This document shows positions 1 to 64,000 of a stretch of 64,000 bases of DNA, piece after piece. The notes under the pieces are model-generated. The model saw nothing but the letters and a program-made list of their open reading frames with translations, did not search any database and had not been told where the DNA came from. Source of the DNA: Candidatus Thiodiazotropha endoloripes (GTDB lineage Bacteria; Pseudomonadota; Gammaproteobacteria; Chromatiales; Chromatiaceae); the NCBI GenBank assembly GCA_001709035.1, contig LVKA01000019.1, forward strand, positions 124,001 to 188,000. Reading direction: 5' to 3'. The translations under genes were made by a program, and so were the position numbers. The first letter of the stretch is position 1. Every line of letters starts with the position of its first letter.

Positions 1-117
1 GGAGAGGCAATAGAATTTCTCCTTCTGTGGATCCTCCGTGACTTCAAAGATCTTTGCGCTTTCCCAGTATGACTGGACCTCAGCCTCAAGTTGGGCTGGA
101 TCGTATTGATTCTGCAT
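1..117 (-). CDS. leuS: Leucyl-tRNA synthetase, N-terminal 39 residues (partial)
   Basis: Cut by the left window edge, so only 39 residues are visible. They begin [18 protein letters not shown] and continue with an [15 protein letters not shown]-like stretch. This is the characteristic start of bacterial LeuRS, just before the HIGH-containing segment, which lies outside the window. The enzyme charges tRNA-Leu with leucine in the cytoplasm. The start is the ATG at 115-117; no strong ribosome binding site is visible before it. The reading frame stays open to base 1. Confidence rests on N-terminal similarity alone. Confidence 0.85.
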
Positions 118-310
118 ATTCAGGCCTGAAATTGTGATTATCTCGGATAATCGCGGAAGGATACCGCAGCAGGCTGCCGACAGAAAGGTTCTCGACTGAA
201 ACTCTTCGCCCGGCGGCGAAATAGTTCGCTTTCAACCGCAGCAGCGCGGCATCGATACACCGCTGTGGCACTCAGACCGCGAGTTCACAGCATGAAGTCT
301 TTTGAGGGGA

Positions 311-745
311 TTATTGGGAAGCGGCCATACCGACCATGGAGCTTTCCGGGTACATGAGGCTGAGGACCATCTCGATTGCCTCCTCCCAGGCCATTTTCAC
401 CTCAGCGTCATACTCGTCATCAAAACGCTCGATGGTGCTCAACAGGGCATCCCTCCACATCTCAAAGTGACGCTGATCCACTTTCAGACGGGTGTGGATA
501 CGACCCAGCATCTCTAAATAGAGCACCACACCCGGTTTGCCCATCAGAGCATCCTCAATCATCTGCAGAGTCTCTTTCAATTTACCCTTCAGCTGATCCA
601 TGTCCCGGGCATGAAAAATCGTGGCGATCTCATCCGATTGAGCGATGAAATGGTCATAGAAGGTATCGTAGAAGCCCTGTTTCAGACTGATCCGACGAAG
701 ACTCTGTTGAAAGCGCTTTAAGTTGGTTCTAGTGATCGTAGACAT
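311..745 (-). CDS. Globin-like haem protein
   Basis: A 144-residue all-helical protein with the pattern of single-domain bacterial globins. An early helix carries FYDTFYDHF, giving candidate distal tyrosines near residue 26-30. The F-helix segment LGRIHTRLKV puts a likely proximal haem histidine at H84, and HFEMWRDALL follows as in related globins. The likely start is the ATG at 743-745. The open frame extends to a TTG at 769, but the extra eight residues do not look conserved. Such proteins bind oxygen or NO; which ligand applies here cannot be read from sequence. It lies between leuS and a divergent glycosyltransferase and does not seem to be part of an operon. Confidence 0.72.
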   Translation of the reverse strand: MSTITRTNLKRFQQSLRRISLKQGFYDTFYDHFIAQSDEIATIFHARDMDQLKGKLKETLQMIEDALMGKPGVVLYLEMLGRIHTRLKVDQRHFEMWRDALLSTIERFDDEYDAEVKMAWEEAIEMVLSLMYPESSMVGMAASQ

Positions 746-979
746 AATATTGGCCAATTGCTCGCCCAACTTAACGGCAGACCCGCAGAAAACTTTCAGA
801 ACCAGTTAACACTATTCAAACGGTATTCATAAAATTCTCGGCACGCAGATTCCTCAGCTGATTCATGCATATGGTCCAACAAGTGGTACTATTAGCCGGT
901 CTGGCCCAAGCCTGCAACGCAACCGCATGTCTAGGCAGGCCTAGGGAGAGCGGAATAAAAACCACCAAGAGCTTAGGTA

Positions 980-1936
980 ATGAAGCTGATAATACAGATC
1001 CCGTGCTATAACGAAGAACAAACCCTGGCCCTGGCGTTGGCGGAACTCCCCAGAGAGGTAGCTGGATTCGATCAGGTCGAATGGCTGATCATCGATGACG
1101 GCAGCACCGACAACACCCGCCAGATTGCACTGGATAACGGTGTCGACCATGTGGTCGGATATACCAAAAACCAAGGCCTGGCGAGAGGTTTCATGCTGGG
1201 GCTCGATGCCTGCGTCAAACAGGGTGCGGATGTTATCGTCAATACCGATGCAGATAACCAGTACAACGCCGGCTACATACCTGACCTGACCAAACCCATA
1301 GTCGAAGGTAAAGCCGACATGGTGATCGGCGCCCGACCGATCCAGATGATTGAACACTTCTCACTGACCAAGAAGATGCTGCAACATCTGGGCAGCAGCG
1401 TGGTGCGTAAAGTCAGCCATACCAACATCCCCGATGCGCCGAGCGGATTCCGTGCTTTCAGCCGGGAAGCGGCGATGAAGCTGAATGTGTTCAACGAATA
1501 CACCTATACCCTGGAGACCATCATCCAGGCAGGCATGAAACAGATGGCGGTCACCTCGGTGCCGGTGGAGGTCAATGAGGACCTCAGGCCATCCAAGCTG
1601 GTGAAGAGCATCAGCAGCTATATCAAGAAGTCGATCATCACCATTCTGCGGATCTTCGTGGTCTACAAACCGTTTCGCTTCTTTCTGGCGATCGGTCTGG
1701 CCCTGTTCAGTCTGGGTATGATATTGGGTTTACGCTTTCTCTACTACTATCTGACCGGGGACGGGCAGGGCCATGTGCAGTCGGTGGTACTCGCCGGTGT
1801 GATGATGGGTATCGGCTTCCAGACCTTCCTGGTGGCCTTCATCGCCGATCTGTTGAGCGTCAACAGAAAACTGCTGGAAGAGGTGCAATACCGCTTACGA
1901 AAGCTGGAATCGGAGCCACGGCCGAAAAACGAGTGA
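980..1936 (+). CDS. Family 2 glycosyltransferase with C-terminal membrane anchor
   Basis: 318 residues. The N-terminal GT-A fold has DDGSTDNT at residues 39-46 and a DAD metal/nucleotide motif at 90-92, as in dolichyl-phosphate-mannose synthase-like enzymes. Two hydrophobic segments at about 231-258 and 268-293 form a C-terminal membrane hairpin, followed by a charged tail. Relatives move a sugar from a nucleotide donor to polyprenyl phosphate or a lipid-linked acceptor at the inner membrane. The start ATG follows a short AGG three bases upstream. It is transcribed away from the globin gene and converges with the minus-strand glycan operon that ends 34 bases downstream. Donor and acceptor cannot be inferred. 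Confidence 0.85.
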   Translation: MKLIIQIPCYNEEQTLALALAELPREVAGFDQVEWLIIDDGSTDNTRQIALDNGVDHVVGYTKNQGLARGFMLGLDACVKQGADVIVNTDADNQYNAGYIPDLTKPIVEGKADMVIGARPIQMIEHFSLTKKMLQHLGSSVVRKVSHTNIPDAPSGFRAFSREAAMKLNVFNEYTYTLETIIQAGMKQMAVTSVPVEVNEDLRPSKLVKSISSYIKKSIITILRIFVVYKPFRFFLAIGLALFSLGMILGLRFLYYYLTGDGQGHVQSVVLAGVMMGIGFQTFLVAFIADLLSVNRKLLEEVQYRLRKLESEPRPKNE

Positions 1937-1970
1937 TGGCCCGGATTTGTTTGGGCGATCGGTCCGGCGA

Positions 1971-3041
1971 CTAACGCTCAGTCCCCGCCCCCACCCGCCA
2001 CTCGAGATAGATCAGTGGCAGATAGGCGAGAACAGCCAGCAGTGCTCCCGAGCCGGAGTATTCAGAGGCCAGCCAGGCCAAAGGGGTTAACCAGCCAAGG
2101 TTGATCATCAAGCCAGCCAGCACCACCCAGCGGTGGGCCTTGGCGCGCGCCTTCTCAGCAGACGCCCCCTCAGTCTGGAACTGAGCAAGCCGTTGACGGG
2201 CGAGGATCTGATAGGCGTGTTTGGCATGAGGTCGATACCACGGCTCACCATTCAGCATGCGTCTCACCAGGGTCCAGCTGGCATCCACTACGAACAGCCC
2301 GAGCAGGATCACCCAGCTCCAGAAATCGATGCCGTAGTGCTGGGCGGTAAAACTGGCAAACACTCCCAGACTGAAACCTAGGAAGCCACTGGCCGCATCG
2401 CCCATGAAGATCTTTGCCGGGGGCCAGTTCCACACCAGGAAACCGGCCACGCCACAACAGAGCAGGATCTGCCAGAGGACGATCAGCGAACCGGAGTGAT
2501 TGAGAAGCAGGATCATTGAAGCGCTGCAAAGCACACTGATCGCCTGCAGGCTGGCAATGCCATCGATACCATCCATGAAGTTGTAGAGATTCAACAGCCA
2601 CACCAGCAGCGGCACAAACAGGATCCCCAGCCACCACCCTTCGGCGCTCAACCAGGGACCGAAAGAGACCGCAGGTGCGCCGATCAACCCGACAGCCACG
2701 ACCGCCGCGAGCAGGTGGACCATGAACCTGAGGCGGGCCGACAGATCCCGATGGTCATCAATGAAACCGATCAGCGCCACCAGGCCACCGCCGATCAACA
2801 ACACCCAGGCCAGCGGTTCGATTCCCTGCAACCGCGCCGGATCGAACAGGATTGACCACAACAGCAGCCCCAAATAGATCAGTACAAACGCCAGACCACC
2901 CCCCCGGGGGGTTGCCATCAGGTGGGAGCTGCGGGCGTTGGGATTGTCCATCAATCCCCGCCGCAGGGCGTAGTGGCGTAAGAGCCAGGTCAGCAGTGCC
3001 GAGAGTATCAGAGTCAGTCCGCCCAGGTGGATCCACTGCAT
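1971..3041 (-). CDS. Undecaprenyl-phosphate sugar-1-phosphate transferase (WecA/WbpL type)
   Basis: A 356-residue polytopic membrane protein of the MraY/WecA family. Visible family motifs are RSSHLMATPRGGGLAF around residue 37-52, the DDHRDLS motif at 95-101 (Mg2+ binding), NFMDGIDG at 154-161, FMGDAASGFLG at 212-222 and a late PHAKHAYQ loop. These enzymes transfer an N-acetylated sugar-1-phosphate from UDP-sugar to undecaprenyl phosphate on the cytoplasmic face and so initiate O-antigen or capsule repeat units. The gene follows the SDR epimerase with a 4-bp gap, an operon arrangement also seen with P. aeruginosa WbpV-WbpL. The exact sugar (FucNAc, QuiNAc, GlcNAc) is not decided by sequence. 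Confidence 0.88.
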   Translation of the reverse strand: MQWIHLGGLTLILSALLTWLLRHYALRRGLMDNPNARSSHLMATPRGGGLAFVLIYLGLLLWSILFDPARLQGIEPLAWVLLIGGGLVALIGFIDDHRDLSARLRFMVHLLAAVVAVGLIGAPAVSFGPWLSAEGWWLGILFVPLLVWLLNLYNFMDGIDGIASLQAISVLCSASMILLLNHSGSLIVLWQILLCCGVAGFLVWNWPPAKIFMGDAASGFLGFSLGVFASFTAQHYGIDFWSWVILLGLFVVDASWTLVRRMLNGEPWYRPHAKHAYQILARQRLAQFQTEGASAEKARAKAHRWVVLAGLMINLGWLTPLAWLASEYSGSGALLAVLAYLPLIYLEWRVGAGTER

Positions 3042-3045
3042 GGCT

Positions 3046-3987
3046 CTAATCCATTCCTCCGATCATATCCCTGAGTCCCGCTTCGACAGATTGCTTGGGT
3101 GTCCACCCCAGCAGACGCCGGTTTTTATCGAGATCCACCTGAAGATCGCCACACAGCCGGTCGATGGCAGCCGACCTACCGCTCAGCCTGCCCAGCAGAC
3201 GCAATACCCTGTTCGGCAGGGGGAAGAGTTTCGCCTTCACCCCCATCGCCTGCGCCAGCATACGGATCAACCGGGGAGTGGAAAGATCTTCACCATCGGC
3301 CACCAGAAACGCTTCACCCGCGGCCGCAGGATGCTCAATACAGAGCTGCAGAAAATCAAGCAGATTATCGATACCAACCAGGCTGCGTCGATTCTCCACC
3401 CCGGCCAATGGCAGCGGCACACCGTTGCGAATCCAGCGCACCAGACTCTGCAAATTGCCCTTCACGCCAGCCCCGTAGACCAGCACCGGCCGTACGATCA
3501 CCAACTCCATATCACCATTTGCCAGGTAATCCTTGAGGGCCTGTTCAGCCTCCCATTTGGATTGGCCATAGGCATCCTCCGGCTTGGCTGGATCATCGGC
3601 AGCCAGGGGCTTTGCCGAACTGCTCTCCCCGTTGACCTTGATACTGCTCAGGTAGACGAAGCGCCTGACCCCAGCGACCATCGCCTGTTCCGCCAGGCGC
3701 AGACTGCCCGCCACATTCACCTGACGAAACAGGCTCAAGGGATCGTCTGTACTCTCCCGCATCACATGAGCACGACCCGCCAGGTGGATCACACTATCCA
3801 CACCCTGCAGGGCCTGCTGCCAATCGCTGTCGGCGGAAATATCCCCGACCACCGTCTGTTCACCAACCTGCCATGCTGCTTGCCGGCTGCGTAGCGCAGC
3901 CCGTACCGAGTAACCCTGATCGAGCAGATAGGGGCAGAGATGCGTGCCGACAAATCCATTCGCGCCGGTAACCAGGATCTTTTTCAT
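3046..3987 (-). CDS. NAD-dependent epimerase/reductase, extended SDR (nucleotide-sugar)
   Basis: 313 residues with the Rossmann motif GANGFVG at 8-14 and the catalytic YGQSK (Y140, K144) behind the LSS segment at 113-115. This identifies an extended short-chain dehydrogenase of the nucleotide-sugar epimerase/4-ketoreductase group (WbpV, WbpK, Gne relatives). The stop of the upstream GT4 gene overlaps its start (ATGA), so the two are translationally coupled, and the sugar-phosphate transferase lies immediately downstream. The context suggests it finishes the UDP-sugar that the transferase loads on undecaprenyl phosphate, perhaps acting after the 4,6-dehydratase at 41311. That pathway assignment is inference. 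Confidence 0.83.
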   Translation of the reverse strand: MKKILVTGANGFVGTHLCPYLLDQGYSVRAALRSRQAAWQVGEQTVVGDISADSDWQQALQGVDSVIHLAGRAHVMRESTDDPLSLFRQVNVAGSLRLAEQAMVAGVRRFVYLSSIKVNGESSSAKPLAADDPAKPEDAYGQSKWEAEQALKDYLANGDMELVIVRPVLVYGAGVKGNLQSLVRWIRNGVPLPLAGVENRRSLVGIDNLLDFLQLCIEHPAAAGEAFLVADGEDLSTPRLIRMLAQAMGVKAKLFPLPNRVLRLLGRLSGRSAAIDRLCGDLQVDLDKNRRLLGWTPKQSVEAGLRDMIGGMD

Positions 3988-5114
3988 GAATCGAGCGCCT
4001 GCCTGTAGATCGACATATGCCTCTCAATCACCTGTTCGATGGAAAACTCCGCCTCAGCCATCTGCCGCCCCCGCTCCCCCATCGATTGGCGCAGCGACTC
4101 CAGATTGATCAGTCTCCCAAGCGCCTCAGCCAGCGGTTCACTCTGGCGGGCCGGCACCAACAGGCCGTTTTCACCATCGATCACCACTTCACGACAACCC
4201 GGTACATCTGTTGTGACAATCGCCCGGCCACTGGCTACCGCTTCGAGCAGCACCTTCGGCAGCCCTTCACGGTACGAAGGCAGACAGATGATATTGGCAC
4301 GCCGAAACACAGCGGACATATCCTGCCGGTTTCCCCACCACTCCACATCACTCTCCCGCGCCCACTCAGCCAGTTTTTTGGCCGGCACCGATTTCGGATT
4401 ACTTGGATCGATGCCGCCGACCAGGGCAAAGCGGGCCTTCACCCCCATGGCATGTAACTTCTGAGCAGCCGCAACAAATTCACCAACGCCCTTGTCCCAG
4501 AGCATCCTCGCCGGCAGGACCACCAAAGGCACCTGAGCCGTTTCCGGGGTCATATTGAATTGGGACAGATCGACCCCGGAGCCCCGGATCAGCTCAATCT
4601 TCTCCTGGCTCAGGCAGCCCTCATCAAGCAGATAGTGGTAGTCGTCATTGTTCTGCACAATGACCCACAGGCGATCCCTGGAAAAGAGCCAGCGATAGCT
4701 GCTCAATACCGCCACCCGGGCCAGGGAGCTGAACCAGCCACGGGCGAGAAACACAAAACCCAGCCCGGAAATCGCGTTGACAACCGCAGAAACCCCAGCC
4801 AGGCGGGCAGCCAGGGTGCCATACAGCACCGGCTTGATGGTGACATGGTGAACCAGGGTTGGCTGCAGCTTTTTATAGAGCCTGTAGAGACCGAGAATTG
4901 TCTTGATCTCGGCGAGCGGATTCGCGCCGCCCCGGCTCAAGCGGACGGCATAGTGCCTGAAACCCTCTGCCTCGATCTGTCTCACCGCATCCGAAGTGGG
5001 TGTCGCAACCGCAACCTGATACCCCTGATCCCGCGCCGCCTGAGCCAGGGGTAACCGGTGAGAGAGAAAAAAACCGGCATCGTTGACGACAAATAGTACA
5101 AGCTGTTGCTTCAT
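3984..5114 (-). CDS. Family 4 glycosyltransferase
   Basis: 376 residues with a GT-B fold. The N-terminal half starts with LVLFVVNDAGFFLSHRL, typical of PglA/WbnE-like enzymes that add a GalNAc-type sugar to a lipid-linked primer. The C-terminal donor-binding half carries the retaining GT4 signature E283-x7-E291 in EGLPKVLLEAVASG. The protein lacks transmembrane helices and would act at the cytoplasmic face. Its 3' end overlaps the SDR gene by four bases. The substrate is unknown. It probably adds the second or third sugar of the repeat unit begun by the transferase at 1971. Confidence 0.85.
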   Translation of the reverse strand: MKQQLVLFVVNDAGFFLSHRLPLAQAARDQGYQVAVATPTSDAVRQIEAEGFRHYAVRLSRGGANPLAEIKTILGLYRLYKKLQPTLVHHVTIKPVLYGTLAARLAGVSAVVNAISGLGFVFLARGWFSSLARVAVLSSYRWLFSRDRLWVIVQNNDDYHYLLDEGCLSQEKIELIRGSGVDLSQFNMTPETAQVPLVVLPARMLWDKGVGEFVAAAQKLHAMGVKARFALVGGIDPSNPKSVPAKKLAEWARESDVEWWGNRQDMSAVFRRANIICLPSYREGLPKVLLEAVASGRAIVTTDVPGCREVVIDGENGLLVPARQSEPLAEALGRLINLESLRQSMGERGRQMAEAEFSIEQVIERHMSIYRQALDS

Positions 5115-5175
5115 GTATCGGAAACCACTTTTTTAAAGATTGCCTAGCGCTGAAATACACCCATTCAGTACCCGC

Positions 5176-6240
5176 TCAACTACTCGCCGATTGCCTGATG
5201 GCGGAGACCAGCCGTGCGGTCATCACCGCCAGTGAGTAGTGCTGCTCTACCTTGGCTCGACCTATTCTACCCATCTCCTGCCTGAGAGGCGTACTCTCGA
5301 TCAGTTGGATCAGCGCCGACTCCCAGGCTGCCGCGTCCTCAGCCAGATAACCATCCACCCCATGCTCGACGATCTCCCGGTTGACACCGATAGGCGATGC
5401 GATCACCGGCAGGGCACAAGCCATATACTGGATCAGCTTATAACCACATTTTCCTTTTTCCCAAAGTTGATCCGCCAGCGGCATCACCCCTACATCGAAC
5501 TGCTGGATCAGCTCCGCCTCTCGCGCTTCCGACCAGTCGACACACGCCACCGGCAGCGCGGCAATCGGTTCGATCCGGGCACCGACCACCATCAGTCGAA
5601 CCGGGTATTTTTCTGCCACCGAACAGAGTGGCTCGCGGAGCAGATCCAGATAGCCGGCGGTGGTGGGGGAGCCGATCCAGCCGATGGTAAAAGGTGAATG
5701 CTCACTTACCGTTTTAGGCTGATAACGAGCCACATCCAGCACCGTCGGCAGTCGCATCACCCGGGGTGCGCCTGCCGCTTCCGCCCGCTTCGCAAGATAG
5801 TCATTGCCGGCCGTGACCAGGGTTGCGCTGGCCATCACCCGATCGATCTTTTTTCCCAGCAGGATTCGCACCAGTGCGGATCCGGACTGGTCGTAACGGT
5901 GGAAGATCGCATCATCGTAGTCAACCAATAGCTGAAACCCCAACCGCTTGAGCAGCTGCTCAACAGAGGCGGGCATCCAGGGGAACAACTCCTTTTCCAC
6001 CCACAACAGGTCGAATTCCCTCGCCTTGAACAGCTGTTTCAAACGCGCCCAATAGGCTGAGAACAGCGCGGCAGGCCGCTTTCTTCCCGAGGCATAGAAA
6101 TCTTCCAGATAGGCCTCTGAGAAGAGCGGAGAGACCGTCACCTCAATGCCGTTCCCGGCCAATCCCGGCAGATACTGATAGGACCGCAAACGACTGCTGG
6201 CGCCAAGCCGCGGATACCGACTGAGCAGCAGCACCTTCAT
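5176..6240 (-). CDS. Family 4 glycosyltransferase
   Basis: 354 residues, GT-B fold. The N-terminus MKVLLLSRYPRLGASSRLRS and the C-terminal donor-site segment with KCGYKLIQYMACALPVIASPIG are typical of GT4-like transferases in O-antigen clusters. The usual E-x7-E is replaced by a K-x7-C-like arrangement in that segment, as in the subgroup that has KLIQYMA. The start codon overlaps the flippase stop by four bases (ATGA at 6237-6240), so the pair is coupled. Soluble or peripherally membrane-bound; acceptor and donor are unknown. Confidence 0.8.
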   Translation of the reverse strand: MKVLLLSRYPRLGASSRLRSYQYLPGLAGNGIEVTVSPLFSEAYLEDFYASGRKRPAALFSAYWARLKQLFKAREFDLLWVEKELFPWMPASVEQLLKRLGFQLLVDYDDAIFHRYDQSGSALVRILLGKKIDRVMASATLVTAGNDYLAKRAEAAGAPRVMRLPTVLDVARYQPKTVSEHSPFTIGWIGSPTTAGYLDLLREPLCSVAEKYPVRLMVVGARIEPIAALPVACVDWSEAREAELIQQFDVGVMPLADQLWEKGKCGYKLIQYMACALPVIASPIGVNREIVEHGVDGYLAEDAAAWESALIQLIESTPLRQEMGRIGRAKVEQHYSLAVMTARLVSAIRQSASS

Positions 6241-7757
6241 TGGGCCGGCCTCAGATGCAGCATTTGCAGCAGCCAGTTGCGCTCATTCTGTTGCAGCACC
6301 CAGCGCCAGACAAACAGCCCGAACAACAACAGCAACAGCGAACTGAAGAGAAATTTGTTCAACAGACCATCCAGCTGGGCGGTGAGTAGAAACAGCATCA
6401 AGGCCGCCCCCATGGAGAGCATGAAACGGCGGATGGAAGTGCGACACTCCGGAATCAACAACAACGCCATCACATACAGGGCGATCGCATCGACAAAGGC
6501 CCGGACGGTCCAGACAACAGCGGCACCCAAAATTCCGTAGGCCGACAGAGCCCACCACAGAGCGGCCAGATAGAGGGGCAGCTCCAGCATGTGTAACTTG
6601 GCAGACCAATCAGGATGGCCTGCAGACTGCACCAGATTGAACGGCACCAGGGAGAGGCCGTAGAAGAAAACCCCGACCGCCAGCCACTGCATCACCAGAT
6701 AGCCGTTCTCGGCAAACTCCCCGCCAACCCACAGATTCAACCCGTCATAGGAGAAGGCGATGATCAGGATAATGAGAGGAAACAGGGCGATGGAGATATA
6801 ACTCAGCCCTTTGTTGAAGAGTCGGGCCGAATGCTCCCGGTCGGCGATCCCGCCCCTCGCCAGGGTGGTCGATTGGGCCGGCAGCAGTACCGAAACCACC
6901 GCAACAGGTATCACCAACAGTCGGGAGACGATCTCATAAGGGGTGGTATAGAAGGCCACCGCGGTAACCGTCAACACCGCACCGATGACAAAGCGGTCCA
7001 TCGAGACCATCAGCGGCACCACCATATTGCTGACCGTCATCCAGCCGCCAAAGCCCAGCAATTGGCGGGTCTGAGTCTCGTCGTAGTGATAACCCTGCCG
7101 AACCTCGGGCACGATACGAAACATCAACAGCAGATGGGCAATGGTGGCCAGCAGTCGTCCGACGACCAGCACCCCGACGATCGGATAGAGGCTGTTTGAG
7201 AAGGGTAATACCGCGACTGGGCCAAGAAAGGTCAGAATACCCATCGGAATGCGGATCGCGGTAAGCAGATCGAAACGCTGATAGGCCGCGATCACCCCGC
7301 GCAGACCAACCGTGGTGATCACCAGGGGTATGGATGCCGATAACAGGTAGAAGGCCTTGAGGGTTTCATCTTGCAGCTGCACAGGCACATTCAATACCGT
7401 GCCGACCAGCCAGGGCGAAATGATCAGGATGATGATGAATCCGGCAACACCGAGAATGCCCATCAGGGTCAGTGCGGTCCAGGTCAGGGCCGGGATATCA
7501 GCTTCCCGCTCCTCTCCAAGACACTTCGCCACCAGTACCGTCAACGCACGTCCGAGACCGAAGTCGAACAGGCTGAAATAGCCGACGAACATCCAGCTGA
7601 TGGCCAACAGACCAAAGCGCTCTTTACCGATCTCATCGATGAGGATTGGAATGGTAATGATGGCGACCAGAAATGGAACCGCCACACCGAGTAGATTCCA
7701 GATGACGTTTTTTGCCAGCCGGCTACCGCTTGTGAGTTCTTTCTGTCTATCGTTCAT
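6237..7757 (-). CDS. wzx: Polysaccharide flippase, Wzx-like
   Basis: 506 residues with about 12-14 hydrophobic segments throughout and the N-terminal pattern of the oligosaccharide flippase (MOP) superfamily. That pattern is an amphipathic start, then a first helix NVIWNLLGVAVPFLVAIITIP, then GKERFGLLAISW. These proteins move undecaprenyl-linked repeat units from the inner to the outer leaflet of the cytoplasmic membrane. It sits between a methyltransferase and two GT4 genes. No obvious Wzy polymerase was recognised nearby, and a complete Wzm/Wzt exporter is also present at 17950-19934, so its place in the pathway is uncertain. Confidence 0.85.
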   Translation of the reverse strand: MNDRQKELTSGSRLAKNVIWNLLGVAVPFLVAIITIPILIDEIGKERFGLLAISWMFVGYFSLFDFGLGRALTVLVAKCLGEEREADIPALTWTALTLMGILGVAGFIIILIISPWLVGTVLNVPVQLQDETLKAFYLLSASIPLVITTVGLRGVIAAYQRFDLLTAIRIPMGILTFLGPVAVLPFSNSLYPIVGVLVVGRLLATIAHLLLMFRIVPEVRQGYHYDETQTRQLLGFGGWMTVSNMVVPLMVSMDRFVIGAVLTVTAVAFYTTPYEIVSRLLVIPVAVVSVLLPAQSTTLARGGIADREHSARLFNKGLSYISIALFPLIILIIAFSYDGLNLWVGGEFAENGYLVMQWLAVGVFFYGLSLVPFNLVQSAGHPDWSAKLHMLELPLYLAALWWALSAYGILGAAVVWTVRAFVDAIALYVMALLLIPECRTSIRRFMLSMGAALMLFLLTAQLDGLLNKFLFSSLLLLLFGLFVWRWVLQQNERNWLLQMLHLRPAQ

Positions 7758-7829
7758 AGGGCGCTTGTTGATTTTTCATTCGCCCGGCTGATCTGATCAT
7801 CAACTACAGGGCAAACCGAGCGAGTTCGC

Positions 7830-8771
7830 TCAATCCGGCTTTTTCGCCCACACCGTCATACGCCCGGTCTGACCGAAGATGGCCGCAACATAGGCGAACG
7901 GATAGAGCAACTGGTACAAGCGCACTTTATCAGAGGGACGACCGACAACCCAGCGCTCCAGCCGATGCCAGCCCCGCTCCTGAAGCAGATAGCCCAGACT
8001 GGCGAAGAGACTGCTGAGCACCCGCTGATGATGTACGGACTCTACTTCCCAGCCGGCCTGCTGAAGCAGCTTGGTTATGGTCTCAGGGGTGAAGTGGTAG
8101 AGGTGGTTGGGCAGCTGCAGGGCAAACCAGCGGGATTGAAACAGCTTGAATTCGAGCGATGCCGCATTCGGTACCGAGAGGGCAAGATAGGCGCCGGGTT
8201 TTGCCCAACCGCAGAGTTTTTTCAAGCCCTTGAGAGGATCATGAAGATGCTCGAGCACCATCCAGCCGGTGATCAGATCAAACTCTGATGCGTCGAGATC
8301 GACCGATTCCAGTGATCCGGTATGGACCTGATAGCCGTTCTCTCTGGCGGATGCCGCCGCCTGGGGGGAAAATTCGATGCCTTTGACCTGCCACCCCTGA
8401 TTGGCCATTTTATGCAGATAGTTACCGGAAGCGCAGCCCACCTCTAGCATCCTGCCCGGCTTCAATTCAGGGATCGCCTGAGCCTTGGTGTCGAGCAGGG
8501 ATTTTATCCAGTGCTTAAGCCCTCCGGAGCCATTGCGGGAATTTACCTGTGTGCCAAGATAGGGAGGATAGTCGTCGGGATAGTAGAATCCCATACTGGC
8601 TGGCGTCGGCCGGGGGTCGGTTCTCAACAGGCCACAGTTGCCACAGCGCACCACCTGAAACTCGCCGGGCAGATTGTTGATCCGGTCATGTCCGCTCAAC
8701 ACTTTCTGATCAGTCGGCGGACAGCCCAATGGGCAGGGCTGGGACTCCAGTTCAATTGTGTTATTGGCCAT
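7830..8771 (-). CDS. Class I SAM-dependent methyltransferase with N-terminal Cys cluster
   Basis: 313 residues from the ATG at 8769-8771; a GTG nine codons upstream keeps the frame open. An N-terminal zinc-ribbon-like element has CPLGC followed about 35 residues later by CGNCGLL. It is followed by a Rossmann methyltransferase domain with the SAM motif MLEVGCASGNY and the post-motif ITGWMVLEHLHDP. Members of this group (Methyltransf_23 type) methylate sugars or other small molecules in O-antigen clusters. The gene begins just inside or next to the 3' end of the GT2 gene at 8789 and precedes the flippase. The substrate is unknown. Confidence 0.82.
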   Translation of the reverse strand: MANNTIELESQPCPLGCPPTDQKVLSGHDRINNLPGEFQVVRCGNCGLLRTDPRPTPASMGFYYPDDYPPYLGTQVNSRNGSGGLKHWIKSLLDTKAQAIPELKPGRMLEVGCASGNYLHKMANQGWQVKGIEFSPQAAASARENGYQVHTGSLESVDLDASEFDLITGWMVLEHLHDPLKGLKKLCGWAKPGAYLALSVPNAASLEFKLFQSRWFALQLPNHLYHFTPETITKLLQQAGWEVESVHHQRVLSSLFASLGYLLQERGWHRLERWVVGRPSDKVRLYQLLYPFAYVAAIFGQTGRMTVWAKKPD

Positions 8772-8788
8772 CTGCGGAGTATCCGGGC

Positions 8789-9604
8789 CTAAGCCCACCG
8801 CCAGCCATGTATGTGGTAGAAAATGAAAGCCGATTTGGCAAACATCAGGATATGTTTCAGCCCCTTCTTAGAGGCATTGCCGCCACCATGCACGATCCGC
8901 ACTTCAGGCACATAGGCGATGATCGATTGTTTGGCGATCCGGATCGAAAGATCAAAATCCTCGAAGTAGACAAAGAAATCGGGTGAAAAACCTCTCACCT
9001 TATCGAGCACACTGTGGCGCACGAACATGAAGCAGCCACTGGCCATCACCTCCTTACTCAGCGCATGCTGGTCCATTTCACAGCGCATCTCATACTCCTG
9101 CAGACGCTCCGAAAAATAGCGCTTTACGGTTCGTGGTGCAAAACCGCGCAGGAAAAGATCCAGCACCGCAGGATAACGCTTGCAAAGATACTGCTTGTGA
9201 CCCTCCGGATCTTCCGAATAGGGTGACAACAAACCCACTTCCGGGTGTCGTTCCATATAATCGAGGGCTTCACTGAAGGCATCCTGCACAACTTCAACAT
9301 CCGGATTGATGATCAGATGGTAGTCACTCTCCTGATTGAGGATCACCAGATTATGCGCAGCCCCATAGCCGATGTTGCCGCCGGTTCCGATCACCATCCA
9401 TTGATACTTACGTGCTCCGACAACCTGACCGACCAGTTGCTTGACCTTGCTGAGGATACTGCCGTTATCGACCACCACCACCGTCGCCTCGAGGTCGCTT
9501 CTTTCAGCCAGGGCGTAATCGAGAGCGCTGACGATGCTCTGCAGGGTATCTCTCAAGATATCCAGTCTACTGTCATAATAAACGATGGAGATAACCAGTT
9601 TCAT
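8789..9604 (-). CDS. Family 2 glycosyltransferase, rhamnosyltransferase-like
   Basis: 271 residues from the ATG at 9602-9604, chosen because MKLVISIVYYDS matches the usual first beta strand of the family. An upstream GTG at 9637 is possible but adds an unlikely tail. Motifs are VVVVDNGS (nucleotide binding), INPDVEV (metal-binding DxD equivalent, PDV), ASGCFMFVRH and YFEDFDLSIRI, all typical of WbbL-like inverting GT2 enzymes. Located in the minus-strand glycan operon, between the small DUF3144-like gene and the methyltransferase. Confidence 0.83.
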   Translation of the reverse strand: MKLVISIVYYDSRLDILRDTLQSIVSALDYALAERSDLEATVVVVDNGSILSKVKQLVGQVVGARKYQWMVIGTGGNIGYGAAHNLVILNQESDYHLIINPDVEVVQDAFSEALDYMERHPEVGLLSPYSEDPEGHKQYLCKRYPAVLDLFLRGFAPRTVKRYFSERLQEYEMRCEMDQHALSKEVMASGCFMFVRHSVLDKVRGFSPDFFVYFEDFDLSIRIAKQSIIAYVPEVRIVHGGGNASKKGLKHILMFAKSAFIFYHIHGWRWA

Positions 9605-9676
9605 ATATGAATCGTTCAGCAGAGTTGCATCATTCACCCGACGACAGGGTAACCTGTTATACCGACAAAAGCCGGC

Positions 9677-9940
9677 CTACCCCTGCTCTGTCGCCTGCTT
9701 CTTTATCTTTTGTATATTTTCAACCTGATTGCTGTAAGTGTCGACCAGCTTTTTCACTCCACTGGGCTTCAGATAACCCTCGTTACCCGCATAGATATAG
9801 GTACCATAAGTTGCTGAAGCAGACATCAGGGCCGCATTGACCATTTGCACCGGTTTACCCTCTTCTTTCATCTTATTGGCGAGCTCGATAAAACGGCTGG
9901 CCAGTGCTGTAAATTCTTCGATATCGGCTTTTTCAGACAT
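9677..9940 (-). CDS. Small DUF3144-like protein
   Basis: 87 residues, acidic/basic, with no signal peptide or membrane segment. The pattern (helix with ANKMKEEGKPVQMVNAALMSASATYGTY, then a second helix) resembles the uncharacterised DUF3144 family, which is the only relation recognised. The ATG at 9938-9940 has GAGG about ten bases upstream. A TTG at 9949 would overlap the stop of the large fusion protein and lies too close to the same GAGG. It is co-transcribed behind the methyltransferase-GT2-GT2 gene. No function can be stated. Confidence 0.65.
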   Translation of the reverse strand: MSEKADIEEFTALASRFIELANKMKEEGKPVQMVNAALMSASATYGTYIYAGNEGYLKPSGVKKLVDTYSNQVENIQKIKKQATEQG

Positions 9941-9945
9941 CTCGT

Positions 9946-12933
9946 TCAATCCTCTTCGACCCCTTTCCAGTTCAGAGAGAAGTCCTCTCCACAGCGGGTC
10001 AGGTTCGGGTTATAGGCTGGATCCCGCTCAAGCAAGGGACCGTACTTATCCAACATGTATTGCGCTTCCCCGGAAAAGCGGCGCTGTTTCTCCGGCGTAT
10101 CCTCCGCACCACGGGAGGCTGACTCATGATGGTAAAACTCAGCATAGGGTGTCCAGAGGTTGTTGTACCCCTGCTGATAGATACGGATACAGATATCCAC
10201 ATCGTTGAAGGCAACCGCAAGATTCTCTTCATCGAAACCGTCAACGGATTCGAAAACCTCTCTTCTGACCAGCATGCAGGCTGCGGTAACCGCAGTGTAG
10301 TTCTGCACCAGCACAGAACGCCCCATATAGCCGCGATTCTCTTCATAGGTATATTTCATCGCATGGCCGGCCACGCCACCCAGACCCAGCACCACACCAC
10401 CATGCTGCAGGCGACCATCCGGATACCACAAACGGGCACCGACGGCGCCAATCTCAGGCCGCACGCCCTGACTGACCATCTCGTCCAGCCAGCCGGGGGA
10501 GATCACTTCGATATCATCATTCATGAAACAGAGCAGCTCGCCTGTCGTCTGTTTTACCGCAAAGTTGTTGATCGCAGAAAAGTTGAACGGGTGATCGTAA
10601 CGAATCACCTTCACTCCATCGACCGACCCCAATTGGGAGAAGTACTCCAGGGTCTTCGGATCATCACTCTGATTATCGACGATCACAATTTCATAATTGT
10701 TGTATTCGGTGCGATTTTTGATGCTCTCGATACACTGCCGCACCAGTGCTTCACCATTGCGTGTCGGGATGATGATTGACACCAGCGGCTGAACTTCCGG
10801 CAGCGGATACTTAACTCTGATCATGCCGGCAATCAGTTTTGACTCGGTGACCTTGGCCTCGATACCCCGATTCTCAAGATCGTCCTTGACCGCATTGATC
10901 GCCGCCTTCATGGCATAGGATTTTGCATCGGCACCGGATGCGGTACTCTCAGGAATGGCCCGCCAATGGTAGAGTATCCACGGTATGTGCCGCACCTCTT
11001 TACGGGTATCCAGCTCACGCAGACAACGCAGCGCAAGATCATAATCCTGAGCCCCTTCATAGCCTTCACGGATACCACCGACCTTCTCCAGCAGTGAGCG
11101 GCGATAGACACCGAAGTGACAGATCATGTTGTGCGAACGCATCAGGTCCGGATTGAAATCGGGTTTGAAATAGTGGTCGTATCTCACCTCTTCACTATTC
11201 AGCTTATCCTCATCCGAATAGAAGACGGAGGCATCCGGGTGGAGGATGATCTCCTGGGCCACAAAAAACAGGGCGTGAGGCGCGAGCACATCATCATGAT
11301 CCATCAAGCCGACAAACTGGCCTGTAGCCAACTCGAGCGCGGAGTTGGTTGCCGCTGAGATATGTCCGTTCTCTTCCCGGTAGACCACTTTGATCCGTTT
11401 ATAGCGGGTTTCGTACTCTTTCAGAATTCGCTTTATATGTGACTTGGTAGAAGCGTCATCCGCTATGCAGAGCTCCCAGTCGTCATAAGTCTGTGCCAGT
11501 ACCGAATCGATCGCTTCACGCAACCAGGCCTCTTCAACATTGTAGACCGGCATCACAATCGAGATCAGTGGACGCCCTTGCCACTCGTTCAACACCTCGA
11601 TCGATTCAAGTTTCGGCAGACCTACCGGCTCCACATCCTTGATCCACAGGGAGTAGGTATAGGTCGGCGAGGCATGATCGGTCAACCGATGACGAATTGC
11701 GGTGAGGCCGCCGGCCTTGTAGAGACGTTTCGCCTCTTTGAACCAGGTTGCCAACATCCTTGGGTTTTTGATCAATCCGCCGATGGCCGGCTTAAAGCGC
11801 CTGAACAGGGTCAGCGGCAACATCAGTTTCGTATAGACGCGCCAGCCGGTGCTGCTGGTCACATCGTGCAAATTTTGCTTATAGCTGTCCATCCGATGTT
11901 CGATTGTGGCCTTTTCGTGACCCATCGAGCGCACGGCACGCTCACTCATTTTGTACTGTTGTGATAGCTCGGCGTATTTCGCCTGCTCGTCCAACAGTTT
12001 GCTCTGAGTCTCTTGTAGCGTCTTGTTCAACGCTTGCTGCTGATTGAGCAGCTGATCACGGACCTCGATTAGAGCATGCATATCATCACGCTGCTGTTGC
12101 AGCAGCTTGTCACGCTCATTCACCATCTCCAGTCGGGTCGCCGCTGTCTCACCGGTCTGATGCAGCTGATCGTAGAGATTTCTATAGACCTCGATCGAAG
12201 ACTCCATCGGTTTGTCGGTCAATGTCGGAAAATCCTCGATGGAGACCGATTCGTCCGGATGTGCCGTGACGATAAACTGAAACGCTGACGCCTCAGGGGT
12301 ATGAAACATCGCCAACGCTTTATCCGAAGCGCTCAGCCCAAGATTCTCAAGACGACGTTCGATCTCCGAATCCGCCATGTCATGGAAGGTATAAGAGAGC
12401 TCCTCCACCCGGAATCCGCTGCGAACGAACAGCTCTCGCAATGAGTGGTAGTTGAAAAGGTGAAGATGGGTACGGTCAAGAAGGCCAGTATCCTCGTAGC
12501 TGAAACGCCCCTCCAGCAACTCAAGTCTCAACGCCGCATGGGCGCCATTCGGCAGTGAAGCGAGCAGTCGCCCGCTCTCTTTCAGATATTTCGGCAGTTT
12601 TTTAAGCAGAGAGATCGGGGCTCTCAGATGCTCCAGAATATCCGCGCAGGTGATGATGTCGAAGGGTTCATCACCCAGTGATTTCAACCAGTTATCCTTC
12701 TGCACATCGCCAACGATCACCTGGTCGCAGTGCTGCTTCGCCTTCTGCGCCATGGATCGATCATACTCCACACCGACCACATAACAGCCGAGTTCACGGC
12801 GTAGGAATTCAGACATATAGCCGGTCGCACAACCCAGTTCCAGAACTCGACTACCCTTGGGAATTCGCTTGACCAGTTGAGTATGGGAGTTGTTCTCCAC
12901 ATTCAGATCAAGCTTGAAATCGTACTCGGCCAC
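9946..12933 (-). CDS. Trifunctional methyltransferase / GT2 / GT2 fusion protein
   Basis: 995 residues, much longer than single glycosyltransferases. Residues 1-230 form a class I SAM methyltransferase (LELGCATG at 31-38, then DIITCADILEHL). About 250-350 is a Gln/Leu-rich coiled coil. A first GT2 domain begins at about 455 (LISIVMPVYN, then CIADDAS and LMDHDDVL). A second GT2 domain begins at about 716 (LVSIIIPTRN, VIVDNQSDD and FMNDDIEV, HGGVVLGLGG). The start is GTG at 12931-12933. Comparable multi-domain proteins make and cap repeating O-antigen chains, the methyltransferase stopping growth and the coiled coil measuring length. That role is inference here, but it fits the Wzm/Wzt exporter nearby. 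Confidence 0.87.
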   Translation of the reverse strand: MAEYDFKLDLNVENNSHTQLVKRIPKGSRVLELGCATGYMSEFLRRELGCYVVGVEYDRSMAQKAKQHCDQVIVGDVQKDNWLKSLGDEPFDIITCADILEHLRAPISLLKKLPKYLKESGRLLASLPNGAHAALRLELLEGRFSYEDTGLLDRTHLHLFNYHSLRELFVRSGFRVEELSYTFHDMADSEIERRLENLGLSASDKALAMFHTPEASAFQFIVTAHPDESVSIEDFPTLTDKPMESSIEVYRNLYDQLHQTGETAATRLEMVNERDKLLQQQRDDMHALIEVRDQLLNQQQALNKTLQETQSKLLDEQAKYAELSQQYKMSERAVRSMGHEKATIEHRMDSYKQNLHDVTSSTGWRVYTKLMLPLTLFRRFKPAIGGLIKNPRMLATWFKEAKRLYKAGGLTAIRHRLTDHASPTYTYSLWIKDVEPVGLPKLESIEVLNEWQGRPLISIVMPVYNVEEAWLREAIDSVLAQTYDDWELCIADDASTKSHIKRILKEYETRYKRIKVVYREENGHISAATNSALELATGQFVGLMDHDDVLAPHALFFVAQEIILHPDASVFYSDEDKLNSEEVRYDHYFKPDFNPDLMRSHNMICHFGVYRRSLLEKVGGIREGYEGAQDYDLALRCLRELDTRKEVRHIPWILYHWRAIPESTASGADAKSYAMKAAINAVKDDLENRGIEAKVTESKLIAGMIRVKYPLPEVQPLVSIIIPTRNGEALVRQCIESIKNRTEYNNYEIVIVDNQSDDPKTLEYFSQLGSVDGVKVIRYDHPFNFSAINNFAVKQTTGELLCFMNDDIEVISPGWLDEMVSQGVRPEIGAVGARLWYPDGRLQHGGVVLGLGGVAGHAMKYTYEENRGYMGRSVLVQNYTAVTAACMLVRREVFESVDGFDEENLAVAFNDVDICIRIYQQGYNNLWTPYAEFYHHESASRGAEDTPEKQRRFSGEAQYMLDKYGPLLERDPAYNPNLTRCGEDFSLNWKGVEED

Positions 12934-12948
12934 AGACTTTTAACTCAA

Positions 12949-13866
12949 TTAATCTTTTACAGGCTGCTGCTTATCCAGAGCTTCCATACGGTTGGCGATA
13001 TACTCTTCAACCAGGTCTTCATAAATAGCTGCATCGTTGCTCTTCAGCAGCTTATCAAAATAGGCTTCGCGTCTTTTGGTAACGAAGTCTTTCGTCAAGT
13101 TTTCAATAATCCCCGGCTTCACCTGTTCATAATTTTGCTTTCTAGGGGGAAACTTTTTAATCAGTTTTACAATATGAAAGCCAAACTGACTTTCAACGAT
13201 TTCACTAATATCACCCGGTTTTTCAAGATTAAAAGCGGCTTTTACCACCGGCTTCGCATCGGCAGTACGTTTGATGATGCCAAGGGTACCCTGGTTATCT
13301 TTTGACCTTGGATCCTCAGAAAAAATAGGCACAAGATCTTCAAAACGCTCACCCGCATCCAGTTTGGCTTTCACTTGTTTAGCGATCTCAAGTGCCTCAT
13401 CTCGCTCATGGTGATCAACCAATCGATCCGTGGTAGAGATCAAGATATGCCGCGCATCAGCTCTTTCCGGAATGGTATAAGCATCTGGATTGCCGATATA
13501 CTGCTCCCTGGCAGCCTGCTCAAAATCGGGGATAGGCTGATCATCTATCTGCTGCAAACGCTCGATATAGAGCATTCTCTCCTGCTGACGCCTTAGCTTG
13601 GCCCGAAACAACTCATTATCGTCCAGCCCCTGTTTCTTATACTCTTCTGCCAAGGCCCTGATAAGGAAGGTCTGACGGAGGAGTTGAAGCACCTTTTTTT
13701 TGCTGTTTAAAACATCTTTCTGTGCATTAACCGGCCCATCGGACAACAGGGCATCCAAATCAACCCGCTCAACCTTGATATCACCACCGAACATCAAGAC
13801 ATTCTCCTCAGCACAGAGGGATGACGCCAATAGCATACCCAACAGACCCACAAGGAATAAACGCAT
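12949..13866 (-). CDS. Periplasmic parvulin-type peptidyl-prolyl isomerase
   Basis: 305 residues. A signal peptide (MRLFLVGLLGMLLASSLCA) is followed by a helical SurA-like N-terminal region and one PpiC/parvulin domain at about residues 125-235. That domain includes ADARHILIST, FEDLVPIFSEDPRS, GTLGIIKR and FGFHIVKL. Such proteins catalyse prolyl isomerisation and assist folding of exported proteins in the periplasm. A good GAGGTG precedes the ATG by five bases, and a sigma70-like promoter lies about 50 bases upstream. The gene leads the transcription unit that continues into the 995-residue fusion (15-bp gap), an unusual partner for a chaperone. Confidence 0.85.
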   Translation of the reverse strand: MRLFLVGLLGMLLASSLCAEENVLMFGGDIKVERVDLDALLSDGPVNAQKDVLNSKKKVLQLLRQTFLIRALAEEYKKQGLDDNELFRAKLRRQQERMLYIERLQQIDDQPIPDFEQAAREQYIGNPDAYTIPERADARHILISTTDRLVDHHERDEALEIAKQVKAKLDAGERFEDLVPIFSEDPRSKDNQGTLGIIKRTADAKPVVKAAFNLEKPGDISEIVESQFGFHIVKLIKKFPPRKQNYEQVKPGIIENLTKDFVTKRREAYFDKLLKSNDAAIYEDLVEEYIANRMEALDKQQPVKD

Positions 13867-13910
13867 TTCGCACCTCTATAAACTTGAAGCAAGCTTCGAT
13901 AAAACCGCCA

Positions 13911-13940
13911 ATTATACTCATTTGTCAGGATTACTGTCAC
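13911..13940 (-). promoter_or_regulatory. Putative sigma70 promoter for the parvulin/glycan operon
   Basis: Reading the minus strand, GTGACA at 13935-13940 and a perfect TATAAT at 13911-13916 are separated by 18 bases, about 45 bases before the ATG at 13866. The -10 match is exact; the -35 has four to five matches. It would drive the parvulin gene and the downstream methyltransferase/glycosyltransferase genes. A transcript-end map would test it. Confidence 0.5.
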
Positions 13941-14048
13941 ATACCCGACAACCCGAGTTTTTACACTAAAACAAATCTTCAACACATAGAGTATTTATCT
14001 GCAGATAAAGTTCTTCGCTGTAAGAGCAACAAATGATAAAAGATACAC

Positions 14049-14078
14049 AAAAAAAAAGGCAGGCCCGAAGGCCTGCCT
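14049..14078 (-). terminator. Rho-independent terminator
   Basis: Eight-base GC-rich stem GGCAGGCC/GGCCTGCC (14058-14065 with 14070-14077) around a CGAA loop, extended by an A-T pair. On the minus strand it is followed by a run of nine T. It sits 28 bases after the stop of the 14107 gene and insulates it from the parvulin operon. This is the clearest intrinsic terminator in the window. Confidence 0.9.
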
Positions 14079-14106
14079 CTCTACAAGATCGCCTAAGCGA
14101 TTTGTA

Positions 14107-15894
14107 TTAGTTGCGGTTTACGCTACGGATCAGGTCAACAGTCTCACCGATCTGAGCAGGACCGACATCAGCAGCCATGGCTGAGAAGCCGATGACTGGA
14201 ACACCAGTCCAGCTACCAGCAGCACCGATACCTACGCCAGGACCAGCTTCAGACAGAGCCTGAATTCTGGTGTCAGTGGTGTAGTTGTAGGAAGGCATAC
14301 TGATCATAACCCAACCAGCCTCGAATCCAGGATCCAGAGTCCAGTTGAAGACGTTAGCAGCAGGAGTACCCAGTACGGAAGCACTGGTACCGTCGTTACG
14401 CTGTACGCTAATCACGTTTACTTCGCGCTCCAGAGCGATGACGGTAGGTGCGTCGATCGGCACAGGAGAGAAGTCGTCGCTACCAGCAACAACTGCAGCA
14501 GTCTGCTCTTCGTAGTCGTAGTAGGTCAGGCTAACCTGAACGTCAGGAGTGCTTGAGGTGAAACCTGCGTTGTCACAGTAAGCAGCACCAGTTGCAGGAT
14601 AGTCGTTAACTGTACCAACGTTAGGAACAGCGACAGTAGCACCATCGTCAACACCATCATCCAGGGTACCATCACAAGCAGCCAGAGGACCGGCACCATC
14701 CAGGTCAAGGGTCAGGATCTGGCCGTTGTAGACACCATGCTTACGCATTGGGAAGGTTGCTACGATGTCGGTACCACCGTTGATGCCAGCTTCAGTGAAG
14801 TAAGGAGCAGCAACAGCGTCAGCACTCAGAGCCACAGCAATCGGGAATGGGTTGGAGCCCATTGGGATTGAAGGGTTAGGAGTGATGTCGTTGACAGCAC
14901 CGGTATCGAACTCAGTCAGACTCAGAGCGCCGGTAGCTTTAACAGCAGTCGCATCAGCGTTCAGCATTTCAGCGGTCTGTACATCACCAGAGGCCAGCGA
15001 AGGCAGCAGGTAGTTAGCCGCATCGTTTGAACGATAGTGCTGAGGAACAGTGGCGTATCCATCAATGTGGGTGCCCTGCTCAACGAAAGCCGCACCGTCA
15101 GACGCGTTGATCATGATTGCGTAAGCATTGATGCCGCCGCGATCAGGTGCAGTGTAGACCAGACCGGCGTTGATGCCGCCAGCTTCATAAGGGTCAGCCA
15201 CGTTAGCGTCAGCAGCAACACCTTCAGTGGTCATAGAACCAGGGGTGAAACCGTTGATGCCAGCAGCGCCAGCAGTCCAGGCGTCGCTTACAACAGAGCA
15301 GTCAGCAGGCATGCCGGTCGCATCATGCAGAAGACCTGCAGGGATGGAACGGTCGTTGGTAGCAGCGGTAATAGTACCGTCAGCGTCAACAGCACCACCG
15401 TCGATTTCAGCAGTCTCACCACCGTCGGAAGCAGGACCAGCACCATCAGCGATGGTACCCATCTCGATAACCTCAACGTAACCTTCGGTCAGGTCTTCGT
15501 CGGTAGTAGCATCGTAGATGTTACGGAAGTCAACACCAGCCTGAAGCAGAGCTTTGTCAGGGAAAGTACAAGACTCGTCTTCGGTGATGATGTTGGCAAC
15601 ACCAGAAGCAGCATTCAGACGAATAGTACCGTTCCACACGTCATAAGGAGACATGTAGATGTTGAAGTCGAGCACGTCAGCAGAGATGCGAGACTCACGG
15701 AAACGAACCTTGACCACTTTGTAAAGATCAGTGGTGTTGGTGATATTGATGTTGGTGAGGATATTGTTGTTTACATTGTAGTAAGGAAGCAGCGCAACCT
15801 GGCCAGTACCGTCAGTATTGACGTAAGCCGCATTGACTCCGGCTGTAGCAGTAGCCATCAGCATGGCTGCAGCGATCTTAGATTTTCTCAACAC
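14107..15894 (-). CDS. Secreted protein of unknown function, likely abundant surface protein
   Basis: 595 residues from a GTG at 15892-15894, chosen because AGGAG lies eight bases before it; the frame opens eleven codons earlier without a ribosome site. A signal peptide (LRKSKIAAAMLMATATAGVNA) is followed by a beta-rich, Asn/Asp/Thr/Ala/Gly-rich mature chain with only four cysteines and no membrane helix. The start of the mature chain (VALLPYYNVNNNILTNINIT and an RFRESRISADVLDFNIYMSP-type segment) resembles an uncharacterised family I associate with marine gammaproteobacteria. I cannot name a function. It is monocistronic, with its own strong terminator and a roughly 0.5-kb AT-rich upstream region, which suggests a highly expressed envelope or extracellular protein. 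No exosortase tail is visible at the C-terminus. Confidence 0.8.
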   Translation of the reverse strand: MLRKSKIAAAMLMATATAGVNAAYVNTDGTGQVALLPYYNVNNNILTNINITNTTDLYKVVKVRFRESRISADVLDFNIYMSPYDVWNGTIRLNAASGVANIITEDESCTFPDKALLQAGVDFRNIYDATTDEDLTEGYVEVIEMGTIADGAGPASDGGETAEIDGGAVDADGTITAATNDRSIPAGLLHDATGMPADCSVVSDAWTAGAAGINGFTPGSMTTEGVAADANVADPYEAGGINAGLVYTAPDRGGINAYAIMINASDGAAFVEQGTHIDGYATVPQHYRSNDAANYLLPSLASGDVQTAEMLNADATAVKATGALSLTEFDTGAVNDITPNPSIPMGSNPFPIAVALSADAVAAPYFTEAGINGGTDIVATFPMRKHGVYNGQILTLDLDGAGPLAACDGTLDDGVDDGATVAVPNVGTVNDYPATGAAYCDNAGFTSSTPDVQVSLTYYDYEEQTAAVVAGSDDFSPVPIDAPTVIALEREVNVISVQRNDGTSASVLGTPAANVFNWTLDPGFEAGWVMISMPSYNYTTDTRIQALSEAGPGVGIGAAGSWTGVPVIGFSAMAADVGPAQIGETVDLIRSVNRN

Positions 15895-16389
15895 AGTTGT
15901 GTCTCCTATTTTCTTGCGTGTTAACACTAAAAACTAACTGAGCCTGTTATGCGGCCAGCTATAAGCCATGAGTCCAGGCACTCCGCAGAGGATTATTGAC
16001 TCAAACCCATGACCTTTCAAGGGAATGATCATTCCTTTGTGAGGAAAGTCTCAGGCCACAAACAACCCATAAGTCCAATCTCACGCCAGAAGTCTACCAT
16101 AAATCTGCAAGCTAACAAGCAGAATTGTAGCAAAAAAATGAAAAAATGTTGCATATTTACAAATGACAGCAATAACATGTTGTAAATACTACAAAAAATT
16201 ATTTCCAATTTTGTCACAAAATTCGAAACGCCTGCACAGTCCAGGTTGCCCACAAGCATTAATTTTCCTGTTAAGTGCTTGCTTTAATGCAAAATAGTAG
16301 ACAACTCAAGAATAACCCACCATAACATTCTGTAATTATAGGGATTATTTAAAAATGTATCATAAAAACAACAGAAGCATTTTTGTTTA
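15895..16389. other. AT-rich intergenic region, 495 bp
   Basis: Upstream region of the secreted protein gene, markedly richer in A/T than the flanking genes, with no convincing gene. A TATAAT-like sequence on the minus strand at 16335-16340 lacks a good -35 at the right distance. The region probably carries the promoter and a long leader, or binding sites for a global regulator such as CRP or H-NS-like proteins, but no clear operator was recognised. Confidence 0.45.
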
Positions 16390-16800
16390 TCACTTTACCG
16401 TGGGAAGAAATCCCCAAACTCCGTCCTTATCTCTAAGCCATTGTTCGACAACAACACTTTCGGTACGGGCCGGTGATCGCATCATCGGATGACGAATCTC
16501 CATGTGAATCTTGATATCGGCCTTACAGACATCTTCTTTACAATTAACTTTCTGAACCTCGGCAGATTTCCAAAGACCTACCCCTTTCACCGTTTTCATG
16601 TAGTGGGGGAATGGAGTGACCTGCCGATATCCGGCCGAAAGATAGTCGTAAGCGGACTCCACACGCCCATCAACCAGCAGATCCCATCGCTCCTGGGCGC
16701 GTTTTGCGACAATCTCCTCGTCTTTCTGAGCCGGGATTTCCGGATTGGTGGCGCATGCACTCAATAACATCACCAGCACAAGCAAAACGCTTTTTCTCAC
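16390..16800 (-). CDS. Small outer-membrane lipoprotein
   Basis: 136 residues from the GTG at 16798-16800, which has AGGAG nine bases upstream. A longer frame to 16941 would bury the signal sequence and overlap the acyltransferase gene. The lipoprotein signal (VRKSVLLVLVMLLSAC) ends in the lipobox LSAC, followed by TNPEIP, so the lipidated Cys is at about residue 16. The mature part is one small alpha/beta domain (RWDLLVDGRVESAYDYLSAG, typical of NTF2-like folds) with a Cys pair in NCKEDVCKAD that may form a disulfide. Function unknown. It is likely co-transcribed behind the LpxL-like gene. Confidence 0.72.
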   Translation of the reverse strand: MRKSVLLVLVMLLSACATNPEIPAQKDEEIVAKRAQERWDLLVDGRVESAYDYLSAGYRQVTPFPHYMKTVKGVGLWKSAEVQKVNCKEDVCKADIKIHMEIRHPMMRSPARTESVVVEQWLRDKDGVWGFLPTVK

Positions 16801-16898
16801 AATCACAGGCTCCTGACACAACTTATGTTCATTAAAAGTCCAAATTCTACGCAATCCGCTGACAGCCATCAATTGACAGATCGATGGTCGGCGACCGA

Positions 16899-17834
16899 TC
16901 AGACCTCTCCCCAGTACATGGGTAGCGCCTGCCACTGCCACCAGTTTCCCGGATTTTGCCGAATACGCTGTTCGATATCACTCACCAGGAGGGCCAACAA
17001 CGCTTCGCTGGATCGACCTTCCACCTCCACAGGCTTGTGGAAGTTCAACTTTACCCCACGACGATGCTCATCCACACTGAACGGCTGAATCACCGCACCG
17101 ACCCGCTTGGCAATCTTGATCGGCCCTTCCGGAAAATAGCCGTCTCGTCCGAAAAAAGGCACCGGGACCAGCCCGGGACTCCCCTTGCCATAGGGCACAT
17201 CGAGCAGAATCGCGATCGGTCGCTCCCGCAGGGCCTCCAGCAAGGGCCTCATATTGGAGACCCCCGGAGTAACAAATTCACTGCGATAGCAGTCCCGCAG
17301 CCGAGCCAGTTTCAGTCTGCGGTACTGGAACTCCGCTTCCGGCAGCCCCCAGGTATTACTGTTTTCATCATCCCGGGCCAGCGCACTGGTCGGGATGCCA
17401 TACGCCGCCGTAGTGACGCCCAGCATCCAGAACCGCCCCAAATGGGCCCCGGCGAAGATGATCGGTCGACCCTCCCGACGATAGGAGAGCACCGATTCAA
17501 AATTCTCCACTTCGATGAAGCGGCCAACCTGTTCCGCACTCATCAGGCCGGGATAGTACCAGGTATCCAATATTTCACGCTGTTGCATGGCATAGAAATA
17601 GCGGGTCCACTCCTCGTAGGCCTGATCCGCCAGACCGGGTATTCCCCGTCGCATCTGATGGGCGATCTGAGTGGCCATCTCTGGATTGCGGCGAAACTCA
17701 CCTCGGCCATACAAACTGGCCAGACGATACGAGACATACCGGGGCAGATGGGACAGAGCGGGAAAAAGCACCCTGTATTTGAGCCGGAGATCCCACAGGT
17801 TCAATCTCTCAGCCACCTCATTCATCCTCAACAT
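16899..17834 (-). CDS. LpxL/HtrB-family lysophospholipid acyltransferase homologue
   Basis: 311 residues, the usual length for lipid A late acyltransferases, and alignable along the chain: early DLRLKYRVLF, GAHLGRFW at 129-136, ILLDVPYGKGSPGLVPVPFFGR, and a closing PGNWWQWQ segment. Family enzymes add secondary acyl chains to lipid A at the inner membrane with an H-x4-D/E motif. Here the histidine is H131 but the position five residues on is W136, not acidic, so catalysis by the standard mechanism is doubtful. Unlike LpxL proteins, the N-terminus lacks a clear membrane helix. Its position beside Wzm/Wzt suggests a polysaccharide-related role. Confidence 0.75.
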   Translation of the reverse strand: MLRMNEVAERLNLWDLRLKYRVLFPALSHLPRYVSYRLASLYGRGEFRRNPEMATQIAHQMRRGIPGLADQAYEEWTRYFYAMQQREILDTWYYPGLMSAEQVGRFIEVENFESVLSYRREGRPIIFAGAHLGRFWMLGVTTAAYGIPTSALARDDENSNTWGLPEAEFQYRRLKLARLRDCYRSEFVTPGVSNMRPLLEALRERPIAILLDVPYGKGSPGLVPVPFFGRDGYFPEGPIKIAKRVGAVIQPFSVDEHRRGVKLNFHKPVEVEGRSSEALLALLVSDIEQRIRQNPGNWWQWQALPMYWGEV

Positions 17835-17900
17835 TCATATCATCAGATGCCATCACATCATAGCAACTCATCGGCCGGGTGAATCGGTAATATTCACACT

Positions 17901-17925
17901 AGGGCCTGTTAACGCTAATCCAATT
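17901..17925 (+). repeat. Copy of the AGGGCCTGTTAACAC dispersed element
   Basis: AGGGCCTGTTAACGCTAATC followed by CAATT matches the left arm of the palindrome at 41175 over about 24 bases with two mismatches. It lies in the gap between wzt and the acyltransferase gene. Confidence 0.6.
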
Positions 17926-17949
17926 GACCGGTCATGGTGTGATTACGGT

Positions 17950-19146
17950 TCAGGCAATAGGTTCCCACTGATGGCTCATTTTGACCATTCCGACCTCACT
18001 GGTCTCATGTCGGACACGAAATTGACAACAAACCGGACGGGAATCGTAAACATGCAGTCCGCTGCGGTCAATCAGCCAGGCCTCAAGGGCGTAATCCCCG
18101 GACATCAGATTGATCGGATCAAAGACCAGCCTGACCCCGTAACGCTTGTCAGCGATCGGGTAGAGACCCAATTGATCGATCAAGGTTGATACACCATACA
18201 CCTGAAGTCCATCGTTACGAATCAATACCAAACCGATATGCACATCATCCGCTGGCCGGGAACCGATATCGGCCTCGACCCGAATCGCAAAATGATCGCC
18301 GGTTTGATAGAGCGGTATGTTTTCCGGCGTGTCGATGCCGCCCTCCAACACCACCTCGGTCAGATAGACATCGCCGGCTGCCTCAGCATCCGGTGCGGCA
18401 CGATCTCTGCTACCCGCTTTTTGCCGCTGCCTGACAGAGTCCTGGTAGTCATCCACCACCTTGGCTGACTCGCCCATACCCATGACCACACCGTTCTCCA
18501 ACCAGACAGCCTGCTCACACAGCTCCTTCACCTGATAGAGATTATGCGAGCAGAATACCAACGTTCTGCCCTCATCCCGAAACTTCATCATCCTGTCCAT
18601 GCTCTTTTTCTGAAACAGGGCATCTCCGACGGAGAGGGCTTCATCCACGATCAGTACATCGGGATCGATCGAAGTGATGACGGAAAACGCCAAGCGTACG
18701 AACATGCCGGACGAATAGGATTTAACCGGGCGATGGATGGCGACGCCCAACTCGGAGAATTCAATAATCTGCGGTGTTCTCTCAGCGGTTTCCGCCGCAG
18801 AGAGTCCCAACAGGGAGCAGGCCAGTTGAATGTTCTCCAGCCCGGAAAACTCCGGATGAAAACCTGAGCCTAGTTCGAGTATGGCGGATTTTCTGCCTTC
18901 TATATGCAGGCTGCCGGTGGTTGGTGTCAGCGTCCCCGCAAGTAATTTAAGCAGCGTAGATTTTCCTGCTCCGTTATCGCCGATCACACCAAAGGTGGTG
19001 CCCTTGGGGATGGTCAAATCGATGGGCGCCAAAGCGTCGACCTGATTGTGAAACGGCTTACGCAGCAACCACTCCTTGAAGAGATCGATCGGCTTGGCGT
19101 ACTGTCGGTAGCTCTTCGACAGCTGTCGGGCTTCGATCGCGGTCAC
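17950..19146 (-). CDS. wzt: Polysaccharide ABC exporter ATPase with C-terminal glycan-binding domain (Wzt)
   Basis: 398 residues. The nucleotide-binding domain has Walker A GDNGAGKST at 56-64, signature KSYSSGM at 141-147, Walker B VLIVDE at 163-168 and the switch H200. The signature with YSSGM and the LELGSGFHPEFSG loop are hallmarks of the O-antigen/teichoic-acid exporters. From about residue 245 a beta-rich extension matches the Wzt C-terminal carbohydrate-binding domain, which recognises the finished chain end. GTG start overlaps the wzm stop (GTGA). With Wzm it exports full-length undecaprenyl-linked polysaccharide across the inner membrane. Confidence 0.9.
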   Translation of the reverse strand: MTAIEARQLSKSYRQYAKPIDLFKEWLLRKPFHNQVDALAPIDLTIPKGTTFGVIGDNGAGKSTLLKLLAGTLTPTTGSLHIEGRKSAILELGSGFHPEFSGLENIQLACSLLGLSAAETAERTPQIIEFSELGVAIHRPVKSYSSGMFVRLAFSVITSIDPDVLIVDEALSVGDALFQKKSMDRMMKFRDEGRTLVFCSHNLYQVKELCEQAVWLENGVVMGMGESAKVVDDYQDSVRQRQKAGSRDRAAPDAEAAGDVYLTEVVLEGGIDTPENIPLYQTGDHFAIRVEADIGSRPADDVHIGLVLIRNDGLQVYGVSTLIDQLGLYPIADKRYGVRLVFDPINLMSGDYALEAWLIDRSGLHVYDSRPVCCQFRVRHETSEVGMVKMSHQWEPIA

Positions 19147-19934
19147 AGGAAGTCCTTCGCCCGATGTTGCAGGCGACTGAACAGTGCCCCCGTGACCACC
19201 ATGATGATCAGCGCCGAGAGTCCGACAATCAAAAGATTATCCACTGGCCAGGACTGCTCAAGTATGACTGAGCGATATGCCTCGACCAGCCAGGTCAGGG
19301 GATTACCCTCAATCAACGGACGAAAACTCTGCGGGATCATCTCCACCGGATAGATGATCGGAGTGGTGAAAAAGAGCGCCATCATGATCATCGGCAATAC
19401 TTGACTAACATCCTTGATGAAGACCGACAGTATCGCCACCAGGGGCGCCAGGGAGAAGGTCAACAACAACCGGAGGGCGATCAGTGCAGGAAGCAGTATC
19501 AGGGTTTTGCCGGGAGGATAGCCCATAACCCAGGCAGCAAACACCAGAATCACCAACCCCAGGACTTCCTGAATCAAAGTACCGAAGGCAGCGATTGCTG
19601 GAAACACGATTGCCGGCATCTGGGTCTTCAGTAACAGATCACGGTTGTTGGAGAGGCTGCTGCTTGCCTGCTGCAGACCATCCTGCAATGCGCTGAAGGG
19701 CATCAACGCGGCAAACAGATAGAGCGCAAAATCCCCACTGCCACCATCAGGCCGGAAGCTGATTTTCAGAATCCCCGAAAAGACAAAACTGTAGACCAGC
19801 AGCAGGAACAGGGGCTGCGCCAGCAGCCACAAGGGCCCCAACAGGGTACCTTTTATTCTAAGCAGGGTATCGCGCCGCACCATCAGCATGACGCTCTGGC
19901 GATGCCGGTAGAGGTCTCGATAGATCTTGAACAA
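19143..19934 (-). CDS. wzm: Polysaccharide ABC exporter permease (Wzm)
   Basis: 263 residues with six hydrophobic segments of the ABC-2 polysaccharide exporter type. RRDTLLRIKGTLLGPLW near residue 20-36 is the characteristic amphipathic segment before the first membrane helix, and FFTTPIIYP is typical near helix 5. Partner of the overlapping wzt gene. The start is taken as the TTG at 19932-19934 because GAAGG lies four bases before it; an internal ATG at residue 17 would cut the conserved N-terminus. Confidence 0.88.
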   Translation of the reverse strand: MFKIYRDLYRHRQSVMLMVRRDTLLRIKGTLLGPLWLLAQPLFLLLVYSFVFSGILKISFRPDGGSGDFALYLFAALMPFSALQDGLQQASSSLSNNRDLLLKTQMPAIVFPAIAAFGTLIQEVLGLVILVFAAWVMGYPPGKTLILLPALIALRLLLTFSLAPLVAILSVFIKDVSQVLPMIMMALFFTTPIIYPVEMIPQSFRPLIEGNPLTWLVEAYRSVILEQSWPVDNLLIVGLSALIIMVVTGALFSRLQHRAKDFL

Positions 19935-20231
19935 GCGCCTTCAGTTTCCAGTCTAGAGGGGAAAAGGCGCTATGATACATCAGAACCCGATGATTGCCGA
20001 GCCAGGCCCACAACAGCCTGAAACAACTCGATTGAGAGCAGCGAGCGATTGACCGCGAATGGAGGCTCATCACCGCAAATGCTCGCCAATGACAAAACAG
20101 AATTTACCGCATGGTCCTCCAGGACCTGTCGATTTCGCAGTTCGGTTCATGCTACCGTTCCAGAAATCTATTGATCGGGAACATCGCTTGTCCGTGTCAA
20201 TACTATCCACAACAGCTTGCAAGGTTGATTT
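19935..20231. other. Divergent intergenic region between wzm and the GT-C gene
   Basis: 297 bp separating two divergent transcription units, so it should hold promoters in both directions. A hairpin with arms GCGCCTT/AAGGCGC (19935-19941 and 19964-19970) lies in the leader immediately upstream of the wzm start. No convincing -35/-10 pair or gene was recognised. Confidence 0.4.
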
Positions 20232-22004
20232 GTGCCGGTTCGACAAAACCTGATCACTGCGGCCCTACTGTTCGGCCTGGTGGCACTGACTTTTTTACTC
20301 AACCAGAGCGCTCTCTCGGGAAACTGGCGTTTCGATGACGGTTGGCTTCTCGATTATGCCAGCCGTTTTTCCCCCTTCGACTACTTTTTCAATCCGGCAA
20401 TCACCCGGGGCTACTCGCTGAATAACCTGACCCCGACAAACCCACTGATTTTCGATCTCAACCTATGGCTGTTCGGGTTTGATCCAAAAGGTTTCTATAT
20501 TCAGCACCTGACCACCCTTGCCGCTTGCGCGATTGCCAGTTACTTCCTGTTACGTTGCTGGGTTAGCCCTCTGTTTGCCTTTCTTGGCGGGGTTCTTTTT
20601 TTAATTGGCGCACCGACACAATTCGTTGCCCAGCAACTGATGGTCGGCCACTATGTCAGCGGACTGCTGTTTAGCATACTTGCGATCTATGCGTTTCAGC
20701 TCAATCTGAATAGAAGGCACTGGTTACTGACACCCCTGACAACTCTGTTCTATGTGATTGCCACCACCTGCAAGGAAGTCTATTTCCCCCTGCCTTTCGT
20801 GTTGTTGCTGCTGCCGGGCCAATCACTCTCAGTCCGACTCAAGCTGGCGCTGCCGATGCTGATCTGGTCTGCCGCCTATATGTTCTGGCGACTTGCCGTG
20901 CTGGGATCATTTGTCGGTGGATACGATGCAGGTGGTCAGGCATTTTCATTGAGCAAGGCGGTGCAATCCTATGGCGCCATTCCGGAACTGCTGTTTGCCA
21001 CACCCTACCTGCCTTGGTTACTGAGTCTGATTTTCATTGCATTGATCGTCACCCTGGCACTCAGAAAACGACTCAATATTCCACTGATGGTCGTTGCGCT
21101 GCTTGCGGTACTGCTGCCACTGCTTCCCCTGACCCAGCACCCCGGGATCACCGAGGCCAACCGCTATCTGCTGCTTCCCTGGTGGCTTTTCACGATGACA
21201 CTGATCATCGCCCTGGCAAACACGGACTCCCTGAACATTGGTTTGAAATCTGTGATCCTGCTGATCTTCACCGCTTCAGCAGGTACTCAAGCCTGGCAGG
21301 CACAACAGGCCATGCAACCCAGAGTCAGTCATTTCGATGCGGTGTATCAGTTCTTTCTGCAGCCACCAGCCGGGGGGATATTCTATTCCAAGCAGATCAA
21401 GGACGCTTACCATCTGGACACAGTACTCAACGGCGCCAGATACGCCCAGGCCAGAGTATCGGAAAAATCGACCGAGAAGCTTCCCCTCTTCATGGATTCC
21501 CGCAACCTGAGGTCAATCGACACCGAACAGAAAAGCATCTGGCGTTATGACACCGATTGCCAATGTATAATCAATATTTCAGAACGGATAAAAAGTGGAA
21601 AAAAGCCCAAGCCAAAAGCGCCGAAAATCCTCACTGTTGCCATCTCGCCCCCCTATCCCCCACTGTTCGAAGCAGGCCCTGGATCACTCAGCATGAGCAT
21701 GCAAAACGAGCAAAGATTGCAGTTTCAAGGGCACTCTGTTCACCCGGCCGATGACCTTGAGCATGAGATCATTCTAATCACCCCGCGGCAGCCGAAACGT
21801 ATCAAAAGCAAACTTGCACCAGTCAAAGCAGAGTCGGCAGGGGAATACCGCTTTACCCTGACACTCGATTATGCGGATCGCGACAGCCGGGATCTGGCGG
21901 CCAAACAGAGCTGCCTGCTGATCCGTTCCGCCTATTCACCAATCCGTCTGTTGCCCAATCAACAGGCTAGCGTCTGCAACGACTTACTGTCATTAAAACC
22001 ATGA
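20232..22004 (+). CDS. Polytopic GT-C-like membrane glycosyltransferase (Gtr-type)
   Basis: 590 residues. About 10-12 hydrophobic segments occupy residues 8-360, followed by a soluble C-terminal domain of roughly 200 residues. The first extracytoplasmic loop carries RFDDGWLLDYASRFSP; an acidic pair there is the usual catalytic feature of GT-C enzymes that use polyprenyl-phosphate sugars. GTG start with AAGG seven bases upstream; its 3' end overlaps gtrA (ATGA). GtrA and GtrB follow, so by analogy with O-antigen glucosylation loci this would be the variable transferase that moves a sugar from undecaprenyl phosphate to O-antigen in the periplasm. The assignment relies on context more than sequence. 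Confidence 0.7.
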   Translation: MPVRQNLITAALLFGLVALTFLLNQSALSGNWRFDDGWLLDYASRFSPFDYFFNPAITRGYSLNNLTPTNPLIFDLNLWLFGFDPKGFYIQHLTTLAACAIASYFLLRCWVSPLFAFLGGVLFLIGAPTQFVAQQLMVGHYVSGLLFSILAIYAFQLNLNRRHWLLTPLTTLFYVIATTCKEVYFPLPFVLLLLPGQSLSVRLKLALPMLIWSAAYMFWRLAVLGSFVGGYDAGGQAFSLSKAVQSYGAIPELLFATPYLPWLLSLIFIALIVTLALRKRLNIPLMVVALLAVLLPLLPLTQHPGITEANRYLLLPWWLFTMTLIIALANTDSLNIGLKSVILLIFTASAGTQAWQAQQAMQPRVSHFDAVYQFFLQPPAGGIFYSKQIKDAYHLDTVLNGARYAQARVSEKSTEKLPLFMDSRNLRSIDTEQKSIWRYDTDCQCIINISERIKSGKKPKPKAPKILTVAISPPYPPLFEAGPGSLSMSMQNEQRLQFQGHSVHPADDLEHEIILITPRQPKRIKSKLAPVKAESAGEYRFTLTLDYADRDSRDLAAKQSCLLIRSAYSPIRLLPNQQASVCNDLLSLKP

Positions 22005-22429
22005 ACACCCGTCTCACCAAAACCCTGCTCAACAAGGTACTGAGCCGACAGTTTCTGAGATACCTGCTGGTGGGTGGCGCCTCCTGGGTGGTGGACTTCC
22101 TGGTTTTCCTTCTGACCTATTCCCATATCGGCATCGTACCTGCGCAGACAATCGCACGGGTTGTCGGCGCCCTGGTCGCATTTGCCGGACACAAGCTCAT
22201 TGTTTTCGAGGATCGGCAATTCACCCCTCAGGCGCTACGCCAGCAACTCATTCAATATCTGATTCTGTGGCTTGTCTCGTACACTCTCAGCATCATCCTG
22301 TTATTGGCTTTTATCAATCTGCTGCAGCTCCACCCCGTGGCCGCCAAGCTGATCACCGAGGCTATTATCATAGTCATTAACTTTGTTACGATGAGACGCT
22401 ACATATTCGCCTCAAAAGCCGGAGCCTGA
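22001..22429 (+). CDS. gtrA: GtrA-family membrane protein
   Basis: 142 residues, four transmembrane helices, and typical GtrA features: an N-terminal RQFLRYLLVGGASWVVDF and a C-terminal ITEAIIIVINFVTMRRYIF. Family members are thought to flip undecaprenyl-phosphate-linked sugars to the periplasmic side. Overlaps the upstream GT-C gene by four bases and is followed one base later by gtrB, making a compact three-gene set. Confidence 0.88.
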   Translation: MNTRLTKTLLNKVLSRQFLRYLLVGGASWVVDFLVFLLTYSHIGIVPAQTIARVVGALVAFAGHKLIVFEDRQFTPQALRQQLIQYLILWLVSYTLSIILLLAFINLLQLHPVAAKLITEAIIIVINFVTMRRYIFASKAGA

Positions 22430-22430
22430 C

Positions 22431-23390
22431 ATGTTGATCTCCTTGGTTGTTCCCATCTATAACGAGCAATCCGCTCTGTCGGGATTCTGGCAAAACCTGG
22501 AACAGTGCCTGGCTGGCAGTGACACACAATTTGAGGCCGTGTTGATCGATGACGGATCGACAGACAGCAGTTGGGAGGCGATCAAAAGTCTGGCGAACGA
22601 CAGCACCATCCCGATCAAAGCGATACGATTCAGCCGAAACTTTGGCAAGGAGGCGGCGATACTGGCTGGACTTCGCGCAACAAGCGGTCAGGCTGCCGTC
22701 GTGATGGATGCGGATTTGCAGCATCCCCCCGCCCTCATCCCGCAAATGATTGAACACTGGCAGAGTGGAAAAACCAAAGTGGTTGAGGCGGTGAAACGCA
22801 AGCGCCAGGATGAATCAGCCCTAAGACGCCTGGGTGCACGACTCTACTATCGGCTGTTCAATCTCTCCAGCGGCATGAAACTGGATGGAGCCAGTGATTT
22901 CAAACTGCTCGACCGGGCAGCAATCGATCAATACATTGCACTGCCGGAAGTCGGCCGTTACTTTCGCGGCCTGACAACCTGGCTCGGCTTTGAGGCGATC
23001 GCTGTCGAATTCGATCCTCCATCCCGCAATGCCGGAGAGAGTCATTGGGGTGCGGGGCACTTGCTGCGGCTGGCCCGTTCCACCATTATCAGCTTCTCCT
23101 CACTACCTCTCAGGATTGTGACCTGGTTTGGATTTGCCGGCCTGGTTTTCAGTTTGGGACTGACAATTCAGACCTTATGGTATAAATGGCAGGGCTATGC
23201 CGAAGCCGGTTTTCCAACAGTCATACTGCTGATACTGGTGATGGGTAGTATGATTCTACTCGGGCTCGGGCTGATTGGAGAGTACATTGCAGAGATCTAT
23301 AGAGAGGTTAAGCGACGGCCTATCTACATCATTGCTCAATCGCTCCCATCCCCTCGGGACTTCGACGACACAGACAGTAAACAGGGGTGA
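22431..23390 (+). CDS. gtrB: GtrB/ArnC-like polyprenyl-phosphate glycosyltransferase
   Basis: 319 residues. The GT2 domain has VVPIYNEQSAL, VLIDDGSTDSSW, SRNFGKEAAILAGL and MDADLQHPP. Two C-terminal transmembrane helices flank WYKWQGYAEAGFPT, the arrangement of GtrB and ArnC. Such enzymes load a sugar from UDP-sugar onto undecaprenyl phosphate in the inner membrane. Start one base after the gtrA stop. It most likely supplies the donor used by the GT-C protein. The identity of the sugar (glucose in the best-known cases) is unknown here. Confidence 0.87.
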   Translation: MLISLVVPIYNEQSALSGFWQNLEQCLAGSDTQFEAVLIDDGSTDSSWEAIKSLANDSTIPIKAIRFSRNFGKEAAILAGLRATSGQAAVVMDADLQHPPALIPQMIEHWQSGKTKVVEAVKRKRQDESALRRLGARLYYRLFNLSSGMKLDGASDFKLLDRAAIDQYIALPEVGRYFRGLTTWLGFEAIAVEFDPPSRNAGESHWGAGHLLRLARSTIISFSSLPLRIVTWFGFAGLVFSLGLTIQTLWYKWQGYAEAGFPTVILLILVMGSMILLGLGLIGEYIAEIYREVKRRPIYIIAQSLPSPRDFDDTDSKQG

Positions 23391-23471
23391 TGGCACGATC
23401 GAACTATTGGTATCATCAGACTGTCTGAGTAGACGCTTTGTAACCAACGAACCTCTGAGTATTTCACTTTT

Positions 23472-23530
23472 CGTCATTCCGGCGAATGCCGGGGTCCAGC
23501 AGATGGATTCCGGCATTCGCCACAATGACG
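23472..23530. repeat. REP-like imperfect palindrome
   Basis: Arms of 21 bases (23472-23492 and 23510-23530) match at 19 positions: CGTCATTCCGGCGAATGCCGG on one side and its near reverse complement on the other, with a 17-base centre containing GTCCAG. This is the common proteobacterial intergenic hairpin repeat beginning CGTCATTCC. It lies between gtrB and the FKBP gene. Confidence 0.75.
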
Positions 23531-23577
23531 GACTTATCAGAGGCTCCTTAAATCCAAACAGGTATTAATTCAAGACT

Positions 23578-24273
23578 ATGAAAAACAAGTTTCTGATCTT
23601 CTTCAGTTTACTCCTCGGCTTTGCACAGACTGGCTTTGCGGTTGAACTGAACACCCACAAACAGAAGTACAGTTATGCGATTGGACTTCAAATCGGCCAG
23701 ATGCTGGTTGCCCAGGATATCCGCGAAGTGGATGCGGATGCTTTTGCCGCGGCGGTATCCGACTTTCTGGCAAAAAAGCAGCCTCAACTGAGCCAGGAAG
23801 AGATGCAGGCCGCACTCAGGAAATTCTATGGGGATGCTAAAGCGGCCCGAGCGGAACTGGCCAAAGAGAACCTTGCCAAAGGCACCAAGTATCGTGAGGA
23901 GCATGCCAAACAAACGGGCGTGACCGTGCTTAAAAACGGCCTCCAGTATGAGGTGATGTCCCCGGGCAATGGGGAGCATCCGAAAGCGGATCAACGGGTC
24001 GAGGTTCACTACACAGGTAAACTGATCGATGGCACTGTCTTCGACAGCTCCCACTCAAGAGGCAAACCGACACAATTCAATCTCAACAGTGTCGTGCCAG
24101 GATTCCGTGAAGCCATCACCAGAATGCAGCCTGGCGGTAAGTGGGTTGTTGTGATGCCACCTGAACTGGCTTATGGCGAGAAAGGTGCCGGTAAAAAGAT
24201 TGGCCCCAATGAAACCCTGACTTTCGAGATCGAGTATATCGGGCCGGTTGCTGCAGCTCCGGCGAAGAAATGA
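23578..24273 (+). CDS. Periplasmic FKBP-type peptidyl-prolyl isomerase (FkpA/Mip-like)
   Basis: 231 residues. A signal peptide (MKNKFLIFFSLLLGFAQTGFA) is followed by an N-terminal dimerisation domain with YAIGLQIGQMLVAQ and a helical linker. A C-terminal FKBP domain from about residue 120 has RVEVHYTGKLIDGTVFDSS, VVPGFREAI, KWVVVMPPELAYGEKGAG and TLTFEIE. It catalyses proline isomerisation and acts as a chaperone for exported proteins in the periplasm. It stands alone, downstream of a REP-like repeat, and converges with the SRPBCC gene. Confidence 0.92.
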   Translation: MKNKFLIFFSLLLGFAQTGFAVELNTHKQKYSYAIGLQIGQMLVAQDIREVDADAFAAAVSDFLAKKQPQLSQEEMQAALRKFYGDAKAARAELAKENLAKGTKYREEHAKQTGVTVLKNGLQYEVMSPGNGEHPKADQRVEVHYTGKLIDGTVFDSSHSRGKPTQFNLNSVVPGFREAITRMQPGGKWVVVMPPELAYGEKGAGKKIGPNETLTFEIEYIGPVAAAPAKK

Positions 24274-24330
24274 CACAGTCATGAATCATCGGGTTGTACT
24301 CAGTGGGTCGTGATCATCTAGTAGGCCACT

Positions 24331-24350
24331 AGGGCCTGCTAAAAACTAAT
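24331..24350 (+). repeat. Degenerate copy of the AGGGCCTGTTAACAC element
   Basis: AGGGCCTGCTAAAAACTAAT matches the element core with several differences. It lies between two convergent genes, where it may also act as part of a transcription end. Confidence 0.4.
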
Positions 24351-24417
24351 AGAGCGCTTTAATTCACGGACAATACACCACTGAGTTCAACCTGGCCGAT
24401 TAAGCCAAGCCATCCTC

Positions 24418-25422
24418 TTACTTAACCGGCACATAGAGCGAAGTTTTTATTTCATTTGTATGACCGACTTCGTTCGGATCATTCTCATAGAATTCGAAAG
24501 AGGCCGCCTTCTTTCGTGGCTTGATCTTCTGCATCTGCAGATGGCTATAGGCTTGATACCAAGCCAATTCCAGAAACTGATAACTCCCTTGCATGGTGAC
24601 TTTGTAATAGCGGCCAGCAGGGAACTGCTTCTGCTTGAATCCGGATTGCGTCACTTCCTGATTGACCGGCAGGCACATATCACACTTGAAATACATCGTC
24701 TGCAAGTCAACGTCATGGTAACAGGTGAAGGGACAGCCGCTGGTCAACTGCTGATTCTCCGCGGCAAATTCACCCAGCTTCGAGAACCCTTCCGCCATCG
24801 CGGTTTTCATCGTCTCCAGGTCACCCTCAAATGGAATCGTCAAGGCAGTTTGCGCAGGCATCTCGACAACGCCTGCAAAACTGAAACGGGGGTACTCCGC
24901 ACCAGGCTCAAGTACGCCACGTAACATGGCCAAACCGGTATCGTAATCCTTGCCCACATATTCAGCGATTTTTTTTGTCATGAAGCGAAACAGAAAAGGC
25001 ATGCTGCCAGACATATTCCAACTTACCTGTGTATTGCCCTCATCCAGCCGTTCCAGTTCCCACCAGACCTGACTGACCGACTTGAATGGGCGCAGGAATT
25101 CAATCTTCTGCTCTATTTTGTCTGATCCTGAAAACTTCATATGGGTCAAACGCCCGGCGCCAACCGTCTCCCCATCCCAGCTGTACCAGCCACCCTGCTG
25201 ATCCGGTGCATCTGAATATTCGAGATGTGCCTCCGGTTCATGCATCAACCAGGGACTCCATTCCGGCCAACTTCTGAAATCTTTTATTTTTTCAAAAACC
25301 TGCTCCCGAGCAACCCCGATCGTCAGACTTCGACTCACCACGAATTCACCTTTCAAGGTTGACAGATAGATCAGGGGAACAGCGAGTATAACGACAAATA
25401 GAACAATCAATATCGTGGTCAT
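24418..25422 (-). CDS. Membrane-anchored SRPBCC and GyrI-like two-domain protein
   Basis: 334 residues from the ATG at 25420-25422, with GGAGAG just upstream; an ATG twelve bases earlier is less well placed. One N-terminal transmembrane helix (ILIVLFVVILAVPLIYLS) is followed by a START/SRPBCC domain at about 25-165 (typical RSWPEWSPWL). A second domain at about 175-334 resembles the GyrI/AraC effector-binding fold (GRYYKVTMQGSYQFLELAWYQ). Four cysteines in the second domain (CPFTC and KCDMC) could bind a metal or form disulfides. Family proteins bind small hydrophobic ligands. The function is unknown. Confidence 0.72.
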   Translation of the reverse strand: MTTILIVLFVVILAVPLIYLSTLKGEFVVSRSLTIGVAREQVFEKIKDFRSWPEWSPWLMHEPEAHLEYSDAPDQQGGWYSWDGETVGAGRLTHMKFSGSDKIEQKIEFLRPFKSVSQVWWELERLDEGNTQVSWNMSGSMPFLFRFMTKKIAEYVGKDYDTGLAMLRGVLEPGAEYPRFSFAGVVEMPAQTALTIPFEGDLETMKTAMAEGFSKLGEFAAENQQLTSGCPFTCYHDVDLQTMYFKCDMCLPVNQEVTQSGFKQKQFPAGRYYKVTMQGSYQFLELAWYQAYSHLQMQKIKPRKKAASFEFYENDPNEVGHTNEIKTSLYVPVK

Positions 25423-25626
25423 GGCTCTCTCCATCAGTGGTCATCTTGAGTGACAAACTACTACCAGTTAAGCATATGCTCCAGTAGCAATCCTGAATTA
25501 GGGGTTGTTTGTATACTCTTTCCGGCGAATAGGGGAGAGAGTCAGTTGACGGGTTAAAACGACGAAAGTCACTCAGTAGAGTAATCCTAAAGCTCGTACT
25601 CCAGGAACCTGACAGAAGATGCCGGG

Positions 25627-28437
25627 TTATTGATTGATTCTTTTTTCAACCCGCTTCTTCAGATTGAGAAGATTGACTGTCTCCAAGGTCGGCATGATCT
25701 GCAAACCACTGAGACGGATTGACGTCATGTAGATTGGATATTTACTATCGCTTTTTCTTAAACTGTTTATGTACTCGGCGACTACCGAATAGAGCGCATC
25801 ACCATACTCCATATGCGTGAACTCCCGTTCACCACAAACCAGCGAGACCAGCCTGGCATCCGCATCAGTACCGTCAGCAACCAATACAACTTCCATATAA
25901 TCATCGGAGCTCTTCAGCGGCACACGGCGTTGTTTGATCCGCCACTGACTGTTTTTCCCCAGCATCAACTCATAGAATTCCGGCTCAGCCAGCAGGTCAC
26001 TCTCACTACTCAGCACCAGGTTTCTGAGCTGTTGCAGGCTATTCAGAAAACGCCGTTGCTGCAACATCAAAAAGCGTGGGCTATCAGCTTTCAGGGATTG
26101 TCTAAACAGTGAACCTTGTTCATCGAGAATATGGATATCGATACCATGGGGTGTGACCTGGAAAAACAGCTGAATCACATCCGGTTTATTATATAAATAG
26201 AGGAGCGGATAGGGACTCTCCTCAAGCACTTCTGCATCGAACTCCAGTGGACGGAATACCTGTTGTGACTGCATCAACTCCTCCAACAGGCTTTCAAACG
26301 ACTCAACACTACGCCAGACAAACTCTTGCTGTTTTTTCTGAACTATATAGAAATCCGCTCCCATCCTGAACAGATAGCGACCATAGCTGAATGACTCCTG
26401 CTTGAATTTTTTTATGACATGTTCAAACAGCTCATTGACCCGATAACCGATCTGACTGCCACGCACACCAGAAAAACTGAAGGCGCTTATTATTGGCTGC
26501 TTATCACGCTCATCACTCGGCATATTCAAGACACTGCACAGCGCATCCATCAATCCTTCCGGTCCCTCATGCCGGGTCACCAGAATTTCACCCCAACTGG
26601 TCAAAACCAGCTTTTCCAGATTGATCACCAGATTGGATCTGGCAGCGGCAAAACTCAGAGGGTCGTGACGTTCGCTGGTCAGCTGTTTGCCCTCTCTGGT
26701 CAAAAACTCCATGGGATCTGTGCCGATATTGAGAAACAGCCCTACGGTAACCGCATAGGCTGGCATCGCTAAGGTCTTCATCCCCGCAGAAGGGGGCATC
26801 AGATCAGGGAACAGTTTTGCAATACTGCGCTGCAGAGAGAGCAGCTCTTTTCTCGTCAGCTCGGAATCACCGGATACCAGAGTAATGCGGGTATGCCTGG
26901 ACCAGACCTGATTGACATGACTCCATACCAGTATTTCAATCAGATTGGTGGAGATCTTGATCGGCCGCTGTTCGTACAGATGTTCATCTTCGATGTTGCC
27001 GCGATACAGCATCCAGGCCGTACTGCCATCCCGGGCAGGCCGATAACTGAGAGTAAGATGATCCTCTGAGAGGTTCTTTGAGATACCCGGATTGATATGG
27101 TCAACTTTACCGGGTCTATGATCCAGGGCTGTATAGAGTTTTCGCCCCAGCAGATTGAGTTCGTGGGGATCGATATGACTCTCTTTGGCAAATTTTCTGG
27201 CGAAGTCGGTGAGCAACCGATAACTGCGGGTCAATACACTGACCAGTGCATTCCGCTCTTTGATCACCCGGTCAATTTTCCATTCCGAGCGGGTGTCGAG
27301 CATCTGCAGTTGAGTCTGACTCCAGCCCCACTGCCGGGTCAGTTTGAGCATCATTCGGCCGCGCCAGTTACCCTGCCCCTTTCTGACCTGACTCAAATGT
27401 TCGCCAACCTTGAAATAGAAACAGCGACGGGCCAGCTCAAGTCTGTCAGTATCTTTGTTAGCCTCTAAAAATTCTTCAACTTTCTGATAGAGCAGGATAT
27501 AGGCATCCAACATATCGATGTCGGTCTCACCGGCATAAATCGCCTCCTTCGCCTGCTGGGCCAACCATTTCGGATGGGGATATTGGTGGCTGTACGCCTC
27601 CATGAGAAAAATCTTCAGGATCGATTTGTAGGGTGAATCGATGCCTTTATAGAGCTGCCACAAGGCAGCACCGAAGAACTCCCCCGCCTGAACCCGATTC
27701 AAGCCTCCCAGGTCAAACACCTCACTGGCTTTGATGAAACGATGGGACAGCAGATACTCGACATAGGTTTGATAATCGTCCTCCTGTTCAGGCGGCACCA
27801 GCCACCAAAGAGGGTAACGTCCAGCCAATAGAACAGCACTGCGATAGAACTCTTCCAGTAACAGATGGTGTTGGGTGGTGCCAGTGCTCTCCCGGGACAA
27901 ACGGGACTTCTCCCCACGCCGGAAACGCTCCGGATCGATGAGAAAGATATGCAGCTCCAGGCTCAGTTCAGCCGCTGCCTTTTCGATCAGCTTGACCTTC
28001 TGTTGCAGCTGATCCCGCTGATGTTGGTTCAAGCTCGGATTGTGACAGAGCCAGAGATCGAAATCACTGCCAAACGATTGGCCAATGGTCCCGGTACTGC
28101 CCATCAGATAGAGCCCGTGAATATGGTAGACCCGCTGGGCCCGCTTTTTGTATTGAAAACTGCGACTCAGTTTGGCCGCCGCATCCAGGGATTTTTTCGA
28201 GGGACTGTAGTCGGGTATGCCGGTTACCGTGTCACTGCTGACAAAACCCGGCAGCATGGGATGATTGATGTGGAACAGCAGCGGCAGCAGATCGAGAAAC
28301 TCCTGCTGACTGGGTCGCAACTCAAGATGAATCCGTCTCAGACGCGCCCGGTGCAGACGCATGAAACGTTGCCGCACCTCGTTGAGCTCTTTTCGGCTAA
28401 TGCCGTTGTCGAAACTGATTGCTTGAGTATCAGGCAT
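25627..28437 (-). CDS. cyaA: Class I adenylate cyclase
   Basis: 936 residues from the ATG at 28435-28437, which has GGAGG four bases upstream; a longer open frame to 28515 lacks such a site. The N-terminal catalytic domain has the nucleotidyltransferase motif G113-S114 followed by S124-D125-F-D127-L-W, with a later acidic partner. The long C-terminal regulatory region is typical of enterobacterial-type CyaA (about 850 aa), here somewhat longer. Makes cAMP from ATP and so sets CRP activity. It lies about 65 bases downstream of the PAS/GGDEF-like gene on the same strand, possibly co-transcribed. Confidence 0.93.
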   Translation of the reverse strand: MPDTQAISFDNGISRKELNEVRQRFMRLHRARLRRIHLELRPSQQEFLDLLPLLFHINHPMLPGFVSSDTVTGIPDYSPSKKSLDAAAKLSRSFQYKKRAQRVYHIHGLYLMGSTGTIGQSFGSDFDLWLCHNPSLNQHQRDQLQQKVKLIEKAAAELSLELHIFLIDPERFRRGEKSRLSRESTGTTQHHLLLEEFYRSAVLLAGRYPLWWLVPPEQEDDYQTYVEYLLSHRFIKASEVFDLGGLNRVQAGEFFGAALWQLYKGIDSPYKSILKIFLMEAYSHQYPHPKWLAQQAKEAIYAGETDIDMLDAYILLYQKVEEFLEANKDTDRLELARRCFYFKVGEHLSQVRKGQGNWRGRMMLKLTRQWGWSQTQLQMLDTRSEWKIDRVIKERNALVSVLTRSYRLLTDFARKFAKESHIDPHELNLLGRKLYTALDHRPGKVDHINPGISKNLSEDHLTLSYRPARDGSTAWMLYRGNIEDEHLYEQRPIKISTNLIEILVWSHVNQVWSRHTRITLVSGDSELTRKELLSLQRSIAKLFPDLMPPSAGMKTLAMPAYAVTVGLFLNIGTDPMEFLTREGKQLTSERHDPLSFAAARSNLVINLEKLVLTSWGEILVTRHEGPEGLMDALCSVLNMPSDERDKQPIISAFSFSGVRGSQIGYRVNELFEHVIKKFKQESFSYGRYLFRMGADFYIVQKKQQEFVWRSVESFESLLEELMQSQQVFRPLEFDAEVLEESPYPLLYLYNKPDVIQLFFQVTPHGIDIHILDEQGSLFRQSLKADSPRFLMLQQRRFLNSLQQLRNLVLSSESDLLAEPEFYELMLGKNSQWRIKQRRVPLKSSDDYMEVVLVADGTDADARLVSLVCGEREFTHMEYGDALYSVVAEYINSLRKSDSKYPIYMTSIRLSGLQIMPTLETVNLLNLKKRVEKRINQ

Positions 28438-28501
28438 TCGACCTCCGTTGCAACCTACCCTGCCTGAACCCTCAAACCCTCTTAGGCCCGTTAGTGTACT
28501 G

Positions 28502-29299
28502 TCAGATCGATTCAATCGTACGGGTTATCAGGCGTTGCGGATCATCACCCTTCATCCATTCGGCAACACCGAACTGCAAAACCGGCACAGGATTATCGGC
28601 CAGATCCTTGAGCGCGCCTTCCTGACACTCCTGGACGATCTGCTGAAGTAGGTTTTCGGCATCTTCGATACTGGTTTCAGGCATCACCAGCAGGAACAAC
28701 TGGTTCTCAAAACGACCGATCACGTCAGCCCATCTCAGCCGCTCGCGCAGATATTGTGACATCACCAGTATCGATTGATCCGGCAGAGACTGATCCGCAC
28801 CATCCGGATGAGTCAAACGCATCGCACTGAGGGTCAGGAGATTGCCATAGCGCCGGCTTCGGGTCACCTGTGCATCCAGAGCCTGAATGATGGCTCTGCG
28901 GTTGGACATCCGGGTCAGTTCGTCAGTGATGGTGAGATCCTCGACCTGCTTCCGCAGCTCTTCACTCTCACGCTGGGCCTTGACCTGCTGACTGACATCC
29001 TGATAGAAATGCAGCCAGAGGGTCGCTTGTGAGCCATCTTCCACCTGCCGGACATCCCGTCGTAACCAGCGTTCCCCGTCACCGTTGAGAGAGAGATGTA
29101 GCATATCTGTCTCATCAAACAGGGCATGTAGCCCCTCGGGCAGCGTGTTTTTATCCTTTCCCACGAGCTCATCAACCGAGAGGTTAAGCATCGTCTCCAA
29201 CGCCGGATTTATCCAGCGTATACAGACATCCTCATCGATTGCCAACATCCCGGTCGGACAAGCTTCAAAAAGGGCTTGATTGAAACTGATTTCAGCCAT
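28502..29299 (-). CDS. PAS domain protein with degenerate GGDEF domain
   Basis: 265 residues from the ATG at 29297-29299, with AGGGA eight bases before it. A PAS domain at about 5-105 is followed by a short coiled linker (QRESEELRKQVEDL) and a GGDEF-fold domain starting with the usual TDELTRMSNRRAI. The active-site loop reads GRFENQLF at 195-202 instead of GRxGGDEF, so the glycines and acidic residues needed for diguanylate cyclase activity are missing. It is therefore more likely a sensor or binding protein than an enzyme. Position directly upstream of cyaA suggests a link between PAS sensing and cAMP, which is inference. Confidence 0.8.
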   Translation of the reverse strand: MAEISFNQALFEACPTGMLAIDEDVCIRWINPALETMLNLSVDELVGKDKNTLPEGLHALFDETDMLHLSLNGDGERWLRRDVRQVEDGSQATLWLHFYQDVSQQVKAQRESEELRKQVEDLTITDELTRMSNRRAIIQALDAQVTRSRRYGNLLTLSAMRLTHPDGADQSLPDQSILVMSQYLRERLRWADVIGRFENQLFLLVMPETSIEDAENLLQQIVQECQEGALKDLADNPVPVLQFGVAEWMKGDDPQRLITRTIESI

Positions 29300-29614
29300 G
29301 TTTCGATTCCCTAGTTTCTCCATGATAGACGCTCTATGCAGCGACATACCATTATTATCGGTCTCTTTGATGTTTACGATGGCAGAGCCATGCTACAGCC
29401 TGTAACAGCGACCGGTTTCACAATTTCTTTAGTGATTTTGCAATTCGAAGGGGGGTTGGCAGCGACCGGCAACAGAGGGATCGTCGGCAGCCCAAGACAG
29501 AACTGAAAAAGCCTCAATATATAGACTAATAATCAACGAGATAGCGAACCACTACGGAGACCACCAGGGATCAATCCTGCCGCAACGGGGGCGGCAGCTG
29601 ATGGAGTGCGATGA
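29300..29614. other. Intergenic region, 315 bp
   Basis: Separates the PAS protein gene from the DUF2939 gene, both on the minus strand. It should contain the promoter of the PAS/cyaA unit. Two short repeats of GCGACCGG are visible around 29408 and 29463. No convincing promoter, small gene or terminator was identified. Confidence 0.4.
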
Positions 29615-30085
29615 TCAGTTATAGACCGCGGTGATACGCCAGTTGGTACCCTGCAGGCTCAAGTGGGCATGAACCGGGCTCTCATCCAGCTCACCGATAC
29701 GCAGAAGCAATCTGTCGGGGCCGTCAAAAAAAGCGTAAGTCAGCCTATCGTAGACTCCTCCCCTGTCATATCGGGGATTGTGGGCCCGTAACTGCCTGAC
29801 AACCCAATTCAGATCGACCATCTCATCCACAGCGTTTGAACCCAGACGCTGAATCCCGCTCTGCAACCAATCGATGAAGCCGTTGGAGACATCCCCGATA
29901 TTACTTTCAACATTCTTGTTGAGCTTCCGCTTGATCTGCTCCCGTACCGCCTGCACATCGATCATCTGCTGCAGCGCCTGATGGTCATCATGAAGCAATG
30001 CCTGCTCCAGACGATAGACCGCCGTGTATGGCCAGGCCAGGAAGGCACCCAGAATCAAGGTAAAAAATAGAAGTAATGCTTTCAT
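29615..30085 (-). CDS. DUF2939-like membrane-anchored protein
   Basis: 156 residues. One N-terminal hydrophobic segment (ALLLFFTLILGAFLAWPYT) is followed by YRLEQALLHDDHQALQQMIDV, the typical start of the uncharacterised DUF2939 family. The rest is one small domain with GVYDRLTYAFFDGPDRLLLRIG and a final LQGTNWRITAVY. It is probably an anchored periplasmic protein. A TATAAT-containing promoter lies about 45 bases upstream. No function is known for the family. Confidence 0.75.
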   Translation of the reverse strand: MKALLLFFTLILGAFLAWPYTAVYRLEQALLHDDHQALQQMIDVQAVREQIKRKLNKNVESNIGDVSNGFIDWLQSGIQRLGSNAVDEMVDLNWVVRQLRAHNPRYDRGGVYDRLTYAFFDGPDRLLLRIGELDESPVHAHLSLQGTNWRITAVYN

Positions 30086-30429
30086 GATATGACAGATCCA
30101 AATCCTGCACTAAAAACCGCAGCCGGCTAATTATAGTGCATACGGATAAGCATCTGGCAAGGACGGGGCTCAAACCCAACTCAACCTGCTGCTGGATAAT
30201 CAACCCGGAAATTGATCAGAGTCGGCATGAACGCCCATGAAAACAGGCACAGCATCCACTAGGAGCAAAGCCACAGACACTTTGCCCAAAAGTCAGCGGA
30301 TCTACCGGTCTCAGTGGATCGACCCGCATCTGTCAGGGTCGAATCAGTGTCACATCAACCGGTGTCATTCACCGAATCCACGAACCCGGCCTGAGCCTGA
30401 CAAGATCAGACATCAGGCGCTATGCAGAA
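30086..30429. other. Intergenic region with probable promoter, 344 bp
   Basis: Between the DUF2939 gene and the RRM gene. On the minus strand TATAAT at 30130-30135 is preceded by TTGCCA at 30155-30160, a 19-base spacer, which could serve the DUF2939 gene. The remaining bases, downstream of the RRM gene, show no gene, and no clear terminator was identified. Confidence 0.4.
30130..30160 (-). promoter_or_regulatory. Putative sigma70 promoter for the DUF2939 gene
   Basis: TTGCCA at 30155-30160 and TATAAT at 30130-30135 on the minus strand. The -10 is exact. The 19-base spacer is longer than the usual 17. Confidence 0.42.
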
Positions 30430-30705
30430 CTAATGCTTCTGATGACTGCGCTGAGGACGTTCCTCACGAGGCTTCGCCTCATTGACGCGCAGACTGCGTC
30501 CCCCTATCTCTTTATCGTTCAGCGATTTGATCGCTGTTTCCGCATGGTCTGTATTTGGCATTTCCACAAAACCAAACCCTCTGGAGCGGCCTGAAAACTT
30601 ATCCATAATGACATTGGCGGCTGAAACATCACCAAACTCTGAGAACAGCGTTCTCAATTCGTCATCCTTAACGCTCCAAGGCAGATTTCCAACATAGATG
30701 TTCAT
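30430..30705 (-). CDS. RNA-binding protein, single RRM domain
   Basis: 91 residues. A single RNA recognition motif fills the protein: RNP2 is IYVGNL at residues 3-8 and RNP1 is RGFGFVEM, followed by a basic tail rich in Arg, Lys and His (PREERPQRSHQKH). Bacterial single-RRM proteins of this kind bind RNA and are often linked to cold response, but no role can be assigned here. The start chosen is the ATG at 30703-30705, six bases after GAGAG; two in-frame codons lie just upstream. Confidence 0.88.
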   Translation of the reverse strand: MNIYVGNLPWSVKDDELRTLFSEFGDVSAANVIMDKFSGRSRGFGFVEMPNTDHAETAIKSLNDKEIGGRSLRVNEAKPREERPQRSHQKH

Positions 30706-30857
30706 CATCAACTCTCAAAAAACGTGCATGTATCTAAATCTACGCGCACCGGCCATACCATGCACTAAAACATCCGGGGCGTGCGGTCAATCACTGACCA
30801 TGTTTCTGTCAAAAAACCGAGCATTTGAACAGAAACCCTTCCTTACTGAGTGTCACT

Positions 30858-32768
30858 TTAGTCCTTTTCTTCGCTTTGTACAGTCTCTAATTGCTCACTG
30901 GTCTCAAGCCAGCGTTCTTCACAATCGTTCAAATTAATGTCTACATCGCGCTTTTCCGCAAGCCAACGTTTCAATTCCTCTTTACGTGACTCATCGTAGA
31001 GCGAATTATCGCTCAACATGAGTTCGATATCCTTTTGCTTTTGTTGCAGTTGTTCAATTTGTTGTTCATATTTTACCAAGGCTTGCCTGAGTGGCTGCAG
31101 CCGCTTGCGTTGCTCGGCCTCCTGCCGTTTGCGCTCTTTTCGGGTGGCGGCGCTATGGTCACTGGATGGGGTTTGTTGCGCTCGACTGCTGACTTCCCGC
31201 CGCTCAGAAGCCAACCAGTTCGGGTATGCATCCAGGTCACCATCAAACAATCCGACCCGATTCTGATGTACCAGCCAGAGCTCATCTGTGGTAATTCGCA
31301 ACAGATGGCGGTCATGAGAGACGATCACCATCGCCCCCTGAAAATCCTGCAACGCCTGCCCGACCGCATGACGCATCTCCAGATCGAGATGGTTGGTGGG
31401 CTCATCCAAGAGCAGCAGATTCGGCTTTTGATAGACCAGCAGAGCCAACACCAGACGCGCCTTCTCCCCTCCGGAGAAGGGGGCCACAGGATCGAGCGCC
31501 TGATCACCATGAAAACCGAAACCGCCCAGATGGTTGCGCAGTGCCTGTTCGCTCGCCGTCGGATCCAGTCGCTGCAGATGCAGCAGTGGACTGGCTTGCG
31601 CATCCAGTTGTTCCAACTGGTGCTGCGCGAAGTAACCGATACGCAGCCCCTGTGCCTGATCGTATTCGCCATTGAGTGGTTTCAAGCTGCCCGCGAGGAG
31701 TTTAATCAGGGTCGACTTTCCCGCGCCATTCGGCCCCAACAAACCGATGCGATGACCGGGTTCCAGTGCCAACGTGACACTATCCAGAATCGGTTTATCC
31801 GCATAACCAGCAGCAACCTGGTTCAGCTTGAGTAGCGGATGGGGATTCTTCTCAGGCTCGGCGAACTCGAAATGGAATGGCGAGTCCACATGGGCCGGGC
31901 CGATCTGAACCATACGCTGCAGTGCCTTCAAGCGACTCTGGGCCTGTCTCGCCTTGGTCGCCTTGGCGCGAAACCGGTTCACATAACTCTCGATGTGGGC
32001 AATCTCACGCTGCTGCTTTTCATAGGCCTGCTGCTGATTCGCCAGTCGGGCCGCCCGAATCTGCTCGAAGCCGCTGTAGTTGCCGTTGTAGAGCTCGGCC
32101 TTCTGCTGTTCCAGATGGACGATATGGTCGGTCACCTGATCGAGAAAATCCCGATCATGGGAGATCATCAACAAGGTACCCTGGTAGTTGCGCAACCAGC
32201 TCTCCAGCCAGATCACCGCATCAAGATCCAGGTGATTGGTCGGCTCATCGAGCAGCAACAGATCGGAGCGACACATCAAGGCCTGAGCAAGATTGAGTCG
32301 TATTCGCCAACCACCGGAAAACTGGCTCACCGGCAGTTCGAAATCATCACTGGAAAAGCCCAGGCCATGCATCAGCTCACCGGCCCTGGAGTTGGCCCGG
32401 TAGCCATCCACCGCATGCATCGCATCGTGTAGCCTGGCGACCGCCACGCCGTCACCATCGGCCTCGGCCTGATTCAGCTCAGCTTCAAGTTTTCGGTATT
32501 CGAAATCCCCATCGATGACATAGTCGATGGCGCTGCGTGAGAGCGCCGGGGTCTCCTGGGCCACATGGGCGATGGCCAGGCCTGGCGGCTGGGTCAGATC
32601 ACCGTGATCGGCCTGTAGATCACCGATGATCAGACTGAAAAGACTCGATTTGCCGGTACCGTTTCCACCGGTGACACCAACCTTCCAGCCAGCATGCAGA
32701 ATAAAATCAGCACCCTCAAACAGCAGCTTGCTGCCCCGCCTCATCGCAAGTTGGTTAAAACGCAGCAT
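30858..32768 (-). CDS. yheS: ABC-F family ATPase, YheS-like
   Basis: 636 residues with two tandem nucleotide-binding domains and no membrane segments. Walker A motifs are GGNGTGKSS near residue 34 and GPNGAGKST near 345. Both halves have the LSGG-type signature (FSGGWRIRL and FSGGEKARL) and Walker B LLLLDEPTNHLDL. The 80-residue interdomain linker (ARLANQQQAYEKQQREIAHIESYVNRFRAKATKARQ region) is the ABC-F hallmark, and a C-terminal coiled coil follows. ABC-F proteins act on ribosomes in translation. It lies 27 bases after the T2SS operon end and may be transcribed with it, though an element repeat lies in the gap. Confidence 0.9.
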   Translation of the reverse strand: MLRFNQLAMRRGSKLLFEGADFILHAGWKVGVTGGNGTGKSSLFSLIIGDLQADHGDLTQPPGLAIAHVAQETPALSRSAIDYVIDGDFEYRKLEAELNQAEADGDGVAVARLHDAMHAVDGYRANSRAGELMHGLGFSSDDFELPVSQFSGGWRIRLNLAQALMCRSDLLLLDEPTNHLDLDAVIWLESWLRNYQGTLLMISHDRDFLDQVTDHIVHLEQQKAELYNGNYSGFEQIRAARLANQQQAYEKQQREIAHIESYVNRFRAKATKARQAQSRLKALQRMVQIGPAHVDSPFHFEFAEPEKNPHPLLKLNQVAAGYADKPILDSVTLALEPGHRIGLLGPNGAGKSTLIKLLAGSLKPLNGEYDQAQGLRIGYFAQHQLEQLDAQASPLLHLQRLDPTASEQALRNHLGGFGFHGDQALDPVAPFSGGEKARLVLALLVYQKPNLLLLDEPTNHLDLEMRHAVGQALQDFQGAMVIVSHDRHLLRITTDELWLVHQNRVGLFDGDLDAYPNWLASERREVSSRAQQTPSSDHSAATRKERKRQEAEQRKRLQPLRQALVKYEQQIEQLQQKQKDIELMLSDNSLYDESRKEELKRWLAEKRDVDINLNDCEERWLETSEQLETVQSEEKD

Positions 32769-32771
32769 CTC

Positions 32772-32785
32772 GTGTTACAGGCCCT
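32772..32785 (-). repeat. Partial copy of the AGGGCCTGTTAACAC element
   Basis: GTGTTACAGGCCCT on the plus strand is the reverse complement of the core with one base missing. It lies directly before the ABC-F start codon. Confidence 0.5.
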
Positions 32786-32795
32786 AGTCTGGTAT

Positions 32796-33272
32796 TTAAT
32801 ATTTCCGCAGTTGAATCTTCTGCTGCTGATCTTCCCAGCTCAAAAGCAGATGGTCGGAGGCGATATCCTGAATTTTCCACTGCCCCAGCTCATCACCGAG
32901 TTTCAACAGCCGGCTCTTTTTGCTCTTCTCTTCCATGATCATCGCGGATGCTGGCTGGCCTTGCGTGAGGATCACCCCCAGCAGCCTGATTTTCGGCACC
33001 CCAGGACGGCTGCGCTGATTGGTTGCCTCCGACGCCTGGTCTGCAAAACCCTGCCGGTCGGAACGGAACAGGGTACGCTGTGCGATCAGCCGGTACTGTT
33101 CCGCCTGCTGCTTCAATACCGGTCCGTCGTCACCGTCGACACCCGGCTGATTCTGCTTGCCTACAGCCGCAGTTACACTGAGCGCCTGTTGATGACGCTC
33201 AGGCCAACTCAGCCATGTGTAAGCAATCGATCCGATCAGAAACAACCCCAGAGCGCTGGCCAACATTTTCAT
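32796..33272 (-). CDS. gspC: Type II secretion inner-membrane protein, GspC/GspN-like
   Basis: 158 residues. Membrane anchor (MLASALGLFLIGSIAYTWL), a variable stretch, then a small beta domain with PKIRLLGVILTQGQPASAMIMEE and LLKLGDELGQWKIQDIASDHLLLSWEDQQQ. This is the homology region of GspC, which contacts the secretin in the periplasm; no PDZ domain follows. Overlaps gspM by four bases (ATGA). It is the last gene of the T2SS operon; a secretin gene would normally be expected next and is missing. Confidence 0.7.
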   Translation of the reverse strand: MKMLASALGLFLIGSIAYTWLSWPERHQQALSVTAAVGKQNQPGVDGDDGPVLKQQAEQYRLIAQRTLFRSDRQGFADQASEATNQRSRPGVPKIRLLGVILTQGQPASAMIMEEKSKKSRLLKLGDELGQWKIQDIASDHLLLSWEDQQQKIQLRKY

Positions 33273-33844
33273 GACGTCTCTTTCCAGAAGTAGCCGTAAA
33301 CGTCAAAACGGATGTCCAGCTGTTCTGCCGTATTGGGCTTGGATTTGGCCGGCGCAGCAATGGTCAAGCGCTCAAAAAACAGCAGTGGTTGTCGTTGCTC
33401 GATGGTCTGCACCAGTTTCTGCAGGCTGTAGCTGTCACCCTGCATACGCACTCTAACAATGATTTTCTCCGCCGACTCCTGTTCTGACTGGGGCTCCTGA
33501 ACCAACTGGGTGCTGAGGGCGACACCGCCTGCCGAACCGATAATCTCTTTGATCTGCTGCTGTAACTCCGCATAGGCGATTCCCGGCGCCTTTGCAGTCA
33601 GATAGTTCTGCTTGATCAGTGCCGTCAGCTTGGCGGACCCCAACTCGGATCGTGCCTTTGTCTTGCGTTCAGCCACCCGCAGATAGTGCGCCGTTCGATG
33701 GCGGGCATCCTCCGCCACCTCCTGGTAGCCGCTCATCAGACCCTGCCAGCTCAGATAGAGCGTCAGCAGTAACAGCAGCAACAGCAGAAAGCTGCCCAGC
33801 AACACCAGGTTGCACTGCCTGTTTGTCCACACCGGCGGGGTCAT
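33269..33844 (-). CDS. gspM: Type II secretion system protein GspM
   Basis: 191 residues with one N-terminal membrane helix (VLLGSFLLLLLLLLTLYLSW), a coiled stretch and a ferredoxin-like C-terminal domain (EKIIVRVRMQGDSYSLQKLVQTIEQRQPLLFFERLTI), as in GspM/PilO-type proteins. It forms part of the inner-membrane platform with GspL. ATGA overlaps on both sides, with gspL and gspC. Confidence 0.75.
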   Translation of the reverse strand: MTPPVWTNRQCNLVLLGSFLLLLLLLLTLYLSWQGLMSGYQEVAEDARHRTAHYLRVAERKTKARSELGSAKLTALIKQNYLTAKAPGIAYAELQQQIKEIIGSAGGVALSTQLVQEPQSEQESAEKIIVRVRMQGDSYSLQKLVQTIEQRQPLLFFERLTIAAPAKSKPNTAEQLDIRFDVYGYFWKETS

Positions 33845-34890
33845 GACTCAGGCCCTTGTATCAGGGTCATGGTGAGATCGAACTTCTCGTTACCCGATCT
33901 TCTGTCCCTCACCACCGGTGATTTGAAGCGCACGGAGACAAACATCGGTGAGGCTTCAAGCAGGGCAATCAGAGCCGAAGCCTGGTCCGACACACCACTG
34001 ACGATCAGGCTGTCTGAGTTGAGATTGACTCGCTGCAGCCAGCTTCCATCCGGGATCAGGCGGGTCAGCTCCAGCAGAATGTCAGATACCGCCAGGTAAT
34101 CCTGACGCTGGGCAGAGACCATTCCGATCGCCTTGCGCCGGGCGGTCAGTTGTTCTTCAAGACGCATACTCTCAGCAGCCTGTTCCCGGGCTGCCTGCAT
34201 TTTATGCTGCAGATCGATGGCAATCTGTCGCTGCTGCCAAACCAGACCGCCTGACGTCACCACCGATAACAGCAATACAGCGACCCAGAGAAGCGTACTG
34301 GTGCTTCTACCGCTACGGGAGACTCCGCTCTGGCGCGGTTTCAGCATCAACGGCAGACTCTCATCGACCAGGGTCACCTGGCCAATCGTCAAGCCCAGCT
34401 CTGAGAGCATCTGATACCAGGGGTCCAGCCGCTGCTTTTGCACCACCGTCAGCCGCCCTGCCAGCCATTCTGTCCCCTGCTGCTCTGTGTCTGGGGTGAA
34501 ATGGTAATAGACCTGATCCGCCTCAAAGGGTGACAGACGGTCCATTTCATAACCAAGCACGTCAACAAGATTGCGCTTCGCCGCCGACGGCAATCGAACC
34601 TGGCGTATCATCGCCAGCCGGGGATCGATTTCGATTTGCAGCTCGGGTTTATCACCACGGTTGTCATGATGCAGGAAGGGATTGAGCTTGGCTCTGCCCT
34701 GTTGTGGCGAAGTGAGTTCGATGGCCAATTCACCATCCGCCGCAAAGAACTCGGCGCCAGCGGGCGTCAACCTGAGCTTACCGCTGCTCCGGGCAGCCCC
34801 GCCGAAACGGGCAGCAAGACAGGATTTCACGGGATCTAAGAATTGATCCTGCAAAAGCCTGAAAACATCCACCCCAGCCAGTGCCGCCAA
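33841..34890 (-). CDS. gspL: Type II secretion system protein GspL
   Basis: 349 residues with a TTG start at 34888-34890, supported by GAGGAG eight bases upstream and only 12 bases from the gspK stop. The N-terminal actin-like cytoplasmic domain is followed by a membrane helix (LLWVAVLLLSVVTSGGLVW, about 205-225). A periplasmic PilN-like ferredoxin domain comes next (IPDGSWLQRVNLNSDSLIVSGVSDQ). GspL recruits the GspE ATPase to the inner-membrane platform. The cytoplasmic part is shorter than in E. coli GspL. Confidence 0.75.
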   Translation of the reverse strand: MAALAGVDVFRLLQDQFLDPVKSCLAARFGGAARSSGKLRLTPAGAEFFAADGELAIELTSPQQGRAKLNPFLHHDNRGDKPELQIEIDPRLAMIRQVRLPSAAKRNLVDVLGYEMDRLSPFEADQVYYHFTPDTEQQGTEWLAGRLTVVQKQRLDPWYQMLSELGLTIGQVTLVDESLPLMLKPRQSGVSRSGRSTSTLLWVAVLLLSVVTSGGLVWQQRQIAIDLQHKMQAAREQAAESMRLEEQLTARRKAIGMVSAQRQDYLAVSDILLELTRLIPDGSWLQRVNLNSDSLIVSGVSDQASALIALLEASPMFVSVRFKSPVVRDRRSGNEKFDLTMTLIQGPES

Positions 34891-34902
34891 GTCGCTTACT
34901 CC

Positions 34903-35691
34903 TCACTCATCATCAAGCGGCCATGCGGCCGACGAAACCCCATAGTTTATCTTATCCAGCCTCAGTCTGTCCTTAGATTGTCTGACCAATGCTTCTGCAT
35001 AGAGAGGCTGCTTCTCGCTCAACACTTTCACCAACACCCAGAGCCCCCGACCAAGACCTGCCCCGGATGAGCCGCCGAAGCCAGCGGACAAAGGGGAGGC
35101 GGATGTCCCACGTCGAGAGTAGCCGACGCTTAGGTATGGCAGCAGGCTTCTCCTCAACTCGGCACTGACTCCCAGCACCAGGCCGATCTCATCCACCGTG
35201 GTGAAGGGGGCGTCTTTTGCCCCGTAAGACATCCCGGCTCGCGCATAGTGCTCATCTTCCGCACCATTGAGCCGATGCAGTGAATCCCTGTCCCGCCAGT
35301 CGAGGATTGCATCGACGACACGGCTTTGCCGTTCAGCATCCACATCGACCGCCTCCAGAACCGACTTCAGCTGCTCGCCGGTAGCACTGTTCAGATCGAG
35401 TCTGATCCGCTCCTTGACCAAACGGATCTCCATATCGATCCCTTCAAACTGCCACTCATAGGTAATCCCATCAGTGAGCCAGGCGGTCTCCGCATCTGGG
35501 TCGTATCCCCGTGCCGCACCATAGTGGAAGGCTGCATCGGCCAAGGCCCGCAAACGCGCCTGATCCAGTTGATGGTGAGCCAGCGTGGTCTCGGTATGCA
35601 CTGAAGATGAGACCGCTGAGACGATCACCAGCAACAGCACCAGAGCCCAAAGCACCAGCACCAGGACCAACCCCCGTTGTCTGCGCCTCAT
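34903..35691 (-). CDS. gspK: Type II secretion minor pseudopilin GspK
   Basis: 262 residues. Short leader RRRQRG then a hydrophobic helix (LVLVLVLWALVLLLVIVSAV) without the Glu at position 5, as is normal for the tip pseudopilin GspK. The mature domain contains LDLNSATGEQLKSVLEAV, a helix-hairpin-helix-like stretch, and DAILDWRDRDSLHRLNGAEDEHYARAG, which includes acidic metal-binding positions typical of GspK. Overlaps gspJ by four bases. A GSSGAG-rich linker precedes the last beta strands. Confidence 0.83.
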   Translation of the reverse strand: MRRRQRGLVLVLVLWALVLLLVIVSAVSSSVHTETTLAHHQLDQARLRALADAAFHYGAARGYDPDAETAWLTDGITYEWQFEGIDMEIRLVKERIRLDLNSATGEQLKSVLEAVDVDAERQSRVVDAILDWRDRDSLHRLNGAEDEHYARAGMSYGAKDAPFTTVDEIGLVLGVSAELRRSLLPYLSVGYSRRGTSASPLSAGFGGSSGAGLGRGLWVLVKVLSEKQPLYAEALVRQSKDRLRLDKINYGVSSAAWPLDDE

Positions 35692-36401
35692 CGCACCGCC
35701 CCCCGGATCATCACGATCAACGGTGGGTAGTTCTGTTGCTTGCTGTGCAGAACCAAACGGATCATCTGTGGCAGTTTTTCACTCTCCTGCCACTCGCTGT
35801 GCCACTCATCCGGCACCCCGCGTTGAAGCGAGCCATAGTAGGAGAGCTGCAGATCACTCAGCTCAGGCAACAGCAGATGCTCACTGTAACGGATCGGATC
35901 AACATCCTGATCTGCCGGTTGCCACACCTCGGACAAAGGAGCACGCCAGTCCCGCCCCGCCTCGGGCTCCTGCTGCATCACCTCCGGATGGTAGAGCCAG
36001 CGTTTCAACAGCAACACCTTTTGCTCAGCCTCCCCCAGCAGCTCCAGGCGAAACAGGGAGGCCCCACCCAGGCCGGCCTGGGAGGCGGTGGGAGCCACCC
36101 AGCGAATCAGCTTTTGATCACCATAAAAGAGCGGCAGCGACCCATCCTCCGTATCGAAGCGTTCATTGGACATGCCGCCGAGACTCTGTTTCAGGTAGTC
36201 GAATGCCAATCTTTGGTCAGATTGCCGGGTGGTGGCTTCCGCGGCTGAATGCCAGCTGCGTCGCCCCAGATCCAGACCGGAGAAGAGCAGCACCATGATC
36301 AGACTCATCAGCACCAGGGCGATGAGCAATTCAACCAGGGTGAAACCGCGACTGGGAAAACCCGCGGTGGGCCGTTCAGTAACGCAAGCTGGACAACACA
36401 T
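35688..36401 (-). CDS. gspJ: Type II secretion minor pseudopilin GspJ
   Basis: 237 residues from the ATG at 36399-36401, giving a 26-base overlap with gspI. The frame is open further upstream, but this start keeps the leader short. Prepilin motif SRG-FTLVELLIALVLMSL, with cleavage after the glycine and Glu at +5, then a large beta-rich domain. It joins GspI and GspK at the pseudopilus tip. Confidence for the family is good; the start is less certain. Confidence 0.82.
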   Translation of the reverse strand: MCCPACVTERPTAGFPSRGFTLVELLIALVLMSLIMVLLFSGLDLGRRSWHSAAEATTRQSDQRLAFDYLKQSLGGMSNERFDTEDGSLPLFYGDQKLIRWVAPTASQAGLGGASLFRLELLGEAEQKVLLLKRWLYHPEVMQQEPEAGRDWRAPLSEVWQPADQDVDPIRYSEHLLLPELSDLQLSYYGSLQRGVPDEWHSEWQESEKLPQMIRLVLHSKQQNYPPLIVMIRGAVR

Positions 36402-36750
36402 AGCGTCTGCCGGTTGCGGCCTCCCCCCAGGAGACCTCAGCTGTAACCAGAAAGGAGGACTCCTGGTAGACACCCGTCTCCAATGAATTCTCTTCAATCC
36501 TCAATTGCCACTCGTAACCGCTCTCGGAGACACCTTCGGTGCTGGAGACCTGCAACGGGATCGTTACTCCCGCTTGCGCGATCAGCGACTCCGCCAGGGT
36601 GGCGGCATGGGAGTGTTGTGCCGCGATCGCCAGACCGCGGCTGTTGCTGGAGAGGGCTTGCATCATCACCCCCAGGGTGACCGCCAGCAGGGTGAAGGCG
36701 ACCAGAACCTCCAGCAGTGAAAAGCCCCGCTGCTGAATATTAGTGGACAA
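36376..36750 (-). CDS. gspI: Type II secretion minor pseudopilin GspI
   Basis: 124 residues, TTG start at 36748-36750 inside the end of gspH, so the genes are coupled. Leader MSTNIQQRG then FSLLEVLVAFTLLAVTLGV (prepilin peptidase cleavage after G9, Glu +5), followed by the typical GspI segment with AATLAESLIAQAG. Small tip component that assembles with GspJ and GspK. Confidence 0.85.
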   Translation of the reverse strand: MSTNIQQRGFSLLEVLVAFTLLAVTLGVMMQALSSNSRGLAIAAQHSHAATLAESLIAQAGVTIPLQVSSTEGVSESGYEWQLRIEENSLETGVYQESSFLVTAEVSWGEAATGRRYVLSSLRY

Positions 36751-37207
36751 GAGAGACCCTACCAGTCAGCCAGTCCACATCGATACGATGGGATCGACCA
36801 CCATCGCTGAGCGTGATCCGGCCACCGCTGGAGCTGCCATCGGGGAAAAAACGTATCCCGCCCTGCTGCTCGCCATCTCCCTCATCACTGGCAGCAACCA
36901 GTTTCAGCTCGGCTCCCTGAGGAATCTCGTAGACCTTCTCTCTGGGCGTGATGGTGTAGTGCTTATGCTCCAGGTCGAGTAGAAACACGCCCTGCTCACC
37001 CTGCGACACAGACCAGCCACGTAGAAATCTGATCGCCGAGGCCATCTCCTGACTGGCGCCTTTCAGCTTCACTCCCGGCAGTACCCGATTGATCGCCGGG
37101 GGAACCAGCGCCACCAGAGTGGCAGCGATAACCAGCACGATCAGCAACTCCAGCAGGGTAAAGCCTGCCGGTTTCAGGGATGACCGGGCCAGCTCACTCC
37201 CAACCAT
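36740..37207 (-). CDS. gspH: Type II secretion minor pseudopilin GspH
   Basis: 155 residues from the ATG at 37205-37207, which has AAGGAT just upstream and overlaps the gspG stop by 14 bases; the longer frame up to 37285 would overlap gspG heavily. Prepilin motif KPAG-FTLLELLIVLVIAATLV, then a beta domain with ASAIRFLRGWSVSQG and FFPDGSSSGGRITL. It would be processed by a prepilin peptidase encoded elsewhere and joins the major pseudopilin to the tip complex. Confidence 0.84.
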   Translation of the reverse strand: MVGSELARSSLKPAGFTLLELLIVLVIAATLVALVPPAINRVLPGVKLKGASQEMASAIRFLRGWSVSQGEQGVFLLDLEHKHYTITPREKVYEIPQGAELKLVAASDEGDGEQQGGIRFFPDGSSSGGRITLSDGGRSHRIDVDWLTGRVSLVH

Positions 37208-37628
37208 TGATATCCTTGGCTTCTCCTTCTCCCCCTTCAACCCCATCCGCGCCGAGGGAGTAGAGGTCATAGTCACCGTGCTCACCGGGATAGCGATAGA
37301 TGTAGGCAGTACCCCAGGGATCTTTCGGCAGTTTGGTTTTCTTCAGGTAAGGGCCGTTCCAGTTATCCAGACCGTCCACACGCTGCACCAGCGCTTCCAG
37401 CCCCTGCTCACCGCGGGGATAGTTGCCCGTGTCGAGACGATAGATATCGAGGGCCGCCGAAAGCTCTTCGATCTGAATCCGGGCAGTTTTACTCTTCGAC
37501 TCACCGAGCGCACTCATTACCCTGGGCCCAACCAGACCGGCCAGCATGGCAAGAATCGCCATCACCACCAGCAGTTCGATCAGGGTAAAGCCTCTTACGC
37601 AAGCGCGTTGATTCTTATCATTCATCAT
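37194..37628 (-). CDS. gspG: Type II secretion major pseudopilin GspG
   Basis: 144 residues. Leader ends in CVRG and is followed by FTLIELLVVMAILAMLAGLVGP. The C-terminal calcium-binding loop region reads PWGTAYIYRYPGEHGDYDLYSLGADG, and NYPRGEQGLEALVQ is a GspG hallmark. It is the main subunit of the pseudopilus that pushes folded proteins through the secretin. The gene is separated from gspF by a 113-bp gap holding a repeat copy, so part of the operon may have an internal promoter. Confidence 0.93.
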   Translation of the reverse strand: MMNDKNQRACVRGFTLIELLVVMAILAMLAGLVGPRVMSALGESKSKTARIQIEELSAALDIYRLDTGNYPRGEQGLEALVQRVDGLDNWNGPYLKKTKLPKDPWGTAYIYRYPGEHGDYDLYSLGADGVEGGEGEAKDINGWE

Positions 37629-37640
37629 TCAGTTTCTCTT

Positions 37641-37654
37641 GGGGCCTGTTAACA
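37641..37654 (+). repeat. Partial copy of the AGGGCCTGTTAACAC element
   Basis: GGGGCCTGTTAACA matches the core except for the first base. Located in the only long gap of the T2SS operon, between gspG and gspF. Confidence 0.5.
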
Positions 37655-37741
37655 TTTTTGGGCAGAGGGGTTGAGTTGCTCTGAACCCCCCACGTTAATC
37701 ACTATCCACGGGTAGTACAACCATTTGCCGCATCAGATCGA

Positions 37742-38956
37742 TCAGAAGGCCAGATCGTTGACGCTCAGCATCGCCAGCAGGATGGAGATGATAATACCCG
37801 CGACAATCAATCCCAGGCCGACAATCAGCACAGGTTCGACCAGAGTCAGCAAACGCTGCACGGTCTCGCGCACCTCGCGATCATAGACATCCGCCACATC
37901 GGCCAGCATGGCATCGATTTCACCGGACTCCTCACCAACCTGGAGCATTCTTATCGCCAACTCCGGCAGCAGCTTCTGCTCGATCAGCGGCGCCGAAAGT
38001 CCCTTACCCTGCTTCAGCTGCTGCGCCGCCTGATCGATACCTCGGGCAATATAGCTGTTGTTCAGCACCTCCTGGGAGAGCTTAACCGCATTCAGCAGGG
38101 TCAGACCATTGTTCAGCAGGGAGGCCAGAGTCCGGGAGAGACGCGCGGTCTCCACCTTCAGCAGCAGATCGCCAAACAGGGGCAGGCCGAGCAGCCAGTG
38201 ATCCAGACGGTATTGGTTATCCCCCTTCTCCAGCCAGATGCGGAACAGGGCGATGCCGAGGAAAACCATGGCCAACAGCAGCCACCAGTAGTTGGTCAAA
38301 AACTCTCCTGCAGCTAATATGATTTGAGTGGCCACCGGGAGTTCCCGCCCCATGTCCTCGAACATCTGACTGAACTGGGGAACCACAAACACCAGCAGCA
38401 CCATGATGGAGACGGCCGCCACCAGCAGCAGTATGGTCGGGTAGATCAGCGCCGAGCGGACACTTTCACGCAGTGCCTGAGAGCGCTCCATATAGTCGGT
38501 GATGCGTTCCAGGGCCTCCCCCAGCATGCCGCCGGCCTCGCCGGCTTTGATCATACTGACAAACAGCCGGGGAAAGATATCGCGCTGTTTTTCCAACGCC
38601 CGGGAGAAGGTGGCGCCACCTTTGATCGAATCGTTCAGCTCGTCGATCATATTGGCCATGTTCTCGTCACTGTTCAAGCGGGCCATCAGGGAGAGCGCCC
38701 CCTCCAGTGGCATACCCGCCTTGAGCAGGGTTGCCAGCTCTTTGGCAAAGGCGAGAATCTGTTTTCGGCCGACCTTCTTCTCCCGGCCGCTGCGGTAACC
38801 AAGCAATCCACGCAAACCGGTGACACGCTTCACCTCTATCGGTATCAGCTGATCACGCTGCAGCTCGATGATCACCCGGCGGCTGTCTTCAGCCTCCATC
38901 TCCCCTTGCAGGGTTTCTCCCAGCGAATTACTCGCCCGATAGCTGAACAGCGCCAT
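37742..38956 (-). CDS. gspF: Type II secretion inner-membrane platform protein GspF
   Basis: 404 residues with two repeated T2SSF domains (about 70-190 and 270-395), each cytoplasmic and linked by transmembrane helices. Diagnostic stretches are FAKELATLLKAGMPLEGAL, AGEAGGMLGEALERI, LARTLASLLNNGLTLLNAV-like and VGEESGEIDAMLADVADVYDREV, with a final hydrophobic helix. It binds GspE and assembles the pseudopilus. Overlaps the gspE stop by one base. Confidence 0.95.
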   Translation of the reverse strand: MALFSYRASNSLGETLQGEMEAEDSRRVIIELQRDQLIPIEVKRVTGLRGLLGYRSGREKKVGRKQILAFAKELATLLKAGMPLEGALSLMARLNSDENMANMIDELNDSIKGGATFSRALEKQRDIFPRLFVSMIKAGEAGGMLGEALERITDYMERSQALRESVRSALIYPTILLLVAAVSIMVLLVFVVPQFSQMFEDMGRELPVATQIILAAGEFLTNYWWLLLAMVFLGIALFRIWLEKGDNQYRLDHWLLGLPLFGDLLLKVETARLSRTLASLLNNGLTLLNAVKLSQEVLNNSYIARGIDQAAQQLKQGKGLSAPLIEQKLLPELAIRMLQVGEESGEIDAMLADVADVYDREVRETVQRLLTLVEPVLIVGLGLIVAGIIISILLAMLSVNDLAF

Positions 38957-40683
38957 TACTCATCCTCTTCGCTGACCCGCATCAACTCTTCATAGGAGGT
39001 CAGCCCCTGCAGCACCTTGGCCAGACCGTCACGATACATGGTATCCATCCCCTCCTTGATCCCCTGCTGCTGAATGGTGGATGCGATCGCCCGTTGAGTC
39101 ACCAGGTGCCGCACCTGCTCACTGATCAACAGCACCTCGGCAATATTAATCCGACCGCTGTAACCGGTCTGCGCACAGCTTTCACAACCTGTCGGCTGAT
39201 AGAGAGTGACCGGCTGCCCCTGATTGACCAGTCCGGCCTGGACAAATCGTTGAGCCAGGGTCTGATCGGCCGGATAGGATTTTTTACATCGGTCACAGAG
39301 TCGCCGGGCAAGGCGCTGTGCGACGATGGCATTCACCGTCGAGGCCAGCAGGTAGGGCTCGACCCCCATGTCCAACAACCGGCTGACGGTTCCAGCCGCG
39401 TCATTGGTATGCAGGGTGGAAAGCACCAAATGCCCGGTCAGCGCGGCTTGAACTGCAATGCGCACCGTCTCCGCATCACGCATCTCACCCACCATGATGA
39501 TGTCCGGATCCTGCCGCACGATAGCCCGCAGGGCATTGGCAAAGTCCATCCCCACCTGTGGTTTGACCTGAATCTGATTGACCCCCTCCAGCTTGTACTC
39601 CACCGGATCCTCTACGGTGATGATCTTCACCCCGGGGCGGTTGAGCTGACTGAGGGCGGTATACAGGGTAGTGCTCTTGCCGCTGCCGGTGGGGCCGGTA
39701 ACCAGAATGATGCCATTCGGTTGCTGCAGGGATTGCTGCAGCCTGGTCAATGAGGTGTTTCCAAAACCGAGCCGGTCGAACTCGAAACTGATACTCTTTT
39801 TGTTGAGTAGCCGGATCACAAGACTCTCGCCGTAAAGGGTGGGTACGGTTGAAACACGCAACTCCAGCTCATTGCCCTGGATCTTTACCGAAATTCGCCC
39901 ATCCTGAGGCACCCGCTGTTCGGCGATGTTGAGCTTGGCCATGATCTTGATGCGGGAGATGATCGCCGCCGTGGAGTGGGCCGGCGGGGATTCGGCCTCG
40001 GAGAGAATGCCATCGATCCGATAGCGCACCATCAGGGTCTCCTCGAACGGCTCGATATGGATATCCGAGGCATCCGCCTCCACCGCCCGTTGCAGGATAT
40101 GGTTCACCAGGCGGATGATCGGCGCCTCACTGGCCAGATCCTTCAAATGCTCGATGCTCTCTTCCGACTCCTGCTCATCGTCCAGGTCATCGACGATCTC
40201 GCCCATCGCGCTACGCCCGGCCCCATAGGCCCGCTCCAGGGCCGACTCGATCTCCGACAAGCGCCCCACTTTCAGCGTGACCGGACACTCGATAATCAGC
40301 TGCAGACCTTGACTGATGTAGCTCTGTCCGGGATCAGCCACTGCCACCACCATCCGCTCCGCCTCCACGGCGAGGGGTATGGCTTTGGCCTCTTTGAGAA
40401 AGCGAAAAGTGATCGCCTGGGTATGAACCGGCTCTTCGGGGTATTCAGCGGCATCCATGACGGCCGGCAGCTCATAGAGCTCTGTCAGCACCTGCACCAG
40501 GTCGCTCTCAGAGATCAATCCCAGATGGACCAGTGTCTCAGCTTCACTCTCACCGGTCTCCCGGGAAAAATTTTCGGCTCGGCCATGGTCCTGCGGAGTG
40601 AGGCGACCGGTCCCCCTGAGGTAGCTTAAAACGCCGGTTTCACCCGGTTGAAACGCTTGATCGATTGTGGGTAGTGACGACAT
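38956..40683 (-). CDS. gspE: Type II secretion ATPase GspE
   Basis: 575 residues. N-terminal MshEN/T2SSE_N domain, then a RecA-like motor with Walker A GPTGSGKST at 330-338, Walker B-type segment IIMVGEMRDAETV and the His-box LSTLHTNDA. A tetracysteine module (CDRCKKSYP and CESCAQTGYSGR) is typical of GspE. Cytoplasmic hexamer that powers pseudopilus assembly. It is the first gene of the minus-strand T2SS operon and starts opposite the 4,6-dehydratase gene. Confidence 0.96.
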   Translation of the reverse strand: MSSLPTIDQAFQPGETGVLSYLRGTGRLTPQDHGRAENFSRETGESEAETLVHLGLISESDLVQVLTELYELPAVMDAAEYPEEPVHTQAITFRFLKEAKAIPLAVEAERMVVAVADPGQSYISQGLQLIIECPVTLKVGRLSEIESALERAYGAGRSAMGEIVDDLDDEQESEESIEHLKDLASEAPIIRLVNHILQRAVEADASDIHIEPFEETLMVRYRIDGILSEAESPPAHSTAAIISRIKIMAKLNIAEQRVPQDGRISVKIQGNELELRVSTVPTLYGESLVIRLLNKKSISFEFDRLGFGNTSLTRLQQSLQQPNGIILVTGPTGSGKSTTLYTALSQLNRPGVKIITVEDPVEYKLEGVNQIQVKPQVGMDFANALRAIVRQDPDIIMVGEMRDAETVRIAVQAALTGHLVLSTLHTNDAAGTVSRLLDMGVEPYLLASTVNAIVAQRLARRLCDRCKKSYPADQTLAQRFVQAGLVNQGQPVTLYQPTGCESCAQTGYSGRINIAEVLLISEQVRHLVTQRAIASTIQQQGIKEGMDTMYRDGLAKVLQGLTSYEELMRVSEEDE

Positions 40684-41174
40684 TGACTCTATGAGACCGA
40701 ATCAAACTTGAAAAATTCTCTGTTACTCACCAATAGTCACCGCTATTCTGATTTGAGCTCCACCCGGTGATCGATACTCTACCACGGCCCGGAACAATCG
40801 ATTTATAAAAGCAGACTTCCGGTGTTTATCGGTATTGACTGAGATCCAATCCAGGGCCTGTACACACCTTGCTTAGCAATGCGGTTGGCGCATTCTAAAG
40901 AAACCGTAACAGGAATAATAGCCAAAGCGAATCAAACACCTGGGGAGGCTTCAAACGGCCGACAGCGAATCCGCCTGTTACCCGCCACAATTGGCTCTGT
41001 CGTTGCCGACTGAAATGCTGAAACAAGCACTTTACCCCGCCAATTCAACCAGTTACACACCTTCCAGCCTGATCAGGCAGGCACTTGCAAAGGAAGTAAT
41101 CGCCAAATCTGCCAACTTCCTTCAATCACCAACCTCAGCACGGCCGGCAGAATGGGTTAGAATGCCCGGCGAAC
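40684..41174. other. Divergent intergenic region upstream of gspE
   Basis: About 490 bp between gspE (minus) and the palindrome before the 4,6-dehydratase gene (plus). It should contain the T2SS promoter, but no clear -35/-10 pair was recognised. One partial repeat copy lies at 40853. A small plus-strand open frame (40991-41263) runs into the palindrome and is not convincing. Confidence 0.4.
40853..40867 (+). repeat. Partial copy of the AGGGCCTGTTAACAC element
   Basis: AGGGCCTGTACACAC matches the core at 13 of 15 positions. Lies about 320 bases before the palindromic copy, same orientation as its left arm. Confidence 0.5.
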
Positions 41175-41272
41175 TAGGGCCTGTTAACACGAATCCAATA
41201 CGCCCTGTTGTGCCTTGCTGGGTACAAATACAGACCCAGCAGGGCGTATTGGATTCGTGTTAACAGGCCCTA
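41175..41272. repeat. 98-bp palindrome made of two inverted repeat elements
   Basis: Two perfect 33-base arms, 41175-41207 and 41240-41272, in inverted orientation. The left arm starts TAGGGCCTGTTAACACGAAT. The 32-base centre contains a second, smaller pairing (GCTGGGT with ACCCAGC). RNA from either strand would form a very stable hairpin. It ends 38 bases before the start of the 4,6-dehydratase gene. Single arms of the same sequence occur elsewhere in the window, so this looks like two copies of a small mobile or REP-type element inserted head to head. No transposase gene is nearby. Confidence 0.85.
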
Positions 41273-41310
41273 AACCAGCAATTTGTGCAGAGGGCCCCAG
41301 GAGTGGTTGC

Positions 41311-43218
41311 ATGAGCCGACAGATCTTACCGCGTCATTTACGATCCCAGGGGGTTGCCCTGGCCCATGACGTGCTGATGGTGCCAATCGCCTGGTTTCTG
41401 GCCTTCTGGTTCCGCTACAACCTGGAGGTTGTGCCTGTCTCTTTCTATCAGGATGCGCTGCAGGCTCTGCTCTACATTCTGCCGGTTCAACTGGCGGCGT
41501 TTCTGCTGTTCGGTCTCTACCGGGGCATCTGGCGATTTGCCTCCCTCCCCGACATCATGCGGATCCTGAAAGCGGTACTGGTCGGCACCGTGGTCGGGGT
41601 AGCGTTACTGTTCGTCTTTACCCGGGCCGGCGGGGTACCCCGTTCGGTCCCGGTGATCCATGCCATTCTGCTGGTGATGCTGCTGAGCGGACCACGCTTG
41701 ATCTATCGTCTACTCAAGGACAGACACCTGGATCTGGCGCCGGGCAAACGGGTTCTGATCGTTGGCTCAGGCAAAGCCGGTGAGATGCTGGCCAGAGACA
41801 TCCTGCGCAACCGGCGTGGCGACTTCAGGCCGGTGGCCTTCGTGGATGACAAGCAGCGTCGCCAGGGACGGGAGATTCACGGCCTGCCGGTGGCCGGCAC
41901 CAGCGAGGATATCCCGGCACTCTGTGAAGAGCTGAGTATCGACATCATCATGCTGGCGATCCCTTCCGCCTCATCCTCGCAGATGCGACGGGTGGTCGAG
42001 TTTTGTGAATCCTCCGGCGTGCCTTTCCGCTCTGTACCCCAGCTCAATGACCTGATGTCGGGGAATGTTCAGATCAACCATCTGAGGCAGGTCTCGATCG
42101 AGGATCTGCTGGGCCGTAACCCGGTCTCCCTCGCCTGGCAGGCGATCGATGCCACGCTGGCCGGTAAGGTGATCCTGGTCACCGGCGCCGGTGGTTCGAT
42201 CGGTTCAGAGCTCTGCAGACAACTTGCCAAGCTCAATCCCGCCAAGCTGGTACTGTTGGAAAACAGTGAATTCAACCTCTACTCCATCGAGATGGAGCTG
42301 TTGAACAGCTATCCGGAGCTGAGTCTGGACTGTCATCTCGGCGACATCACCGATCAGGTCTATGTGGAGAACCTGTTCAGTGAATATCGGCCTGAAGTGG
42401 TGTTTCACGCAGCGGCCTACAAACATGTGCCGATGCTGGAAAACCGGATTCGACAGGCGGTGCGCAACAATGTGCTCGGTACCCGGGTGGTGGCGGAAAT
42501 GGCAAACCGATACGCGACCGGCGTGTTTGTCCTGGTCTCCACCGACAAAGCGGTCAATCCGGCCAATGTGATGGGCGCCAGCAAGCGCGGTGCGGAGATC
42601 TTTTGCCAGAACCTCAATGCCCATTCCGATACCCACTTCATTACGGTCCGTTTCGGCAACGTACTGGGATCCGCCGGCAGCGTGATTCCGCTATTTCGCA
42701 AGCAGATTGAAGAGGGCGGCCCGGTGACCGTCACCGATCCCAGAATGGAGCGCTATTTCATGACCATCCCAGAGGCCTGCCAGCTGATCATGCAGACCGT
42801 GGTGATGGGAGAAGGCGGCGAGATCTTTGTTCTCGACATGGGAGAGCCGATCAAAATCAGCTACCTGGCCGAGCAGATGATCCACCTCTCCGGGCGTACC
42901 CTGGGAGAGGATATTCAAATTGAGTATATTGGCCTGCGACCTGGTGAAAAGCTCTATGAGGAGCTGTTTCACGAGAAGGAAGAGCTGGCAAAGACCAGCC
43001 ACGAAAAGGTCCTGCTGGCCCACCACCGTCAAGTCGACTGGCAGTGGCTGAACGGTGTCATGCAACAGATGAGCGCCGCCACCGAAGAGCTCGACAGTCA
43101 GCAGTTGCGGGCATTACTGGGTCAGCTGGTTCCGGAGCACGAAATTCAGACTGCGCAGGAAACGTCGAATAAGGCCAGCGCCAGACGCTTACCAGCCGAA
43201 CATCCATCTAACGTTTGA
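41311..43218 (+). CDS. UDP-sugar 4,6-dehydratase of the WbpM/CapD/PglF group
   Basis: 635 residues from the ATG at 41311, chosen because AGGAG lies seven bases upstream; the frame opens earlier inside the palindrome. The N-terminus has four transmembrane helices, a first Rossmann domain ([12 protein letters not shown]) and then the catalytic SDR domain with [10 protein letters not shown] at 291-300. The active-site segment is [16 protein letters not shown] (410-425), where Met421 replaces the usual catalytic Tyr next to Lys425, as in WbpM relatives. It makes a UDP-4-keto-6-deoxy sugar from UDP-GlcNAc, the first step toward QuiNAc, FucNAc or bacillosamine, and so likely serves the glycan region. 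Confidence 0.88.
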
Positions 43219-44776
43219 ACTGCATCACCAGATTATCGAGACGCTCAATCGCCTCCGCCATCTCTTCCGTGGCCTGCACACTGCGATGCGCACCCTCAGA
43301 GGTGCTGTCCGCCACCTGATTGATATTGACGATATTCTGATTGATCTCTTCTGCCACCGAACTCTGCTCCTCTGAAGCGGTGGCGATATGGTGATTCATA
43401 TCGGTAATGCTATCGATCACACCGGAGATGCTCTGCAGCGCATCACCCGCCTTGGCCGCCAGCGTGACGCAGGAGTCAGCCTGCGAACGACTCTGCTCCA
43501 TCACCCCGACAGCCTGACTGCTGCCGGACTGCAGGCTCTCGATCATCTCCTCGATCTCCTTGGCTGACTGGGTGGTTCTGCTGGCCAAATTGCGCACCTC
43601 ATCGGCGACGACAGCGAAACCCCGCCCGTTCTCTCCCGCCCGGGCAGCCTCGATCGCGGCATTCAGCGCCAGCAGATTGGTCTGCTCCGCAATATCTTTG
43701 ATCACTTCAAGCACATGTACGATATCCGCACTCTGTTTGGAGAGCTGATCGATCACACCCGCCGCCTGCTGAACATCCCCGGAGAGCGCATTGATCGAAT
43801 CCACCGTCTGCTGCACGACATCCTGCCCTGATACGGTCTTCGTCTGGCCTGAGCGAGTGGCTTCTGCAGCGAGCACGGTATTGCGCGCAATCTCCTGTAC
43901 GGTTGCGACCATCTGGGTCATGGCGGTGGCCACCATGGAGAGTTCCTGTTGCTGCTGCTCGACGCCCTGATTGGCCTGCACCGAGGTACCGTAGTTCACC
44001 TGGGCCAGGTCCGACAGTTTGGAAGTGGTGTCCGATAGGCGACCGACAATCGCATTGATCTGTGATGACTGCATTTTCAGCGCCAGCTGAATCTGACCGA
44101 ATTCATCATCCCGGCCGGTATAGATCTGGCGCATGGCCGGCTGGTCATAGACCTCGGCTGCCAGGCTCGTCAGTTTCTGCAGGGGACTTAAAAGTAGCGA
44201 GTTCACCCCGATCATCAACAGCCCGGTGACGGCAAAACCGAGCAAGCCGAGCGTTTCCGAATTGGCCGAAAGGCCAAGCAACAGGGCAGGCAGCAGCGCC
44301 AGCAGATTGCCCAGAATCAATTTCTGACGCACCCCAATACGTGCCAACAGGCTGGTCTTGAACCCCTTACCCTGCTGCAGTCGCTGATAGATCCGCTCGG
44401 CCCGCTCGATCCACTCACGCTTCGGCTTATATCTGACCGATTGATACTCGAAGGTCTCACCGCCTTTCAGAATCGGCATCACAAAGGCATCCACCCAGTA
44501 ATGATCCCCATTCTTACAGCGGTTTTTAACGATTCCCATCCAGGGGTTGCCCTGTTTAACCGTATCCCAAAGGCTCTCAAAGGCCACAGGAGGCATATCG
44601 GGGTGACGCACGACATTATGATTGTGACCACACAGCTCACCATTATCGAAGCCGCTGATCTCTATAAAATCCTGATTGACGTAGGTGATGGCGCCTTTCA
44701 GGTCGGTGGTCGAGAGAATGTTTTGATGTTGCTGAACTTCCTTTTCCCGGTTGGTCACAGGGTGGTTGATCTTCAT
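43208..44776 (-). CDS. Aer-like methyl-accepting chemotaxis protein with N-terminal PAS
   Basis: 522 residues from the ATG at 44774-44776 ([14 protein letters not shown], the usual Aer-family beginning); a longer frame exists upstream. The PAS domain at about 15-130 has [19 protein letters not shown] and [13 protein letters not shown], hallmark Aer/CetB features linked to FAD binding. Two membrane segments lie near residues 155-205, then a HAMP-like stretch. The signalling domain has [20 protein letters not shown] and [15 protein letters not shown], which bind CheW/CheA. It is likely an energy or redox taxis receptor. Convergent with the dehydratase gene, overlapping its end by 11 bases. Confidence 0.87.
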
Positions 44777-45070
44777 TACGTTGAGGCCCTCAAAATCTCT
44801 GCGAAGTTGGGTTATTGGGACGGGATTTTCACTTAACAATAAAGGCTTTAATGCTCACTACATCGACTGAATTCATAATTTCTGAATCAGAATAAACCAA
44901 AGACAGAAAATAGACACGCTTAAATATACCAGCCATATCGAATAGAGATATGAAACAAAAAGTAATACTTATTATTTGATTACAAGCTGTACAATCAGCT
45001 GTAAAGAAATAGCCCCCTCTGTCGATCAACAGTAGAGACAACCAGGGAATCTGATGGAGGCAGGGTGGTT

Positions 45071-45598
45071 ATGAAAAACGGGATACAACCGACGAACAGG
45101 GAGATATTGGTCAGCGAGCGCGATTTTATCGTCTCAAAAACCGATACCAAGGGGAGAATCGTCTACGCGAACAGGCTGTTCATGAAGATCAGTGGCTATC
45201 GGGAAGCAGAGTTGCTTGGCAAGCAACACAATCTGTTGCGTCACCCGGATATGCCCCGCGGTGTGTTCCATCTGTTGTGGCGCAAAATCATGCAGGGCCA
45301 TGAGTGTTTTGCCTATATAAAGAATCTCTGCAAAAACGGCGATCACTACTGGGTACTAGCCAACGTCACACCGGACTACGATCCGATGGATCAGATCATC
45401 GGGTATTTTTCGGTAAGACGTAAACCGAGCAGAGAGGCGGTGGATTATTTCAACGGACTCTATCAGCAGATGCTGAGCACAGAGACCCGTGCCGGACCGA
45501 AAAACGCAGTTACCGCCTCAACTGAGCTTTTGAACCAAGCCATAAACGACCAAGGGTTCGAGAATTATGAAACGTTTGTATTTGGCCACCAGACTTAA
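45071..45598 (+). CDS. Stand-alone PAS protein, CetB-like taxis sensor
   Basis: 175 residues, almost all one PAS domain, without membrane or signalling segments. It matches the PAS part of Aer: [20 protein letters not shown] at the start, [33 protein letters not shown] and [11 protein letters not shown]. The start is the ATG at 45071, behind AGGG; a GTG six bases upstream is less likely. Its 3' end overlaps the following MCP gene by 32 bases, so both are translated together. Such isolated PAS proteins bind FAD and signal to a partner receptor, as CetB does with CetA in Campylobacter. Confidence 0.83.
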
Positions 45599-47018
45599 GA
45601 TCTATGTTCTGATCTTTGTCCTGCTGAGCATCGCATCTGTCTTCTCCTCATGGTTGAGCGAGGGTTATCACCACTGGCAGTGGCTGTTCCCCCTGGGCAC
45701 CCTGATCGTTGCCGGCATCATCTCTCAGCGCATGAAAATGCCATTCCGGGTGATGAAACAGACCGAACAAGTACTCGACGAAATGCTCGACGGCCAGTTC
45801 TCCTCACGCATCACCGAAGTCCCCTGGATGGGGGAAGCCGGGCACATCGCCTGGAATCTGAATGAATCACTGGACCAGCTTGAGACCTTCTTTCGCGAGG
45901 TCAAAACCAGTTTCGAACTGGTATCCCGTGGCCGCTACTATCGGCGCACCATGCCCACCGGCCTGCATGGCGAACTGGCGAAAACCCTGGAGCGGATCAA
46001 TAAATCGCTGGATGCGATGGCAGACAACGCCGCCTATATCATGCGCAACGAAAAGGCGGCCGAGCTGCAAGCACTCAATACCAGCCAGACCATGAGCAAC
46101 CTGCTGCTCAGCCAGCACGACCTGACCCGCATCACCGACGAAATGCAGAAGGTCTCCCATATCGCCACCGACAATATGGAGAAGGCCAAGAGCAGTCAGG
46201 TGTCCGTATCGCAAGTGGTAGAAGCGCAAAACCGCACCCTGGGGATGATCGAACAGAGCCACCAGACCATGAGGCAGCTCAACACCATGAGCGATGAGAT
46301 CACCGGCATCCTGGGGATGATCAGCGAGATCGCAGACAAAACCAATCTGCTGGCACTCAACGCTTCGATCGAAGCCGCCCGGGCAGGGGAACATGGCAGA
46401 GGCTTCGCAGTGGTGGCGGATGAGGTGAAGAAACTGGCGGAAAGCACCAAAAAAGCCACCGATGAGATCCGCGATGTGGTCAATACCTTCCAGAAGGAGA
46501 CCACGGTGATGCAGAGCAACTCCAACGAAATGCTCGACATGGCGAATGACGTTCAGACCTCAGTGGAAGCGATGAGCAGCAACTTCAATCAATTTGCTCA
46601 ACACGCACAGGACACCTTCACCTCCGTCGATTTTGCCCATGACATCTGCTACGCCTCGTTGATCAAGGTCGACCATATGATCTATAAACAGAAGGCCTAC
46701 AAATCCTTCCATGCCGGCACCGACAACGACGATGCCAGGGCTGTCAAGGTCGATCACCACAGCTGCCGTTTGGGTAAATGGTATTATGAAGGCTTTGGTA
46801 AAGAGTCGTTCGGCCATCTGATCGCATTCAGAGAGCTGGAAGAGCCCCACAGCCAGGTTCACAACGCTGGCCATAAAGCACTGGAACTCCTTTCCAAAGA
46901 CTGGGAGAAAGACCGCACACTGTTAAAGAATATTCTCGAAAATTACCGGCATATGGAGGACGCCAGTGACCGCGTGATGGACCGCATCGACGCCATGATC
47001 ACTGAAAAACATAGCTAG
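45567..47018 (+). CDS. Chemotaxis receptor without periplasmic domain, with C-terminal CZB zinc domain
   Basis: 483 residues. Two adjacent membrane helices (about 11-29 and 39-53) form a hairpin with almost no periplasmic loop. HAMP-like region at about 55-160; signalling hairpin with [20 protein letters not shown] at 260-279 and [14 protein letters not shown]-terminal CZB domain at about 345-475 with H370, C400 in CRLGKW, H428 and H432, the Cys/His zinc site of that family. With no sensory domain of its own it should take its signal from the PAS proteins encoded on either side. CZB domains respond to zinc or oxidants. Confidence 0.87.
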
Positions 47019-47061
47019 GGCCAGAGTTCACTAAGCCGATAACCCCGCTGTGTCTGAAAAA

Positions 47062-47077
47062 GCGCCTGACTAGGCGC
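47062..47077 (+). other. Stem-loop just before a ribosome binding site
   Basis: GCGCCT (47062-47067) pairs with AGGCGC (47072-47077) around GACT, and the following GGGGAG is the ribosome site of the second PAS gene. It could alter relative expression of that gene by RNA folding or simply be chance. Not a terminator, since no T run follows. Confidence 0.4.
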
Positions 47078-47088
47078 GGGGAGTTTCC

Positions 47089-47613
47089 ATGAAACCCAAT
47101 GTCACACCGACGAACAGGGAAATCATCATGGATGAGAACGATTTCATCGTCTCAAAGACAGACCTCAAGGGACGGATCACCTACGCCAACCGGATCTTTA
47201 TGAAGATCGCCGGTTATGCCGAACATGAGCTGTTGAATGTTCAACACAATATCATCCGCCATCCCGACATGCCGCGCGGGGTATTCCGGCTGCTCTGGAA
47301 CGTCATAGAAACGGGCCAGGAGTGCTTCGCCTATGTCAAGAACATGGCCAAGAGCGGCGACTACTATTGGGTGTTTGCCAATGTTACAGCCGACTATGAC
47401 CAAAATGGCAAACCCATCGGCTATTTTTCGGTACGCCGCAAACCCAGCCGTTCCGGCGTCGAAGCCATCACCCCAATCTACCAGGAGATGATGCGAATCG
47501 AGCAGCAGGCCGGCCCTGGGAGGGCCCCCGATGCCTCGCTGGAGTGGCTGCAGGGGGTATTGCAGAGCAAGGGGACGAGCTATGAAGAGTTCATCCATAC
47601 CCTAGGTGGCTGA
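47089..47613 (+). CDS. Second stand-alone PAS protein, CetB-like
   Basis: 174 residues, closely similar to the protein at 45071: [53 protein letters not shown] and [14 protein letters not shown] with GGAG five bases upstream. In the middle motif the CKNGDHYW of the first copy is AKSGDYYW, so the flavin pocket may differ. It probably arose by duplication, leaving one MCP with two PAS partners. It is followed by about 190 bases without a gene before the large c-di-GMP protein. Confidence 0.83.
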   Translation: MKPNVTPTNREIIMDENDFIVSKTDLKGRITYANRIFMKIAGYAEHELLNVQHNIIRHPDMPRGVFRLLWNVIETGQECFAYVKNMAKSGDYYWVFANVTADYDQNGKPIGYFSVRRKPSRSGVEAITPIYQEMMRIEQQAGPGRAPDASLEWLQGVLQSKGTSYEEFIHTLGG

Positions 47614-47807
47614 AAGCAGACATCCAGAGACACAACTGAACAATATTTAATTAAATTTAGCCTATAAAACAGCAATTTAGTGAGTAGAGTGCTGCCTCGG
47701 AACCACTTCAGGCCATCAAGATTCCACGATTTCAGTCGCTAATCCGGACTGAGCGACAAATTTTATCGGGTGTAGACCAGCCTGGCCTTACCCAGCAGGC
47801 AATCACT

Positions 47808-50768
47808 ATGGACAGCCGGACAAACGACAATTTCAGTACTGCTTTGGCTGACGCCATTCTGCACACGACAGAAGATGGTATCCTGATCACTGACAACTCG
47901 GGTCTAGTCCTTAGGCACAACACCCGCTTTAGCGAATTGTGGCGCTTATCTGGAGAGCTCACTGACGAGACCACCCTGGACGACATTCAGGATCAACTGC
48001 TAGACCAGCTAACCAATCAGCAGAGATTTCTCGACAATTTATCGCTCTACCAAAATCAACCGAAACTCAAAGCCTTTGACAGCCTTTATCTGAAGGATGG
48101 TCGAGTCTATGAACAGTTCAGCCAACCCATGTGCAGCGATGGGGAGGTCGTAGCCCGGATCTGGAGCTTCCGGGATTTAACCCTCACTGAGCGGGTGCAA
48201 AAAGAGCTCTATAGAGAGACCAGTTTCCGGATAGCCATTCTGAACACCCTGCCCGATCTGATCTGGCTGAAGGATACCCAGGGTGTCTACCTCGCCTGTA
48301 ATGACAGATTCGAGGATTTTTTCGGCGCCAAGGAGATCGAGATTGTTGGCAAAAGCGATTATGACTTTGTCGAGAAGGCGTTGGCCGATTTTTTTCGTCA
48401 GCACGACAGATTAGCCATGGAAAAGGGTGGCCCTTCCACCAATGAGGAGTCGATAACCTTCGCCAATGACGGCCACAAAGAGCTGCTTGAAACAACCAAG
48501 ACCCCCCTCTACGACCACCGCAAGAAACTCATCGGCATCCTCGGCATCGGTCACAACATCACCGAGCGAAGGGCTGCTGAAGAGCGCCTCAGAGAATCCG
48601 AGGAGCGTCTGTCACTCGCCATGCGTGGCGCCAATGATGGGCTTTGGGACTGGAACCTGCTCAACAACGAGATCTACTATTCGCCACGCTGGAAAGAGAT
48701 GCTCGGTTATCAAGACGATGAACTGCCAAACCACCTGGATACCTGGATGCGTCTGGTACATTCGGCGGATAAGGATCGCGTTCTGAATGAGATCGCCAGC
48801 TTTATCGCCGGTGACACAGAAGCTCTGGAGATTGAGATGCGCATGCACCACAAGACAGGGCGTGACGTGCATGTGCTGTCCCGTGCCATTCGTCTCTACC
48901 AGGAAGCGGATGGCAAGCCGGTGCGACTGGTCGGCACCCATGTTGACATCACCGAGCGCAAGCGTGCCGAAAGCCATGACGAGAAAAACGCTGAAATCCT
49001 CGAGATGATCGCCATCGGCAAGCCAGCTGTAGAAATCTACGATGCCATCGCCCTGATGTACGAATCGCGGCATCCGGGGATGCGCTGCTCACTGCTGGAA
49101 CTGCACAAGGGCAGACTTCTGCATGGTGGCGCACCGAGCCTGCCAAAGGCCTACTGTGAGGCGGTACACGGTCTGGAATTCGGCCCGGACATCGGCTCCT
49201 GCGGTACCTCGACCTACACCGGCCATCGGGTCATTGTCAAGGACATTGCAACCGATCCGAAGTGGGTAACCATTCGGGATGCGGCGCTGCCCCATGGGAT
49301 GCGCTGCTGCTGGTCCGAACCGATCAAAAGCTCTGCCGGAAAGGTGCTGGGCGCTTTCGGTATGTACTATGACCACATTGCGACCCCCGATAAGGAGGAG
49401 TCCAACGATCTGAAAGCCGCCGCTCGGCTGGCAAGTATCGTCATGGAGCGGGATCAGAATCAGAAGAGGATTCATCAACTGGCCTACACCGATGAGCTGA
49501 CAGGCCTGGCCAGCCGGCCTCACTTTTTTCAATCCCTGGATGAGATGATCAAAACCTCGAAACGGCATCAGCGTCGTTTCAGTCTGCTCTATATCGACCT
49601 GGACAACTTCAAGAATGTGAATGATAGCCTGGGACATGACGTGGGTGACGAGCTACTCAAGGTGATTGCACAAAGGCTCAAGTCATTCGGCCGGGATGTG
49701 GATTTCGTAGCCCGCCTGAGTGGCGATGAATTCTGTATCCTGCTGGATGACGTGTTCGATGATTACACATCCGCCAACCTGGCGAAACGCTGCCTGGAAC
49801 GGATCGCCCAACCGCTGCAGCTCTCTTCCCGCTGGCATACCCCAGCCTGCAGTATCGGCATCGCCCATTATCCCGATGACGGCACAGATGCCTCGATGTT
49901 GCTGAAGGCGGCAGACACTTCCCTGTATGCGGCCAAGGAACACGGCAAAAACCGCTTTGCATTCTATAACCAGGAGCTGACACGCAAGGCCGAGTACCGG
50001 TTTCAGTTTGAACAGTATCTGCGCGAAGCCATCGATAACGAGCAGCTGACCCTGGTCTATCAGCCACAAATCCATCTGACCACCGGACAGATCATTGGTG
50101 TGGAGGCCCTCTCCCGCTGGCATCACCCGGAGATGGGGCAGATTCCACCCACCGAGTTCATCCAGGTTGCCGAGCAGATCGGCATGATCAAGCCGCTGAC
50201 CAAAACCATTCTCTGCAATGCCTGCAGACAGGCTGTCAGCTGGCAAAAGCAGGGGCTGCCCCTGATGCGCATGTCGGTCAACATCTCCCCCTCCCACTTT
50301 CTCGACGAACACCTGGTGACCCTGATCGATCAGGTACTGGTTGAGACCAACATGGATCCGACCCTGCTTGAGCTAGAGGTTACGGAAACCGCGGTTCAGA
50401 CCGACCAGAAGAATACCGCCATCTTCGGCCACCTGAAGGAGTCGGGCATTCAGATCGCCATCGATGACTTTGGCACAGGCTACTCCTCCATCGCTTCACT
50501 CAAACATCTGAAGGTGGACAGCCTGAAAATCGACAAATATTTCATCAACGATATGCTGCTGGATAAGAAGACCCAGTACCTGGTCAATACGATGATCGAG
50601 ATGGGCCACAATCTCGGCCACACCATCGTCGCCGAAGGTATCGAAACCAGAGCACAGCTGGAGTTACTCAAGCAGCTGAGCTGCGACACGGCACAAGGCT
50701 ATCTGTTCAGCAGACCCGTGACGGCTGAACAGATACCCAAACTGGTCCTCAACGGCATCCCCACATAA
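47808..50768 (+). CDS. PAS-PAS-PAS-GAF-GGDEF-EAL c-di-GMP enzyme
   Basis: 986 residues, soluble, no membrane segment. Three PAS domains (about 12-130, 140-265, 266-395) are followed by a GAF domain (about 405-555, with CSLLELHKGRLLHGGAPSLP). The GGDEF domain (about 560-725) has SGDEF at 638-642 instead of GGDEF, a change found in active enzymes. The EAL domain (about 735-980) keeps EAL at 766-768, NISPSHF, ELEVTE, DDFGTG from 886 and EGIET, so phosphodiesterase activity is expected. It would make and/or break c-di-GMP in response to several cytoplasmic signals. ATG with AGG at a good distance. Confidence 0.93.
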   Translation: MDSRTNDNFSTALADAILHTTEDGILITDNSGLVLRHNTRFSELWRLSGELTDETTLDDIQDQLLDQLTNQQRFLDNLSLYQNQPKLKAFDSLYLKDGRVYEQFSQPMCSDGEVVARIWSFRDLTLTERVQKELYRETSFRIAILNTLPDLIWLKDTQGVYLACNDRFEDFFGAKEIEIVGKSDYDFVEKALADFFRQHDRLAMEKGGPSTNEESITFANDGHKELLETTKTPLYDHRKKLIGILGIGHNITERRAAEERLRESEERLSLAMRGANDGLWDWNLLNNEIYYSPRWKEMLGYQDDELPNHLDTWMRLVHSADKDRVLNEIASFIAGDTEALEIEMRMHHKTGRDVHVLSRAIRLYQEADGKPVRLVGTHVDITERKRAESHDEKNAEILEMIAIGKPAVEIYDAIALMYESRHPGMRCSLLELHKGRLLHGGAPSLPKAYCEAVHGLEFGPDIGSCGTSTYTGHRVIVKDIATDPKWVTIRDAALPHGMRCCWSEPIKSSAGKVLGAFGMYYDHIATPDKEESNDLKAAARLASIVMERDQNQKRIHQLAYTDELTGLASRPHFFQSLDEMIKTSKRHQRRFSLLYIDLDNFKNVNDSLGHDVGDELLKVIAQRLKSFGRDVDFVARLSGDEFCILLDDVFDDYTSANLAKRCLERIAQPLQLSSRWHTPACSIGIAHYPDDGTDASMLLKAADTSLYAAKEHGKNRFAFYNQELTRKAEYRFQFEQYLREAIDNEQLTLVYQPQIHLTTGQIIGVEALSRWHHPEMGQIPPTEFIQVAEQIGMIKPLTKTILCNACRQAVSWQKQGLPLMRMSVNISPSHFLDEHLVTLIDQVLVETNMDPTLLELEVTETAVQTDQKNTAIFGHLKESGIQIAIDDFGTGYSSIASLKHLKVDSLKIDKYFINDMLLDKKTQYLVNTMIEMGHNLGHTIVAEGIETRAQLELLKQLSCDTAQGYLFSRPVTAEQIPKLVLNGIPT

Positions 50769-50778
50769 TGACTGATCC

Positions 50779-50810
50779 CAGGGCCGATTGGATCAGTCTT
50801 AACAAACCCT
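50779..50810 (-). repeat. Single-arm copy of the palindrome element
   Basis: CAGGGCCGATTGGATCAGTC followed by TTAACAAACCCT aligns with the right arm of the palindrome at 41240-41271, with about 25 of 32 bases identical. It starts eleven bases after the stop of the c-di-GMP gene. Confidence 0.6.
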
Positions 50811-50863
50811 GGTGGGCGATGCGGGAACAAACCTCAACTTGGCTGAGCGACTAACCGTCAGAT

Positions 50864-51202
50864 CTACTGATGAGGCTCCATCGAGATAATCCTGAAATGG
50901 TTGTCCCGCCCCTTTTTCAGGGTGAAATGGACCTGGTCACCGGCCTTGAACCGGGTCAGGTCAACTCGTTTGGTCACCGGCAGATCCATGGTCATTTCCG
51001 GCCAATTCAGTGACGGGATAGGCTCGTGAGTGAGATTGACCGTTTTTTTATCCACATTCACATGATGAAGAATCCCCATACCCATCGCCTGATTGTTATT
51101 GCCAGCCATCATCGAATGGTCATGCATGGCATGGTTTGCTGCATAGACCACCACATGAAACAACAGCCCGGCAATCAATAGAGTTATACTTTTCATCGAC
51201 AT
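50864..51202 (-). CDS. cusF: Periplasmic copper/silver chaperone, CusF-like
   Basis: 112 residues from the ATG at 51200-51202, with GAGG seven bases upstream; another ATG two codons earlier overlaps cusA. Signal peptide (MKSITLLIAGLLFHVVVYAA), a His/Met-rich linker (HAMHDHSMMAGNNNQAMGMG), then the small beta-barrel. The barrel holds the CusF metal site: a histidine in ILHHVNV and W, M, M in NWPEMTMDL. It binds Cu(I)/Ag(I) in the periplasm and hands it to CusB/CusA. Last gene of the efflux operon. Confidence 0.87.
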   Translation of the reverse strand: MSMKSITLLIAGLLFHVVVYAANHAMHDHSMMAGNNNQAMGMGILHHVNVDKKTVNLTHEPIPSLNWPEMTMDLPVTKRVDLTRFKAGDQVHFTLKKGRDNHFRIISMEPHQ

Positions 51203-51204
51203 TT

Positions 51205-54200
51205 TCATACCTCTTGTGGTTGTTGGGATAGATCACTATCCCCGGTGGAATTTTCAGCCAGGAGGGGCAACCTCCTGGACTCCCAGATCAGATAGATGAC
51301 CGGAATCACGATCAGGGTCATGATGGTGGTACTCAGCATCCCTCCCACCATCGGCAAGGCAATGCGTCGCATCACATCCGAACCAGGACCCTCGGTAAAG
51401 AAGATGGGTAACAGACCGGCGATGATCACCGACACGGTCATCAGTTTCGGACGCACCCGCCTCACAGCGCCCGCCATGATGGCGGCAAACAGGGTTTTGT
51501 GATCGACCGGGGGAAGATGGCGTACCTGCTGATCGATATAGATCAACATCACCACCGCGGTCTCCACCGCAATGCCACCCAGTGCGATAAAACCCACGGC
51601 AACGGCGACGGAGAGATTGTATCCGGCCAGATAGACCGCCCAGAGACCACCCACCAGGCCGAATGGCAGTGCTGTCATTACCATCACGGTGCGGTCCGTA
51701 CGGCCGAAATGGATCATCAGCAGCACCAGGATGATCGCCACCGCAGCGGGTATCGCAAGCTGCAGTCGTTCGCGCGCTTCGAGCATCTGCTCATACTGTC
51801 CGGACCAGGTGACGGCGTAACCTGGTGGCAGGTTGACCTGTTCAGACACCTGCCTCCTGGCGTCATCCACATAACTGCCGATATCCCGCTCGTCAATATC
51901 GACAAACACCCAGCCGGTCAACCGGGCATCCTCGGATTTGATCATCGGCGGTCCCGGGGCATATTCGATGGTTGCCACCTCCCCCAGCGGAATGTGCATA
52001 CCACCCGGTGTCGGCACCAGTATATCGGGGAGCTGGTGCACCGACTCCCGGAAGGGTCGGTCGTAACGCAGCATGATGTTGTAACGCTCCCGGCCCTGCA
52101 CACTCTCCGCGACTTTCATCCCCCCGAGTGCGGTCTGGATGATCGACTGGAACAGGCCGAGATCAATGTTGCGTCGCGCCAGTTCGTCCCGGTTGGGTAT
52201 GATCTCCAGATACTTGCCTCCGGTGACCCGGTCGGCAAAGGCGCTGCGGGTTCCCGGTACCTGCTTCACCACCCCTTCCACATCCAGCGCAATACGACCG
52301 ATCTCATTAAGATCCTGACCGGAGATTTTGATCCCCACCGGGGTGCGGATACCGGTCGAGATCATATCCATACGGATCTTGATCGGGTAACCCCAGCTGT
52401 TGACCAGACCCGGCAGCTTAACCCGCTCGTCGAGCTGCCGGGTCAGGCTCTGCACGCTCATACCCGGCCGCCACTCCGATTTTGGCTTCAGACGTATCCA
52501 GCTCTCAATCATGGAGATCGGCGCCGGATCGGTCGCTGTGTCGGCCCGACCCACTTTGCCAAATACCTGATCGACCTCCGGTAAGGTAAGGATCAGCCGG
52601 TTGGTCTGCGCCAGAATCTCCTTTGCCTTGGTGATCGAGACCCCTGGTAGGGTGGTGGGCATATAGAGCAGCTCACCTTCATAAAGCGCCGGCATGAACT
52701 CCGTACCCAGTTTGCTGTAGGGATACCAGAGGCTCGCGATACCAACGATGGCGACCGCCAGGGTAAAACCACGTCGCTTCATGGAGAAGTTCAGGATCGG
52801 CTTGTAGAGCGCGACAAAGAAGCGGTTGAGCGGATTACTCTCCTCACGGAAGATACGACCACGGATCAGCCACAGCATCAGGATCGGCACCAGGGTGACC
52901 GAGAGCAGTGAGGCGAAGGCCATGGCATAGGTCTTGGTGTAGGCCAGCGGTGAGAAAAGCCGGTAACTCTCACCGGTGAGGGCGAACACCGGCAGGAAGG
53001 ATACGGTGATGATCAGCAGACTGAAAAACAGCCCGGGTCCCACTTCCTTGGCCGACTGCAATATGGCGGCATTATAGGCTTTGCGTCCAACCGAGTCGGG
53101 CATATCGCTCAAGCGCCGGTGAGCATTCTCCACCATCACGATGGAGGCATCCACCATCGCGCCGATGGCGATCGCGATACCACCGAGGGACATGATGTTG
53201 GCGGTGATCCCCTGTGCCGACATCACCATGAACGCCCCCAGTACACCCAGTGGCAAGGTGATGATCGCCACAAACGCCGAACGTACATGCAGCAGAAAGA
53301 TGAAACAGACCAATGCGACCACCAGCCCTTCTTCCAGCAGTTTATGGTTCAGATAGTCCACCGCACCCCGGATCAACGGCGCACGATCATAAACGGTCTG
53401 AATCTCCACCCCATCCGGTAACCCCTGACGCAGTGCCTGCAGCTTCCGCTCCAGCGCCTCGATCACATTCAAGGCATTCTCACCGGAACGCATCACCACG
53501 ATACCGCCGACCACCTCCCCCTCACCATTCAGCTCCACAAGGCCCCGGCGCAACTCCGGCCCCTCGATCACCCGCGCCAGATCGGTGAGCAGCACCGGGG
53601 TGCCGTTTCTTGCCTGCACCACCACCCGCTGCAGATCCTCTAACGAGGTGATGTACCCCCTGGAACGTATCATCAGCTCAGTCTCAGCCCGCTCAATCAC
53701 CCGGCCGCCAACCTCCATGCTGGCCGCCCGAACCGCCTCTCTTACCCTTACCAGGGGAATATCAAAGGCACGCAATCGGTTGGGATCGATCAACACCTGA
53801 TACTCACGCACGAAACCACCCACCGAGGCCACCTCGGAGACCCCAGGCACCGTGGCCAGCTCGAAACGCAGAAACCAGTCCTGCAGGGCGCGCAGTTCCG
53901 CCAGGTCATGCTGGCCAGTGCGATCCAGCAATGCATATTGATAAACCCAGCCCACCCCGGTGGCGTCCGGGCCCAGTCTTGGGGTGGCGTTCTGCGGCAG
54001 ATCCTTCTGCACCGTGGCCAGTGCTTCGGCCACCCGGCTCCGGGCCCAGTAGTCATCGACCCCATCCTGAAAAATCACATAGACGAAACTGGTGCCGAAC
54101 ATGGAGAACCCCCTCACCGCCTCAGTTTTCGGCAGACCCAGAAGGGTGGCCGAGAGGGGGTAGGTGACCAGATCCTCAACGATCTGCGGCGCCTGACCTG

Positions 54201-54405
54201 CAAAGTCGGTGCGAATGATCACCTGGGTATCCGACAGATCGGGTATCGCATCGAGCGGGGTGCGTTGCAGTGCAAGCAGTCCGGCCACCGCCAGGCCGGC
54301 GGTAAAGATCAGCACGATCAACTGATTCTGTACCGACCAGGCGATCACCCGGGCAACAAACGAACGGGCCGGATCATCCCCGACAATGGGTTGCTGTTCA
54401 GACAT
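51205..54405 (-). CDS. cusA: Heavy-metal RND efflux pump, CusA-like
   Basis: 1066 residues, the normal length for heavy-metal RND pumps. N-terminal helix with NQLIVLIFTAGLAVAGLLAL, the PLDAIPDLSDTQVIIRTD motif of the HME-RND group, two large periplasmic loops and twelve membrane helices in total. GGIAIAIGAMVDASIVMVEN in TM4 contains the acidic proton-relay residue, as expected. It exports monovalent Cu/Ag across the envelope with CusB and CusC. AGGAG six bases upstream of the ATG. A Co/Zn specificity is less likely because a CusF gene follows. Confidence 0.94.
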   Translation of the reverse strand: MSEQQPIVGDDPARSFVARVIAWSVQNQLIVLIFTAGLAVAGLLALQRTPLDAIPDLSDTQVIIRTDFAGQAPQIVEDLVTYPLSATLLGLPKTEAVRGFSMFGTSFVYVIFQDGVDDYWARSRVAEALATVQKDLPQNATPRLGPDATGVGWVYQYALLDRTGQHDLAELRALQDWFLRFELATVPGVSEVASVGGFVREYQVLIDPNRLRAFDIPLVRVREAVRAASMEVGGRVIERAETELMIRSRGYITSLEDLQRVVVQARNGTPVLLTDLARVIEGPELRRGLVELNGEGEVVGGIVVMRSGENALNVIEALERKLQALRQGLPDGVEIQTVYDRAPLIRGAVDYLNHKLLEEGLVVALVCFIFLLHVRSAFVAIITLPLGVLGAFMVMSAQGITANIMSLGGIAIAIGAMVDASIVMVENAHRRLSDMPDSVGRKAYNAAILQSAKEVGPGLFFSLLIITVSFLPVFALTGESYRLFSPLAYTKTYAMAFASLLSVTLVPILMLWLIRGRIFREESNPLNRFFVALYKPILNFSMKRRGFTLAVAIVGIASLWYPYSKLGTEFMPALYEGELLYMPTTLPGVSITKAKEILAQTNRLILTLPEVDQVFGKVGRADTATDPAPISMIESWIRLKPKSEWRPGMSVQSLTRQLDERVKLPGLVNSWGYPIKIRMDMISTGIRTPVGIKISGQDLNEIGRIALDVEGVVKQVPGTRSAFADRVTGGKYLEIIPNRDELARRNIDLGLFQSIIQTALGGMKVAESVQGRERYNIMLRYDRPFRESVHQLPDILVPTPGGMHIPLGEVATIEYAPGPPMIKSEDARLTGWVFVDIDERDIGSYVDDARRQVSEQVNLPPGYAVTWSGQYEQMLEARERLQLAIPAAVAIILVLLMIHFGRTDRTVMVMTALPFGLVGGLWAVYLAGYNLSVAVAVGFIALGGIAVETAVVMLIYIDQQVRHLPPVDHKTLFAAIMAGAVRRVRPKLMTVSVIIAGLLPIFFTEGPGSDVMRRIALPMVGGMLSTTIMTLIVIPVIYLIWESRRLPLLAENSTGDSDLSQQPQEV

Positions 54406-54435
54406 CGGTATCTCCTCTGTTCATCTTCAACAACC

Positions 54436-56049
54436 TCACTCGACCAACACGGCGGTTGCAGCACCGTAGGGGTTGACCGGTTCACCCGCCAGCTGCAACC
54501 AGAGCTGTTGCGCCTGTTGATCCTGATAGAGCTGCACTCCCTGCTGTTGATAGTGACCCCGGCGACCGTTGAGTACCCAGGGTTGCAGCTCACTCACCAG
54601 CTGATGCAGCGCCTGTTGCAGGGCACTCTCGGTGCGTGCCTGTTGGGCCAGTTCAATCGCCTCAGCGGCGCCCTGCATGATTGGCCCCAGACGGGTGGTG
54701 CCGAAACCCGGCCATAACAGATCTCGGATCTCACGCGCCGGCTGCAGCTGATCCGGGCTGATGTCGTAGCCATCCACCAGCGCCTCATGGATGTAGAGCG
54801 CCGCATCGATCATGTGATCCAACATCGCCAGCTGCTGCTGACTCAGGGGTAACTCATCCAGCCCGAGCTTGATACGCTGCAGCTTTTGAAACGACTCCCT
54901 GAGGGCGCTCTCCGAATCGATCAGAAACTGCCCCGAGACGACGATCAGATCCTCACTGTCGACACCCTCGAGGATCTCAGTAAATCCCCCGCTACTGCGC
55001 CCGATTCGTACTGCGCGGGGCTGAAACCGTCCTTCACCCAGGGCCACAACCAGATAGGACCCTGTCTCACCGATCAGCAGGGCGCTGTCGGCGACAGCCA
55101 AGCGCCGCGCCAGGTCAATCTCGAACAGCACATCCGCATAGGCACCGGGACGCAGCCTTCCGGCCTGATTCGGCAGGGCCAACCGAACCCGGCCGGTGCG
55201 GCTGTCTGGATCGACGGTCGGATGAATGTAATCGATACGGCTGTCGATCGCCTGGCCCGGCAGATTGGGCAGAATCACCTGCACCGGGGTATCCATGCGG
55301 ACCTCCGACAGATCCTTTTCCGCCACTGCCGCATTGATCCACACGGAGTTGTAGTCCTGAATCACCGCCAGGGTCTCCCCCGGCTGCACATAGGCCCCCT
55401 CCCTGACCTGCAGCTCGCTCAAAGTACCGCCGGTTACCGCATAAAACGGTACCCGATCGACCACCTTGCCCTGCTTGCGCAGAGTTTTTATAAACCCTTT
55501 GGAGACACCCAAAGCTTCGAGCCGGACTGCGGCGGAACGAATACGCTGTTGATTGCCACCCTGCAAGGCGCTGACATAGTCCCGCTGGGCGGCTACCAGA
55601 TCGGGACTGAACAACTGGTAAAGCAGATCACCCCGCTTGATCGGATCGCCGACTGCCGTCACCGACAGCTGCTCCACCCAACCGGCCACCCGGCTGGAGA
55701 CTTCACTGCGTAATCGCTCATTCTCAGCCACCACCCCATAGGCCCGTACCCGGCTGCCAAATGAGGTCATCTCTGCCCGACCGTAACGCACCCCCATGTT
55801 CTGGATCGTCTCCGGTGCTATGCTGACCACCGCCCGTTCCCCCGACCCGGTGTCCACCGACTGCATGGCGCCGCCACTTTCCAGCGCGACCAGATCCATA
55901 CCGCATATCGGGCAGCTGCCCATGTCCGTGGAAATGTAGTGGGGGTGCATCGGACAGGTGTACTGAGTACCCTCTTCTGCCCGCAATTGACTGTTGAACA
56001 GAATCAACAGCAGTAATGAGAAAATTGCTTTTATTCGGATGGAACTCAT
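54436..56049 (-). CDS. cusB: RND efflux membrane-fusion protein, CusB-like
   Basis: 537 residues. Signal peptide, then a heavy-metal-binding HMBD module (YTCPMHPHYISTDMGSCPIC followed by GMDLV, about 28-53) with CxMH and CPxCGM ligands. Lipoyl/hairpin and beta-barrel regions of an RND adaptor follow, such as VQVGPGETLAVIQDY-like. The last 120 residues form an extra helical domain resembling DUF3347, found in some copper adaptors. It links CusA to the outer-membrane CusC. ATGA overlap with cusC and GGAGG upstream. Confidence 0.9.
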   Translation of the reverse strand: MSSIRIKAIFSLLLLILFNSQLRAEEGTQYTCPMHPHYISTDMGSCPICGMDLVALESGGAMQSVDTGSGERAVVSIAPETIQNMGVRYGRAEMTSFGSRVRAYGVVAENERLRSEVSSRVAGWVEQLSVTAVGDPIKRGDLLYQLFSPDLVAAQRDYVSALQGGNQQRIRSAAVRLEALGVSKGFIKTLRKQGKVVDRVPFYAVTGGTLSELQVREGAYVQPGETLAVIQDYNSVWINAAVAEKDLSEVRMDTPVQVILPNLPGQAIDSRIDYIHPTVDPDSRTGRVRLALPNQAGRLRPGAYADVLFEIDLARRLAVADSALLIGETGSYLVVALGEGRFQPRAVRIGRSSGGFTEILEGVDSEDLIVVSGQFLIDSESALRESFQKLQRIKLGLDELPLSQQQLAMLDHMIDAALYIHEALVDGYDISPDQLQPAREIRDLLWPGFGTTRLGPIMQGAAEAIELAQQARTESALQQALHQLVSELQPWVLNGRRGHYQQQGVQLYQDQQAQQLWLQLAGEPVNPYGAATAVLVE

Positions 56050-57305
56050 GGGTTCTCCTCCACTAACATCGCATTGATGCGCGCTGCGGCGATGGTTCGC
56101 TGCTTCTTCGCCTGAGCCAGATCGAGCCCAACTTCAGCCAGCTGCAGGGCTGGACGGATAACCCCGTCCAGATCCAGACCCCCCGCTTCATAGCGACGCC
56201 GGTTAGTGGCCTCCAATGCCTTGAGCCGCTGTTGACGCATCGCCATCGCCGTAAGTAACTGGTCGGCGGTTCGATAGCTGGCGAGAGCAGTTTGATAGTC
56301 ACTGGTGAGCTCCCGCAGCTGCTGCTCCTGCTGGGCCATCAGTTTGGTGACCCTGGCCTCGGCGGCTTTCAGTTTCGGGGTCTGGTTGGACGCGGACCAG
56401 AGCGGCAGGCTGGCGGTGAATTTCAGGGTGAACCAGTCATCCCCATCAAAATTCTCGCCTGCTTCCCGCTGTTGCCAGGCGGCGCTGATCGTGTAATCTG
56501 AATCGAAAGCGGCGTTCCGTTCCGCCACCTCGGCTCTGGCCACGGCCAGTCTGCCCAGCTCAATTCGGATCTTCAGGAGTGATTGGGGATTACCTGTCCA
56601 GCTCCTCGGTTGAATCTCCGGCAGAACCCCGTCGGGTGGGACCAGGTCGAGCAACGATCTCAGTTCAGCCTGCCAGCGCTCAGCCTCGCCCGCCAGGGTG
56701 ATCTTCTTCTCATCGATCACCGCCCGCTTCACATCCAGTTCATCAAAACGGCCGTAGACCGACGCGCCTGAGGCCATCTCCCCCCTCAGCCAGCGCTCCC
56801 GCTCCGCCAACAATTCCATCTGCTGCTCGAGTGCTTCATTGGATGCGTGGATTCTGCGCCGCTCCGCCAGTGCGGTGACCAGTCTCAACTGCAACTCGGC
56901 CAACGCCAGCTGACGCTGCAGATCGGCCAGATCCGCCCGCGCAAGGTGGCTATCCCTGAGAGTCTCCCGACCGGTTAAACCGGGTATCATCTGCATGAAC
57001 TCCAAGCTGCGGCTGCTCGGCAGATAGCGGTCGAAGTTTGTCGGCTCATTCACCGGAAGGTTGTTCAAGCCCAGGGTGAATTTGGGATCGGGCAGTCCCA
57101 TAGAGCCGTCCGCATTGGCCTGCCAATGGGCACGTTCCGCCAACGAAACCCTAAGGGCTGGATGGTGCTGCAGACGAAGCAGCAGACTCTGAAAAGCGGC
57201 TGAACTGACCGGCTCAGTCGCAGCGGTCTGCCCTGCCGCTAAAAACCACAACGGCAAATATCGTCCAACAACAAAGCGGACGCTTCCAAACAGTCGGCGA
57301 AGCAT
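56046..57305 (-). CDS. cusC: Outer-membrane efflux protein, TolC/CusC-like
   Basis: 419 residues. Signal peptide, then two repeats of long coiled-coil helices of the outer-membrane efflux protein family. The N-terminus LLLRLQHHPALRVSLAERAHWQANADGSMGLPDPKFTLGLNNLPV and the final DLDGVIRPALQLAEVGLDLAQAKKQRT are recognisable parts. It forms the trimeric exit duct for the CusA/CusB pump. GGGAG seven bases before the ATG. No lipobox is evident, in contrast to E. coli CusC. Confidence 0.85.
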   Translation of the reverse strand: MLRRLFGSVRFVVGRYLPLWFLAAGQTAATEPVSSAAFQSLLLRLQHHPALRVSLAERAHWQANADGSMGLPDPKFTLGLNNLPVNEPTNFDRYLPSSRSLEFMQMIPGLTGRETLRDSHLARADLADLQRQLALAELQLRLVTALAERRRIHASNEALEQQMELLAERERWLRGEMASGASVYGRFDELDVKRAVIDEKKITLAGEAERWQAELRSLLDLVPPDGVLPEIQPRSWTGNPQSLLKIRIELGRLAVARAEVAERNAAFDSDYTISAAWQQREAGENFDGDDWFTLKFTASLPLWSASNQTPKLKAAEARVTKLMAQQEQQLRELTSDYQTALASYRTADQLLTAMAMRQQRLKALEATNRRRYEAGGLDLDGVIRPALQLAEVGLDLAQAKKQRTIAAARINAMLVEENP

Positions 57306-57383
57306 GAAAATACTCCCATAGCCATATCAACGGCCCAAACCGTGGCCGAAACAGACAGAAACCTTAATCAGGCCCGAACAGGC

Positions 57384-57734
57384 CTAAGCGAACGGGGAGT
57401 TTTTGGGAGGTTGTAATTCAACGGGCTGTTCAGGCCGCGGTGGGGCCGGCACACGACCCTCGCTGATATAGAGGATGTGAGCGACGCTAAAAGTGACCGG
57501 TTGCATCTGCAACTGCACGGTGAAACCACAGAAGAGACAGTGCATCGACTCACAGTCAGCCAGCTCGACAGCAACCTCCATATCGTGGCAGTGGTGCTCC
57601 ATCGACCCACTCATCGAACTCATCTGGATGTCAGTCGACATGGCACAGGCCTTCGACCAGGCCATTACCAGTGGCGCCTGTATCAGGAGCAGGACCAGTA
57701 TCACGATGCTGACTGTGCTATGTCTTTGAGCCAT
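57384..57734 (-). CDS. Small exported metal-ligand-rich protein heading the cus operon
   Basis: 116 residues from the ATG at 57732-57734; a TTG seven codons upstream is an alternative, and neither has a good ribosome site. A signal-type hydrophobic stretch (VSIVILVLLLIQAPLVMAW) is followed by a region rich in Cys, His and Met: MEHHCHDMEVAVEL and DCESMHCLFCGF. A Pro-rich tail ends the protein. This pattern resembles small copper-responsive exported proteins placed before copper efflux genes. Cysteine ligands suggest metal binding, but the role is unproven. It lies 79 bases before cusC and behind the MerR-like promoter. Confidence 0.62.
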   Translation of the reverse strand: MAQRHSTVSIVILVLLLIQAPLVMAWSKACAMSTDIQMSSMSGSMEHHCHDMEVAVELADCESMHCLFCGFTVQLQMQPVTFSVAHILYISEGRVPAPPRPEQPVELQPPKNSPFA

Positions 57735-57793
57735 AAGGAGACTAGGGAAGTGCAATCAGGTTGTTGTAAACATCATCAAAAAACGATCTTCCA

Positions 57794-57825
57794 CTAATAG
57801 AGTGCAAACTCTACCATATGTTCAA
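57794..57825 (-). promoter_or_regulatory. Putative MerR-family (CueR-like) operator/promoter of the cus operon
   Basis: On the minus strand TTGAAC (57820-57825) and TATTAG (57794-57799) are separated by 20 bases, the unusually long spacer typical of MerR-family promoters. The dyad TAGAGT/ACTCTA with a 4-base gap (57798-57813) lies in the spacer and overlaps the -10. No MerR-type regulator gene is present in the window. Confidence 0.42.
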
Positions 57826-57910
57826 TGATTTGTAGCAGACTGACCTGATTTGATCAACTTAATGCCGTTTTCCCATTGCCCCCCTAACCGGGGTCAGCGG
57901 GATAATAGAT

Positions 57911-58993
57911 TCAATTTTCAGGCAGCCAGTACAGATAATCGAACAGCATTCCTCTGGAGCTGATATCAGCTTCAACATCGTGGTAGTCATATCGCCACAA
58001 CGGTCTGACTTCCGGTGACCGCTCCTGATCCTCATCACTCAGATGAAATGGCCTACCGGACTCGTTGATCGGGATCAGATAGAGGTGGGTCATTTTAGCC
58101 GCTCTGTAGATCAGATTGTTTCCCACTTCAGCAAACAGCCATTTACCATCGGGTGACCATTCCGGATTGAAGGCTACAGGTCCTTCCGCCCCCAGCGCGG
58201 CACTTGCCAGTAAGTTCAGGTTACTGCCATCCAGGTCCATGATGTAGATCTGCAGCTGTTGCGGGCTCCAGGTGAACTCTTCATGCTCTAAAGCAAATAC
58301 CAAACGGGTCTCATCAGGGCTGATTGCCCAGGCACTGATGGTCATCTCCGGGTCAGCCAGTTGCGCATAGTCATTCAAGTCAATGGAGTATTCCAACTCG
58401 GCGGATAGCGGGCTTGTGATATGGAAGCTTGTTTCGGCACTGTAGACAAGCCTGTAGTCAGACAGCCAGTGCATAGGATGAAGGTGTATCCGACCCGCCC
58501 CTACAACAGTATGGCCTAACGGGACTCCATCGGTGGTCAAGATCTCCAGCTGTCGGCTGAAAAAGTCATCATCCAGGATTCTGATGAGAGAGAGATAGCG
58601 CCCATCCTGGGAGAGGCTGACGCCTTCCAGCTGGAATGGCAACTGCAGATCAAACAGGCTCTGGCCCTGGAATGTCTGCCCACTGACAAGCGCGGTCTCA
58701 CCACGGGCTACGACGAGAAATCTATCGCCGTGATAGGGCAGAGACACCACATCAAAGTCGGTTGCCTGGGGATACTTATCAATGAAATAGTCATGACCAG
58801 TGTTCGGCACACCTGTGTATTGCCCAGTCGCTGCATCCATTAACGAGACGGCACTACCATCCATCACAAGAAACTTTCCGACAAGACCGGGATTCAATTG
58901 TTGGTTGTCAGATCCCGATCCATCCCCGCAACCACAGGCGGTGAGAATGAGTAACAAACGAAAGAGTCGTGAAGCCCATCTGATACCTGGCAT
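57911..58993 (-). CDS. Lipoprotein with TolB/WD40-like propeller
   Basis: 360 residues, ATG preceded by AAGGAA. Lipoprotein signal (RLFRLLLILTAC, lipobox LTAC) with GCGDGSG after the lipidated Cys, so it is anchored to a membrane and faces the periplasm. The chain contains propeller repeats: FQLEGVSLSQDGRYLSLIR, ISAWAISPDETRLVFALE and FNPEWSPDGKWLFAEVG, each with the SPDG-type turn. Function is unknown. It sits between the cus and exosortase regions on the same strand as both. Confidence 0.75.
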   Translation of the reverse strand: MPGIRWASRLFRLLLILTACGCGDGSGSDNQQLNPGLVGKFLVMDGSAVSLMDAATGQYTGVPNTGHDYFIDKYPQATDFDVVSLPYHGDRFLVVARGETALVSGQTFQGQSLFDLQLPFQLEGVSLSQDGRYLSLIRILDDDFFSRQLEILTTDGVPLGHTVVGAGRIHLHPMHWLSDYRLVYSAETSFHITSPLSAELEYSIDLNDYAQLADPEMTISAWAISPDETRLVFALEHEEFTWSPQQLQIYIMDLDGSNLNLLASAALGAEGPVAFNPEWSPDGKWLFAEVGNNLIYRAAKMTHLYLIPINESGRPFHLSDEDQERSPEVRPLWRYDYHDVEADISSRGMLFDYLYWLPEN

Positions 58994-59090
58994 GGCAAAT
59001 TCCTTTTTTCAGTTGAACAGTTCCATGTTGAGCTAGGCGGTGTATCGGATTTAACCCTGCTGGTGAGAAAAGGTTGAATAAACCGCCCAT

Positions 59091-59714
59091 TCAGTCTGTG
59101 GCCCAGACCATCTCGGTCAGATAGGCCCGGTATTGAACCACCCAGATTACCAGCGGCAGTACGGAGGGCAAAATCAGATAGCCCAGCTGATAACCAAGCG
59201 CGACGCCATCCATCGCCAGGGGGGTAAATGCCATCTGGGCCGAGACCGCCGGCCCCAGGGTGAAGAGCAAGGTCTTCAGGCCATCGAAACAGACACCCCA
59301 GACCTGAAACAGAAACAGCAGCGGCAAACCCCACAGCCACTTGTTCCATTTTAAATCCTCATCCTTCGCATCTCCGGGCGAGGCAATCGAAAGCGCGGTA
59401 TAAAGGGGCAGACCGTAGCTGTAGAGGAGTGGATTAACGGTAAAGACCAGATCACCGCTGACCCCGGGTTGCTGACCTCTCAACAGCTCAGCCGGCATCG
59501 CCAGCAGAGTGACGAAGTCGAGACGGTCCCCCTGCTGGTCCACCCCCTGGAAGATCTGCGGAAACAGTGCGGTCAGAATCCAATCACTGAGCAGACCGAC
59601 AGGCCAGACCAGACTCGGCGCCAGGTAGTACCAAACCGCCAGGCAGACCGGCAGCCAGAACACCACCTTCAGCACGAAGGCGGCGACCGGGTTGATCGAG
59701 CTAAGCCGAAGCAT
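59091..59714 (-). CDS. Exosortase H-associated membrane protein
   Basis: 207 residues with about five hydrophobic segments. The sequence resembles the protein routinely found downstream of exosortase H; motifs include NPVAAFVLKVVFWLPVCLAVWYYL near the start and a long periplasmic loop with LRGQQPGVSGDLVFTVNPLLYSYGLPL. Its start overlaps the xrtH end by 14 bases, which supports a working partnership, but the molecular role is not known. Confidence 0.75.
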   Translation of the reverse strand: MLRLSSINPVAAFVLKVVFWLPVCLAVWYYLAPSLVWPVGLLSDWILTALFPQIFQGVDQQGDRLDFVTLLAMPAELLRGQQPGVSGDLVFTVNPLLYSYGLPLYTALSIASPGDAKDEDLKWNKWLWGLPLLFLFQVWGVCFDGLKTLLFTLGPAVSAQMAFTPLAMDGVALGYQLGYLILPSVLPLVIWVVQYRAYLTEMVWATD

Positions 59715-60213
59715 GCTCAGGCCGACTATGCGGTTTCATTCTTGGCAGGTAACGCAACCAGATCAGAAACACCACCAGCACATCGAGAATGATCAGTGAC
59801 TGCCAGATGTAGAGATGGGCCCACTCGAAAGCAGTCTGATTCCACTGCCCCAGGTAGAAAAGGCTGATAATCCTGAGCAGGTTCATGGCCTGGATTGCCA
59901 GGATACCGATGGTGATACCGATCAGTTTCATCCGCCAGCTTGCCGGGAAGGCGAGCATGGCTGCAATCAGTACGATACTCGCCTCGATACCATTGCATCC
60001 CGCCTCTATGGAGACCGCAAAACCACTCGCTTTGTCCAGCAGAACAATCCCGTAGGCGTGCACCCCGTGATCGAACAGCTGAACCAGCCAGGCGCTGACC
60101 TTGGCAATAAAGGCGGTGAACGGAATCACCACCCACTGCTGGCCGAAAGGCATCAGCTCCAGAGTGAATAGGCCGATTAGTATGGCGGTAAAAAGCAGTG
60201 CAAATCGTAGCAT
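59701..60213 (-). CDS. xrtH: Exosortase H (XrtH)
   Basis: 170 residues from the ATG at 60211-60213; the frame opens at a TTG ten codons earlier. Several membrane helices carry the transpeptidase residues in the usual order: Cys73 in EAGCNGIEA, Arg114 in NLLRI and His133 in AHLYIW. Exosortase H is expected to cut and anchor proteins that end in an IPTL-type tail. Together with its partner gene it is divergent from the giant repeat protein. Confidence 0.88.
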   Translation of the reverse strand: MLRFALLFTAILIGLFTLELMPFGQQWVVIPFTAFIAKVSAWLVQLFDHGVHAYGIVLLDKASGFAVSIEAGCNGIEASIVLIAAMLAFPASWRMKLIGITIGILAIQAMNLLRIISLFYLGQWNQTAFEWAHLYIWQSLIILDVLVVFLIWLRYLPRMKPHSRPEHASA

Positions 60214-60569
60214 CTTACAAATACCTTCAACGAAGGAAGGCAATTACGTCTCTCAAATGGCGGGCCGGTTTTACAGGAAACATGCTGTGCGTTCAGATCT
60301 TGTCATTTACCGGGCCGCTTAACAAACGAATTAAAGGACTGAATGACAATCTGCTCAGTTTCGATCAACCAAAACATCAACGCAAGCGCGCAGATACTGG
60401 AAATCAAAAATAAAATTTACAATTTTAAGCTTTTGTAAACCATCAATACGATGTTTAATATCGATCGAATAGAACGCTGCTTGTTCGGTTAATCGAGGGA
60501 CTGTGACACTCTCAAGCATCAATATTAAACAACGGCCTGAAGCAGGGATGTTCAAATTGAGTATCCTGA
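60214..60569. other. Divergent intergenic region between xrtH and the repeat protein
   Basis: 356 bp, moderately AT-rich around 60400-60480, carrying promoters for both genes by position. No clear -35/-10 pair, operator or RNA was recognised, and short open frames within it are not convincing. Confidence 0.4.
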
Positions 60570-63500
60570 ATGAACTTCGACATCCCGAGTTTCGCCAAAG
60601 CCCCCGTATCCAGTCTCAGAACCTCCCGTAACAGACACCGCCTCCGTACTGTCAAAGTCTACCTGACACTCGGTCTGTTGCTGCTACCGGGCCTGGCATC
60701 CGCTACCACCACCATCAACCATCTGTTCAGTCCGGCGACCATCAATCCGGGTGACACGCCGACTTACCGTATCGAGATTGCCAACGACGCTCTGGTCAGC
60801 CTGACCGAGGCAGAAGTCACTTCGCTGTTGCTGCCCCAGATCACCATCGCCAATCCGGCCAACATCACCAACACCTGTGGTTTTACCGGAGTCACAGCCG
60901 CACCCGGAACCTCAAGCATCGTGCTGACCAACGGCACCATCCCGGCGCGGGTGGGGCTGGCCGATGGCCAGTGCTTTTTCGAGCTCTCTGTCACCTCCAC
61001 CACACCAGGCACCTACATCAATAATATTCCTGCGCTGGTGCCACCGGCCAGACCCGATGCGGTGACCGCCGGTTACTCGGCCCTGGAAAATGGGGTACGA
61101 GTCTCGAATGCGACTCCTGCGAATGCCACCCTGGTCGTCAGCACCCTGCTCAACCCCACTGGCAACAAGACCTTCAGCCCGTCGCCGGCCATCGCCGGGG
61201 ATGCCACCACCCTGAGTATTGTGTTGAGCAATCCCAATGCCGGTGCAACCCTGCCGCTGACCACCTTCACCGACTCCCTGCCTGCCGGCATGGTGGTGGC
61301 CACACCAGCCAACAGCTCGATCGCCTGCAGCGGCACCGGCGCATCCAATGGCGCGGTTACCGCAACCCCCGGCACAGACACGGTAACCCTGACCGGCGGT
61401 ATCATCGGTGAATCGGGTAACTGCACCATCGGCGTGGATGTGGTGGTGCCCACCATTGCCGGCACCAGCCAGCTGTTCGATAATGCCCTGCCTCTGGGCG
61501 CTATCGGCAACACCCGAGGCCTGACCAGCCCCGCATTCAACCGCAACCTAACCGTCAACACACCGATTTCGGTCTCCAAGACCTTCAATCCGGATACCAT
61601 TCCAGCCGGGCAACCCGCACTGCTGACCCTTGTCATCAACAACAACAGCACCGACAACACACTGCCGATCACCAGTTTTCTCGACGACCTCACGGCCACC
61701 ACTCTGTCGATCGTCGACACCTCAACCGTGGCACCGGCCGATCCAGCGGTGGTCTGTGATGGGGCTGGCTCCGCCAATGGCAGCTTGACCGATGCGGGCA
61801 GTAACCCGCTGGATCAGGGCGACACCGGCATTCTGCTGAGCGGCGCCGTGGCGGGTGCCCGCTCCGGAGCCAACGGCAAATGTACAATCACCGCCTATGT
61901 GACTTCCACCACCGATGGCGCCCACACCAACACCGTAGCCGCGAATGCGGTGGTGAATCCTGTCGGTCACGCCAGCCCCACCGCCAGTGACGTGCTCAAC
62001 GTGAATGCGCAGCTGACCATCGACAAAACGGTCAGTGTCAATCAGGTAGCACCGGGGCAGTGGACTCAATTCAGTGTCACCATCAACAACTGGTCCGGTG
62101 CGGATGTGACCAATGTCAGCTTTCGCGACAGCCTGCCTAACTCAGGTGGCAACCAGATGGTGCTGGACGACTCCGCCGGCATTCCCGTATCCAACAGCTG
62201 CGCCGGTGGCGTCTATACCGGTGTGGATGGGGACGCCGAACTGCTGTGGACCGGCGGTACCGTGCCGGCGGGTGTTGGCGCTACAGCGGGAACCTGTACC
62301 TTGGTGTTCCGCGCCCGTCTGCCGGGTACCGCCTCCACCGGACTGGTATTCAGCAACCAGATTCCCAGTTGGGACGGTGTTAACGGTGTCGGCGGCACGG
62401 GCAATGGTCCCGGTGGCAACGTGGTCAACCCCTCACCAAGCCCGGCGGTCAATGTCACCACGGTGGATTCTGTGGCCGTCACCAAGTCCTTCCTGCAAGA
62501 TCCCATTGCCCAGGGTCAGACCTCGACCCTGAGATTGCTTATCCGCAATCGCACACTGAATGCGTTGACCGCTGTCAACCTCACCGATACCCTGCCAGCG
62601 GGGCTCACACTGGCGGCGAATCCGGCAGCCACCAATAACTGCGGCGGCACGCTGCAGGCCTTTCCCGGGGATACCTCGGTCGTCCTCAGCGGGGGCACGG
62701 TCAATCCTCGACCCAATGGTTCTGTCCAGACCACCTGTACGATCACGGTTCAGGTCACCGGTAATACACCGGGCAGCTACCTGAACACCATCAATCCGAT
62801 CAATTTCAGCAGCAGTGGCGGGACCATTCCATCTGCGGTTTCCGACACCCTGACCATCAGTGCGGGGATCACCGGCAGCAAGAGCTTCAACCCCACCAGT
62901 GTGACCTCTGGCGGAACCGCACGGGTCACCATCAATGTGGCCAATCTCTCTTCCGGTGAATTGTCCAATGTCACCATCGATGACAGCACCTTCTCCGCCG
63001 GCCTGAGCGTCGCCAATCCGGCCAATGCCAGCACCTCTTGTGGTGGCGCCACCACCCTGGTGGTCAATCCCGGTGCAACCAGTGCCCAGTTGCAGGGGGT
63101 TACTCTGCCGGCCGGCGCCAATTGTGATTTCGCCTTCGATGTTACCACCAGCGGAGCCGGCCCCTGGAGCAACACCATCCCTGCAGGTAATATCAGCAGC
63201 GCTGAAGGGGCCTCCAACAGTACACCGGTCACCGCCACCCTCAACGCCGCCTCCGCCGACATCGGCATCAACAAGGCCTTCAATCCGATTATCGTCACCG
63301 GTGGCCAGCCCTCTCTATTGACCATCGACGTGATCAACAGCTCTGGCGCCACCATCCATGATGCGGCCTTCACCGATATCTTTCCGGAAGGGATTGTGGT
63401 CTATCCGGTACCGGACGCCAGCACCAACTGCCTTGGCGGAACGGTCACCGCGGTACCCGGTGGGGGCAGTGTCGGCCTGGTGGGAGCAACCCTGCTTCCC

Positions 63501-64000
63501 AATGACATCTGCCAGGTGTTCGTCACCACCACCTCGCTGCGCTTTCTCAATCTGACCAACTTCATTCCCGCCGGGGTGATCTCCAGTGAAGAGGGCTACA
63601 CCAACGCCCTGGGAACCCAGGCCTCTCTCTCCACCCTGCAGGGTCTGGGACTGACCAAAGGCTTTGCGCCTGCCTATATCCCACCGGGCGGCACGGCGCG
63701 CTTGATCCTGGAACTGATCAGTACCTTCGATCCGAACGCGGTATCGCCGGTCACCCTGACCAGTGTCAGCTTCACCGACCCATTGCCTGCGGGCCTGGAG
63801 TTCGCGGCCGTACCCAATGCCGCCACCACCTGCGCCGATGCCACACTGACGGTCAACACCACCACCCAGGCGTTGACCATCTCCGGTGGCACCCTGCTAC
63901 CAGGCACCGCCTGCCTGATCGAAGTGGATGTCACCGCACCTCTGGTGGGTGTTTACGACAATCTGATTCTGCAGAATGCGATCACCACCGATCAGGGCGT
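60570..64000 (+). CDS. Giant secreted DUF11-like repeat protein, 3' end outside the window (partial)
   Basis: At least 1143 residues; the frame is open from the ATG at 60570 to base 64000 and no stop is visible. A long basic N-terminus is followed by a signal peptide core YLTLGLLLLPGLASA with cleavage before TTT. Eight tandem domains of 128-153 residues begin at about residues 50, 199, 336, 485, 638, 770, 901 and 1029. Each opens with a KxFxPxxIxxGxxxxLxIxIxN pattern, such as SKTFNPDTIPAGQPALLTL, and has TDxLPxG and a Cys pair near the end. This is the bacterial DUF11/surface-repeat fold. A C-terminal anchor, presumably an IPTL-type tail for XrtH, should lie beyond the window. Confidence 0.87.
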   Translation, partial: MNFDIPSFAKAPVSSLRTSRNRHRLRTVKVYLTLGLLLLPGLASATTTINHLFSPATINPGDTPTYRIEIANDALVSLTEAEVTSLLLPQITIANPANITNTCGFTGVTAAPGTSSIVLTNGTIPARVGLADGQCFFELSVTSTTPGTYINNIPALVPPARPDAVTAGYSALENGVRVSNATPANATLVVSTLLNPTGNKTFSPSPAIAGDATTLSIVLSNPNAGATLPLTTFTDSLPAGMVVATPANSSIACSGTGASNGAVTATPGTDTVTLTGGIIGESGNCTIGVDVVVPTIAGTSQLFDNALPLGAIGNTRGLTSPAFNRNLTVNTPISVSKTFNPDTIPAGQPALLTLVINNNSTDNTLPITSFLDDLTATTLSIVDTSTVAPADPAVVCDGAGSANGSLTDAGSNPLDQGDTGILLSGAVAGARSGANGKCTITAYVTSTTDGAHTNTVAANAVVNPVGHASPTASDVLNVNAQLTIDKTVSVNQVAPGQWTQFSVTINNWSGADVTNVSFRDSLPNSGGNQMVLDDSAGIPVSNSCAGGVYTGVDGDAELLWTGGTVPAGVGATAGTCTLVFRARLPGTASTGLVFSNQIPSWDGVNGVGGTGNGPGGNVVNPSPSPAVNVTTVDSVAVTKSFLQDPIAQGQTSTLRLLIRNRTLNALTAVNLTDTLPAGLTLAANPAATNNCGGTLQAFPGDTSVVLSGGTVNPRPNGSVQTTCTITVQVTGNTPGSYLNTINPINFSSSGGTIPSAVSDTLTISAGITGSKSFNPTSVTSGGTARVTINVANLSSGELSNVTIDDSTFSAGLSVANPANASTSCGGATTLVVNPGATSAQLQGVTLPAGANCDFAFDVTTSGAGPWSNTIPAGNISSAEGASNSTPVTATLNAASADIGINKAFNPIIVTGGQPSLLTIDVINSSGATIHDAAFTDIFPEGIVVYPVPDASTNCLGGTVTAVPGGGSVGLVGATLLPNDICQVFVTTTSLRFLNLTNFIPAGVISSEEGYTNALGTQASLSTLQGLGLTKGFAPAYIPPGGTARLILELISTFDPNAVSPVTLTSVSFTDPLPAGLEFAAVPNAATTCADATLTVNTTTQALTISGGTLLPGTACLIEVDVTAPLVGVYDNLILQNAITTDQG

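Follow-up and report, generated by a model that had tools for sequence, protein, structure and literature searches.

A gene for exosortase H (XrtH) lies back to back with the gene of a giant repeat protein near the end of the DNA studied here. This raises the question of whether the enzyme serves this one neighbor as its cargo and, if so, what kind of surface structure the cargo would form. Exosortases sort surface proteins in Gram-negative bacteria. The window—the whole stretch of 64,000 nucleotides that was analyzed, C18:124001-188000—belongs to a genome of 4.87 Mb in 25 contigs and ends within the cargo gene; features beyond its end are given in window-equivalent positions. The reading favored here, at a probability of roughly 80%, is that the Candidatus Thiodiazotropha lineage has a dedicated XrtH module for anchoring a single long surface stalk that is doubly cross-linked.

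The xrtH gene and its neighborhood

The xrtH gene occupies positions 59701-60213 on the minus strand and encodes 170 residues counted from Met11 of the longest ORF (to 60243), a start Met that is common to most relatives in the alignment. Its product scores 205.5 bits against the NCBIfam model TIGR04177, over the curated cut-off of 86. The end of xrtH overlaps by 14 bases with the partner gene, which encodes an XrtH-associated membrane protein of 207 residues (59091-59714, minus strand; NF041730 at 184.8 bits, cut-off 35). These scores and coordinates agree with the sequence-only reading, which had placed xrtH, with a triad of Cys73, Arg114, and His133, and its partner gene divergent from the repeat gene. 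The triad is invariant in 12 of 12 sequences of a small alignment and in 92 of 92 of a larger one, the latter count being partly built in: 11 of the 92 were picked by a pattern demanding the triad, and the other 80 were found by two peptide patterns, one of which contains the triad His. The Cys and the Arg are free of selection bias in those 80 sequences; the trimming motif, which includes the Cys, is present in all of them, and none was dropped.

The stretch that separates the divergent xrtH and cargo genes (60214-60569) features no sigma-70-like site in a promoter scan and nothing over the gathering score in an Rfam scan; the sole find of these scans is one terminator-like site. The PD40 gene at 57911-58993 was considered as a part of the module and rejected: it has a close match in two of the 22 genomes of the genus (its own included), and the stretch is absent from loci L052-L054, which places it outside the module. 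Diverged copies of the PD40-type gene are grouped elsewhere (G369:C7, G376:C38, and G388:C24).

Directly after the cargo gene and convergent to it lies a SPOR-domain gene (window-equivalent 66613-67332, L002:6044-6763, minus strand; PF05036 at 28.3 bits, cut-off 21). Its product of 239 residues carries hydrophobic segments and a C-terminal SPOR domain and may place the module at the septum. The adjoining stretch L002:7119-12850 encodes an FrhB-like protein, a polysaccharide pyruvyl transferase, an LPG_synthase_TM-type membrane protein, and a large membrane protein whose YfhO match stays below the cut-off; together, these genes look like a surface-glycan cluster.

The probable cargo and its C-terminal tail

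The cargo gene begins at 60570 on the plus strand, with its 5' part (60570-64000) open at the window end, and stops at C18:190488 (window-equivalent 66488), yielding a product of 1972 residues. Its start is kept in loci L052 and L053. From the window alone, the repeat protein had been described as having a signal peptide, no visible end, eight DUF11-like domains, and at least 1143 residues. The ORF is indeed open at 64000 with its stop beyond; a signal peptide region can be read from the translation at residues 1-45 (60570-60704, plus strand; hydrophobic core VYLTLGLLLLPGLASA); and the domain count and length hold inside the window, the full values being 14 domains, assigned to DUF7933, and 1972 residues.

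The cargo ends in SIPVMPHWGLLLMAALLGMIAASRLAVNRPK, a tail of the IPTL-CTERM type (TIGR04174 match at window-equivalent 66396-66467, plus strand), in which the motif IPVMPHWG is followed by the hydrophobic stretch LLLMAALLGMIAA and then by R, R, and K within the last nine residues. Reading past 64000, as had been proposed, thus brings up the stop, the IPTL-type motif, the hydrophobic stretch, and the basic end, with a modest tail score: against TIGR04174, the last 45 residues by themselves reach 24.5 bits and the genome search gives 24.1 bits, both over the cut-off of 20.5, whereas the full 1972 residues stay under it at 16.7 bits. Higher raw bits on the last 45 residues are reached by VPAMP-CTERM (26.0) and midcut_by_XrtH (27.2), each below its own cut-off (32 and 45, respectively). 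These two and IPTL-CTERM are the three NCBIfam matches to this segment at E up to 1; neither an unrelated T9SS or LPxTG signal nor a PEP-CTERM or VPLPA-CTERM match appears in the same scan, and the protein does not end without a tail. The tail motif is kept in three relatives (IPVMPHWGLLLM).

A genome search for the same tail finds the cargo alone over the IPTL-CTERM cut-off; relaxing E to 10 brings the matches to eight, the other seven falling short of that cut-off. The next-best match, L007, was rejected as a cargo, being a PEP-CTERM protein (27.6 bits, cut-off 16), and L008, L009, L010, and L012 were rejected since they look, in our own reading of their sequences, like polytopic membrane proteins of respiration or flagella. 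L011 and L013 score 13.1 and 11.7 bits against IPTL-CTERM, below the cut-off.

Repeats and predicted cross-links

All 14 DUF7933 (PF25564) domains of the cargo lie over the gathering cut-off of Pfam, and the whole genome holds no other DUF7933 match at E up to 0.001. The part of the cargo inside the window matches DUF7933 at 434.3 bits and, more weakly, DUF11 at 60.6 bits. All repeats are on the plus strand. R01 (60705-61148) keeps the Cys pair and the Asn and has His51 in place of the Lys and Ser85 in place of the Asp. The following repeats carry a Lys-Asp-Asn triad and a Cys pair each: K200, D235, N305 and C253, C285 in R02 (61149-61562); K337, D372, N454 and C396, C438 in R03 (61563-62009); K486, D520, N596 and C544, C576 in R04 (62010-62471); K639, D673, N739 and C691, C723 in R05 (62472-62870); K771, D805, N868 and C824, C852 in R06 (62871-63260); and K902, D936, N997 and C954, C981 in R07 (63261-63644), the domain that was modeled. 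R08 (63645-64000) is cut by the window end, beyond which R09-R14 and then the tail follow.

The sequence-only reading had noted a Cys pair in most repeats and suggested a disulfide ladder. The first point was understated: the pair is present in 14 of 14 repeats, with all 28 cysteines of the cargo in the same two columns and no Cys elsewhere. These columns strengthen the ladder idea; what had been missed is the Lys-Asp-Asn triad of self-forming isopeptide bonds, which occurs in 13 of the 14 repeats, R01 being the exception. Within the 1895 residues of the repeat region, 13 of 14 lysines are triad lysines, with one Lys elsewhere. The Lys-to-Asp spacing is 34-35 in 12 of the 13 triads (35 in the published DUF7933 example), and the Asp-to-Asn spacing is 59-66 in ten of them and 70-82 in R02-R04 (60 in the published example).

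The predicted fold of R07 has the isopeptide domain 9IFR as its best solved match (Foldseek, E 2.6e-5), with a narrow lead over the next entry (E 6.4e-5). A sequence search of the repeat against the PDB gave nothing useful (8s83 at E 0.094), and a poorly registered tandem-domain alignment was left out of the structure model. The residue places of CnaA-like isopeptide domains are matched in 13 of 14 repeats, and the fold of a solved domain is matched by the model. From residues and predicted fold, an isopeptide bond is expected in 13 domains and a disulfide in all 14; nearly every Lys of the repeat region and every Cys of the cargo would be cross-linked.

Between species, R05 varies most among the repeats, at 77-79% identity and a dN/dS of about 0.2; the cargo is otherwise 90-92% identical, and R01 is among the two most conserved (dN/dS 0.02-0.04). 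Because the repeats begin directly after the signal peptide and no separate adhesive head is seen in the cargo, R01 would be the natural tip of the stalk.

The partner protein

The predicted structure of the partner (mean pLDDT 91.7) combines one long helix with a beta hairpin and additional helices and has no convincing solved match. Among 34 partner relatives, eight match the archaeosortase model ArtF with an E of 10 or lower, the best of them at 1.8e-5, and one matches the heimdallarchaeosortase model at E 0.0013; the three ArtF matches that were checked in detail lie within the family region in a similar register. A local comparison of partner and XrtH profiles gives P 0.016-0.062, a forced global one P 0.49, and a direct two-way HMM ranking is negative. 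Conserved Cys, Arg, and His at the expected catalytic places are absent from the 34 family members. These are hints that the partner may be a dead exosortase, to be taken as a lead. A wider proposal can be built on them: the partner would have an exosortase fold without the triad, XrtH would pair with it in a heterodimer, one subunit active and one dead, perhaps placed at the septum by the SPOR protein, and the module would make a one-cargo, nearly fully doubly cross-linked stalk. As a whole, this proposal is possible and, in our judgment, rather doubtful.

Distribution in the genus and beyond

The four closest XrtH relatives (among the best 80 of 409) are 93-95% identical and come from Candidatus Thiodiazotropha sp. 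'RUGA', a Stewartia floridana symbiont, Candidatus Thiodiazotropha taylori, and a Chromatiales genome; the first three we take to be lucinid-clam symbionts. The DNA around xrtH is 86-93% identical to that of these close relatives. Within the genus, XrtH over the cut-off, DUF7933, and the convergent SPOR gene occur in the same six of 22 genomes. Cargo and xrtH are adjacent in all six, with the first repeat match about 0.5 kb from the xrtH match in each; the cargo of G377 is split over two contigs. The other 16 genomes have neither XrtH over the cut-off nor DUF7933, and two of them (G383 and G385) carry XrtH-model matches below it. The dapF gene is 91-100% identical among the six carriers and 61-65% identical in the other 16. 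Since dapF groups the carriers in one clade, their co-occurrence is counted as a single event, not six—at most one gain or loss.

The pairing of enzyme and tail was followed in a class-wide sample of 369 genomes, of which 30 match the XrtH model, 14 over the cut-off. The IPTL search covered 29 of the 369: these 14 and 15 of the 20 listed genomes without an XrtH match, three of the 15 sharing the genus or family of the window. Left out were the remaining listed genomes (G008, G011, G013, G016, and G018), the 16 with sub-cut-off XrtH, and 319 further XrtH-less genomes. IPTL tails over the cut-off occur in ten of the 14 genomes with XrtH, with up to seven tail matches each in the other XrtH genomes, versus none of the 15 without; Fisher's test, calculated by hand, gives about 5e-5 for these negatives, which are not matched by phylogeny. 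Four of the 14 XrtH genomes have no IPTL tail over the cut-off (G062, G177, G218, and G300).

In a survey of 80 named XrtH loci (the best 80 of 409 encoding a relative), a tail model built from 26 IPTL tails, own genome excluded, matches seven of the 6,652 closed ORFs with E values no higher than 1.2e-4. Each of these seven lies 15-1019 bases from xrtH, and the next match (E 0.026) is 6.6 kb away. The loci concerned are the sister loci L052, L053, and L055 as well as L091 (Thiocystis violacea), L112, L121, and L129. Because no cargo is found nearby in the other 73 loci (57 of the 80 span at least 2 kb on both sides), XrtH as judged from these sequences commonly works at a distance from its cargo, and the tight layout characterizes this lineage and a few more. 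A single-sequence search (E up to 0.001) finds the partner gene in 41 of the 80 loci. L129 (Pseudomonas sp. MRCP1333) shows independently that a repeat protein can be encoded beside its exosortase. The protein in question (L129:6036-9974) has DUF11-type repeats and the tail APTLSQG; its gene stops 15 bases short of the xrtH ORF, and it scores 25.6 bits against IPTL-CTERM on the tail and 19.5 at full length.

Proposed mechanism and alternatives

The signal peptide read from its sequence would direct the cargo to export via Sec, and the C-terminal IPTL-type tail would keep it in the inner membrane. By analogy with archaeosortase A, XrtH would use Cys73, Arg114, and His133 to cut at or near IPVMPHWG and transfer the new C-terminus of the cargo to an acceptor; the partner, judged by gene pairing, may assist. 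The 14 predicted Ig-like domains would fold in the periplasm or outside, with a Lys-Asn isopeptide bond forming in 13 of them—the buried Asp acting as catalyst—and a Cys-Cys bond in all 14, as residues and predicted fold suggest. The product would be long and stiff, resist proteases, and serve as a surface stalk or coat element, and the first domain, alone in lacking the triad Lys and Asp, would be its free tip. That the repeat protein is the likely cargo of XrtH, as the sequence-only reading had held, is upheld by the IPTL-type tail and by the adjacent enzyme in six of six carriers, which form one clade; the cargo would be processed by XrtH and displayed on the surface. Counting against the mechanism are the weak full-length tail score, the higher raw scores of VPAMP-CTERM and midcut_by_XrtH on the tail, the four of 14 XrtH genomes that are tail-less, the 73 of 80 loci with no cargo seen nearby, the restriction to one clade in the genus, the varying Asp-to-Asn spacing, the narrow lead of 9IFR, the other reason given in PMC8671808 for missing C-terminal peptides, and the presence of two further exosortases in the genome.

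These two, one scoring 556.8 bits as XrtD (cut-off 400) and the other below every specific exosortase cut-off, lend themselves to a different account, in which the cargo is processed by an XrtD-type or XrtA/XrtW-like enzyme and its place beside xrtH is incidental. We consider this improbable: the tail matches the IPTL, VPAMP, and midcut_by_XrtH models and has no PEP-CTERM or VPLPA-CTERM match at E up to 1, and the six carriers, one clade, keep enzyme and cargo adjacent, whereas the other 16 of 22 genomes lack both XrtH over the cut-off and DUF7933. The tail might instead be a plain C-terminal membrane anchor, leaving an uncut chain that is periplasmic or tethered to the inner membrane. The hydrophobic stretch and the basic end would equally suit a transmembrane anchor; however, the motif part is also present and is kept in three relatives (IPVMPHWGLLLM), enzyme and cargo stay together in the genus, and an IPTL-CTERM protein of Methylomirabilis sits at the S-layer, outside the outer membrane (PMC8671808). 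Such an anchor has little probability in our estimate.

The cross-links themselves could be fewer than predicted if the Lys-Asp-Asn pattern is inherited family sequence that makes no bonds here, disulfides alone stabilizing the stalk. According to Costa et al. (PMC12617251), the positions are not universal in DUF11, and some domains appear without a bond; the Asp-to-Asn spacing also differs among the repeats of the cargo. On the other hand, all but one of the 14 lysines in the 1895-residue repeat region occupy the triad position, the sole repeat without the triad Lys (R01) is also without the Asp, and the fold and the Lys-to-Asp spacing agree with a solved isopeptide domain and with the DUF7933 triad in print. 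A stalk with disulfides only is, thus, unlikely, and the doubly cross-linked stalk anchored by its own XrtH is the reading carried forward.

Comparison with known systems

The IPTL-CTERM consensus is IPTLxxWG, from which the IPVMPHWG of the cargo differs. The module otherwise resembles the known XrtH/IPTL-CTERM sorting systems (TIGR04177, TIGR04174, and NF041730) in that enzyme, partner, and tail all match and that IPTL tails go with XrtH across families. It differs in having one over-cut-off cargo, divergent beside the enzyme, whereas up to seven tail matches per genome are found elsewhere. Each element is of a known kind, and the isopeptide chemistry of DUF7933 is already predicted in print; new are the combination and the layout of one enzyme and one cargo. 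With one XrtH, one partner, and one over-cut-off IPTL tail, the genome is a clean test case because a single deletion has a single expected effect. If the cross-links form, isopeptide-stabilized stalks would extend to exosortase-anchored proteins of a clam-symbiont lineage.

Among the matches listed in a literature search, none deals with the enzyme XrtH (one unrelated mention is in an antibiotic-dosing model), most subscription papers being out of reach; a search for exosortase H or IPTL-CTERM returned IPTL-CTERM work only, and one for exosortase and Thiodiazotropha nothing, with subscription papers mostly outside coverage in both. Archaeosortase A, which we take to belong to the same superfamily as XrtH, acts on a substrate with a C-terminal signal. 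This archaeal system, which has another signal than the XrtH system, couples proteolytic processing with lipid anchoring of a surface-layer protein in Haloferax (PMC7157517). An IPTL-CTERM tail is also present on the S-layer protein of Methylomirabilis lanthanidiphila. Immunogold labeling placed this protein at the outer membrane and the S-layer, and its peptides were recovered everywhere except at the C-terminal tail, a gap that the authors ascribe to a hydrophilic region (PMC8671808). Compared by the IPTL-CTERM tail alone, it offers the best outside support for a surface location of the cargo, which would be analogous.

The giant adhesin of Mobiluncus mulieris resembles the cargo as a long Ig-like chain with isopeptide and disulfide cross-links—established there by mass spectrometry and crystallography of selected domains and predicted here from sequence. 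The adhesin counts 7651 residues and 51 Ig-like domains (PMC10619420). It also has ester and thioester bonds and, at its N-terminus, a thioester domain for adhesion, of which the cargo here shows no counterpart; LPxTG anchoring is mentioned in connection with the adhesin and the second largest protein. Closest in fold are the CLIPPER or DUF11-type and DUF7933 isopeptide domains of Costa et al. (2025, PMC12617251), whose solved DUF11 domain 9IFR is the best fold match of R07. In that work, DUF7933 counts among the CnaA-like isopeptide families as a prediction from a model (Lys 973, Asp 1008, and Asn 1068), and disulfides are described as prevalent in the family. Those domains are described with archaeosortase tails in archaea, whereas the protein here is probably the cargo of an exosortase H; its single chain combines 13 triads with 14 Cys pairs, leaving one spare Lys in the repeat region and no spare Cys.
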